From Bacteroidales bacterium (GTDB taxonomy: Bacteria > Bacteroidota > Bacteroidia > Bacteroidales > UBA12077): 41,288 bases of DNA. Shown piece by piece: positions 1 to 41,288 of this stretch. Below the pieces are notes generated by a model. That model made no database searches and had not been told where the DNA came from. It worked only from the letters and a program-made list of their open reading frames with translations. How positions within the stretch are numbered: the first letter of the stretch is position 1; every line of letters begins with the position of its first letter. Both the position numbers and the translations under genes were made by a program. The stretch lies in NCBI GenBank assembly GCA_027859205.1, contig JAQIBH010000076.1, forward strand, positions 1 to 41,288. The letters are read 5' to 3'.

Positions 1-24
1 CCTAACCCTAAAGGGTGAAAGCTG

Positions 25-76
25 AAAAATCAACCTGTTCCCTTTAGGGAGTAAGGGTAAAAACAGGTTGATTTTG
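25..76 (-). terminator. Probable terminator of the OmpA-family gene
   Basis: Positions 26-39 and 62-75 form a perfect 14-bp inverted repeat (AAAATCAACCTGTT and its complement) with a 22-base loop. It lies 29 bases past the stop codon of the minus-strand OmpA-family gene, and on that strand the second arm ends in a short T run, which suits a terminator. A second inverted pair, 6-15 (CCCTAAAGGG) with 40-49, interlaces with the first. Confidence 0.55.
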
Positions 77-104
77 TGTAAAAGCTTAATCTGTCAAATT
101 AGAA

Positions 105-1115
105 TTAGTTAGATTCGAGAATTTGAAATAACTCATCTAATTTTGGAGTTAATATTATTTCTGTTCTTCTATTTTTCTTTCTTGCATCAGGAGCTTTTGA
201 ATTAATAATAGGATGATATTTACTACGTCCTGCTGCAACAATTCTGTCTCCGTCAATTTCTTTATTATTCATTAAAATTCGTACGATAGCTGTTGCTCTT
301 TTAACACTTAAGTCCCAATTGTCTTTTGTAGAGGCACTTGAAATCAAAGGTACATCATCAGTATGACCTTCTACCATAATATTAATATCGGGATTAACAG
401 CCAAAACATCTGCAAGTTTTTTTATCGCACTTATACCTTTTGGATCTACAACTGTGCTCCCCGATTTAAATAATAGTTGCTCATCAAGTGACACATATAC
501 TTTACCATTCTTCATTTCAACAGCAAGTCCCATATCAACAAAACCCATTAAAGCGTGGGAGACTTTTTCTTTCAGAGCATTTACAACCGAGTCTTTTTTA
601 TGTAAAATACTTTCAAGTTCAGCTAATCTTTTGGTTTTAACTTCTAACTCTGTTTTGTACTTATCAAGATTATTTTGTTCCAAACGCAAATTATCTTCTA
701 GTTTTCTTAATCGATCTTCTTTTTCAATAATATTAGTCTGAGTATTTTGAAGTTCCTCAAGCAATTTTTTTGTTTCAGAAATATTACCGCTTAACAACTG
801 ATCTTGTGTTTGTTGCAAATTCCCGTATTGCCTGTTTAATTTGTCGTATTTAATATCCAAAGTTTTTAATTTATTTTCTCGCTCGAGGCTATCTTTACTT
901 AATTCTTTAAGCTTTTTATTCGCAATGTCAGACTTTGATTTCAGCTCAGTATTAGCAATTTCCAGATGTTTATTATCTTCTTTTGTTATTTCCAATTCTT
1001 CATCACATTTATCGCTTTTTAATTGAAGATCTTCAAATTGTTTTGTAGGCACACAACTTGCAAAGGCAAGAAAAACAATAAGAATTAGGATTTTTGATTT
1101 AGTTTTAATTTGCAT
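105..1115 (-). CDS. OmpA-family peptidoglycan-binding lipoprotein
   Basis: This 336-residue protein is a predicted lipoprotein: a basic N-terminus, a hydrophobic stretch and a lipobox ending FAS-Cys21. Residues about 30-190 are rich in Lys, Glu, Leu and Asn with heptad-like spacing and should form a long coiled coil. Residues about 205-330 are an OmpA C-terminal domain, with LLFKSGST, VEGHTDDVPL and a late RRTEIIL, the motifs that bind the diaminopimelate of peptidoglycan. The expected location is the periplasmic face of the outer membrane, tethering it to the wall. Coiled-coil plus OmpA lipoproteins are common in Bacteroidota. The gene diverges from dxs and has its own -7 box at 1166-1173. 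The exact partner is unknown. Confidence 0.9.
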   Translation of the reverse strand: MQIKTKSKILILIVFLAFASCVPTKQFEDLQLKSDKCDEELEITKEDNKHLEIANTELKSKSDIANKKLKELSKDSLERENKLKTLDIKYDKLNRQYGNLQQTQDQLLSGNISETKKLLEELQNTQTNIIEKEDRLRKLEDNLRLEQNNLDKYKTELEVKTKRLAELESILHKKDSVVNALKEKVSHALMGFVDMGLAVEMKNGKVYVSLDEQLLFKSGSTVVDPKGISAIKKLADVLAVNPDINIMVEGHTDDVPLISSASTKDNWDLSVKRATAIVRILMNNKEIDGDRIVAAGRSKYHPIINSKAPDARKKNRRTEIILTPKLDELFQILESN

Positions 1116-1165
1116 TTTAACTATTTTAGATTAGGATTGTTAAATATATGAAAATTTGCATTAAG

Positions 1166-1173
1166 CAAATATA
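1166..1173 (-). promoter_or_regulatory. -7 box for the OmpA-family gene
   Basis: On the minus strand this reads TATATTTG, a full match to the Bacteroidota -7 consensus TAnnTTTG. It implies a leader of about 40 bases before the start codon at 1115. No clear TTTG -33 box was found at the usual spacing. Confidence 0.5.
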
Positions 1174-1220
1174 TAAAATAAGAGAAGGTTTATCTCGTTA
1201 ATACTAAGTAAAAATATTCA

Positions 1221-1228
1221 TATCTTTG
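1221..1228 (+). promoter_or_regulatory. -7 box for dxs
   Basis: TATCTTTG matches TAnnTTTG and ends 19 bases before the dxs ATG at 1248. Transcription would start near 1235, leaving a leader of only about a dozen bases with no Shine-Dalgarno sequence. No -33 box is obvious. Confidence 0.6.
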
Positions 1229-1247
1229 CATCGATTAATACTATGGC

Positions 1248-3164
1248 ATGTCAACAGATTTATTAAAAAAAATATTATTCCCAGAGGATTTAAAGAAACT
1301 TGATCTAACCGAGCTTCCAGAATTAAGCAAGGAATTAAGGCAATTTATTATTGATATTGTTTCTTCAAATCCGGGACATTTTGGCGCTAGTTTGGGTGTA
1401 GTGGAATTAACAATTGCTTTGCACTATGTATTTAATACGCCTTATGATAGAATTGTTTGGGATGTTGGACATCAAGCATACGGACATAAGATACTAACCG
1501 GACGACGGGATGAGTTTCATACAAATCGAAAACATAATGGTTTAAGTGGTTTTCCCAATATTTTTGAAAGTGAATATGATTCTTTTGGAGTAGGACATTC
1601 ATCTACTTCAATATCGGCAGCATTAGGCATGGCAAAGGCAGCTGGATTTAAAAATGAGGAAGATCGACAAATAGTTGCTGTTATTGGTGATGGCTCTATG
1701 ACTGCCGGATTAGCTTTTGAGGGATTAAATAATGCCGGAATAGAAAAAACAAATCTACTTGTTATATTAAATGATAACAATATGGCAATTGACCCTAATG
1801 TAGGGGCGCTTAAAGAATATTTACTTGATATTGCGACTTCTAAAACATACAACAAGCTAAAAGATGATGTGTGGAATTTGTTAGGTCATCTTAATAAGCT
1901 TGGACACAATTACAGAAAGCTAGCCCAACAAATCGACAATGCTGTAAAATCGCTTTTATTTAAACAAAGTAATTTATTTGAGTCATTAAACTTTAGATAC
2001 TTTGGTCCTGTTGATGGTCATGATGTTGTTTACTTAACCAAAATCTTAACCGATTTAAAAAATATAAAAGGCCCAAAATTATTACATGTCATAACACAAA
2101 AAGGTAAAGGATTTAAACAAGCTGAATTAAATCAAACCACATGGCATGCTCCAGGTAAATTTAATAAAGATACGGGAGAGATATTAAAAATTAAAACGGA
2201 TAAGCCTTTACCACTAAAATACCAAGAAGTATTTGGACATACCTTATTAGAATTAGCAAAACTAAATGAGAAAATAGTTGGTATTACTCCTGCCATGCCT
2301 TCTGGTTCATCACTAAATATAATGATGAAAGAAATGCCAGAACGAACTTTTGACGTTGGTATTGCAGAACAGCATGCTGTAACTTTTTCGGCTGGTCTGG
2401 CAAAAGAAGGAATGTTACCATTCTGTGCTATTTATTCTTCATTTATGCAAAGAGCTTACGACCAGGTAATCCATGATGTTGCCATTCAAAACCTTAATGT
2501 TGTTTTTTGTCTTGATCGTGGTGGTTTGGTTGGTGAGGATGGAGCAACGCATCATGGAGCCTATGATTTAGCCTATATGCGAAGTATTCCAAATATTACA
2601 GTTTCGGCTCCAATGAACGAAGAAGAACTGCGTAATTTAATGTATACTTCTCAGTTGATTGATAAAGGACCATTTTCAATTCGATATCCCAGAGGAAGAG
2701 GTGTAATGTCCGAATGGAGAACGCCATTTAAAGAAATTAAAGTGGGAACAGGTCGATTAATTCGAAAAGGATCTGACATTGCTATACTAACAATTGGGCA
2801 CGTCGGAAATCATGTTGTTGAAGCTTCAAAAGCATTAGAAAAAAAGCACATTGATTTTGCACATTATGATATGAGATTTGTTAAGCCAATTGATAAAGAT
2901 CTTTTGCACGAAATAGGAAAGAATTTTAAAAATATTATTACTATTGAGGACGGAACTGTTGTTGGTGGTTTTGGGAGTGCAGTTCTCGAATTTATGAGTG
3001 AAAACGGATACACAGTAAATATAAAAAGATTAGGTATTGCTGATCAGTTTGTAGATCATGGAACACCACAAGAATTACATCGTGAGTGCGGTTTTGATGT
3101 TGAGGGAATTATAAAAGCTGTAACAACGATGAATAAACCAAATTTATTGTCGAATGTAGGATAG
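1248..3164 (+). CDS. dxs: 1-deoxy-D-xylulose-5-phosphate synthase
   Basis: Dxs condenses pyruvate and glyceraldehyde 3-phosphate to 1-deoxyxylulose 5-phosphate, using thiamine diphosphate, at the head of the methylerythritol phosphate isoprenoid route. The 638-residue length is normal for the family. Visible motifs are GHFGASLG (residues 43-50), GHSSTS (116-121), the ThDP/Mg site GDGSMTAG (147-154) with NDNNM (175-179), the catalytic Glu374 in [10 protein letters not shown], and the [15 protein letters not shown] segment. The ATG at 1248 is preferred over the out-of-frame ATG at 1243. It stands alone after its promoter and is followed by a tRNA gene with its own promoter. Confidence 0.97.
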
Positions 3165-3180
3165 TTTTATTTCAGAAAAA

Positions 3181-3211
3181 TTTGCGTATCTCAAACTATT
3201 CCATATTTTTG
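3181..3211 (+). promoter_or_regulatory. Promoter of tRNA-Leu
   Basis: TTTG at 3181-3184, 19 bases, then TATTTTTG at 3204-3211. This matches the Bacteroidota consensus (TTTG, 19-21 bases, TAnnTTTG) in both boxes and spacing, and would start transcription about 20 bases before the tRNA. Confidence 0.75.
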
Positions 3212-3236
3212 CATTCCGAAAGTTTATTAATTTAAT

Positions 3237-3320
3237 GCCTGGATGGCGGAATTGGTAGACGCGCTGGTCTCAAACACCAGTGAACGCAAGTTCGTGTCGG
3301 TTCGATCCCGACTCCAGGTA
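3237..3320 (+). tRNA. tRNA-Leu(CAA)
   Basis: A complete class II tRNA. The acceptor stem GCCTGGA (3237-3243) pairs with TCCAGGT (3313-3319) with a G-T pair at the first position and A3320 as discriminator; CCA is not encoded. The D arm contains AATTGGTAGAC. The anticodon stem is CTGGT/ACCAG around the loop CTCAAAC, giving anticodon CAA at 3271-3273 (Leu, reads UUG). A long variable arm and the T-loop GGTTCGATCCC follow. It has its own promoter upstream and a terminator hairpin downstream. Confidence 0.97.
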
Positions 3321-3336
3321 CAATAAATGAACACAG

Positions 3337-3360
3337 CCCTCTTTTTGAGGGTTTTTTTTA
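3337..3360 (+). terminator. Intrinsic terminator after tRNA-Leu
   Basis: CCCTC (3337-3341) pairs with GAGGG (3347-3351) across a TTTTT loop and is followed at once by about eight T residues. The T tract runs into TATCTTTA (3361-3368), a near match to the -7 consensus that may serve the downstream deaminase gene, so terminator and promoter are packed end to end. Confidence 0.8.
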
Positions 3361-3388
3361 TATCTTTAAGCGTGTAAAAATTAAGGTA

Positions 3389-3841
3389 ATGAGTAATGAT
3401 AAATTGCTAAATCCATTGAACGAAAAACAAACTGAGTACGACAAACGATATCTGGAAATGGCTCATGTTTGGGCTAAAAACTCATATTGTAAACGTCGTC
3501 AGGTTGGTGCACTTATTGTTAAAGAGAAAATGATTATCTCAGATGGTTATAACGGGACACCATCTGGATTCGAAAATATTTGCGAAGACGAAGAACATTT
3601 AACAAAACCATACGTTTTACATGCCGAGGCCAATGCAATAACTAAAGTTGCTAAATCAAATAATAGTTCAGAAGATGCAACTTTATATGTTACAACTTCT
3701 CCTTGTTTGGAGTGTTCCAAATTAATAATTCAAGCAGGAATAAAAAGAGTTGTTTTTACAGAAAAATATAGAATTGAAGATGGACTGAGGTTATTAGAAA
3801 GAGCGAATATCGAAATCAATCACATTAAAATAAAAGATTAA
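3389..3841 (+). CDS. Deoxycytidylate (dCMP) deaminase family protein
   Basis: This 150-residue zinc-dependent deaminase probably converts dCMP to dUMP, supplying thymidylate synthesis. The zinc site is visible as His78 and catalytic Glu80 in HAEANAI, with Cys106 and Cys109 in TSPCLECSKL. DGYNGTPSG (52-60) matches the substrate-loop region of the dCMP deaminase/ComEB group, which favours dCMP over free cytidine. The gene begins 28 bases after the tRNA terminator T tract, and its stop is only 6 bases from the ATG of the S41 peptidase, so the two are probably cotranscribed. The pairing is probably positional, since no functional link is known to me. Confidence 0.9.
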   Translation: MSNDKLLNPLNEKQTEYDKRYLEMAHVWAKNSYCKRRQVGALIVKEKMIISDGYNGTPSGFENICEDEEHLTKPYVLHAEANAITKVAKSNNSSEDATLYVTTSPCLECSKLIIQAGIKRVVFTEKYRIEDGLRLLERANIEINHIKIKD

Positions 3842-3847
3842 ATAACT

Positions 3848-5446
3848 ATGAATAAAAAGTTAAATAAAATATATCTCCCGATATTTTTTGCAATAGTACT
3901 TGTATCGGGAATTTTTTTAGGGAAAGCACTCAATAACAATCCACATACAAATTACGCACATTTATATCGTGCCAATAATAAGCTAGGTGTAATAATTGAT
4001 TACATTGAAACTCGCTATGTTGACACTATTTCAAGGTCAACCTTAGAAGAATCAGCCATCCCTGCGATTTTGAAAGAATTAGATCCACATTCAGTTTATA
4101 TTCCAGCCGAGGATATGAAAGCAGTTGATGAAGATATGAGAGGGAATTTTGAAGGTATTGGAGTTGTATTTAATCATCAAACTGACACAGCAATTATAAT
4201 TAGTGTAATTACAGGTGGCCCTTCAGATAAAGTTGGAGTTCTTGCAGGAGATCGTATAATAATGGTAAATGATTCTTTAATTGCCGGACAGAATATGCCA
4301 AGCGATAATGTTGTTGCTATGTTAAAAGGGGAAAAAGGAACAAAAGTTAAGGTAAGCCTCGAAAGGAAAAATGTTCCGAATCTAATTGATGTTGAAATCA
4401 TTAGAGATAAAATTCCATTATATAGTGTAGATGTTTCATATATGATTGATGATGAAATAGGTTTTATTAAAATTAATCGTTTTTCAGGAACCACATTTAA
4501 GGAGTTTATCGAAGGGGTAGAAAAATTGCAGGATCAGGGGCTTAAAAAACTCATTTTAGATTTAAGAGGAAATACCGGTGGATATATGGTAGCTGCTACA
4601 AATATTGTTGACCAATTTTTAGAGGCAGGAAAGATGATTGTATATACACAAGGAAAATCAAGTCCCAAACAAGATATTTATTCAACATCAAGAGGTGTTT
4701 GTAAAGATGTTGAATTAATTGTTTTGCAGGATGAGTTTTCTGCATCAGCAAGTGAAATATTGTCTGGTGCAATGCAGGATAATGACAGGGGAACCATTAT
4801 TGGCCGCAGATCGTTTGGTAAAGGATTAGTGCAAGAGCCGTATCAATTTTCAGATGGATCAGTTATACGTCTTACAATTGCTAGATATTATACACCAACC
4901 GGTCGTAGTATTCAAAAGCCATATAGCGATAATAAAGAAGATTATTATGATGATTTAAATGAAAGATATCGTCATGGAGAATTTCTGGAAGCTGACAGTA
5001 TTCACTTTGCCGATTCATTAAAATATGTTACTCCAGGTGGGAATATTGTATATGGAGGCGGAGGTATAATGCCAGATATTTTTGTACCACTTGATACTAC
5101 CGGTTATTCAAAGTATTATGCCGAAACGGTTAGTAAAGGAGTACTTTATAATTTTGCATTTAAATATGTCGATGAAAAAAGAAATTTCTTCACTGATTAT
5201 AAAGACGCTGTGTCTATTAATGATTATCTTGAATCTATTAATATTTTTGATCAATTTGCTGATTTTGCAGAACAAAATGGCGTTTCTAAAACCACAAATG
5301 GGTTTAACCATTCAAGACATTTGGTTAATACTCGGTTAAAAGCCAATATCGCCAGGAATATTATTGATAATAACGGATTTTATCCAATTATTAAAGATGT
5401 TGATGCAACTTTAAAAATAGCGATATCTTATTTTAAAGAGAATTAA
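3848..5446 (+). CDS. S41 family C-terminal processing peptidase
   Basis: A 532-residue serine protease of the Prc/CtpA group, which cleaves proteins at their C-termini in the periplasm. Residues 8-26 form an N-terminal membrane anchor or uncleaved signal. A PDZ domain spans about 95-185 (FEGIGVVF; GPSDKVGVLAGDRI). The S41 core follows, with LRGNTGG (239-245), the nucleophile Ser300 within FSASASEI and the general base Lys325 in SFGKG; the 25-residue spacing is as in the family. About 130 residues after the usual core carry no recognisable motif, a common C-terminal extension in Bacteroidota homologues. It follows the deaminase gene by 6 bases. Confidence 0.93.
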   Translation: MNKKLNKIYLPIFFAIVLVSGIFLGKALNNNPHTNYAHLYRANNKLGVIIDYIETRYVDTISRSTLEESAIPAILKELDPHSVYIPAEDMKAVDEDMRGNFEGIGVVFNHQTDTAIIISVITGGPSDKVGVLAGDRIIMVNDSLIAGQNMPSDNVVAMLKGEKGTKVKVSLERKNVPNLIDVEIIRDKIPLYSVDVSYMIDDEIGFIKINRFSGTTFKEFIEGVEKLQDQGLKKLILDLRGNTGGYMVAATNIVDQFLEAGKMIVYTQGKSSPKQDIYSTSRGVCKDVELIVLQDEFSASASEILSGAMQDNDRGTIIGRRSFGKGLVQEPYQFSDGSVIRLTIARYYTPTGRSIQKPYSDNKEDYYDDLNERYRHGEFLEADSIHFADSLKYVTPGGNIVYGGGGIMPDIFVPLDTTGYSKYYAETVSKGVLYNFAFKYVDEKRNFFTDYKDAVSINDYLESINIFDQFADFAEQNGVSKTTNGFNHSRHLVNTRLKANIARNIIDNNGFYPIIKDVDATLKIAISYFKEN

Positions 5447-5517
5447 ATAAATTAAAAATATGTTAATGTAAGTTTTAATTACTAAAAATAAAGTTTAAAC
5501 ATTTAGTTTTATTGACT

Positions 5518-5558
5518 ACAGCCGACTTTCTTACATGAGAGTCGGCTGTTATTTTTTA
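5518..5558 (+). terminator. Intrinsic terminator after the S41 peptidase gene
   Basis: A 13-bp stem with one G-T pair: 5518-5530 (ACAGCCGACTTTC) pairs with 5537-5549 across a TTACAT loop, followed by a T-rich run. The rest of the 5447-5658 gap is AT-rich leader without a clear promoter match. Confidence 0.85.
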
Positions 5559-5658
5559 TTTTACAATGGTTTATTTAATACAAAGTGTAATAAATAAAAA
5601 AGATTTGTGTCATAAGAGTAGATTTTGAATTAAAAAAATTAATAACATAAATTAAAAA

Positions 5659-6240
5659 ATGATGAAAACACTAAAAATTAAAACAGTAAGCGTAATTGTA
5701 ATTGCAGTATTAATGATTGCGGGTTCAAATTTGTATGCACAGCAAGGTAGAAATTATTCAAGACAAGGTCAAGGAATGAACCAAAAGCAAGGACAGGGAA
5801 TGAATCAAATTGGATCGTGCCAAGCAATTCTTGATTTAACTGAAGACCAAGATAGTAAAATTGATGCTCTTCGTTTAGAACAAATGAAAGAAAGAACGGC
5901 TTTTAGAAATCAAAAAAATGAATTAATGGCTAAAAAGCAAACTTTAATGGCTTCCGACAATGCTGATATGAAAGAAATTAATGCTGTTATTGATCAAATG
6001 ACAAACGTTCATAGTAAAATGATGAAAGCTTCTGCAAAACATCATCAAGATGTACGAAACTTATTAACTGATGAACAAAAAGTTATTTTTGATAGCAAAC
6101 CAATGCGTGGACATAAGAATGGCAAAGGTAATGGACATGGATACAACCATGGAAATTGTTCTAAACAAGGAAAAGGTCAGGATGCAGGATACAGTAGAGG
6201 TAATGGCCGAGGACAAAACAATAGTATTGATAATGATTAA
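5659..6240 (+). CDS. Spy/CpxP-like periplasmic protein with His/Gly-rich tail
   Basis: A 193-residue secreted protein. Residues 1-28 are a signal peptide ending NLYA before QQG. A short Gln/Gly-rich linker carries two near copies of QGxGMNQ. Residues about 52-145 are helical and highly charged and resemble the LTXXQ/Spy/CpxP fold, with LTEDQDSKIDALR and later LLTDEQKVIFD at the two LT(D/E)xQ positions. The last 45 residues are Gly, His, Asn and Lys rich (GHKNGKGNGHGYNHGN). Family members act as periplasmic chaperones or metal-stress proteins (CpxP, Spy, ZraP). The tail suggests metal binding, which is inference. It is a single gene with its own terminator. Confidence 0.75.
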   Translation: MMKTLKIKTVSVIVIAVLMIAGSNLYAQQGRNYSRQGQGMNQKQGQGMNQIGSCQAILDLTEDQDSKIDALRLEQMKERTAFRNQKNELMAKKQTLMASDNADMKEINAVIDQMTNVHSKMMKASAKHHQDVRNLLTDEQKVIFDSKPMRGHKNGKGNGHGYNHGNCSKQGKGQDAGYSRGNGRGQNNSIDND

Positions 6241-6260
6241 AAGATTTTATACTTAAACAA

Positions 6261-6290
6261 GGGGGGCAAATTTGCCCTCTTTTTTATTTT
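6261..6290 (+). terminator. Intrinsic terminator after the Spy-like gene
   Basis: The palindrome GGGCAAATTTGCCC (6264-6277), extended by G-T and G-C pairs, is followed by a run of T. It sits about 60 bases before the stop of the convergent hydrolase gene. Confidence 0.8.
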
Positions 6291-6350
6291 ACTTTTCTAG
6301 ATATTCAGAAATATCATTTGCAATTTTTAGGTTTTTGATATTTTTTCTTT

Positions 6351-7154
6351 TCAAGCTTTACAGTCAGTTAAAATAAATTGCGAAATAATATTGATCGACT
6401 CTGCCTTTTCTTCGATGAATCCCATATGTCCGGAATTTTCTAGAACAGATAATTGTGAGTTTTTTGGAAGTTTAATTTGGGAAACAACAACATTAAAATT
6501 GATATAATTATCTTTTTTGCTTACAATATACAAAAACGGGGTTTTAGTATTTTTTAATGATTCTGATAAATCAGGTCGATTCATCATTGCATGCAGATTC
6601 GCAATTATTCCTTCTGTTGATGTAAGCAAAGCTATTTTTATAGAGTTTTCTATTTCATGTTTAAATAATTGGTGATTATCGTTTGCAAATGCAGTTGGAA
6701 TATTAAAGTTAGCAATAAGATTTTTCTTACCATCTTTTACAAACTCAATTTCTCGCAATCTTTTCTTTTTAGTTTCTATCGTATCTGCAAATGGAACTGA
6801 ATGGAAAAGACAAAACCCAGTTAATAATTGGGGAAATAATTTATGAAACATTAAGGTTAAGTATCCACCCATGGAATGACCAATCATAAAACATTTATCA
6901 ATATTAAGTTTCTGCAAACATTTAAAAATAATATCTGAGAGAACTTCCATTGAATGAAATTCAGAAATTACTTCACTATTTCCATGACCCGGAATATCAA
7001 AAGAAATTACTCTATGTTTTACAGAAAGCTTAATGGCAAAATCTCTCCAAATTTCTAGGGACTCTAAATATCCATGTAAAAGGATAATTGGATTTCCATT
7101 CCCGATATCGGAAAAATAAACTTTTTTGTTATTGATTAATAAGTGTGATTTCAT
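6351..7154 (-). CDS. Alpha/beta-fold hydrolase
   Basis: A 267-residue cytoplasmic alpha/beta hydrolase with no signal peptide. The oxyanion segment LLHGYLES (25-32), the nucleophile elbow GHSMGG with Ser94, Asp215 in SKKDNY and His243 in SGHMGF make a complete catalytic triad. The substrate cannot be read from sequence; esterases, lipases and MhpC/BioH-type hydrolases share this pattern. Its ATG overlaps the stop of the upstream gene by one base (TAATG on the minus strand), indicating translational coupling. Confidence 0.87.
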   Translation of the reverse strand: MKSHLLINNKKVYFSDIGNGNPIILLHGYLESLEIWRDFAIKLSVKHRVISFDIPGHGNSEVISEFHSMEVLSDIIFKCLQKLNIDKCFMIGHSMGGYLTLMFHKLFPQLLTGFCLFHSVPFADTIETKKKRLREIEFVKDGKKNLIANFNIPTAFANDNHQLFKHEIENSIKIALLTSTEGIIANLHAMMNRPDLSESLKNTKTPFLYIVSKKDNYINFNVVVSQIKLPKNSQLSVLENSGHMGFIEEKAESINIISQFILTDCKA

Positions 7155-7522
7155 TAAGAATTAACCCAAATTTTTGCAATTTCAATAGAGTCAAATATTT
7201 TTGTTTCCCAATCACTTCCGGTCATATATTGATCATATTCCGAAGTTATCTCTTTTATATAATTATTCTTGGTTACTATTGCAATTTTCATTTCTTTTTT
7301 AATTTCAGATTGCGATTTATCCATCATTGCAATTATCTCAATATCATAAGATGATATATTAAAATCATCTATATCCAGAAAATCAAATATTTGGTAACAG
7401 ATTGAATCAAAATTGGCATTACTTAAAACATAGTTATTAGCATCTATTAAATCCTGAGCCGTTACAACTCCTCTAAATTTAACATAAACGCCCTCTTTAT
7501 CCCAAATAATATTAAATGTCAT
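7154..7522 (-). CDS. SpoIIAA-like (STAS/Sec14-related) small protein
   Basis: A 122-residue cytoplasmic protein without signal or membrane segment. The pattern WDKEGVYVKFRGVVTAQDL, then an NxxFDS(I/L)xYQIFDFLDID stretch and a C-terminal MKIAIVTKN strand, resembles the SpoIIAA-like family seen in environmental bacteria. The anti-sigma antagonist serine is not evident, so a classical phospho-switch is unlikely. Translation is coupled to the downstream hydrolase through TAATG, which suggests that the two proteins act together. The function is unknown and the family assignment is moderate. Confidence 0.6.
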   Translation of the reverse strand: MTFNIIWDKEGVYVKFRGVVTAQDLIDANNYVLSNANFDSICYQIFDFLDIDDFNISSYDIEIIAMMDKSQSEIKKEMKIAIVTKNNYIKEITSEYDQYMTGSDWETKIFDSIEIAKIWVNS

Positions 7523-7594
7523 GATGATATTTATTGTTAAATAATATTATGAAAATAGTGATAAAATGATAAATAGTATTAGTTGATTTATATT

Positions 7595-8887
7595 TCAATT
7601 CAGCTTAGCCATAAGTCGCTCAATTTCTTCTGTTTCTCTAGGAATATCTTGCATTAAATCTTTCGGATTTAAACCTACCACAATATTGTTTTCTATTCGA
7701 ATCCCAATATTTTCTTCGGGTATATATATTCCCGGTTCACAGGTTAATATCATATCTTCTTCTAAAATAGTGGTTCTGTCGCCCACATCATGAACATCTA
7801 AGCCAATAAAATGACAAGTTCCATGTGGAAAATATTTTTTAAGCAAAGGCTTTTTAGGATCTTGTTTATTAACATCATCTTGAGTATATAATCCCAGTTT
7901 AATATGCTCATCCTGACAAAGTTTTTCAACTCTTTCGTTTATCTTGTTAATAGTAGATCCCGGAGTAAGCCAGCTTGTGGCTTTTTTCATAACTCTTAAA
8001 ACAGCTTCGTAACATTCTTTTTGTCGTGGTGTAAATTTACCGTTAACCGGAATAGTACGCGTACAATCAGCAGCATAGTTTGCATATTCAGCACCAAAAT
8101 CCATTAAAAGTAAATCTCCGTCTTTACATTTTTTATTGTTCTCAATATAATGCAAAACACAAGCGCTTTTACCACTTGCGATAATCGGAGCATAAGCATG
8201 CCCGTTTGCTTTATTCCATAAAAATTCGTGGGTTATTTCTGCTTCAACCTCATATTCAGTCACGTTTGGCTTAACAAATTTTAGAATTCTGTGAAAAGCT
8301 TTGTTCGTAATATCACAAGCCTCCTGCATAAGTTCTATCTCTTCTGATTCTTTTCTTAATCGAAGTTGTTTCATGATAGGAGCAAGTCTTCTTAAATCAT
8401 GAGCAGGAAAATCTTTTTTTAAAGTATTTATGAATCGCTCATCTGCAGAAGCAATATCAGACTTAAACTTAGGATTCTCGTTTAAATTTAGATATACACT
8501 TTCTGCTTTTATTGTTAATTCACGAAATGTTAATTCAAAATCACTTAAATACTTAATTGTCTTTATTCCAGAAGTTTTACTGGCTTCTTCTTTTGTATAT
8601 TTATGACCTTCCCAAACTGCTATTGTTTTGTTACTTTCAATAATAAATAGGATTTCTCTTAAAACTTTGTTAGGATGATTTGGACACAGTGTCAAAATTG
8701 TTTTTTCCTGATCGATCCCTGTTAAATAAAATAAATCCGAATTTTGATGAAATGGATGATGTTGATCTCCATTACGAGGCATCAAATCATTAGAATGAAT
8801 AATGGCTAATGAATTTGAATGCAAGTTCTTAATAGTTTTTTTTCTGTTTTTCTCAAATAACGAGCTACTTAACTGAGGATATTTCAT
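7595..8887 (-). CDS. pepP: Xaa-Pro aminopeptidase (aminopeptidase P, M24B), copy 1
   Basis: A 430-residue metallopeptidase that removes an N-terminal residue preceding proline. It has the aminopeptidase P N-terminal domain (RNGDQHHPFHQNSDLFYLTG, residues 38-57) and a pita-bread catalytic domain. The dinuclear metal ligands are all present: Asp263, Asp274, His359, Glu384 in CEPGIYIP and Glu399 in IRIEN. There is no signal peptide, so it is cytoplasmic. It diverges from sdhC; a second, diverged M24B paralogue lies on the other side of the sdh operon. Confidence 0.93.
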   Translation of the reverse strand: MKYPQLSSSLFEKNRKKTIKNLHSNSLAIIHSNDLMPRNGDQHHPFHQNSDLFYLTGIDQEKTILTLCPNHPNKVLREILFIIESNKTIAVWEGHKYTKEEASKTSGIKTIKYLSDFELTFRELTIKAESVYLNLNENPKFKSDIASADERFINTLKKDFPAHDLRRLAPIMKQLRLRKESEEIELMQEACDITNKAFHRILKFVKPNVTEYEVEAEITHEFLWNKANGHAYAPIIASGKSACVLHYIENNKKCKDGDLLLMDFGAEYANYAADCTRTIPVNGKFTPRQKECYEAVLRVMKKATSWLTPGSTINKINERVEKLCQDEHIKLGLYTQDDVNKQDPKKPLLKKYFPHGTCHFIGLDVHDVGDRTTILEEDMILTCEPGIYIPEENIGIRIENNIVVGLNPKDLMQDIPRETEEIERLMAKLN

Positions 8888-8961
8888 AGATTAGAACAGT
8901 TTTAAATTATTGCGATTGTGTTTATTAACATTGGAATTTCATATTTTAGCAAATATTTTTG

Positions 8962-8993
8962 TTTGTTATCATTATTCGATTCAAACTAATTTG
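8962..8993 (+). promoter_or_regulatory. Possible sdh operon promoter
   Basis: TTTG at 8962-8965, 21 bases, then TAATTTG at 8987-8993. The -7 box is one base shorter than TAnnTTTG, so this is a weak match, but spacing and position 34 bases before the sdhC ATG are right. Confidence 0.35.
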
Positions 8994-9027
8994 CAATTTA
9001 ACTAATGTTCTATAAAAATTAAATTCT

Positions 9028-9702
9028 ATGAGCAAATTTTTTACTTCATCCATTGGACAAAAATTTTTCATGAGTATAACGGGGTTATTTCTCATGGTTT
9101 TTTTAAAAGTCCATTTAACAATTAATTCTTTATTGCTTTTTGGCGATGGTGAGTTATTTAACAGGGCTGCAAATTTTATGAGCAGCAACCCAATAATGAA
9201 AATCATTGAGCCGATATTAGCAATTGGATTTATTTTGCATATAATTTATGCAACTTTCATTACGCTTAAAAACCAAACGGCAAGGCCTCAGGGTTATAAA
9301 GTGGCAAGTAAAGCAAAAGCTTCATGGGCATCTAAAAACATGTTCATTCTTGGTGGCTTAGTTTTAGTTTTCTTGGTAATTCATATAGCTAATTTTTTCT
9401 GGAAAGTAAAATTCGGCGCAGTTGCTGCAATTACTTATAACGGAAATGAACTTCATGATGTTTACGGATTAGTAGCAGGATTGTTCAAAGGTTTTTGGTG
9501 GTATGACGTGTTGTATATTTTAGGTGCAATTTTCTTATTTCTGCATCTTACACATGGATTTTGGTCTGCATTTCAGACAATTGGCTGGGGAAATGAGAAA
9601 TGGACATATAGATTAAAAGTAATTGCTTACATCTATGCAACAGTCGTTGCTGGTGGTTTTGCATTGATCCCATTGTATTTTTTAATAAAATACATTATTT
9701 AA
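9028..9702 (+). CDS. sdhC: Succinate dehydrogenase/fumarate reductase cytochrome b subunit
   Basis: A 224-residue, highly hydrophobic protein with about five membrane helices: the single large anchor of B-type succinate:menaquinone oxidoreductases, which carries two haem b groups. His residues suitable as haem ligands lie in KVHLTINS, GFILHIIYA, VIHIANFFW, LHDVYGLV and LHLTHGFW. It opens the sdhCAB operon. No separate SdhD is present, as expected for type B. The complex could run as succinate dehydrogenase or fumarate reductase; sequence alone does not decide. Confidence 0.93.
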   Translation: MSKFFTSSIGQKFFMSITGLFLMVFLKVHLTINSLLLFGDGELFNRAANFMSSNPIMKIIEPILAIGFILHIIYATFITLKNQTARPQGYKVASKAKASWASKNMFILGGLVLVFLVIHIANFFWKVKFGAVAAITYNGNELHDVYGLVAGLFKGFWWYDVLYILGAIFLFLHLTHGFWSAFQTIGWGNEKWTYRLKVIAYIYATVVAGGFALIPLYFLIKYII

Positions 9703-9721
9703 ATTAATAAAGTAAAAACTT

Positions 9722-9739
9722 ACCTGCTGGCAAGCAGGT
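9722..9739. repeat. Small palindrome in the sdhC-sdhA gap
   Basis: ACCTGCT and AGCAGGT form a 7-bp stem with a GGCA loop, inside the 52-base gap. It resembles the larger CCTGCCGGCAGG palindrome at 29369-29386. It may be a degenerate dispersed repeat or an mRNA hairpin that adjusts sdhC to sdhA ratios. Confidence 0.5.
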
Positions 9740-9754
9740 TGTAATACATACACT

Positions 9755-11674
9755 ATGAGTAAAATAGATGCTAAAATACCAGAAGGTCCATTAGCTGAAA
9801 AGTGGACAAAATATAAAGCTACACAAAAATTGGTTAGTCCTAATAATAGGAAAAAACTGGACGTTATTGTGGTTGGAACAGGAATAGCAGGTGCACCTGC
9901 TGCTGCCTCATTAGCAGAAATGGGATATAATGTTAAAGTTTTTTGTTTTCAGGATTCTGCTCGTCGCGCACACTCAGTTGCTGCACAAGGAGGAATCAAT
10001 GCTGCTAGAAATAATAAAAACGATGGAGATAGTGTTTATCGTTTATTTTATGATATGATTAAGGGTGGTGATTTTCGCGCACGAGAAGCAAACGTTTATC
10101 GTGCTGCTGAAGTAAGTAGCGAAATTATCGATCAATTAACTGCCCAAGGAGTTCCTTTTGCACGTGAATATGGTGGAACATTAGCCAACAGAACATTTGG
10201 TGGTGTTCAGGTTTCAAGAACTAATTATGCTCAAGGACAAACAGGACAACAAGTACTACTAGGTGGCTATTCTGCTCTTAAACGTCAAGTAGCTTTAGGT
10301 AAAGCAACGATGTATAGTCGTCAACAAATGCTTGATGTAGTTGTAATTGATGGCAAAGCACGAGGAATAATAACGCGTAATCTTGTTACTGGAGAAATTG
10401 AACGCCATGCTGCACATACTGTTGTATTAGCAACCGGCGGGTATGGTACAATATACTACTTATCTACTTTGGCAGTACAATCAAATGGTTCTGCGGCAAT
10501 GCAAGCATACAGAAAAGGTGCAATGTTTGGAAATCCAAGTTTTATTCAAATTCACCCTACTTGTATTCCTGTATTAAACGAATATCAGTCGAAGTTGACT
10601 TTAATGTCCGAATCATTAAGAAACGATGGTCGTATTTGGGTTCCTAAAGCTGAAGGTGATAAACGCAGACCAAATGAAATTCCAGATGAAGAACGTGATT
10701 ATTTCTTGGAACGTCGTTATCCTGCATTTGGAAATTTAGTTCCTCGTGATGTTGCATCACGTGCAGCTAAAGAGCGTTGCGACAATGGTTTTGGAATTGG
10801 GAAAACAGGTTTAGCTGTTTATCTTGATTTTAGAGATGCTGTTGCAAAACAAGGAAAAAAAGTAATTAAAGGTAAGTATGGAAACCTTTTTGATATGTAT
10901 GAAAAAATTACTGGTGAAGTTCCATATGAAACCCCAATGATGATTTATCCTGCAGGTCACTATACTATGGGTGGTCTATGGGTAGATTATAATTTAATGA
11001 CTACTATTCCTGGATTATTTGCAATTGGGGAAGCAAACTTCTCCGATCATGGCGCAAACCGTTTAGGTGCAAGTTCATTAATGCAGGGTGCTGCTGATGG
11101 TTACTTTATTGCTCCTTACACAGTATCAAATTATTTAGCTGACGAAATAACAACCAAAGTTCCTTCAACAGATTCTCCAGAGTTTGTTGAAGCAGAAAAT
11201 GAAGCAAAAGCAATACTTGATAAATTTTTAAGTATAAAAGGGACGCAAACAGCAACTTCTTTTCATAAAAGATTGGGACATATCATGTGGGAATATGCAG
11301 GTATGAAACGAAACGAAGAAGGTTTGAAGAAAGCTCAGGGATTGATTACTGATCTTAAAAAGGAATTCTGGAGTGACTTAATAATTCCTGGTACAACAGC
11401 TGAAATTAATCAAGAGCTCGAAAAAGCTAGCCGAGTAGCAGATTTCATTGATTTAGCACTTCTTATTGTAAACGATGCTCTAAATCGTAAAGAATCATGT
11501 GGTGCTCACTTCCGAGAAGAAAGCATGACAGAAGGCGGTGAAGCAATGCGTATTGATGATAAATATTCATTCGTTGCTGCATGGGAGTATCAAGGCGAAG
11601 ACAAAGAACCTAAACTTCACAAAGAAGACCTTAAGTTCGAAAATGTTGAAGTTAAAGTTAGAAGTTATAAATAA
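9755..11674 (+). CDS. sdhA: Succinate dehydrogenase/fumarate reductase flavoprotein subunit
   Basis: A 639-residue FAD subunit that interconverts succinate and fumarate on the cytoplasmic side of the membrane. The Rossmann FAD motif is [17 protein letters not shown] (39-55). His73 in [14 protein letters not shown] is the expected covalent FAD attachment residue. The active site contains the HPT of IQIHPTCIP and the HYTMGG and [19 protein letters not shown] motifs. The C-terminal [12 protein letters not shown] segment is complete. Length and motifs match the B-type (Wolinella/Bacteroides) enzymes. Confidence 0.96.
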
Positions 11675-11683
11675 GTTCAAAGT

Positions 11684-11769
11684 TTTGAGTTGCAGATTAA
11701 ATAAACAGAGTGTGATTTATATAGAAAAGAATAAAAGTCTTGAAACTCAAATCTTGATACTAAATACTA
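11684..11769. repeat. Degenerate AGTATCAAGA-family repeat in the sdhA-sdhB gap
   Basis: The 108-base gap holds TTTGAGTT (11684-11691) inverted against AACTCAAA (11744-11751). It is followed by an 18-base block (11752-11769) starting TCTTGATACT that matches the right inverted repeat of the mutA-mutB element at 16 of 18 positions. It looks like a remnant of that repeat family, ending 13 bases before sdhB. No gene is supported here. Confidence 0.6.
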
Positions 11770-11782
11770 AAATCAAAAAAAG

Positions 11783-12532
11783 ATGAAACTAAAATTAAAT
11801 ATTTGGAAGCAAGAGAACGCTAAAGCCAAAGGAAGATTTGAAAAATACGAACTGGATACTGTTGATGCTGAAATGTCTTTCCTTGAAATGTTAGATTCTT
11901 TAAATGAAAAATTAATTAAAGAAGGCAAAGAACCAGTTGCTTTTGAACATGATTGTCATGAGGCGATTTGCGGATGCTGTAGTTTATATATAAATGGACA
12001 TCCTCATGGACCAGGTAGCGAAACTGCTACATGCCAGGTTCATATGAGAGCATTTAAAGATGGAGAAACAATTACTATTGAACCATGGAGAGCTAAAAGC
12101 TTCCCGGTTTTAAAAGACCTTATGGTTGATCGTAATGCTTTTGATAAATTAATGGCTGCTGGTGGATTTGTATCTATTGATGCAGGTCAGGCACCAGATG
12201 CAAATGCAAATTTAATAGGTAAAATTGATGCTGATAAAGCATTTGATGCTGCGGCTTGTATTGGATGTGGAGCATGCGTTGCCGCATGTAAGAATTCATC
12301 TGCAACCTTATTTGTTGCTGCAAAAGTGTCTCAATTGGCATTATTACCACAAGGTAAAGTTGAAGCAAAAAGAAGAGCATTAAATATGATAGCTAAAATG
12401 GATGAGCTTGGATTTGGTTCTTGCACAAATACAGGGGCTTGTGAAGCAGAATGCCCAAAAGGAATTGGTATCGATTTTATTGCAAAACTAAATAGAGAAT
12501 ATTTGTGTGCTTCATTTTCTGAGGCAGAATAG
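11783..12532 (+). CDS. sdhB: Succinate dehydrogenase/fumarate reductase iron-sulfur subunit
   Basis: A 249-residue electron-transfer subunit carrying three clusters between FAD in SdhA and haem in SdhC. The [2Fe-2S] Cys set is Cys58, Cys63, Cys65/66 and Cys84 ([11 protein letters not shown]). The [4Fe-4S] set is Cys159, Cys162 and Cys165 in [11 protein letters not shown]. Cys169, Cys214, Cys220 and Cys224 cover the [3Fe-4S] site and the remaining ligand in [16 protein letters not shown]. It closes the operon; unlike typical tightly packed sdh operons, the gap to sdhA is 108 bases and contains a dispersed repeat. Confidence 0.96.
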
Positions 12533-12545
12533 TAAAATAAAAGTG

Positions 12546-12621
12546 TGTCATTCCCGCGTAAGCGGGAATCTATTTAAACTATTTGATTCCAGAAATGCAT
12601 TTAAAAGCATCAGGAATGACA
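12546..12621. repeat. Palindromic REP/MITE-like element (GTCATTCCCGC type)
   Basis: A 76-base unit bounded by TGTCATTCC (12546-12554) and its inverse GGAATGACA (12613-12621). Inside, ATTCCCGC (12550-12557) and GCGGGAAT (12562-12569) close a GTAA loop. The GTCATTCCCGC-loop-GCGGGAAT sequence is a recurrent intergenic palindrome in many bacteria. It lies in the 3' gap between the convergent sdhB and aminopeptidase genes. Confidence 0.7.
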
Positions 12622-12627
12622 ACAAAT

Positions 12628-12660
12628 AAAAAATCCGAAGAATATTTCTTCGGATTTTTT
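12628..12660. terminator. Bidirectional terminator between sdhB and the second aminopeptidase gene
   Basis: A perfect 15-bp stem (12628-12642 with 12646-12660), TAT loop, with A runs on the left and T runs on the right, so it can end transcription from both convergent genes. Confidence 0.9.
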
Positions 12661-12680
12661 GTCATATTTAATCTAATGTT

Positions 12681-14072
12681 TTAAGACTTCATTGTATCTT
12701 CTACTTCCTCAACTGTAATTGGAATTCTTTTTCCAATAATTTGCGATTCGGTTTTAGTAACTAAAATATCGTCTTCTAATCTTATTCCACCAAAATCGGA
12801 ATATTCCTTAAGAACTTTATCGAAATTAATAAAATCAGCATTGATTTTTTCCGCTTTCCATTTTTTAATCAAATCCGGAATGAAATAAATTCCAGGCTCA
12901 GTAGTTAAAACAAATCCAGTTTGCAATCTGCGTCCTAATCGCAAACCTCTTAACCCAAATTGTGTTGCGCGTTTAAACTCATTGTCGTAACCAACATAAT
13001 CTTCACCAAGATTCTCCATGTCATGAACATCAAGACCCATCATATGACCAAGTCCATGAGGCATAAACATGGCATGAGCACCTTCTCTTACCGCATCTTC
13101 AGGATTGCCTTTCATAATTCCTAACTTAGTTAATCCTTCAGCTATAATTCTGACAGATTCTAAGTGAATATCACGATATGGTACATCCGGTTTTATTAAT
13201 GATATAGCATGGTTGTTAGCATTTAATACGATATTGTAAATATCTTTTTGCTTTTGTGAGAATTTACCACTAACAGGTACTGTCCTTGTATGATCACTTG
13301 CATAATGCATAGTGGTTTCGGCACCAGTATCGGTAAGCATTAATTTACCTTCCTGTAGCATATTACCATGGTAATGATTGTGCAATGTTTCACCATTCTG
13401 TGAAAGTATAATTGGAAATGAGAACATTCCTCCATGTGCTAAAGTTATTCCTTCAACAGTTCCTGCAATTTCTTGCTCATAAATACCAGGCTTAGCCATT
13501 TTCATAGCTGTTGTATGCATCTTGTATCCAATCGCACTGGCTTTTGTAAGTTCTTCTATTTCATATTTATCTTTTATTGATCGCAAGTCAACTACAGCTT
13601 TTATTAACTCAACAGAAACATAGTCTTCCGTTTCTGACTGATGAATTCCCAGTAAATTGCTAAACTGTATTGCAGAATCACCACGATAAAAGGGTAAAAC
13701 GTGAATATTCCTGTTTTGATTTGTAGCATTCTTTAAATAATTGCCAAGTTGATCAAACTGCTCTGTATTCTCGACTCCTATTTCTGCAGCTAATTCTTTA
13801 ATTCTAGGTTGAGGCCCCATCCAGATAATATCATCGATACTAAAATCATTACCAAATAAGTACTCTTTACTAGAATCAAGATCTATTAATCCCGCAAGAT
13901 TTGGGATGTCAAGACCAAAAAAGTAAAGGAACGAACTGTCTTGGCGAAAATGATATGTATTATCAGGGTAGTTAAATGCAGCTTCTTTATTCCCCAATAA
14001 AAGCACTAATCCGCCTTTTAATTTATTTTTTAATCGATTTCTACGATCGATATAAATATCCTTCTTAAACAT
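12681..14072 (-). CDS. Xaa-Pro aminopeptidase family (M24B), copy 2
   Basis: A 463-residue aminopeptidase P paralogue. The N-terminal domain has NTYHFRQDSSFLYFFGLD (38-55). The catalytic domain keeps metal ligands Asp248 (MLTDTGAETT), Asp260 (ASDHTRT), His in MPHGLGHMMGLDVHD, Glu in TTEPGIYF and Glu in IRLEDDI. No signal peptide is seen. It is clearly diverged from the copy at 7595-8887, in which the equivalent motifs read LMDFGAEY and CEPGIYIP. It is probably active on Xaa-Pro peptides, perhaps with a different preference. It is convergent with sdhB and separated by a shared terminator. Confidence 0.92.
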   Translation of the reverse strand: MFKKDIYIDRRNRLKNKLKGGLVLLLGNKEAAFNYPDNTYHFRQDSSFLYFFGLDIPNLAGLIDLDSSKEYLFGNDFSIDDIIWMGPQPRIKELAAEIGVENTEQFDQLGNYLKNATNQNRNIHVLPFYRGDSAIQFSNLLGIHQSETEDYVSVELIKAVVDLRSIKDKYEIEELTKASAIGYKMHTTAMKMAKPGIYEQEIAGTVEGITLAHGGMFSFPIILSQNGETLHNHYHGNMLQEGKLMLTDTGAETTMHYASDHTRTVPVSGKFSQKQKDIYNIVLNANNHAISLIKPDVPYRDIHLESVRIIAEGLTKLGIMKGNPEDAVREGAHAMFMPHGLGHMMGLDVHDMENLGEDYVGYDNEFKRATQFGLRGLRLGRRLQTGFVLTTEPGIYFIPDLIKKWKAEKINADFINFDKVLKEYSDFGGIRLEDDILVTKTESQIIGKRIPITVEEVEDTMKS

Positions 14073-14323
14073 GATTCTATTTATTTGAAAATTAATACTT
14101 TAATATAAATTTAAATTTTATTGTAAATTTCTGGAAAACAAAGGACTGAAAATTTTAATTAATTAAAAAACATATCAAACAAAATATTGATTAATTTTTT
14201 GCACCAAACAGATTACATGCCAATAAAAGGTTATCAATTTTAGCTAAGACCGATGACATATAAGTTTCGCGACTTTTTTCTATTAACAGATTAGATATCA
14301 GATCAAATAGTTTGAAAAAAAAA

Positions 14324-14389
14324 TGCGAATACGCTTGTTTTTTTCGTTTAATTTGATATATTCGCACTTTATCAACATGTTGTTAACAA
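14324..14389 (+). promoter_or_regulatory. Possible promoter and operator for the gene at 14414
   Basis: The 341-base gap 14073-14413 holds no gene. CTTG (14334-14337), 19 bases, TATATTCG (14357-14364) is an imperfect Bacteroidota promoter. Its -7 box lies in the right arm of an inverted repeat TGCGAATA (14324-14331) / TATTCGCA (14359-14366). The predicted leader has two overlapping palindromes, CAACATGTTG (14373-14382) and TTGTTAACAA (14380-14389). The rest of the gap is AT-rich with nothing recognisable. Confidence 0.35.
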
Positions 14390-14413
14390 TTCTAATTTTC
14401 TAAAAAACGGACT

Positions 14414-15154
14414 ATGCCTTACAGAAGATTACCCAACACGGACAACTCAAGATTAAAAGCATTAAAAAGCGCATTAAAAAAAGGAAAAGAATTAACTCCC
14501 ATGGATTTATCTTTTAAACAAAGTACTTTCCAAAGAGCAAGATCATTTCTTCCAAAATGGGAAAAGGCAATTACAGAACATAAAAACACTTATGATATTC
14601 AAATAAAAAATAATAAAGAATATTTAAAGAAACTTAAAAAAGCAAAACTGTATATTTCTCATTTTATACAAGTTGTTAATATGGCTGTCACTAGGGGTGA
14701 ATTGCAGCAAGCTGTTCGAACTTTTTATGGAATTGATGGAGAGAACAGTATATTACCTTCGTTAAATACTGAGTCTGATGTTATTGATTGGGGTAAAAAC
14801 TTGATTGAAGGTGAAACAAAAAGAAAAATGAGCGGGCACACACCAATTACTAATCCGACAATAGCTCTTGTTAGAGTTCATTATGATAATTTTATTGAAG
14901 CATATAAATTTCAGAAAATGCTTCAAAAGAATCATTCTAGGGCTCTTGGCAACTTAGCAGATATACGCGATGAAGCTGATGATATAATTCTAAATGTTTG
15001 GAACGAAGTAGAAGAATCATACAGCGAATTTCCCGAAGATCTAAAAAGAGAAAAATCTCAGGAATATGGCTTAGTTTACGTATATCGCAAAAATGAAATA
15101 GGCAGAATTAGCTTAATAAAAGATAATGAAAGTAGGATTTTTAACTTGTTGTAA
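14414..15154 (+). CDS. Conserved protein of unknown function, helical
   Basis: A 246-residue soluble protein without signal or membrane segments. The start MPYRRLPNTDNSRLKALKSA resembles a conserved Bacteroidota family that I recall without a function. Residues about 20-110 are Lys-rich helices, including ITEHKNTYDIQIKNNKEYLK. A middle part (NPTIALVRVHYDNFIEAYK) and a C-terminal strand pair (YGLVYVYRKNEIGRI) follow. It may be a structural or nucleic-acid-associated protein, but no catalytic motif is visible. It has an unusual upstream region with several palindromes. The last 14 bases overlap the 3' end of the convergent CPBP protease gene. Confidence 0.75.
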   Translation: MPYRRLPNTDNSRLKALKSALKKGKELTPMDLSFKQSTFQRARSFLPKWEKAITEHKNTYDIQIKNNKEYLKKLKKAKLYISHFIQVVNMAVTRGELQQAVRTFYGIDGENSILPSLNTESDVIDWGKNLIEGETKRKMSGHTPITNPTIALVRVHYDNFIEAYKFQKMLQKNHSRALGNLADIRDEADDIILNVWNEVEESYSEFPEDLKREKSQEYGLVYVYRKNEIGRISLIKDNESRIFNLL

Positions 15155-16058
15155 TCTTTTTATTTTCTTTATAAAATAAATACAACAAGGGAACTACTAC
15201 AATAATTCCAAGTAAAAGGTAAATAGAGGAATCTTGATTTGCTCCAAAGTTTTCTATATTTTCATTCATTTTATCAGCATAAAAATAATATAATATTACT
15301 GCAGTTGTATTGTTTACAAAGTGACCCAAAATAGGAATCCATATTGAACCACTCCAATAAAATAAATAGCCTAATAAAACGCCTAGTAAAAATCGTGGAA
15401 GAAAACCGTAAAATTGCATATGCATAGCGCTGAATAAAAATGCTGCAATAATAATTCCCCAATGAATATTCTTTGTCCATTCTGCAAATAAACGTTGAAA
15501 AATTCCTCGAAATATTAATTCCTCGCCAATTGATGGTAAAATGCCAATCATAATAATATTAAAATAAAGACTTCCTAGAGTATCCATTTTTAAAAATGCT
15601 TCGGTAAGTTTTTTAGCATCTGATTCTTTATTTGTCATCCAATTTTCAATGCCTCTCAACCAATCGGGGAATTGCATCCCTTCATTTAATACTGCCAAAG
15701 AATTTATTATGGGAATCGATGCAAATAAAATAATTATTGTAAAAACACTTGGGCGGATCGAAATATGTTCAAATTTTAAATATTTGATTGATTTAGAATG
15801 GAAAATATATGCAACAATGAATGCTGGTAAAATAAACAATCCTATTGCTTGTAATGTTTGTAAGTATTTAAGAAACTTAATGTTTTCAGGCTCAGTATAA
15901 TTTGTAAGCACATTAGGCAAATCAGCAATATTTATGTGAAAAAGAGGTATAGCAAATAAAAAACCAATTAAAAATGTAAGCAGAAATGTTGCTAATATGA
16001 TAAATAGAGAAAATATAATCTTTGAAAAAGGATGAATGTCGGATAATGAATTTCTCAT
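15141..16058 (-). CDS. CPBP family intramembrane metalloprotease
   Basis: A 305-residue polytopic membrane protein of the CAAX protease/bacteriocin-processing (Rce1-like, CPBP) family. The three motifs are present: Glu179-Glu180 with Arg184 in GEELIFRG, His213 in FSAMHMQ, and His246/Asn250 in GHFVNN. About eight hydrophobic segments span the chain. Roles in the family range from peptide processing to self-immunity, and no substrate is evident here. The 3' end overlaps the convergent gene by 14 bases, so the two transcripts must be antisense at their ends. Confidence 0.88.
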   Translation of the reverse strand: MRNSLSDIHPFSKIIFSLFIILATFLLTFLIGFLFAIPLFHINIADLPNVLTNYTEPENIKFLKYLQTLQAIGLFILPAFIVAYIFHSKSIKYLKFEHISIRPSVFTIIILFASIPIINSLAVLNEGMQFPDWLRGIENWMTNKESDAKKLTEAFLKMDTLGSLYFNIIMIGILPSIGEELIFRGIFQRLFAEWTKNIHWGIIIAAFLFSAMHMQFYGFLPRFLLGVLLGYLFYWSGSIWIPILGHFVNNTTAVILYYFYADKMNENIENFGANQDSSIYLLLGIIVVVPLLYLFYKENKKITTS

Positions 16059-16086
16059 TGTAAATCGAATTAGTTAAAATTATATA

Positions 16087-16094
16087 TAAATTTG
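16087..16094 (+). promoter_or_regulatory. -7 box for dusB
   Basis: TAAATTTG matches TAnnTTTG and lies 28 bases before the TTG start of dusB. The -33 region is not clear. Confidence 0.5.
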
Positions 16095-16122
16095 TCCCTA
16101 AAATTAATCAATAATTTGGCAT

Positions 16123-17148
16123 TTGGTAAAAATTGGTAAAATAGAACTGGGAGATAAGCCTCTTTTTCTGGCACCGATGGAGGATGTAACAGATCCATCA
16201 TTTAGATATTTGTGTAAGCATTTCGGAGCGGATGTAGTTTATACTGAGTTTGTTGCATCTGAAGGATTAATCCGTGATTGCAAAAAAAGTTATAAAAAGC
16301 TTCAGTTATTCGATTACGAAAGACCAGCAGCAATTCAGTTGTATGGTCATCAAGTTGATTCGATGGTTGAGGCAGCTAAAATGGCCGAAGAAGCAAATCC
16401 CGATTTCATTGATTTAAACTTTGGCTGTCCTGTTAAGAAAATTGCGAATCGTGGTGCAGGAGCAGGAATGTTACGTAATGTTCCTTTAATGCTAGAAATG
16501 ACAAGAGAAATTGTTAAAGCTGTAAAAACACCTGTTACTGTAAAAACCCGTTTAGGTTGGGACGACGACAGCAAAATAATAGTTGAGCTTGCCGAACAAC
16601 TGCAAGATACAGGAATTCAAGCTTTGGCAATTCATGGTCGTACGCGCCAGCAAATGTATAAAGGCGAATCCGATTGGTCTTTAATTGGCGAAGTAAAGAA
16701 TAATCAAAGAATGAAAATCCCGATTATTGGAAACGGAGATATTAAAGATGGAGAATCTGCAAAATTAGCCTTCGAGAAATATGGAGTTGATGGAATAATG
16801 ATTGGCCGCGCTTCTGTTGGTCGACCATGGATTTTTAAAGAGATAAAAGATTTCCTTCAAAAAGGCGAAATAATGAAACCTTTAACTATTAAAGAAAAGG
16901 TAGACTTAGCAAAACTTCATTTGGAAAAATCCATTGAGTGGAAAGGAGAACCGCGAGGAATACATGAAATACGCCGACATCTTTCAAATTATTTTAAAGG
17001 ATTACCCCATTTTAAAGAAACCCGAATGAAACTGGTTACTTTATTGGACGTTCCAGAATTAATAAAAGCACTAGACAGCATTTCCGAACAATACGGAGAT
17101 ATGGATGATAGTCAACAAGCAGATGATTATTCATACTTTCAGTATTAA
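16123..17148 (+). CDS. dusB: tRNA-dihydrouridine synthase (DusB family)
   Basis: A 341-residue FMN enzyme that reduces uridine to dihydrouridine in tRNA. APMEDVTDPSFR (17-28) binds FMN, Cys102 in LNFGCPVKKI is the catalytic acid, and IHGRTRQQMYKG, IIGNGDI and MIGRASVGRPW follow. The C-terminal helical domain has EIRRHLSNYFKGL. No ATG is available: the reading frame opens at a TTG (16123) after a stop at 16105, and the encoded VKIGKIEL matches the usual N-terminus, so TTG is the probable start. It is probably monocistronic. Confidence 0.93.
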   Translation: MVKIGKIELGDKPLFLAPMEDVTDPSFRYLCKHFGADVVYTEFVASEGLIRDCKKSYKKLQLFDYERPAAIQLYGHQVDSMVEAAKMAEEANPDFIDLNFGCPVKKIANRGAGAGMLRNVPLMLEMTREIVKAVKTPVTVKTRLGWDDDSKIIVELAEQLQDTGIQALAIHGRTRQQMYKGESDWSLIGEVKNNQRMKIPIIGNGDIKDGESAKLAFEKYGVDGIMIGRASVGRPWIFKEIKDFLQKGEIMKPLTIKEKVDLAKLHLEKSIEWKGEPRGIHEIRRHLSNYFKGLPHFKETRMKLVTLLDVPELIKALDSISEQYGDMDDSQQADDYSYFQY

Positions 17149-17211
17149 AAATACAGTTTAATTATACCTCAATTTCCTGTTTGAAAACAAAAAGCTACAC
17201 CGATTGTATAA

Positions 17212-17237
17212 TATCTAAATATTAATATCTCAATACT
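17212..17237. repeat. Solo intergenic repeat (TCTCAATACT variant)
   Basis: A degenerate run of TATCTAAATAT / TATCTCAATACT units between dusB and mutA. The last ten bases (17228-17237) equal those at 37099-37108 in the hflX-asd gap, linking both to the same family. Confidence 0.45.
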
Positions 17238-17310
17238 CTGACTAAGTTTTTCTATATTCTATAGCATATCAATTTATGTTAAAAGTCATGATTTTTAATG
17301 CAAAATGGTC

Positions 17311-17318
17311 TAATTTTG
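17311..17318 (+). promoter_or_regulatory. -7 box for the mut operon
   Basis: TAATTTTG matches TAnnTTTG and lies 28 bases before the mutA ATG. The -33 region is TTTTT-like rather than TTTG. Confidence 0.55.
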
Positions 17319-17346
17319 CACAATATTTAAATTTTTATAATTTGTT

Positions 17347-19200
17347 ATGTCAGACAAAATTAAACAAACAAAATTGTTCGAAGAGTTTCCTCCCATCTCA
17401 TTACAAGAATGGGAAGATAAGATCAAAGTCGATCTGAAAGGTGCAGATTATGAAAACAAGCTTGTATGGAAAACCATAGAGGGTTTCAGCGTACAACCGT
17501 ACTATCGTGCAGAGCATCTTGAAAATCTGAAACATCTTAAATACGTTCCGGGAGAATTCCCTTTTGTTCGCGGGAGTAATGTAAAATCTAACTTTTGGTA
17601 TGTTCGTCAGGATATAGACGCAACAGATGCAGCCGAGGCGAATAAAAAAGCACTTGACGCTCTTATGAAAGGAGTTGATTCTTTAGGTTTCGATATGTGT
17701 TGTAAAGAAGATTTTTCAAATGGAGAATTCGAGATTTTACTTAAAGATATTAGCATTGAAAGTATCGAGTTAAATATTGTTGGTGCAACAGCTGCACATC
17801 CTTTTGTTGATTTCTTAAAAACAAAAAGCCTTAATAAAAATGAAGTAATAGGTTCAGTTGGATTTGATCCATTGGCTCATCTTACTTTAAACGGTAATTT
17901 CTGTAAAGCTCAGGATGAGGTTTTTGATACTGCGAAAGAATTAATCGAAAAAGCAAAAGATTTTCCTAAGTTCAGAACGATAGGAGTTAACGGCGAAATG
18001 TTTAATAACTCTGGAGCTACAACAGTTCAGGAATTGGCATTTGCGTTAGCAATGGGTAATCAGTATTTGAATCTTTTAACAGAAAAGGGATTAGATGTAG
18101 ATACAGTTGCTCAAAAAATTAAATTTAATTTTGGTGTAAGTTCAAACTATTTCATGGAAATAGCAAAATTCAGAGCAGCGAGAATGCTTTGGGCTAAAAT
18201 TGTAGAGGCGTACAAACCAAATAATTTGGAAGTAGCAAAAATGAATATTCACGCAGTTACATCTAAATTTAATCAAACAATTTATGATCCATACGTGAAT
18301 ATGTTGCGTGGAACAACAGAATCAATGTCTGCAACTATTGCAGGAGTTGAGTCATTATCTGTTACTCCATTTAATAACGCTTTCGAAAGTTCAACAGAGT
18401 TTTCTGATCGTATTGCTCGTAACACTCAAATCTTATTAAAAGAAGAATCATATATAAATAAAATTATTGATCCGGCAGGAGGTTCATATTATATTGAGAA
18501 TCTTACAAATTCAATTGCCGAACATGCATGGAAATTATTCCAGACTATCGAATCAAAAGGTGGTTACGTTGAAGCTTTTAAAGCGGGATTTATTCAAGAT
18601 CAAGTTAACGAATCGGCAAATAAACGTAATTTAAATATCGCAACTCGTCGTGAGATTTTATTAGGAACAAATCAGTATCCAAATGCATTAGAAAAGTTTG
18701 ATGCAAATATCACAGAAAAATGTTGTAGTTCCAGTAAAAGAAATGACGCTGTAGCAGAACCAATTAAACCTTTTAGAGGTGCTGAACAAATGGAAACATT
18801 ACGCTTGAAAAGTGAAAAAGCAGCCGTAACTCCCAAAGTATTTTTGTTAACTATTGGTGATTTAACCATGCGTAAAGCAAGAGCTGCTTTCGCATCCGGG
18901 TTTTTTGCTTGTGCGGGATTTGAAGTTGTTGATAATCCTGGTTTCAATACAGTTGAAGAAGGTGTAAAAACTGCTTTGGATCAAAATGCAAGTATTGTTG
19001 TAGTTTGTAGTTCCGATGATGAATATACAGAACTTGCTCCATCTGTTTTGGAACAATTAGGAGATAAAGCAATAACAGTTGTTGCAGGATATCCGAAAAG
19101 TATTGAAGCTTTAAAAGCTAAAGGAATTAAGCATTTTATTCATATGAAATTGAACTTAGTAGAAACTTTAGAAGGATTTCAAAACGAGTTGGGAATTTAA
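17347..19200 (+). CDS. mutA: Methylmalonyl-CoA mutase small (beta) subunit
   Basis: A 617-residue subunit of the adenosylcobalamin enzyme interconverting succinyl-CoA and methylmalonyl-CoA. The N-terminal TIM-barrel region shows family patterns (FRTIGVNGEMFNNSGATTV; ARMLWAKIVEAY; TEFSDRIARNTQ). The C-terminal flavodoxin-like domain reads LTIGDLTMRKARAAFASGFF, where the large subunit has the cobalamin-binding DGHDRG. The His that ligates cobalt is therefore missing, as is normal for the non-catalytic small subunit. The large subunit follows, but 441 bases away because a four-helix-bundle gene sits between them. Confidence 0.94.
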   Translation: MSDKIKQTKLFEEFPPISLQEWEDKIKVDLKGADYENKLVWKTIEGFSVQPYYRAEHLENLKHLKYVPGEFPFVRGSNVKSNFWYVRQDIDATDAAEANKKALDALMKGVDSLGFDMCCKEDFSNGEFEILLKDISIESIELNIVGATAAHPFVDFLKTKSLNKNEVIGSVGFDPLAHLTLNGNFCKAQDEVFDTAKELIEKAKDFPKFRTIGVNGEMFNNSGATTVQELAFALAMGNQYLNLLTEKGLDVDTVAQKIKFNFGVSSNYFMEIAKFRAARMLWAKIVEAYKPNNLEVAKMNIHAVTSKFNQTIYDPYVNMLRGTTESMSATIAGVESLSVTPFNNAFESSTEFSDRIARNTQILLKEESYINKIIDPAGGSYYIENLTNSIAEHAWKLFQTIESKGGYVEAFKAGFIQDQVNESANKRNLNIATRREILLGTNQYPNALEKFDANITEKCCSSSKRNDAVAEPIKPFRGAEQMETLRLKSEKAAVTPKVFLLTIGDLTMRKARAAFASGFFACAGFEVVDNPGFNTVEEGVKTALDQNASIVVVCSSDDEYTELAPSVLEQLGDKAITVVAGYPKSIEALKAKGIKHFIHMKLNLVETLEGFQNELGI

Positions 19201-19204
19201 AGAA

Positions 19205-19618
19205 TAGATATTAGTATCAAGAATAAAGAATCAAGACAATAATAAGATGCATAATTTTAAGGAATTAATTGTTTGGCAAAAAGCAAGAAAGCTGGTGAAA
19301 GAAGTTTATGTAGTTGTGAAGAATTTTCCGGAAGATGAAAAGTATGGAATTATTTCTCAGATTAAAAGAGCTTCAATATCAATACCTGCTAATATTGCAG
19401 AAGGCGCTGGGCGTAATACTAATAAAGATTTTGGTCGATTCCTTGATATTGCAACTGGATCAAGTTTTGAACTTGAAACCTTAATAATACTTTCTTTAGA
19501 TTTGGATTTTTTGAAAGAATCAGATTATAGTGATTTGATAAAGGATATAGAGGAAATCCAAAAAATGATATATAGTTTAAAAACAAGGATTCAAAGTTTA
19601 TCTTGATACTAGTTACTA
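19205..19618. mobile_element. Candidate repeat-bounded unit carrying a four-helix-bundle gene
   Basis: A 414-bp segment between mutA and mutB is bracketed by imperfect 18-bp inverted repeats: 19205-19222 (ending TAGTATCAAGA) and 19601-19618 (starting TCTTGATACTA), matching at 15 of 18 positions with a perfect 11-bp inner core. The only gene inside is the bundle protein, whose stop codon lies in the right repeat. Related solo copies of the repeat occur elsewhere in the window. No transposase and no target-site duplication are visible, so mobility is inference and any movement would depend on outside functions. Confidence 0.5.
19247..19606 (+). CDS. Four-helix-bundle protein (23S rRNA intervening-sequence protein family)
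   Basis: A 119-residue helical protein with the hallmarks of the S23/IVP family: [16 protein letters not shown] at the start, then [19 protein letters not shown] and [18 protein letters not shown]. Family members are encoded in intervening sequences of 23S rRNA genes in some bacteria and as free genes in Bacteroidota; the fold is shared with Avd of diversity-generating retroelements. Its function is unclear, probably nucleic acid binding. It interrupts the mut operon, and its TGA (19604-19606) overlaps an in-frame TTG that reads into mutB. No reverse transcriptase lies in this window. Confidence 0.88.
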
Positions 19619-19641
19619 ATAATCTAATTACTAAATTAAAC

Positions 19642-21792
19642 ATGAAACCAAATTTTAACAATATAGATCTAGATTTCCCCAAATCGAAACACCGTTCTGT
19701 AAAAGATTGGGAAAAAGAAAATGGCATTGAAGCTAACTGGAAAACTCCGGAACAGATTGATGTAAAGAATGTTTATTCCAAAGAAGATTTGGAAGGCATG
19801 GAGCATTTAGATTATGCTGCAGGACTAGCACCTTTTTTACGTGGACCTTATTCAGGAATGTATGCAATGCGTCCCTGGACTATTCGTCAATATGCAGGCT
19901 TTTCAACAGCCGAAGAATCAAATGCATTTTATCGTAGAAATTTAGCTGCCGGACAAAAAGGTTTATCCATTGCTTTTGATCTTGCTACTCATCGCGGATA
20001 CGATTCAGATAACGAACGTGTTGTTGGTGATGTTGGTAAAGCAGGTGTTGCTGTAGATTCTATTCTGGATATGAAAATCCTTTTCGATCAGATTCCATTA
20101 GATAAAATGTCTGTATCAATGACAATGAATGGAGCAGTACTTCCAGTGCTTGCTTTTTATATTGTTGCAGGATTAGAACAAGGAGTTTCTTTGGATCAAT
20201 TAAGCGGTACAATTCAGAATGATATTTTGAAAGAATTTATGGTGCGTAATACATACATTTACCCTCCGGGATTTTCAATGAAGATAATAGCTGATATCTT
20301 TGAGTACACTTCGAAAAATATGCCTAAGTTCAACTCAATTAGCATTTCTGGTTATCATATGCAAGAGGCAGGTGCAACCGCTGACCTTGAGTTAGCTTAT
20401 ACTTTAGCCGATGGTTTAGAATATTTACGCACTGGTGTTAATGCAGGTATGGATATTGATACTTTCGCACCACGTTTATCTTTTTTCTGGGCAGTTGGGA
20501 TGAATCATTTTATGGAAATTGCAAAAATGCGTGCTGCTCGTATGCTTTGGGCGAAATTAGTAAAACAATTTAATCCTAAGAATCCAAAATCGATGGCATT
20601 ACGCACACACTCACAAACTTCTGGTTGGAGTTTAACCGAGCAAGATCCATTCAATAATGTTGCTCGAACTTGTGTAGAAGCAATGGCCGCCACTTTGGGT
20701 CATACACAGTCCTTACATACAAATGCTTTAGATGAGGCTATTGCATTACCAACAGAATTCTCTGCACGTATTGCACGTAATACACAGATTTATATCCAGG
20801 AAGAAACACAAATTTGCAAAGCTGTTGATCCTTGGGCTGGTTCTTATTATGTTGAGAAGTTAACTAAAGAGATCGCAGATAAAGCCTGGGCTTTAATTCA
20901 AGAGGTTGAAGAACTGGGCGGAATGGCTAAAGCAATTGAAACAGGAATACCAAAAATGCGTATCGAAGAGGCTGCTGCACGCAAACAAGCAAGAATTGAT
21001 ACAGGTAAAGATACTATTGTAGGTGTGAACAAATACAGATTGGAAAAAGAAGATCCAATTGAAATTTTAGATGTAGATAATACTGCTGTTCGTGAGGCTC
21101 AATTAAAAAGATTAGCTAAATTACGTGCTGAAAGAAATGAAGAAGAAACGCAAGCAGCATTAAAAATGATTGAAGAATGTGCTGCATCAGGTAAGGGTAA
21201 TTTACTGGAATTAGCGATTGACGCTGCTAAAAAACGGGCTTCTTTAGGTGAAATATCTGATGCTTGCGAAAAGACCGCAGGACGATATAAAGCTGTAATT
21301 AGATCTATAACAGGAGTATATATGTCAGAATCAAAAGACGATGTAAATTATAAGAAAGCAAAAGAACTGGTTAAAAAATTTGCTGCTAACGAAGGTCGTC
21401 AACCGCGTATTATGATTGCTAAAATGGGTCAAGATGGTCACGACCGTGGTGCAAAAGTTGTTTCAACAGGATATGCCGATTTAGGTTTTGATGTTGACAT
21501 CGGGCCGCTATTTCAAACACCGGCTGAATCAGCTAAACAAGCAGTAGAAAACGATGTTCATATTCTGGGTGTTTCTTCATTAGCAGCCGGACATAAAACT
21601 TTGGTGCCACAAGTAATGGCAGAACTTAAAAAGCTTGGTCGAGATGATATTATGATTATTGTTGGAGGAGTTATTCCGGCTCAGGATTATAAATTCTTGT
21701 ATGACGCTGGAGTTGCAGGAGTATTTGGTCCTGGAACACAAATTCCTGTTGCAGCTATAAAGATGCTTGAGATTATGCTTGAAGAAGAATAG
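19642..21792 (+). CDS. mutB: Methylmalonyl-CoA mutase large (alpha) subunit
   Basis: The 716-residue catalytic subunit. The TIM barrel includes the substrate region [17 protein letters not shown] and [13 protein letters not shown]-like segments. The cobalamin domain has [13 protein letters not shown], with the cobalt-ligating His, plus [14 protein letters not shown] and IIVGGVIP. The ATG at 19642 is chosen because homologues start close to this point. An upstream in-frame TTG at 19603 would add 13 residues encoded by repeat DNA and overlaps the stop of the bundle gene, so reinitiation there is possible but less likely. A terminator follows. Confidence 0.95.
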
Positions 21793-21815
21793 TTAAAATT
21801 TTATCTCAAATATTA

Positions 21816-21850
21816 ATAGGACTAACATTTTTGTTGGTCCTATTTTATGT
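21816..21850 (+). terminator. Intrinsic terminator of the mut operon
   Basis: ATAGGACTAAC (21816-21826) pairs with GTTGGTCCTAT (21833-21843), one G-T pair, with an ATTTTT loop and a TTTTAT tail. The rest of the gap to 22043 is AT-rich without a recognised signal. Confidence 0.8.
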
Positions 21851-22043
21851 AAAACTATATTAAAAATAAAGAAACATTATCATTGAGAATTGAAAAGATT
21901 TTGCTAATTCCATTTATATTTTGCTACATAAATCTTAGTTTAGGCATTTGAAGTAATGAGTTTAAACCACTCATAAAATGTGGAAGTCAATTAGTATAGG
22001 AATTTTGAATTAATATTCAGAACTTGTTATTTAAACTTTATAT

Positions 22044-22742
22044 ATGTTAAGATTTATTCTTTTGATATTATTTAGTTGCATGCTATTTCAATTAAGTTAT
22101 GGACAGTTGCAACAAAAAAGCTTAAAAATGAACGATAAAAGCAAGTTAAAATATTCTTGTTATTTACCAGATAATTATGAAATGAAGGATTCCCTTCCTT
22201 TAATCATCGCTCTACATTGGGGTTGGGGTCAAGATAATATCCCAAAGTATTTTTCTAAGATTTTTATGGAAGAATTTATTCTGCCAATTTTTAAAGATCA
22301 GAAAAGTATAATTGTAGCTCCAGATTGTCCGGGAAATTCGTGGATTGAAAACATAAGCACAAATTCTGTTTTGGAATTAAGAAATTACTGTATTGATGAA
22401 TACAACATAGACACCAGCAAAATTTTAATTACAGGATTTAGTTTAGGTGGAATTGGTACTTGGTATTATGCTGCACATTATTCTAATTTGTATAGCTACG
22501 CCATGCCTATTGCAGGCTATCCTAAAGAGGAATGGCTCGACCACATTAATAATATACATCTAAGTATTATAAATAGTATAGATGATGTAGTTATTCCTTT
22601 TGAACAGGCGAATACTGCAGCAGAATATCTCATTAAAAAGGGACTAGATGTTAATTATAAAAAGCTATATGGTGTAAGTCATTATAACACAAAACTATTT
22701 ATAAACCCGGCTAAATCATTCTTGCCAGATATTTTTGATTAG
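22044..22742 (+). CDS. Secreted alpha/beta hydrolase (esterase-like)
   Basis: A 232-residue exported hydrolase. Residues 1-20 are a signal peptide ending LSYG before Gln21. The mature part begins near LKYSCYLPDNY, then LPLIIALHWGWGQ (oxyanion region), Ser133 in the GFSLGG elbow, an Asp at 180 or 181 (NSIDDVVIP) and His213 in GVSHYN, a full triad. The arrangement resembles the dienelactone hydrolase/feruloyl esterase-like putative esterases of Bacteroidota, acting in the periplasm or outside. The substrate is unknown. No clear promoter match was found. Confidence 0.8.
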   Translation: MLRFILLILFSCMLFQLSYGQLQQKSLKMNDKSKLKYSCYLPDNYEMKDSLPLIIALHWGWGQDNIPKYFSKIFMEEFILPIFKDQKSIIVAPDCPGNSWIENISTNSVLELRNYCIDEYNIDTSKILITGFSLGGIGTWYYAAHYSNLYSYAMPIAGYPKEEWLDHINNIHLSIINSIDDVVIPFEQANTAAEYLIKKGLDVNYKKLYGVSHYNTKLFINPAKSFLPDIFD

Positions 22743-22854
22743 ATGTTAATTGAAACTAAATATTTTATTATTAACAAACTAGTAAAATGAAAAAGGAAGT
22801 GTAATTAACAAAATGTTTCTTTAAATTTAAAGATTAATTTCAAACCTATTTGTC

Positions 22855-23835
22855 ATGAAAAAGGTAATAATAATTTGTTTATCTCTTTTAGTAAATTTCC
22901 AATTTGGTTATTCTCAAGGAATTGAAAAAATGCTGTGGGATAAGGATTTTCAAATTCATATTACTTTGGCAAATGACTCAAATTATATATTAGATATAAA
23001 AGAGTTACATCATACAGAAGTTGCAGAAGATGGTTCTTCATCATTTACATATTTACCCACAAGACTAGAAAACGATTTTGTAAATAAGCTGAAGCAAACA
23101 GAAGTCGATACAAATAGTTTAGATCAAGTAGATTTTTTAAACTCGAATAAAACATTGTGGAGTGCTTTACACAGCTCTATTGGAGGCGGTTGGGTGCATT
23201 TTGTTAATTGTTTGTTGTATTCATTGGAAACAGCATATTTAGATATTGATGCTCCTTTAATGAAACGACCCGAAAGCAAATGGAAACCTAGGCCAAAGAC
23301 AGAGTCATATAAAAGAACTAAAAAGTGGGAATATTATGTTCCTGTTGATCAGAAATTGGCAATTAGAGAATATAAAATAAAAAAAACAGGTAATAATTTA
23401 GGTTATATAAATGATGTTCCACATGAGTTCATCAATTTGTTTTTAAGCATAAAGCAGTCTGAATATGAGCAGATGAATTTTAATTATAGGAAAAGAGATA
23501 AAGCTAAAATTGATATGATTAAAATTTTAGTCGGAGCAAATTATTTGGGCGAAACACAGATTAAATATATAAAATCCATGGTACTTAAGTCTATGGTTGA
23601 TTATGCAGAAAATCAGTTACCGTCGGTAATTATTTTTGACAATTTTAATGCTGCAGTGGCTATGAGCCTTAATGAAACAGGCTATCAAGTTGATAAAATT
23701 GTTTTTGCCGATGAGCGTTTTATTTCATTAGAAACACGATTGGAAAGAGTAAATCAAATAAATTTAATTGTAAATCAAATAAATAAAGTTAACAAGGAGG
23801 TTTTTCAGCAAAAACTAAAGTCTTATTATAATTGA
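22855..23835 (+). CDS. Secreted protein of unknown function
   Basis: A 326-residue protein with a signal peptide (residues 1-20, ending FGYSQ). No known domain was recognised. Conspicuous segments are LWSALHSSIGGGWVHFVNC, a Pro/Lys/Trp-rich stretch RPESKWKPRPKTESYKRTKK, and a mixed helical C-terminal half with VIIFDNFNAAVAMSLNETG. The GGGWVHF segment and the paired aromatic/basic stretch look conserved rather than random, so this is a real gene. The last 10 bases overlap the convergent methyltransferase gene. Confidence 0.75.
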   Translation: MKKVIIICLSLLVNFQFGYSQGIEKMLWDKDFQIHITLANDSNYILDIKELHHTEVAEDGSSSFTYLPTRLENDFVNKLKQTEVDTNSLDQVDFLNSNKTLWSALHSSIGGGWVHFVNCLLYSLETAYLDIDAPLMKRPESKWKPRPKTESYKRTKKWEYYVPVDQKLAIREYKIKKTGNNLGYINDVPHEFINLFLSIKQSEYEQMNFNYRKRDKAKIDMIKILVGANYLGETQIKYIKSMVLKSMVDYAENQLPSVIIFDNFNAAVAMSLNETGYQVDKIVFADERFISLETRLERVNQINLIVNQINKVNKEVFQQKLKSYYN

Positions 23836-24803
23836 TTTGCCTTATAAATGCCGAATACAAAGTCACTGTTTGAATTCTTAATAAACTGATCCTCTAAGTA
23901 AAAAATTCTATTCAATAATGTGTTGGTTTTTAAATCCTCGATAAGGAAGTTGTGAGCAATGTCCTTGAATAAAAGCATTGCTAAGTTTCCACCAAGTTTT
24001 TTCTCCTCAACAATATTAAACCTATCGTGAATATATGGAATTATTCGATTGGATTCGATTGCTTCAGATGGATCTGTAATAATCATTCTTAATAACCCTG
24101 GACCAGACACTTTGTTTTTAGTAATATTTATTTTGAATCGTTTTTTATAATTCCTGGGGATTTCAAATTTCAAAATTCGATTTATTTCTTTAATTTGAGC
24201 TTTTTTTAATTGAAGTCGGGATGAACCAACATATTCATTTATAATTAATAAGCCATCATGAGCTAAAGTTTTCTTTACTTTATCTAATAACAGGTCAATG
24301 TTTTTAAAATGATGTAAAGATGAGTGAAACAGAACAGCATCGTAATAATTATCCAATAATTGAATATTATTAATGTTTGTGCACTCAAATATCATATTCG
24401 AAAGTTTTTTCTCTTTTGCTTTTTTTTCAGCTTCAGCTAGAATTTTTTCAGAGAAATCGACACATCTTATTTCGATAAAATTCTTATATGTTGCAAATTG
24501 TATTTCGTGACTGCATACCCCACTTCCTAACGACAATAATTTTAAATTTTCTTTTGAAAAGAAATACTTTTCTACAATGTAATGTTCATAGGATTCAGTG
24601 TTGTCTCCAGAGATAATTTTGTTCCACCTTTCCCTAATCTTGGGGATTATCCACCAATTTGAAGATTCAATTTCTATTTTATTAAAAGTACTTTTTGTTC
24701 TCTTTGTACTTACTAGAGTAAATTTAGAAAAGAAATATAAAAGACCTCTTTGATAGATTTTAAAGAATGTTTCAATAATATCATCAGATGTGATTATTCT
24801 CAT
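23826..24803 (-). CDS. Class I SAM-dependent methyltransferase
   Basis: A 325-residue enzyme. Motif I is LLSLGSGVCSHE (89-100), followed by an acidic loop at IRCVDFSEKILAEA, motif IV-like YYDAVLFHSSLHHF and LLIINEYVG. The N-terminal 80 residues contain WWIIPKIRERWNKIISG, a helical cap. The substrate cannot be told. It is the last gene of a likely minus-strand operon, 18 bases after the DUF6048-like gene, and overlaps the convergent gene by 10 bases. Confidence 0.85.
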   Translation of the reverse strand: MRIITSDDIIETFFKIYQRGLLYFFSKFTLVSTKRTKSTFNKIEIESSNWWIIPKIRERWNKIISGDNTESYEHYIVEKYFFSKENLKLLSLGSGVCSHEIQFATYKNFIEIRCVDFSEKILAEAEKKAKEKKLSNMIFECTNINNIQLLDNYYDAVLFHSSLHHFKNIDLLLDKVKKTLAHDGLLIINEYVGSSRLQLKKAQIKEINRILKFEIPRNYKKRFKINITKNKVSGPGLLRMIITDPSEAIESNRIIPYIHDRFNIVEEKKLGGNLAMLLFKDIAHNFLIEDLKTNTLLNRIFYLEDQFIKNSNSDFVFGIYKANQL

Positions 24804-24821
24804 TTACTTAATCTGAAAAGT

Positions 24822-25514
24822 TTATTTTCTATTAAAAGGTATTTGATAAAAGATGTAATAGTTAGCTCCTAAAGTAATAGTTTTTTCTCCAGTGCCAAAT
24901 CCCGGGATATCGTATGGCTGAAAATTTAAATCTTCATCACCGGAAATCCTTACTCTCACAAGCCCCGACCAGCCTAAATAAACATTTTTAAAAATCTCTC
25001 CTTTTATTCCAAATGAAGCTTCAAGCCAATATGTCTTGTAGGATTTTGAATCCACAGAAGTAGAGTATATTGGCCAATGATCTGGTTCTAAAATTAGATC
25101 GCTTGCAGAATGGCTGAAGTCCGCCCAAGCTAAACGAATTCCCATTCCTAAATAATCAGAAGGTTGTTTTTTAAGCATATTATAATCCATACCTAATTTA
25201 TAAAAATAACCCTCAGATAGATAATGGTAATTGTCTTTTTTTATTTTAATTTCAGAGTATCCTGCTTCGAAAATGCCGTAATATTTATCGCTTAAATTAA
25301 AATCAAATGATGCTTCATAAGAAATACGTTCTGGTTTAAATAAATAATCAGAAAATCGCCCAACATTTAACCCAAGCTTTAATCCTTTTAATTCTAATGG
25401 TATTTTTTCTTTAACAGGGACATAATTTTCTTCATCTTGTCCGTATGAGAAAGAAAATGTAATGAGGAGAATAGTAATACTAAAGATATATTTTAACATG
25501 TCCATTTTCATCAT
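24822..25514 (-). CDS. DUF6048-like outer-membrane protein
   Basis: A 230-residue exported protein with a signal peptide ending SFSYG before Q. Alternating hydrophobic strands with aromatic residues (GLKLGLNVGRFSDYLF; GIFEAGYSEIKIKK; YLGWSGLVRVRISG) and a C-terminal strand ending in YQIPFNRK suggest a small outer-membrane beta-barrel. The resemblance to DUF6048 rests on pattern and on its partner: the upstream gene looks like DUF6452, and the two are commonly adjacent in Bacteroidota. The listed start overlaps that gene by 35 bases; internal ATGs at 25505 and 25499 would shorten the overlap and are equally plausible. Confidence 0.7.
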   Translation of the reverse strand: MMKMDMLKYIFSITILLITFSFSYGQDEENYVPVKEKIPLELKGLKLGLNVGRFSDYLFKPERISYEASFDFNLSDKYYGIFEAGYSEIKIKKDNYHYLSEGYFYKLGMDYNMLKKQPSDYLGMGIRLAWADFSHSASDLILEPDHWPIYSTSVDSKSYKTYWLEASFGIKGEIFKNVYLGWSGLVRVRISGDEDLNFQPYDIPGFGTGEKTITLGANYYIFYQIPFNRK

Positions 25515-25956
25515 TTGTTATTTCATCTTGTACAAGATAAATAGAGTCAATTAAATTAGTAGTGTCGGTAATAAAACTTAAACTGTTAATTTTATAGTTG
25601 AGAATAAAGCCACATTCTGGCGATAAAAAAAACAGCTCGTTTTGGTGAAATATTTGAATCGTATCTTTTAAAACCTCATGTTTTGAACTTAATATTATTG
25701 TTGTACTTGTATCGTTTGGCGATAACATAAAAAAGAAGCTATTCTCACTTCCATCTTCCCAATAATGAATGCTATCAGGCCATTCAGGTGAATAAAACGA
25801 TAAGCTATCTAAATATTTCCCGTTTATTAAATTTGTATCTACAACAATTATCTCGGCATTAATTAATGACTCTGTGTCTGATGTGCATATATCATCGCCA
25901 CATGAAATAAATATTAATGTAATAAAAAATATAGGAAGATATTTAATGATTTTCAT
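25480..25956 (-). CDS. DUF6452-like lipoprotein
   Basis: A 158-residue lipoprotein, lipobox FISC with Cys19. The mature N-terminus CGDDICTSDTES has the second Cys and the ICT pattern seen in DUF6452 proteins. The rest is predicted beta strands with Ser/Thr-rich turns. No enzymatic motif is visible. It shares an overlap with the DUF6048-like gene, supporting a joint role in the envelope, which is unknown. It has its own -7 box (TATTTTTG on the minus strand) at 25982-25989, about 25 bases upstream. Confidence 0.7.
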   Translation of the reverse strand: MKIIKYLPIFFITLIFISCGDDICTSDTESLINAEIIVVDTNLINGKYLDSLSFYSPEWPDSIHYWEDGSENSFFFMLSPNDTSTTIILSSKHEVLKDTIQIFHQNELFFLSPECGFILNYKINSLSFITDTTNLIDSIYLVQDEITNDENGHVKIYL

Positions 25957-25981
25957 TGTTGTATTTGCACCTTTTAATCAG

Positions 25982-25989
25982 CAAAAATA
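25982..25989 (-). promoter_or_regulatory. -7 box for the DUF6452-like gene
   Basis: TATTTTTG on the minus strand, a full match to TAnnTTTG, in the 47-base gap below lpxH. It suggests that the last three genes of the series can be transcribed separately from the upstream ones. Confidence 0.5.
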
Positions 25990-26003
25990 AAGGTTTATTC
26001 TTA

Positions 26004-26762
26004 TTATTGATCTATCTTACTTAAATAATTCTTTAAATGCATTTCTTTTCCGTCAAACTCTGCATAAGTAAAATGACTTAACCAATCGCCAAGGTTTATA
26101 TAACGGCATGTTTCATTTAATTTTAAATCCGAAGGAAGATGCCTGTGTCCATACACCATATAATCGAATTGCTCTTTCTTTAACAGCTCTTTAGAATAAA
26201 TTATTAACCATTCTTTATCTTCACCTTCAAACGGTCTTGTTTCTCTTGAGTATCTGCTGTGTGTTGACCACCGATTCGCAATCCACATTCCAATATTTGG
26301 ATGAAAACGGGCAAAAACCCATTGAAAAAATCTATTAGCGAATATTTTTTTCAATAATTTGTATAATGGGTCTCCAGGTCCAAAGCCATCACCATGTGCT
26401 AAATAAAATTTTTTACCCGAAAACTCTTTGACAATGGGTTTCTTATGTAAAATAACTCCAGTTTCTTGGGGCAGATAATCAAAAATCCACATATCATGAT
26501 TACCCGTAAAGAAATGAACAGGAATACCAGAATCAGTAATTTCACAAAGTTTACCTAAAAACCTGGAAAAGCCCTTTGGAATTGTTCGTTTGTATTCAAA
26601 CCAAAAATCAAAGATATCGCCTAAAAGATAAATTTCTTTAGCGTCATCTTTAATTTCATCAAGCCATTTAACAAATAACTTTTCTCTTTTAAGGCTTTCC
26701 TTGTTGTTGGGTAAGCCTAAATGTACATCAGATGCGAAATATATTTTCTTTCCTTTGTTCAA
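26004..26762 (-). CDS. lpxH: UDP-2,3-diacylglucosamine diphosphatase family (LpxH)
   Basis: A 252-residue metallophosphoesterase of lipid A synthesis, cleaving UDP-2,3-diacylglucosamine to lipid X and UMP at the inner membrane surface. The metal ligands are present: Asp12 and His14 (SDVHLG), Asp49 (LLGDIFDFW), Asn88 (GNHD), His123 (AHGDG) and His206/His208 (YGHRH). No ATG is available: the frame opens at a TTG (26762), two codons after the in-frame stop of the TlpA-like gene upstream. The two genes are separated by 6 bases and are probably cotranscribed. Confidence 0.88.
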   Translation of the reverse strand: MNKGKKIYFASDVHLGLPNNKESLKREKLFVKWLDEIKDDAKEIYLLGDIFDFWFEYKRTIPKGFSRFLGKLCEITDSGIPVHFFTGNHDMWIFDYLPQETGVILHKKPIVKEFSGKKFYLAHGDGFGPGDPLYKLLKKIFANRFFQWVFARFHPNIGMWIANRWSTHSRYSRETRPFEGEDKEWLIIYSKELLKKEQFDYMVYGHRHLPSDLKLNETCRYINLGDWLSHFTYAEFDGKEMHLKNYLSKIDQ

Positions 26763-26768
26763 ATTACC

Positions 26769-27938
26769 TTATTTAAATGCGTATTCAAATGTACTTGTTA
26801 ATTGTTTTTTAGAAGGATTTACTGAAACAATATCGCCATCAGGATTAATTAAAAAGCTTGTTGGTAGATCTCTTATATTGTATATCTTGGCATAGTATGA
26901 TGTTCTGCCATTCAAATCAATAACATTTATCCACGAAAGTTGATCGAAATCAATAATTCGTGTCCAGTTTTCTTTTTTAGTATCAAGTGAAACCTGATAT
27001 ATTTCAAATCCTTTGCTATGATATTTTTTATAAATTTCCTTAAGTTCAATATTACGTTGAATGCTTTCTTTACTCCAAGTTGCCCAAAAGTTTAGCAGAA
27101 TGTATTTTGCATCAATACCATTAATTGAAACACTATCGCCATATTGATTTGGTAAATATATTTCAGGGATACTCACAACATCTTGGTTTTTTGTTATTTC
27201 ATTTAATTGCATATCGGTTTTTAACTGATTGTATCGTTTAAACAGATTTTCTTTATCGGCAATTAATGCTTTTACATGATTTGATTCTGGATATTTCTTT
27301 ATAAGAGCCTCCGAAACTATTTTAATGTATTGTAAGTCTCTGTTTTTGTATAATACAAAATTCTTATCATCGTATTTCTGATAAAGAGCTACAATACTTG
27401 CTAAGTTATTTAAATTATTTATTATAAAAGCAATTGAAGAATCTCTTTGTTCATCAACTATAACTGCGTAAGAATTATTAATGCCATTAATTTCTTGGTC
27501 AAACTTATCACTACCCTTAATCGTCTCAATATAATCAGTTAATGAATCTAACCTAGCTTTTGTGTCAATTAATTGATTATTTATTTTTTGAATAAGGCCA
27601 GAGCTCTCAGAACCTTTAATTATTGCTTTGCTCATATAAGAAGCATCGGCATTTATTTGAACTGATTCTCCAGGTTCAATCAACAAAGTCAGAAAAGTAT
27701 TTTTAGAAACAGATAAATGATAAAACCGGGGAATATCAGTTGATGATTTAAATTTAAAATTCCCTATAGAATCTAATCTTATTGTATCTATTTCTTGAGT
27801 CCCCGAAATTAAAAGTTCACTGAACGTAAGTTTCTTTCCTACACCATTTTCAATAGTTCCAGCAATTTCAATTTTACTTGATTTATTACAAGATGAAAGG
27901 ATTAATAAACTAATAAAGAGATATAATATACGTTTCAT
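26769..27938 (-). CDS. TlpA-like lipoprotein lacking the CxxC motif
   Basis: A 389-residue lipoprotein (LLILSSC, Cys17) with an N-terminal DUF4369-like domain (residues about 20-110, IAGTIENGVGKKLTFSE), a helical middle and a C-terminal thioredoxin/AhpC-TSA domain. Where the redox motif should be, it reads FWATWSKES, with Ser289 and Ser292 replacing both cysteines; the cis-Pro region NIRDLPTSFLIN is kept. It is therefore unlikely to be a thiol-disulfide oxidoreductase and may have become a binding protein. It is the tandem paralogue of the gene at 28029-29189, which keeps WCRPC. Confidence 0.85.
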   Translation of the reverse strand: MKRILYLFISLLILSSCNKSSKIEIAGTIENGVGKKLTFSELLISGTQEIDTIRLDSIGNFKFKSSTDIPRFYHLSVSKNTFLTLLIEPGESVQINADASYMSKAIIKGSESSGLIQKINNQLIDTKARLDSLTDYIETIKGSDKFDQEINGINNSYAVIVDEQRDSSIAFIINNLNNLASIVALYQKYDDKNFVLYKNRDLQYIKIVSEALIKKYPESNHVKALIADKENLFKRYNQLKTDMQLNEITKNQDVVSIPEIYLPNQYGDSVSINGIDAKYILLNFWATWSKESIQRNIELKEIYKKYHSKGFEIYQVSLDTKKENWTRIIDFDQLSWINVIDLNGRTSYYAKIYNIRDLPTSFLINPDGDIVSVNPSKKQLTSTFEYAFK

Positions 27939-28028
27939 ACTAATTTTATTGTTAATATTATTTTATCAATACTTGGTTATTTCAGTTTAAAAACAACCAG
28001 ATATATTTTATTTTCTAACATCGCTAAG

Positions 28029-29189
28029 TTAATTAAATATTTCTGAAAGTTTTGCTTCAAGTACATCCCCTCGTAGATTTTTAGCGATTATTTTACCTTT
28101 TTTATCGAGCAAAAAATTGGCAGGAATAGATTGCACTTGATATATTTTTGCAGGTGCACAATTCCAATATTGCAGGTCGCTCACTTGTGTCCAAACTAAC
28201 TTATCACTTTCAATTGCATTTATCCACGGTTCGCGGTTTTTATCTAAAGAAACTTGATAAATTTCAAATCCTTTTTCATAGTATTTATCATAACTTCGTA
28301 CAAGGTTCGGATTTTCAATACGACACGGACGACACCACGAAGCCCAAAAATCTAGCAATACGTATTTGCCTCTTAATGATGAAAGTGCTATTGTATCACC
28401 TTTAGGATTACGAAGTTTTATATCTGGAGCAATTTCTCCAATTCCAACAATATTATTGATTTTAGATTCATTATATCGTTGTCTCTTAATTTCTAAAATT
28501 TGAGTGTGTAGAGTTTTTACAGCATCCGATTCTGGATACTTTTGCATTAAAGTAGAATCGACCAATGTAAAATATTCCATATGATCATTAGGATTTAACA
28601 CATATCTTCTTGGGGCAATTTGCTGATACAAAGCCATTAAGCTAGCCAAAGAATACGAATTCTTTTTTATGAAATTCTTTGTGAATTCAGTATGTTCTGA
28701 AATTATTTCTTGCGAACGTAGTTGTAGCGAATCTCTTACTATATTAATTTTCGAAGTGCCAATTAATGAGGTATAATAAGCGCCTAAAGAATCTAATTGC
28801 TCTACACTTTTGTCTAAGCGAGATCTTAATATAAAAATACTATGACTATCTGGTGAGCCTTCAATAATAGAATTATTAGCTAGATTAATATTCTTTGCCT
28901 TTATAACAATTTGCTCAAGTGGATTAACGATTAAGGTTAAATAATTATTGGTATTTGTCCTTATTGCATAGAATTTAGGAATATCTGTTTGCCCTTTAAA
29001 AGAAAAGGTTCCTTTGTCGTTAAGAATTATAGAATCTAAAAAAACGATATCTTTAGATTGTAGTTCTATTAAATATAATTTCTCTCCATTTGCATTTTTT
29101 ATCTCTCCCGAAATTGTAAAAAACTCGGGTTCCGATTCACATGAGGTAATTATCAATACCAAAGTAATTAGCCAAAAAAATCTCTTCAT
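28029..29189 (-). CDS. TlpA-like thiol-disulfide oxidoreductase lipoprotein
   Basis: A 386-residue lipoprotein (LIITSC, Cys17) with a DUF4369-like N-terminal domain and a C-terminal thioredoxin fold. The active site is intact: Cys286 and Cys289 in FWASWCRPCR, cis-Pro in QSIPANFLLD. The expected role is disulfide reduction or transfer in the periplasm; partners are unknown. It is 90 bases upstream of the TlpA-like paralogue and first in a minus-strand series that may extend to the methyltransferase gene. No promoter match was found upstream. Confidence 0.88.
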   Translation of the reverse strand: MKRFFWLITLVLIITSCESEPEFFTISGEIKNANGEKLYLIELQSKDIVFLDSIILNDKGTFSFKGQTDIPKFYAIRTNTNNYLTLIVNPLEQIVIKAKNINLANNSIIEGSPDSHSIFILRSRLDKSVEQLDSLGAYYTSLIGTSKINIVRDSLQLRSQEIISEHTEFTKNFIKKNSYSLASLMALYQQIAPRRYVLNPNDHMEYFTLVDSTLMQKYPESDAVKTLHTQILEIKRQRYNESKINNIVGIGEIAPDIKLRNPKGDTIALSSLRGKYVLLDFWASWCRPCRIENPNLVRSYDKYYEKGFEIYQVSLDKNREPWINAIESDKLVWTQVSDLQYWNCAPAKIYQVQSIPANFLLDKKGKIIAKNLRGDVLEAKLSEIFN

Positions 29190-29310
29190 TTTAAATTCTT
29201 ATTAAATTATATTTCATTGATTTTAAAACAACTGTCCTTATAACCTGAGTTCGACTTAATACATTTGCTTAAACTTCTATTTGCCAGACGCTTGCTGATT
29301 TCATGTTAAA

Positions 29311-29412
29311 AAGTATCAAGTATCAAGCCCCAAGTATCAAGAAATAGATTTTTTTGTCTTGAATCTTTCTGCCTGCCGGCAGGCAGGGTTACTCATATCT
29401 TGATACTTTGAT
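29311..29412. repeat. Compound intergenic repeat with palindrome
   Basis: The 417-base gap 29190-29606 has no gene. It holds three direct copies of AGTATCAAG (29312-29320, 29319-29327, 29333-29341), then an 18-bp perfect palindrome CTGCCTGCCGGCAGGCAG (29369-29386), then an inverted copy TCTTGATACTTTGAT (29398-29412). The outer units are the same repeat as the inverted repeats around the bundle gene at 19.2-19.6 kb, here without any gene between them. The rest of the gap is AT-rich, ending in the ribF promoter. Confidence 0.65.
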
Positions 29413-29575
29413 GCCTAAAATAATAAAGAGTCTTAATATCATCTGTTTAGTCTTATTCTTATATCGAACTGACGTTAATAGTTTATTGTATGTATGTATT
29501 ATTTCCTTTGGCGAATTTAGTAAATATTTTAAACATTACTTGAAATAAGAGTAGTTAGGAATAATTTATTTTCTT

Positions 29576-29583
29576 TACTTTTG
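29576..29583 (+). promoter_or_regulatory. -7 box for ribF
   Basis: TACTTTTG matches TAnnTTTG and lies 23 bases before the ribF ATG. The -33 box is unclear. No FMN riboswitch sequence was recognised upstream. Confidence 0.55.
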
Positions 29584-29606
29584 TCACCTTAAAAAAATCG
29601 ATTCAA

Positions 29607-30542
29607 ATGATCATTCATACCGATTTAACTAATTTAAAAATTTATAATCCAATTATTACCATTGGCGTATTTGATGGAGTACATCTTGGGCATTTGCGTG
29701 TATTAGACCGTTTAAAGGAAATAGCAAAGGAAAAAGGTGGCGAATCAGTTGTATTTACATTATGGCCGCATCCAAGAATTGTGCTGGATAAGGATGCAGA
29801 GTCATTGCGTTTATTAACTAATATTGAAGAAAAGAAAGGCTTGCTTTCCAAAACAGGAATCGATCATTTAATTGTTTGTCCTTTTACAAAAGAATTTTCG
29901 CAACTAGAGGCATGTGATTTTATTGAAGAATATCTTGTGAAAAAAATCAAAGTAAAGCATCTCGTTTTTGGATATAATCATCAGTTTGGGAAAGACAGAA
30001 AAGCGGGTTTTGATTTCTTAAATGAATGTGCTCAGAAATATGGATTTAGTACTGAGAAGTTAGATGTACGCTTAGTTGATAACGACAAGGTAAGCTCTAC
30101 AAAAATAAGAGAATATTTAACTTCTGGATTTTTGGATATTGCAAATAAATATCTTGGTTACAAGTATTTTATAAGTGGTAATGTTATTGAAGGAAATCAA
30201 ATTGGCAGAAAAATAGGCTTCCCAACTGCAAATATTAAAATACCTGAGCCTTATAAACAAGTGCCAAAAGATGGCGTTTATGCTGTACAAGTGAAACTGG
30301 GTGAAGATTCATATTACGGAATGCTTAATATTGGTTCTCGGCCTACTGTTGAGCCTACAATCATAACAAAAAACATTGAAGTACATATTTTAAACTTCGA
30401 TCAAAAGATATATAACCAAACAATTACTGTTTCATTTCATAAACGAATTAGAGATGAAAAAAGATTTAATGGATTAGAAGAACTTACGCAACAATTAGAA
30501 AAAGATAAAAAAGTAATTAAACAGTTTTTTAGACTACCATAA
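29607..30542 (+). CDS. ribF: Bifunctional riboflavin kinase/FAD synthetase
   Basis: A 311-residue enzyme that makes FMN from riboflavin and then FAD. The N-terminal nucleotidyltransferase domain shows TIGVFDGVHLGH (HxGH motif), GYNHQFGKDRKAG and SSTKIREYL. The C-terminal kinase domain has GNVIEGNQIGRKIGFPTANI and DGVYAV. Length is normal for the bacterial bifunctional protein. It supplies FAD for SdhA and FMN for DusB among others. It is probably monocistronic, since ahcY downstream has its own consensus promoter. Confidence 0.95.
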   Translation: MIIHTDLTNLKIYNPIITIGVFDGVHLGHLRVLDRLKEIAKEKGGESVVFTLWPHPRIVLDKDAESLRLLTNIEEKKGLLSKTGIDHLIVCPFTKEFSQLEACDFIEEYLVKKIKVKHLVFGYNHQFGKDRKAGFDFLNECAQKYGFSTEKLDVRLVDNDKVSSTKIREYLTSGFLDIANKYLGYKYFISGNVIEGNQIGRKIGFPTANIKIPEPYKQVPKDGVYAVQVKLGEDSYYGMLNIGSRPTVEPTIITKNIEVHILNFDQKIYNQTITVSFHKRIRDEKRFNGLEELTQQLEKDKKVIKQFFRLP

Positions 30543-30572
30543 CTTAAAATAAGTCAATATTAATCTTATAGT

Positions 30573-30603
30573 TTTGAATGATTTACTTTTTAATGTAATT
30601 TTG
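30573..30603 (+). promoter_or_regulatory. Consensus promoter of ahcY
   Basis: TTTG at 30573-30576, 19 bases, TAATTTTG at 30596-30603: a full Bacteroidota promoter with canonical spacing. The leader is about 38 bases, with no recognisable SAH riboswitch. Confidence 0.75.
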
Positions 30604-30648
30604 CGATCCAATTTAGAACAGAAATAATTATAAATAATAAATATTACT

Positions 30649-32073
30649 ATGGAAATAGAAGGAACAATGGTTGACAACATGCCTTACAAGGTTAAAGATT
30701 TGAGTTTGGCTGAATACGGAAGAAAAGAAATAGAAATTGCAGAGAAAGAAATGCCGGGTCTTATGTCTCTTCGTGAAAAATATGGAAAAGAAAAACCACT
30801 AAGCGGATCTAGAATAATGGGTTCATTACATATGACAATACAAACGGCTGTTTTAATTGAAACATTAATTGAATTAGGAGCTGATGTTCGTTGGGCTAGT
30901 TGTAATATATTTTCTACTCAAGATCATGCTGCGGCTGCAATAGCTGCTACTGGAGTTCCGGTATTTGCATGGAAAGGAGAAACACTTGAGGAATATTGGT
31001 GGTGTACATATCAAGCCTTAACATTTCCGGGCGGAAAAGGTCCAAATATAATTGTAGATGATGGTGGTGATGCTTCAATGATGCTTCATATTGGTTATAA
31101 AGCTGAAAATGATGCTGCTTTCCTAAATGATGAACCCGATGCCGTTGACGAAAAAGAACTTTATAAAAGTTTAAAAAACACTTTAGTTAAAGATACTCAG
31201 AAATGGCATAATATGGTTAAAGAAATCAAAGGTGTTTCCGAAGAAACAACAACAGGAGTTCATCGATTATATCAAATGATGGAACGCGGAGAACTTCTTT
31301 TTCCTGCAATTAACGTTAACGATTCTGTTACAAAGTCGAAATTTGATAACTTATACGGATGTCGTGAATCTTTGGCCGATGGAATTAAACGTGCTACAGA
31401 TGTTATGTTAGCAGGTAAAGTTGTTGTTGTTTGTGGTTATGGTGATGTTGGAAAAGGTTCCGCAAAATCAATGCGTTCTTATGGCGCTCGTGTTATTGTA
31501 ACTGAAATTGATCCTATTTGTGCTTTACAAGCCTCAATGGAAGGTTTCGAAGTTAAACCTGTCGAAGAAGCGCTTAACGAAGGTAATATTTTTGTAACCA
31601 CAACAGGTAACAAAGATGTTATTACTGTTGATCATATGTCAAAAATGAAAGATCAAGCAATTGTTTGTAACATTGGACATTTTGATAATGAAATTCAGGT
31701 TGATCAATTAGAAAAATATTCTGGAATTAATAAAATTAATATTAAACCTCAGGTAGATAAATATGTATTTCCAGATGGACATGCAATTTTCTTATTGGCT
31801 GAAGGTAGACTAGTTAATTTAGGTTGTGCTACAGGTCATCCTTCATTTGTAATGAGTAATTCATTTACAAATCAAACATTAGCTCAAATTGAGTTATGGA
31901 AAAATGATTATAAACTTGATGTTTATCGTCTGCCAAAATATTTAGACGAAGAAGTTGCACGATTACATCTTGAGCAAATAGGAGTTAAGTTAACTAAACT
32001 TACACCTGATCAATCAGAATATTTGGGAATTCCTATTGAAGGTCCATACAAAGCAGATCATTACAGATATTAA
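30649..32073 (+). CDS. ahcY: Adenosylhomocysteinase
   Basis: A 474-residue NAD-dependent enzyme that hydrolyses S-adenosylhomocysteine to adenosine and homocysteine, relieving product inhibition of methyltransferases. [33 protein letters not shown] and DDGGDASMM form the substrate site; [16 protein letters not shown] is the NAD Rossmann loop. The C-terminus KADHYRY, which contacts the cofactor of the neighbouring subunit, is complete. The ATG at 30649 is used; a second ATG at codon 5 is possible. A strong terminator follows. Confidence 0.97.
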
Positions 32074-32087
32074 ATGCTTTATAATAT

Positions 32088-32132
32088 ACAAAATAAAAAA
32101 CCTCCACTTTAAATGGAGGTTTTTTATTTTGT
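32088..32132. terminator. Bidirectional terminator between ahcY and the Rieske-like gene
   Basis: A perfect 19-bp stem (32088-32106 with 32114-32132) around CTTTAAA, with CCTCCA/TGGAGG at the top and A/T runs at the base, working for both convergent genes. Confidence 0.92.
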
Positions 32133-32139
32133 AGTTATT

Positions 32140-32153
32140 CCTGCGAAAGCAGG
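32140..32153. repeat. Half-copy of a CCTGC-GAAA-GCAGG palindrome
   Basis: CCTGC, a GAAA tetraloop, then GCAGG, directly after the terminator. It resembles the hairpin half of the GTCATTCC-type element at 12546-12621, and looks like a truncated copy. Confidence 0.5.
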
Positions 32154-32168
32154 GGTCAGTATGTTTTG

Positions 32169-32615
32169 TTAATTTGTTACAGTAACAGTATTTGCTCCAT
32201 CAAAATAACAGTTATAACGTTTCAAAGGATAATTTGCAGGTCCTTGTTGAACAGTTCCAGGCAAGTCTTCGCCTACCATCCAAAATCCAGAGCCACAACA
32301 AGGGCATTCAAAAATTCCAATAAACTCATTATCTTCTTGTAAAACACAATCACGTGAAGCTTCATATGTACATGCTCTGTCAAAAGCTAAAAAACTATTG
32401 TCTGTTTCTCTATATATTATTAATCCTCCAACACCATAGCCATCTATTTCAGCATAATATCCAGGCAAAACATTGCTAAGCTGAGTATCTAGCGATAAAA
32501 TTACATAAACAGAAACATTTGGAAAAGGAATTTCATCATCATTGCACCGAACAAAAGTGACTAGTATTAATATTGATATTAAAAAAAATCTTAAATTTGA
32601 AAATATTCTTTTCAT
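32169..32615 (-). CDS. Rieske-like lipoprotein with altered ligand residues
   Basis: A 148-residue lipoprotein (Cys24 in VTFVRC). The C-terminal half follows the Rieske plan: FLAFDRACTYE (76-85), then CPCCGSGFWMVGEDLPG (104-120), QQGPANYPLKRY. In Rieske proteins these positions are CxH and CxxH. Here they are Cys82-x-Tyr84 and Cys104-x-x-Cys107, so both His ligands are replaced. Cys90 and Cys106 could form the disulfide of cytochrome bc1-type Rieske proteins. Whether any cluster is bound is unknown; metal, zinc or no cofactor are all possible. It is convergent with ahcY and shares a divergent promoter region with the gene at 32648. Confidence 0.75.
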   Translation of the reverse strand: MKRIFSNLRFFLISILILVTFVRCNDDEIPFPNVSVYVILSLDTQLSNVLPGYYAEIDGYGVGGLIIYRETDNSFLAFDRACTYEASRDCVLQEDNEFIGIFECPCCGSGFWMVGEDLPGTVQQGPANYPLKRYNCYFDGANTVTVTN

Positions 32616-32641
32616 GTGTAAGTAATTTAATTTACAAAAAT
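32591..32641. promoter_or_regulatory. Face-to-face divergent promoters
   Basis: TATTTTTG on the minus strand (32634-32641) sits 19 bases upstream of the Rieske-like start. TAAATTTG on the plus strand (32591-32598) lies inside the Rieske-like coding start and points to the lipoprotein gene at 32648. Both match TAnnTTTG; the two predicted transcripts overlap by about 20 bases. No -33 boxes were confirmed. Confidence 0.4.
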
Positions 32642-32647
32642 AAGTAA

Positions 32648-33061
32648 ATGCTTTTCAAATTAAGGCATCCGTTCTTTTTAATTTTAAGTTTGGTTTTTAT
32701 AATTGCTTGTAACACAAAGAAACCGATGACTGGTCAAGAAAAATCGGAAAAATATAAAGCACAAATTGAAAAGAAGAAAAAAAGGGAATATAAAAAAAGC
32801 ATAAAAAGAGCCAGAGAACGACAATATGATATTCAGGCTCAAAGCTCAAAAGAAAGATGGGACATAAATCAAGAAAAATCTAAAAATTGGAGAAAAATAA
32901 AATTTCACAACAAACCAATTAGTTATAGAATAAGAAAGTTTTTTGAGATTTTTAAAAGAAAGCCAAAACCAGAGGAAGGACTTTTCTCAAAAAAGCAAAA
33001 AAGAAAAGGAAACCGAAGTTTTTTTAAAAAAATATTTAAAAAGAAAAAAAGGAAAAAATAA
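32648..33061 (+). CDS. Very basic small lipoprotein of unknown function
   Basis: A 137-residue protein with a signal and lipobox (FIIAC, Cys21). The mature part is dominated by Lys and Arg, with runs such as EKKKKREYKKSIKRARER and a C-terminal KKIFKKKKRKK, plus about ten acidic residues only. No domain was recognised. The charge suggests binding to lipopolysaccharide, teichoic-like polymers or nucleic acid at the envelope; this is inference. It is followed after 2 bases by a gene for an acidic anchored protein, probably cotranscribed. Confidence 0.65.
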   Translation: MLFKLRHPFFLILSLVFIIACNTKKPMTGQEKSEKYKAQIEKKKKREYKKSIKRARERQYDIQAQSSKERWDINQEKSKNWRKIKFHNKPISYRIRKFFEIFKRKPKPEEGLFSKKQKRKGNRSFFKKIFKKKKRKK

Positions 33062-33063
33062 TC

Positions 33064-33537
33064 ATGGGAGACAATTTCGATAGTATTATATATATAATCA
33101 TAACCATTGTTGCTATTGCTGTTTCTTTGTTTGGTAAAAAGAAAAAGAAAAGCACAAATGGTGTTCATCCTTTAAGCAACGAGAATCAACCTGAACCCAA
33201 AAGGCGCCCGTTTCTATCTAATCTGGAACAGCTTTTAAAAGAAGAAATTGGTGTAAACGATCAGGATTATCAGCATGAATATGATACTGATTCAATAAAT
33301 GATACCAATAAAGAATATACGATGAAAGAGGAAGTTTTTGAAAAACAAAAAAAGGAAACTATCAAGTCAGACGATAAAGTTCCTTCCAGCATTGAAAATG
33401 AAGATACAAATAAAACATTTTCAAATTCTATTCAAGATGGAGATTTAACAAAACCCGAGGGAGATTCAATTTTAAAAGATATTAATTTAAGAGATGCTGT
33501 AATCTATTCCGAGATAATAAATCGAAAGAAATATTAA
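33064..33537 (+). CDS. Small single-pass membrane protein of unknown function
   Basis: A 157-residue protein with a membrane helix at residues about 8-23 (IIYIIITIVAIAVSLF), then KKKKK and a hydrophilic, Asp/Glu/Asn/Ser-rich, probably disordered tail (residues 30-157). No domain was recognised. It starts 2 bases after the stop of the basic lipoprotein; the opposite charges of the two products invite the guess that they interact. It is real by reading-frame length and coupling. Confidence 0.65.
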   Translation: MGDNFDSIIYIIITIVAIAVSLFGKKKKKSTNGVHPLSNENQPEPKRRPFLSNLEQLLKEEIGVNDQDYQHEYDTDSINDTNKEYTMKEEVFEKQKKETIKSDDKVPSSIENEDTNKTFSNSIQDGDLTKPEGDSILKDINLRDAVIYSEIINRKKY

Positions 33538-33612
33538 ATCTTCTTTGTTAACTGATAATTAGTTAAGAAAACTTCAAATCTTAATAATTATGTGTTTGTA
33601 ATTTATTTTATT

Positions 33613-33660
33613 TAAATTTGTAAACACAAGAAGAGTTCCGAATTTGATGGAATTCTTCTT
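33613..33660 (+). promoter_or_regulatory. greA promoter with leader hairpin
   Basis: TAAATTTG (33613-33620) matches TAnnTTTG. Transcription would start just before an imperfect hairpin: AAGAAGAGTTCC (33628-33639) with GGAATTCTTCTT (33649-33660), 11 of 12 pairs, loop GAATTTGAT, followed by TATTTATTTATA. It may be a leader attenuator of greA or the terminator of the upstream pair; both readings fit. Confidence 0.4.
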
Positions 33661-33706
33661 TATTTATTTATAGTTACTAAAAGCATAAATTTTAAAATTT
33701 AATACA

Positions 33707-34180
33707 ATGGCAAATGTTTCTTACGTTACAGAACAGGGATTGGAAAAATTAAAGAAGGAATTAGAACAACTAGAGACTGTTGAAAGACCAAGTATTTCTC
33801 AACAAATAGCTGAGGCTCGCGATAAAGGTGATTTATCTGAGAATGCTGAATATGATGCCGCAAAAGAAGCACAGGGAATGTTGGAATTAAAAATAAGTAA
33901 ATTAAAAGATGCTCTAGCAAATTCCAGAGTTTTAGATAAATCTAAGTTGGACACTTCAACGGTTCAGATTTTAAATATAGTTCAATTAAAAAACAAAAAA
34001 GATGGTAAGATAATGGAGTATACCATTGTTTCAGATACTGAGGCTGATTTGAAAGAAGGTAAAATGTCAATTAATACTCCCATAGCTCAAGGTTTATTGG
34101 GCAAAAAAGTTGGTGATGTGGCCGAAGTAGTTGTTCCTTCAGGGAAAATGGAATTTGAGATTATAAAGATATCCTTATAA
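33707..34180 (+). CDS. greA: Transcription elongation factor GreA
   Basis: A 157-residue secondary-channel factor that stimulates cleavage of backtracked RNA in RNA polymerase. The N-terminal coiled coil has LEKLKKELEQLETVERP and the tip with the acidic pair in ARDKGDLSENAEYDAAKEAQ (Asp/Glu needed for cleavage). The C-terminal FKBP-like domain has YTIVSDTEADLKEGKMS and PIAQGLLGKKVGDVAEV. The full length is present. The HIT gene follows after 11 bases; greA-HIT pairs are common in Bacteroidota. Confidence 0.96.
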   Translation: MANVSYVTEQGLEKLKKELEQLETVERPSISQQIAEARDKGDLSENAEYDAAKEAQGMLELKISKLKDALANSRVLDKSKLDTSTVQILNIVQLKNKKDGKIMEYTIVSDTEADLKEGKMSINTPIAQGLLGKKVGDVAEVVVPSGKMEFEIIKISL

Positions 34181-34191
34181 ACTTTAACATT

Positions 34192-34587
34192 ATGGCTTCA
34201 ATATTTACAAAAATAATAAACGGAGAAATTCCTTCGTATAAAATAGCGGAGGATGAAAATTATTATGCGTTTTTAGATATTAATCCGCTTACAAAGGGAC
34301 ATACTTTAGTTATACCTAAAATTGAAATTAATTATTTGTTTGATTTAAATGATGATACCTTAAAAGGATTAAGCGTTTTCTCAAAACAAGTGGCAAAAGC
34401 TATCGATAAAGTAATTGAATGCAAGCGTGTTGGAGTTGTTGTATTGGGATTGGAAGTTCCTCATGCTCATATTCATTTAATTCCATTAGATAGTGAAGCC
34501 GATGCTTGCTTTTCTAAACCAAAATTAAAATTAGAACAGGAAGAATTTCAGGAAATTGCTGAAAAAATAAAGTCCGCATTTGAATAG
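34192..34587 (+). CDS. HIT family nucleotide-binding protein
   Basis: A 131-residue histidine-triad protein: TKIINGEIPSYKIAEDE at the start, GHTLVIPK (36-43) and the active site His91-Ala-His93-Ile-His95 in VPHAHIHLIPL. Relatives hydrolyse AMP-lysine, Ap4A or other adenylylated compounds, and the actual substrate is unknown. It is cotranscribed with greA. Confidence 0.92.
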   Translation: MASIFTKIINGEIPSYKIAEDENYYAFLDINPLTKGHTLVIPKIEINYLFDLNDDTLKGLSVFSKQVAKAIDKVIECKRVGVVVLGLEVPHAHIHLIPLDSEADACFSKPKLKLEQEEFQEIAEKIKSAFE

Positions 34588-34609
34588 AAATTTAATTTTC
34601 GATAAATAT

Positions 34610-34644
34610 GAAACATCCGAAATATTTAATATTTCGGATGTTTC
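34610..34644 (+). terminator. Terminator-like hairpin after the HIT gene
   Basis: A perfect 17-base inverted repeat (34610-34626 with 34628-34644), GAAACATCCGAAATATT and its complement, almost without loop, so the top base pairs will open. There is no strong T run after it. Confidence 0.65.
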
Positions 34645-34761
34645 TGTTTAAACAGGAAGTTAAAGTTTGTTAAAAAAACAACTTGAAAAGATTAACTTAT
34701 AAACTATACTCGTTATATATGAGAATAAAAGAAAACTTACCTTCCGGACAGGCAATTTAAT

Positions 34762-34797
34762 TTTCGTTAAAAAAAGTTAATTCAATTAACAACGAAA
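34762..34797. repeat. Palindrome upstream of the TonB-family gene
   Basis: GTTAATT-C-AATTAAC (34776-34790) is nested inside TTTCGTT (34762-34768) / AACGAAA (34791-34797), with seven A on one side. It could be an operator, but no promoter match was found nearby to position it. Confidence 0.35.
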
Positions 34798-34884
34798 TCT
34801 AGATTACGTATACTTTAACAAAGACCGGCCTTTAAGCGAGAATTTGTGGGGAAGAAAATGTTTAACCTTTAAAACCACAATGCC

Positions 34885-35559
34885 ATGAAACCAAAAAAAT
34901 CGAAAAAAGCAAATTTGGAGAAATTTAGAACAATCTTTTTTCAAGTTGGAATGATCCTAACTCTCTCGGCAATTCTGGTTGCATTTGAATGGAAATCAAG
35001 TGTGGAAATTGAAAAATTACCGGACAGTGAAATAAACTGGACAGATATTGAGGATTTTCCTCCAATAACACGACCAGAACCTGAACCAATAGAGATGATT
35101 AAACCACCAATTTTTGAAATTGATATAGTTCCTGATGAAGATATAGTTCCTGATATTGATTTAGAACATTTAATATCAGAAATAGGTGAAGGGGATGGAA
35201 TTGAGATCATTGAATTTATTGAAAATGATGAAAAAATTATTGAGGAGTTTGTAAAAGTTGAGATTATGCCAACTTTTCGAGGGAAAGATGGACGCTATTT
35301 TAGAAACTTTGTAGCAAATAAAATGAAATTTCCTTTATCAGCAATTGAAAGTGGTGTTACAGGTACGGTAATTGCAGCATTTGTTATTGATGAAAACGGG
35401 AAGGTGAGTAATGCTAAAATTACAAGGAGCGTTCATCCTATTATTGATGAAGCTGTTCTTAAAGTAATAAAAAATTCACCAGAATGGGAACCTGGTATTC
35501 AAGAAGGAAGGCCAGTTAGAGTTAGATACTCAATTGCAATTGCTTTCCAACTTCAGTAA
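34885..35559 (+). CDS. TonB-family energy transducer protein
   Basis: A 224-residue protein with a short basic N-terminus, one membrane helix (about residues 15-34, FFQVGMILTLSAILVAF), a Pro/Glu/Ile/Asp-rich spacer and a TonB C-terminal domain (about 130-224: VEIMPTFRGKDGRYFRNFVA, ESGVTGTVIAAFVIDENGKV, GRPVRVRYSIAIAFQLQ). TonB links the inner-membrane proton gradient to outer-membrane receptors. No ExbB/ExbD or receptor gene lies beside it, so its partners are elsewhere. The spacer is unusually acidic rather than Pro/Lys-rich. Confidence 0.88.
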   Translation: MKPKKSKKANLEKFRTIFFQVGMILTLSAILVAFEWKSSVEIEKLPDSEINWTDIEDFPPITRPEPEPIEMIKPPIFEIDIVPDEDIVPDIDLEHLISEIGEGDGIEIIEFIENDEKIIEEFVKVEIMPTFRGKDGRYFRNFVANKMKFPLSAIESGVTGTVIAAFVIDENGKVSNAKITRSVHPIIDEAVLKVIKNSPEWEPGIQEGRPVRVRYSIAIAFQLQ

Positions 35560-35580
35560 AAATAATTAGTTTAATAATTT

Positions 35581-35711
35581 GAGGCTGTCTCAAAAGCCAT
35601 AAAGTTGTTTATATTTCGACAAGCTCAATATGACAACTTCCTGTTTTCAAGGGTGTCACACTGAGCTTGTCGAAGTGTTTTTGCTTTAAGTTTAGTTTTT
35701 TGTACAGCCTC
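35581..35711. repeat. Nested inverted repeats, MITE-like (GAGCTTGTCGAA type)
   Basis: Outer arms GAGGCTGT (35581-35588) and ACAGCCTC (35704-35711) enclose an inner 21-base pair, 35615-35635 (starting TTCGACAAGCTCA) and 35654-35674 (ending TGAGCTTGTCGAA), matching at 19 of 21 positions. The TGAGCTTGTCGAA palindrome is a recurrent intergenic repeat in Bacteroidota and some others. The outer arms with the following T run may also end transcription of the TonB-family gene. Confidence 0.7.
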
Positions 35712-35754
35712 TTTTTAATTTTATTGAATCTATTATTCACTAATTCAAATTTAT

Positions 35755-35762
35755 TACCTTTG
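35755..35762 (+). promoter_or_regulatory. -7 box for hflX
   Basis: TACCTTTG matches TAnnTTTG, 37 bases before the hflX ATG. The -33 box is not clear. Confidence 0.55.
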
Positions 35763-35799
35763 CATCCACAATTTAAATAATTAATTGAAAATATAAAGG

Positions 35800-36993
35800 A
35801 TGCCCAAACATATTGATACAGCTATTGTGCCCGAAAAAGCGGTGTTAGTTGGAGTTATAAATCAAGAACAAAATTCAGAACAAGTACAAGAGTATCTCGA
35901 AGAACTGGCTTTTCTTATAAAAACCGCCGGAGCAATTCCAGTGAAACAATTTACTCAGAAGGTAAGTATCCCTAATTCGCGAACATATATTGGCGAGGGG
36001 AAACTTGAGGAAGTAGAATATTACGTAAAGGATAATGATATCGACTTAGTTGTTTTTGATGATGATTTGTCTCCTACTCAACTTCGTAATATCGAAAAAG
36101 TTCTTAAGTGTAAGATCATTGATAGAACAAATTTAATACTGGATATATTTGCAAAAAGAGCACAAACGGCACATGCAAAAACACAGGTAGAACTTGCACA
36201 ATACGAATATCTTTTACCACGTTTAGCCGGGATGTGGACTCACCTTGAACGTCAGCGTGGTGGTATTGGAATGCGAGGACCTGGTGAACGTGAAATTGAA
36301 ACCGACCGTCGAATTATTCGTGATAAAATCACTTTATTAAAAGAACAATTAAAAAAGATTGATAAGCAAATGGCAACTCAACGTAAGAATCGAGGTAAAA
36401 TGATTCGAGTTGCTTTAGTAGGATATACAAATGTAGGCAAATCAACAATAATGAACATGTTGAGTAAATCAGATGTGTTTGCCGAAAACAAACTTTTTGC
36501 AACACTTGATACAACGGTACGAAAGGTTGTTATAGAGAATTTACCCTTTCTTTTATCCGATACCGTTGGATTTATAAGAAAGCTTCCACATAGTTTAGTC
36601 GAATCGTTTAAATCTACATTGGATGAGGTTCGCGAATCGGATATTTTATTGCATGTAGTGGATATTTCTCATCCGAATTTCGAAGAACAAATTAATGTTG
36701 TTCAAGAAACTTTAAAAGAGATTGGATCAGCTGAAACGGAATCGTATATTGTTTTTAATAAAATAGATGCTTATACTTTTGATCAGAAAGATAAAGATGA
36801 TTTAACACCTAAGACTCAAGATAATTATTCTTTGGAAGAGCTTAAAAAAACATGGATGGCAAAAAACAATGATCATTGTATATTTATTTCAGCTAAGCAA
36901 AAAGCTAATATAGAAAGCTTTAAACAATTACTTTACGCTAAAGTAAAAGAGATCCATGCCATTCGTTATCCTTACAATGATTTTTTATATTAG
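35800..36993 (+). CDS. hflX: GTPase HflX
   Basis: A 397-residue ribosome-associated GTPase that splits or rescues stalled ribosomes under stress. The N-terminal HflX domain includes GGIGMRGPGEREIETDRR (154-171). The G domain has G1 GYTNVGKST (208-216), the G2 region FATLDTTV, G3 DTVGF (254-258) and G4 NKID (320-323). The start at 35800 fits the promoter distance. Its stop (TAG, 36991-36993) is next to a repeat remnant in the hflX-asd gap. Confidence 0.96.
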   Translation: MPKHIDTAIVPEKAVLVGVINQEQNSEQVQEYLEELAFLIKTAGAIPVKQFTQKVSIPNSRTYIGEGKLEEVEYYVKDNDIDLVVFDDDLSPTQLRNIEKVLKCKIIDRTNLILDIFAKRAQTAHAKTQVELAQYEYLLPRLAGMWTHLERQRGGIGMRGPGEREIETDRRIIRDKITLLKEQLKKIDKQMATQRKNRGKMIRVALVGYTNVGKSTIMNMLSKSDVFAENKLFATLDTTVRKVVIENLPFLLSDTVGFIRKLPHSLVESFKSTLDEVRESDILLHVVDISHPNFEEQINVVQETLKEIGSAETESYIVFNKIDAYTFDQKDKDDLTPKTQDNYSLEELKKTWMAKNNDHCIFISAKQKANIESFKQLLYAKVKEIHAIRYPYNDFLY

Positions 36994-36998
36994 ATAAT

Positions 36999-37108
36999 AA
37001 TATTGAGACCCTTTTTTAAGGATTTCATTTTCGTTAGATTTTATTAAAATACCATACTTTTAAATACGATAATTTAATCTTGATACTTGATACTCAAATC
37101 TCAATACT
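36999..37108. repeat. Repeat remnant in the hflX-asd gap, entering the asd 3' end
   Basis: AATATTGAGA (36999-37008) is a near inverse of TCTCAATACT (37099-37108), and TCTTGATACTTGATACT (37078-37094) repeats the family core. The unit fills the 100-base gap between the convergent genes and overlaps the end of asd, whose stop codon is at 37094-37096. Confidence 0.55.
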
Positions 37109-38116
37109 TTTAGATTGTACTAAATTCTTCTTCACCAAATACTCTGCAATTTGTATTGCATTAGTAGCAGCACCTTTTCGTAAGTTATCTGAAACTACCC
37201 AAAAATTAAGGCTGTTTGCTTGTGAGAAATCTCTTCTAATTCTTCCCACGAAAACATCATCTTTCCCTTCAGCATTTTTAGGCATAGGGTAAATATTATT
37301 TTGGGGATCATCTTGGATAGTAATACCCGGAAATTTAGACAGTAGTTTTTTTACTTCTTCAAGATCAAAATCATTTTCAAACTCAACATTTACAGCTTCG
37401 GAATGACCACCATAAACAGGAATTCGAACTACTGTTGCTGTTATATTTATTGATTGATCTCCTAATATTTTTCTGGTTTCGTATACTAATTTTGTTTCCT
37501 CAGTTGTATATCCGTTTTCTTCGAAATCTCCACCCTGAGGAATACAATTTAAATCAATAGGATGAGGATAAGCCATTTCACCTTTAATTCCATTTCGTTC
37601 ATTTTTTAATTGCTCTGTCGCTTTAACTCCCGAACCAGTTACCGATTGGTACGTAGAAACTACAATTCGTTTTATTTTATATTTTTTGTGTAAAGGCGCC
37701 AAAGCAACAACCATCTGAATTGTTGAACAATTTGGGTTGGCAATTATCTTATCTTCTTTTGTAAGTGTGGATCCATTAACTTCTGGAACAATTAGCTTAA
37801 TATTTTCATGCATTCTCCAAGCCGATGAATTATCAATAATCGTAGTACCTGCTTTGGCAAATTCAGGAGCCCACTTAAGGGATGTTGAACCGCCAGCAGA
37901 AAAAATTGCTATATCGGGTTGTAAAGAGATAGCTTGTTTTATTCCGATAACTTCAAGTTCTGAGTTATTAAAATTTATTTTTGTGCCGATAGATTTTTCA
38001 GAAGCAACAGCATAAACTTTTGTAAACGGGAATTTTCGCTCAAGTAATGCATTCAACATAACTTTTCCAACCAATCCGGTTGCGCCAACAACTACAATTT
38101 TCATTTCTTTAATCAT
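37094..38116 (-). CDS. asd: Aspartate-semialdehyde dehydrogenase
   Basis: A 340-residue NADP enzyme reducing aspartyl phosphate, leading to lysine/diaminopimelate, threonine and methionine. The NADP loop is VVVGATGLVGKVML (8-21); the catalytic Cys130 is in ANPNCSTIQ and His238 in YGGHSEAV. IIDNSSAWRM and the IPQGG segment also match the family. The listed ATG gives MIKEMKIVV; the internal ATG at 38104 (MKIVVVGATG) looks closer to homologues, so the start may be four codons shorter. The final few codons (LVQSKSIEI) lie in repeat DNA. Its -7 box is at 38152-38159. Confidence 0.95.
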   Translation of the reverse strand: MIKEMKIVVVGATGLVGKVMLNALLERKFPFTKVYAVASEKSIGTKINFNNSELEVIGIKQAISLQPDIAIFSAGGSTSLKWAPEFAKAGTTIIDNSSAWRMHENIKLIVPEVNGSTLTKEDKIIANPNCSTIQMVVALAPLHKKYKIKRIVVSTYQSVTGSGVKATEQLKNERNGIKGEMAYPHPIDLNCIPQGGDFEENGYTTEETKLVYETRKILGDQSINITATVVRIPVYGGHSEAVNVEFENDFDLEEVKKLLSKFPGITIQDDPQNNIYPMPKNAEGKDDVFVGRIRRDFSQANSLNFWVVSDNLRKGAATNAIQIAEYLVKKNLVQSKSIEI

Positions 38117-38151
38117 TTCTTAAATATACTCAACATCATTTTTGTATCTTT

Positions 38152-38159
38152 CAAAATTA
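38152..38159 (-). promoter_or_regulatory. -7 box for asd
   Basis: TAATTTTG on the minus strand matches TAnnTTTG, 35 bases upstream of the listed asd start. On the plus strand TATCTTTC (38145-38152) is a weak -7 candidate for the divergent lamin-tail protein gene. Confidence 0.5.
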
Positions 38160-38179
38160 AATATTAATTCGACAAAAGA

Positions 38180-41100
38180 ATGCTGAAAAGATTAATTATT
38201 CTGTTTTTATTTTTGCCCGTTATAACATTTGCTCAGTTTACCGACGATTTTGAAGATGCCGATATTACCGATTGGACCCAAAGCACAGCAGACCGTTGGG
38301 CCGCTTCAGATATTTCTCCTTTAAATGGTTCTTATTCGTTACACCATATTGATGATAACGATGGCGATAATGATCAGGTTTCGTTTTCGCTTTCATCTTT
38401 TGATCTTACAGCTCAGAATACCGCATGGCGGTTTAAAATTAAATATAATTACAACCCTTCTGGAGGGAATAACTGGAATGTTTTTATAGCTAGTGATGCT
38501 GATGCTTCAGAAATGTATCCAACGGGGAGTATTAATGGGTATGTTATTGGAGTTAATTTTTCTGAAGACGATGATACATTACGACTATATAAAATATCTT
38601 CAGGAAACGATACAGAAATAATTGTAACATCATTAAACATTGATGATGATACAAATCCTTCTGATGTAATAGCAATTGAGGTATGGAGATCTACAACAGG
38701 AGATTGGGAGGTAAAATATAATGTTGATGGAAATTTTGACAATCTTATTTCAATTGGAACAGGAACTGATAATACATACACAATAGCTGATTATTTCGGA
38801 ATTTATTATTTGTATACTTCAAGTGCTGATAGGCTTTTATGGATTGATGATATTTATGTTGGGCCTGAAATTGTAGATGATATTCCACCTATCGCGGACT
38901 CTCTTTATATAATATCATCTCAAAATCTAAAAGTTGAATTTAACGAAAAAATAGATTCTGCAATTGCGGTGAATCCATTAAACTATACTGTTGATGGAGG
39001 AATTGGGAATCCAGATTCGGTTGTTGTTGATGCAACATATCGAAATGCAGAATTATTTTTCACTCAGAAGCTTACTGACAGCCAGTTATATTCAATGGAT
39101 ATTATATCAGTTGAAGATTTAAGTGGAAATGCCATTAAAGATACGATTGTTAATTTCACGTATGAATATATAAAACCCATTAGTGTTGAAGTAATTTCGG
39201 TAAACGAAATTCAGGTTCAGTTTTCAAGATTAGTTGATACCTTGAGTGCAGAAGATGTTGCAAATTATTCTTTGAATAATGGAATTGGAAACTCAATATT
39301 AGCTCAGGTTTTAGCTGGTGATAGTTCAAAAGTACAATTGCAGTTTGGTTCAGATTTTATAAATGAAACGTATTATGATTTAACTATACAGGATGTAGCA
39401 GATCAAAATTTAGATTCGCTCCAAACAGAAATTATCTCGTTTTTATATTTTATTCCTGAACCTTTCGATGTAGTAATTAACGAAATAATGGCAGATCCAA
39501 ATCCAGAAGTTAATTTACCAAACTATGAATATCTTGAGATTTTTAATACAACAGAATTTGATATTGATTTGGCAGGATGGAAATTAAAAGCTGGAACATC
39601 AGTAAAAGATTTCCCAGATTATATTTTGGATTCAGCATCGTATGTTACCTTATGCTCAGCAATAGCAGGTGAATATCTGGAAATTTTTGGCAGTGTTTTA
39701 GAGTTTTCTTCTTTTCCATTAATAACAAACTCAGGAACGACCATATCTATTTTTGATGAGAATGATAATTTTATTGATTCTGTTAGATTTACCGATGATT
39801 GGTATAATGATTCTTATAAAGAGACAGGTGGCTGGTCTTTGGAAAGGATCGATCCTTTAAATACTTGTTCCGGAAGCACAAACTGGAAAGCTTCTATTGA
39901 TGAAAATGGAGGAACACCCGGAACAGAAAATTCTGTTTATGCTTCAAATATTGATTCAGAAGCTCCGGGAATAGAAAATGTTGTTATTGTTTCAAGCAAT
40001 CAATTAAAGATTATATTAAGTGAGCCGGTTACAGAATTAACTTTGTTGGAAAAAGCAAATTACAATGTTAATAACGGTATAGGGAATCCGCTTTCTATTG
40101 TTGCTAGCAATGATTTGCTAGAAGTTGATATCCTTTTCTCAAGTACTTTCCCAGAAAAAACCAACTTAACATTAAGTATTGAAAATCTATCAGATGAATG
40201 TGGAAATCTGATGTCATTAACAGAAATTGATTTCGTTTATTACGTCGTTCAGCCCAATGATATTGTTATTAATGAGATAATGGCAGACCCGGAACCTTTA
40301 ATATCTTTGCCGGAATTTGAGTATATTGAAATTTATAATACATCTGATTATAATATTGATTTGTTAAATTGGACTTTAACTGTTGGATCTACTATAAAAA
40401 CATTATCAACCGCGACAATTACTCCAGGTAATTATTTGATTATATGCAGCAGTGATGCCGCATTAGAACTTCAAAGTTTTGGGAACGTTTTTGTCGTTTC
40501 AGGTTTTCCTGCTTTAACAAATTCAGGACAAACTATTATTCTTCGCAATTCTTTTGGCGAAATAATTACAAGTATCTCATATTCCGAGGATTGGTACCAA
40601 GATGATTATAAAGCAGAAGGTGGATGGTCTTTGGAACAAATAGATCCATTGAATCCTTGTGGGGGTGAGAATAACTGGACTGCATCAAATAGTATAACAG
40701 GCGGAACTCCCGGGCAGGAAAATTCTGTATATGCAAGCAATCCAGATGTAGATGCTCCCGAGTTACTTAGGGTCGGACTTATTGATGAGCAACATATTCA
40801 ATTATTTTTTAATGAAACAATTGATAGCTTATCTGCACTACAAACAATTAATTATAATGTGGATCAAGGTATTGGCAATCCAATTTTGGTTGATTTAATT
40901 GGGGTTGATTATAAATCGGTAATTCTTGAATTTAACAAAGTATTTGATTCAAATACCATTTATACTTTAGAAATTTCAGGAGGCATATTTGATTGTGCAG
41001 GAAATGAAATTAGCAGTAAAAATACAGCTCAGTTTTCAATTCCTTCGTTACCAAATGAAAATGATCTGGTAATTAACGAAGTATTGTTTAATCCTTTGCC

Positions 41101-41288
41101 TGATGGATTTGATTTTGTGGAAATATATAATCGTTCCGATATAACAATTGATTTGCAAGAAGTACTAATCGCTGCTTACAAAGATGATGAATTAGAATAT
41201 TCTTCGATCAATGAAATTACTAGCGAAGCATACTTAATTTTTCCCGGTGACTATGTAGTATTGACTGAAGATCCTGAGGTTGTTCAAA
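38180..41288 (+). CDS. Large secreted lamin-tail and Ig-like repeat protein, 3' truncated by window
   Basis: An open frame from ATG 38180 to the window end, 1036 codons with no stop. Residues 1-18 are a signal peptide (ending ITFA before Q). Residues about 20-230 look like a jelly-roll/LamG-like domain (DDFEDADITDW; SPLNGSYSLHH). Then follow Ig-like modules (about 235-330, 332-425, 592-690, 857-957, each with a VxFxExI...NY...GIGNP pattern) alternating with lamin-tail domains starting at residues 430, 694 and 962 (DxVINEIMADPxPE, FEYIEIYNT, GGWSLExIDPLN). The modules repeat every 264-268 residues. It is probably an outer-membrane or secreted surface protein; a type IX sorting domain would lie beyond the window. 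Confidence 0.88.
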   Translation, partial: MLKRLIILFLFLPVITFAQFTDDFEDADITDWTQSTADRWAASDISPLNGSYSLHHIDDNDGDNDQVSFSLSSFDLTAQNTAWRFKIKYNYNPSGGNNWNVFIASDADASEMYPTGSINGYVIGVNFSEDDDTLRLYKISSGNDTEIIVTSLNIDDDTNPSDVIAIEVWRSTTGDWEVKYNVDGNFDNLISIGTGTDNTYTIADYFGIYYLYTSSADRLLWIDDIYVGPEIVDDIPPIADSLYIISSQNLKVEFNEKIDSAIAVNPLNYTVDGGIGNPDSVVVDATYRNAELFFTQKLTDSQLYSMDIISVEDLSGNAIKDTIVNFTYEYIKPISVEVISVNEIQVQFSRLVDTLSAEDVANYSLNNGIGNSILAQVLAGDSSKVQLQFGSDFINETYYDLTIQDVADQNLDSLQTEIISFLYFIPEPFDVVINEIMADPNPEVNLPNYEYLEIFNTTEFDIDLAGWKLKAGTSVKDFPDYILDSASYVTLCSAIAGEYLEIFGSVLEFSSFPLITNSGTTISIFDENDNFIDSVRFTDDWYNDSYKETGGWSLERIDPLNTCSGSTNWKASIDENGGTPGTENSVYASNIDSEAPGIENVVIVSSNQLKIILSEPVTELTLLEKANYNVNNGIGNPLSIVASNDLLEVDILFSSTFPEKTNLTLSIENLSDECGNLMSLTEIDFVYYVVQPNDIVINEIMADPEPLISLPEFEYIEIYNTSDYNIDLLNWTLTVGSTIKTLSTATITPGNYLIICSSDAALELQSFGNVFVVSGFPALTNSGQTIILRNSFGEIITSISYSEDWYQDDYKAEGGWSLEQIDPLNPCGGENNWTASNSITGGTPGQENSVYASNPDVDAPELLRVGLIDEQHIQLFFNETIDSLSALQTINYNVDQGIGNPILVDLIGVDYKSVILEFNKVFDSNTIYTLEISGGIFDCAGNEISSKNTAQFSIPSLPNENDLVINEVLFNPLPDGFDFVEIYNRSDITIDLQEVLIAAYKDDELEYSSINEITSEAYLIFPGDYVVLTEDPEVVQ

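Follow-up and report, generated by a model that had tools for sequence, protein, structure and literature searches.

IVP-family genes are bracketed by inverted tracts of 7-nt words, each gene with a word of its own, and gene and ends together constitute a general class of units of approximately 450 bp, one member of which lies between the mutA and mutB genes in the DNA analyzed here, a 41,288-nt contig stretch from a Bacteroidales bacterium (hereafter, the window). As an explanation of the whole, we consider it probable that the gene with its heptad ends is a spreading unit, the IVP protein of which reads its own tracts. Genes of this family are present in many bacteria, and their function has hitherto been unknown; the mobility of the intervening sequences (IVS) of 23S rRNA has hitherto been a guess.

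The mutA-mutB unit spans 414 bp and is delimited by two arms, one at positions 19205-19222 on the forward strand (TAGATATTAGTATCAAGA) and the other at 19601-19618 on the reverse strand (TAGTAACTAGTATCAAGA, the reverse complement of the right arm), which agree at 15 of 18 positions and share a perfect 11-bp core; of 5000 stretches drawn at random from the window, 23 have an exact inverted match of 11 nt at the same spacing. The enclosed gene (19247-19606, forward strand, 119 aa) begins with an ATG at 19247, and its TGA stop codon (19604-19606) lies within the right arm. Its product matches the profiles PF05635 (E-value 2.3e-41) and TIGR02436, 'four helix bundle protein' (E-value 3.5e-37). The neighbors are mutA (17347-19200, forward strand; PF01642, TIGR00642), encoding the small subunit of methylmalonyl-CoA mutase, on the left, and mutB (19642-21792, forward strand; PF01642 and PF02310), encoding the large subunit, on the right. 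Wider arms (19189-19222 and 19601-19634) are 71% complementary, the predicted RNA fold of the unit is closed by its two arms (z -2.7), and a search of Rfam gave no match at this locus. Comparison of the arms and the profile matches of the gene and its neighbors bear out the preliminary description of this locus, namely an 18-bp imperfect repeat around an IVP-type gene that separates two subunits of one enzyme; as also claimed there, the unit carries no transposase of its own. Two features had not been recorded in that description: the repeats are phased at 7 nt, and their word differs from one IVP gene to the next. At the left end, the inward AG words AGTATCA/AGAATAA/AGAATCA/AGA form a 7-periodic tract (19213-19236, forward strand) that was found mechanically both in the window and in the search of each end.

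The source genome contains 15 IVP matches, 14 besides that at mutA-mutB, most of them with a different inverted repeat of short words; among these words are GAGCTTT, GTGATTG, CAGTTGG, AAATTTG and AAAAGTA. Every left end was scored against every right end, and own pairs were compared with mismatched ones. For 102 loci from the same and related genomes, own ends score 28.7 and mismatched ends 18.3 (sd 3.8), and no permutation out of 10000 reached the value of the own pairs. A second set came from scanning 84,980 species genomes with a single protein and consists of the best 80 matches, with 78 usable loci, from Bacteroidota, Chloroflexota, Nitrospirota, Cyanobacteria, Acidobacteria, Proteobacteria, candidate phyla and one archaeon. 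In this multi-phylum set, own ends score 30.5, compared with 17.5 for mismatched ends and 16.5 for 150 control ORFs taken from those loci. The 95th percentile of the controls is exceeded by 79% of the IVP loci and the 99th by 68%, and about one fifth lack clear ends; fragmented metagenome assemblies make up many of the genomes used. The matching of own ends in both sets extends the flanking repeats to IVP genes of other genomes, and the gene with its repeats, taken as a unit in the preliminary description, recurs as such at unrelated loci and in other phyla, word and protein together. In full-text searches, mostly of non-subscription literature, we found no published link between IVP genes outside rRNA and heptad ends. 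At one locus (L004, G000:C51:3798-4103), the IVP gene is contained in a frame of 330 codons that apparently runs through the heptads into an acetyltransferase-like gene, possibly a natural fusion of the two.

Autocorrelation of the ends over 2-20 nt has peaks at 7 and 14 nt only; this holds to the left and right of the gene and for each of the two sets (1.29-1.43 fold at 7 nt). Tracts above the shuffled 99% threshold (n = 183 ends) have a median length of 32 nt and a mode of 28-35 nt, which amounts to 4-5 words per end, and, read toward the gene, AG prevails over CT (446:118 on the left, 365:77 on the right). The left end stops a median of 28 nt before the start codon and the right end starts a median of 2 nt past the stop codon, the whole unit having a median length of 452 bp. 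That the two ends of a locus change in concert was considered and found unsupported: tract lengths of left and right ends are uncorrelated (rho 0.11), and at mutA-mutB the two ends show no co-variation between species (p 0.2). An expanded pair of ends in genome G009 (locus L275, ~750-1480), where both have grown to ~170 nt of AAAAGTA/AAAAGAT words and still pair with each other, bears on such concerted change and is suggestive only.

Words and proteins were compared solely for pairs of loci without a common neighboring gene. In the genus set, end similarity is ~18 below 50% protein identity and 22.5 above 60%; in the multi-phylum set, it (W) rises from 16 for pairs under 50% identity through 26.8 (60-70%) to 33.1 (more than 70%), and is associated with protein identity with a Mantel p below 1/2000. 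The pairs of this set include TCAGCNN-type ends from Chloroflexota, Nitrospirota, a cyanobacterium and a betaproteobacterium. At fourfold-degenerate sites, pairs with 60-70% identity and matching ends are the same in 28% of cases vs 26% expected from base make-up; these sites are saturated, and therefore unselected DNA would retain no similarity between these loci. Given that end similarity follows protein identity despite this saturation, we conclude that selection holds word and protein together, that is, that the words are under selection in step with the IVP protein. Within the genus, TTAGCTNTTAGC is present in 7-31 copies in members with a TTAGC-class gene and in 1-6 copies in the others (p 1e-4, a value that ignores shared ancestry, with the IVP genes of other genomes inspected only in part).

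The core word also occurs apart from the gene. With at most one mismatch, it is found 9 times in the window (1.06 expected), and the 3.6-Mb genome contains 89 exact copies vs 10 of the reversed control. The solo copies previously noted in other gaps of the window do exist. In the window, a gene-less hairpin of the same words (AAGTATCAAGTATCAAG...TATCTTGATACTT) spans positions 29308-29417, with a CTGCCTGCCGGCAGGCAG palindrome inside, and solo end-like copies are located in intergenic gaps on the reverse strand at 11745-11775 (TCTTGAAACTCAAATCTTGATACTAAATACTAA, a core-word match) and 37075-37109 (TAATCTTGATACTTGATACTCAAATCTCAATACTT, detected by core-word match and periodic-tract search). Fifteen pairs of core words no more than 200 nt apart are in plus-then-minus (inward) order, and the opposite order was not seen in the genome list. 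The word AGTATCAAGA is present in 0-2 copies in the sister genus vs 4-89 in the genus, with no difference in copy number between genus members with and without the mutA-mutB gene (p 0.18), and AGTTTANAGTTTA is not in excess of its control. Period alone does not suffice for counting solo hairpins, and such a census was given up: a 0.29-Mb genome sample has 37 7-periodic tracts, including one run of N, which is only about twice the shuffled number (15). Two further observations concern these hairpins. The short palindrome (CTGCCTGCCGGCAGGCAG and variants) inside heptad hairpins, at 29368-29389 in the window and in similar form in L059 and L284, is placed as though inserting into hairpin loops. 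Eight contigs of genome G000 (C62, C87, C104, C114, C120, C151, C154 and C180) end within ~50 nt of AGTATCAAGA, where the near-identical repeated hairpin probably breaks the assembly.

That solo hairpins far outnumber the gene (89 copies of the word for a single gene of its class), and that hairpins of other kinds occur in the same gaps, would fit a target preference, with heptad hairpins being independent repeats inside which IVP genes merely tend to land. This explanation is improbable and is largely refuted by the word/protein result: the words follow the protein subfamily across unrelated loci and phyla at saturated synonymous divergence, and the right end begins almost immediately after the stop codon.

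The history of the mutA-mutB gap can be read in 19 members of the genus, in 11 of which the IVP gene is found in the same place. The gap contains a gene-less hairpin with a similar right-hand word in G007, G008 and G009 and another kind of hairpin in G006 and G017; it is short in G010, nearly clean in G013 and G003, and clean in the sister genus. A MutB tree was built from the 16 members of the genus in which MutB is full-length, together with three members of the sister genus; on it, IVP presence requires five changes, and well-supported branches force three of these. This pattern is best fit by an old presence, inherited within the genus, with several losses that left hairpins behind. The gene is under purifying selection (median dN/dS 0.135 among the 11 orthologues). 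An IVP gene occupies the same gap in other families of Bacteroidota as well (Carboxylicivirga, Saccharicrinis, Paludibacteraceae and others); these genes and the genus copies are not a single clade, and they have relatives elsewhere (four changes, two forced), so that movement has taken place in deeper time.

Among the other sites, that of L010 has the unit in G000 only, with four clean relatives; at that of L013, the gene is present in G000, G005 and G009, an internally deleted copy in G002, and different repeats or nothing in the others. The proposed mobility is accordingly supported for the class, with copies present or absent at syntenic sites, and fails for the mutA-mutB copy as a recent insertion: this copy is old, inherited and repeatedly lost, and other families have a related gene in this gap. 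Of the empty sites and short duplications to be expected, the former exist at other copies, and the gaps at the unit junctions are too diverged for target duplications to be read. In the L010-homologous gap of G005 (L284), a different insert of ~190 bp appears to lie between direct repeats (CAAATCTA or longer) that are single in G012, and would thus be a MITE-like element with a target duplication.

The neighbors of IVP genes are housekeeping genes, several of which encode subunits of one enzyme or machine, such as methylmalonyl-CoA mutase, succinate dehydrogenase, type II secretion E and F, and FlgE/F/G-type rod proteins. Both neighbors are co-directional with the IVP gene at 60 of 71 loci, a modest excess over control pairs (140 same, 26 different, i.e. 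84% same). This orientation, along with the purifying selection, stable fold and vertical persistence at mutA-mutB, is what would be expected of a fixed regulatory cassette, in which an IVP-bound RNA structure regulates or protects the operon or the IVP mRNA without mobility, and cognate binding is compatible with this reading as well as with a mobile unit. A fixed cassette nevertheless appears unlikely, considering the scattered presence, the empty sites, the paralogues at unrelated loci and the spread of one word/protein class over several phyla.

Among the 25 most common families of 93 flanking proteins, there is no transposase and no reverse transcriptase. RVT_1 has no match in G000, G005, G006, G018 and G019, each of which has 12-15 IVP genes, and this, together with the neighbor families, argues against the IVP gene being an Avd-like part of a diversity-generating retroelement that needs a reverse transcriptase in trans. 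Such a role is very improbable; what speaks for it is the remote homology of the protein (bAvd 36 bits; DivGenRetAVD 29.9 bits against a cut-off of 80, both matches being under cut-off), and of the previously suggested Avd link only this homology survives. Y1_Tnp genes, in turn, are present in most members of the genus, and the inward-facing hairpins resemble REPINs, as would be the case if the Y1 transposases of the genome mobilized them. However, the Y1_Tnp (RAYT) genes here, which serve as a negative control, are bracketed by classical REP palindromes (e.g., GGGCTTTAGCCC) without a 7-nt period, and G014 (96% complete) has nine IVP genes and no Y1_Tnp match, so that we give mobilization by RAYT hardly any credence. 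The likeness to REP-associated elements that had been drawn in the preliminary description does not extend to the repeats, which are not REPs. IVP units require neither a reverse transcriptase nor a RAYT.

A second class of genes with ends of their own was found in related genomes. GxxExxY genes (PF13366, PD-(D/E)XK-type; loci L325-L354) are flanked by their own inverted end words (28.5 for own vs 19.6 for mismatched ends; 0 of 10000 permutations as high, n = 28), such as CACAGAGNN, CGCAAAGNN and CACTGATGA, with a loose spacing of 9-10 nt; we found no paper that gives an account of these words. In the mutA-mutB gaps of G006 (L059) and G017 (L053), gene-less ACCACAAAG-type hairpins that look like the GxxExxY end type replace the IVP unit. 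The mutA-mutB gap would be an insertion hot spot common to hairpins of the IVP and GxxExxY types.

How an IVP protein might read its words is suggested by structure. The structures 2GSC and 2RLD, the nearest solved ones to the window protein, contain five chains each as deposited, and Xcc0516 has been described as a homopentameric toroid, a ring of five bundles (PMC4990558). The TRAP ring reads repeated NAG triplets. By analogy, the mechanism that we prefer is five words for five subunits, as the median tract length and the structures of these two relatives would suggest. A point against it is that basic character is not pronounced in the IVP proteins, whose median pI is 7.7 (5.9 for the window protein). 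The heptads are probably read by an IVP ring protein, which would bind tracts of its own class with roughly one word per subunit; its target could be folded-back RNA or single-stranded DNA, the two ends thereby being brought together. Host replication or repair, or an unknown nuclease acting in trans, might then spread the unit as well as copies of its ends that lack the gene. Within a host operon, the ends would close into a stem that RNase III may trim, as happens in the related IVS of 23S rRNA; with such trimming, the operon would tolerate an insertion between its co-transcribed genes. The mutA-mutB unit itself is old and inherited, is under purifying selection, and was repeatedly lost, with hairpin scars left behind. 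The most specific version of this scheme is possible though doubtful, namely that pentameric IVP rings read five words, one per subunit and with one word class per subfamily, and alone define a mobile class that lacks transposase, nuclease and reverse transcriptase, parallel to the GxxExxY class. With matched word/protein pairs, each protein predicts a short DNA or RNA word to bind. Such pairs could connect a protein family with heptanucleotide repeats that have lacked an explanation in several phyla, and could account for small hairpin-bracketed genes that split housekeeping operons such as mutA-mutB.

Several known systems resemble the IVP units in part. PF05635 resembles Avd (PMC10053308), the remote homologue of the window protein in diversity-generating retroelements, with which it shares the fold. 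In the trnL intron of Nostoc, heptanucleotide stems (TDNGATT, NNTGAGT) pair in P6b (PMC4476775); Beggiatoaceae, cyanobacteria and some Bacteroidetes have TAACTGA repeats (PMC4679880). Like the IVP ends, these are 7-nt words with variable positions, and TAACTGA is the complement of TCAGTTA, which is close to TCAGCNN/TCAGTNN; no IVP gene is linked to them in those papers, and we consider their kinship with IVP ends a lead. REP/RAYT elements share with the IVP unit the single gene within its own cognate repeats and the solo and inward-paired copies scattered over the genome. They differ in that a Y1 (HuH) transposase lies between their repeats and that their ends are palindromes without a period, whereas the IVP unit has no transposase and its ends are 7-nt phased tracts of words. 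The IVP unit works like REP/RAYT and is not a member of that group; it behaves as a mobile unit in its presence and absence at syntenic sites and its copies at unrelated loci.

The closest counterpart is the IVS of 23S rRNA. The Coxiella 23S IVS, which has been termed a selfish element, contains a gene of the same family and is 428 nt long, with terminal inverted repeats and a tandem GACAGAT x3 before the ORF (PMC4990558). The IVS of Coxiella and Leptospira share with the IVP units the S23p/IVP ORF, a similar length (428 nt in Coxiella, compared with the median given above) and the terminal inverted repeats; however, they lie inside rRNA and are excised by RNase III, whereas the units described here lie between genes, and none of 184 IVP loci contains any of six conserved 23S motifs. 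The mutA-mutB unit has the IVP/S23p ORF and the terminal inverted repeats that are able to close a stem, and it lies outside 23S rRNA; therefore, we regard it as a unit of this kind without counting it among the 23S IVS. Matching of word and protein in 23S IVS is not described in the papers that we found. Because the Coxiella IVS has the same gene family, a similar length, repeats and heptamers, we treat the intergenic units, on this sequence evidence, as the putative general form, of which the IVS of rRNA would be the case of a special location.
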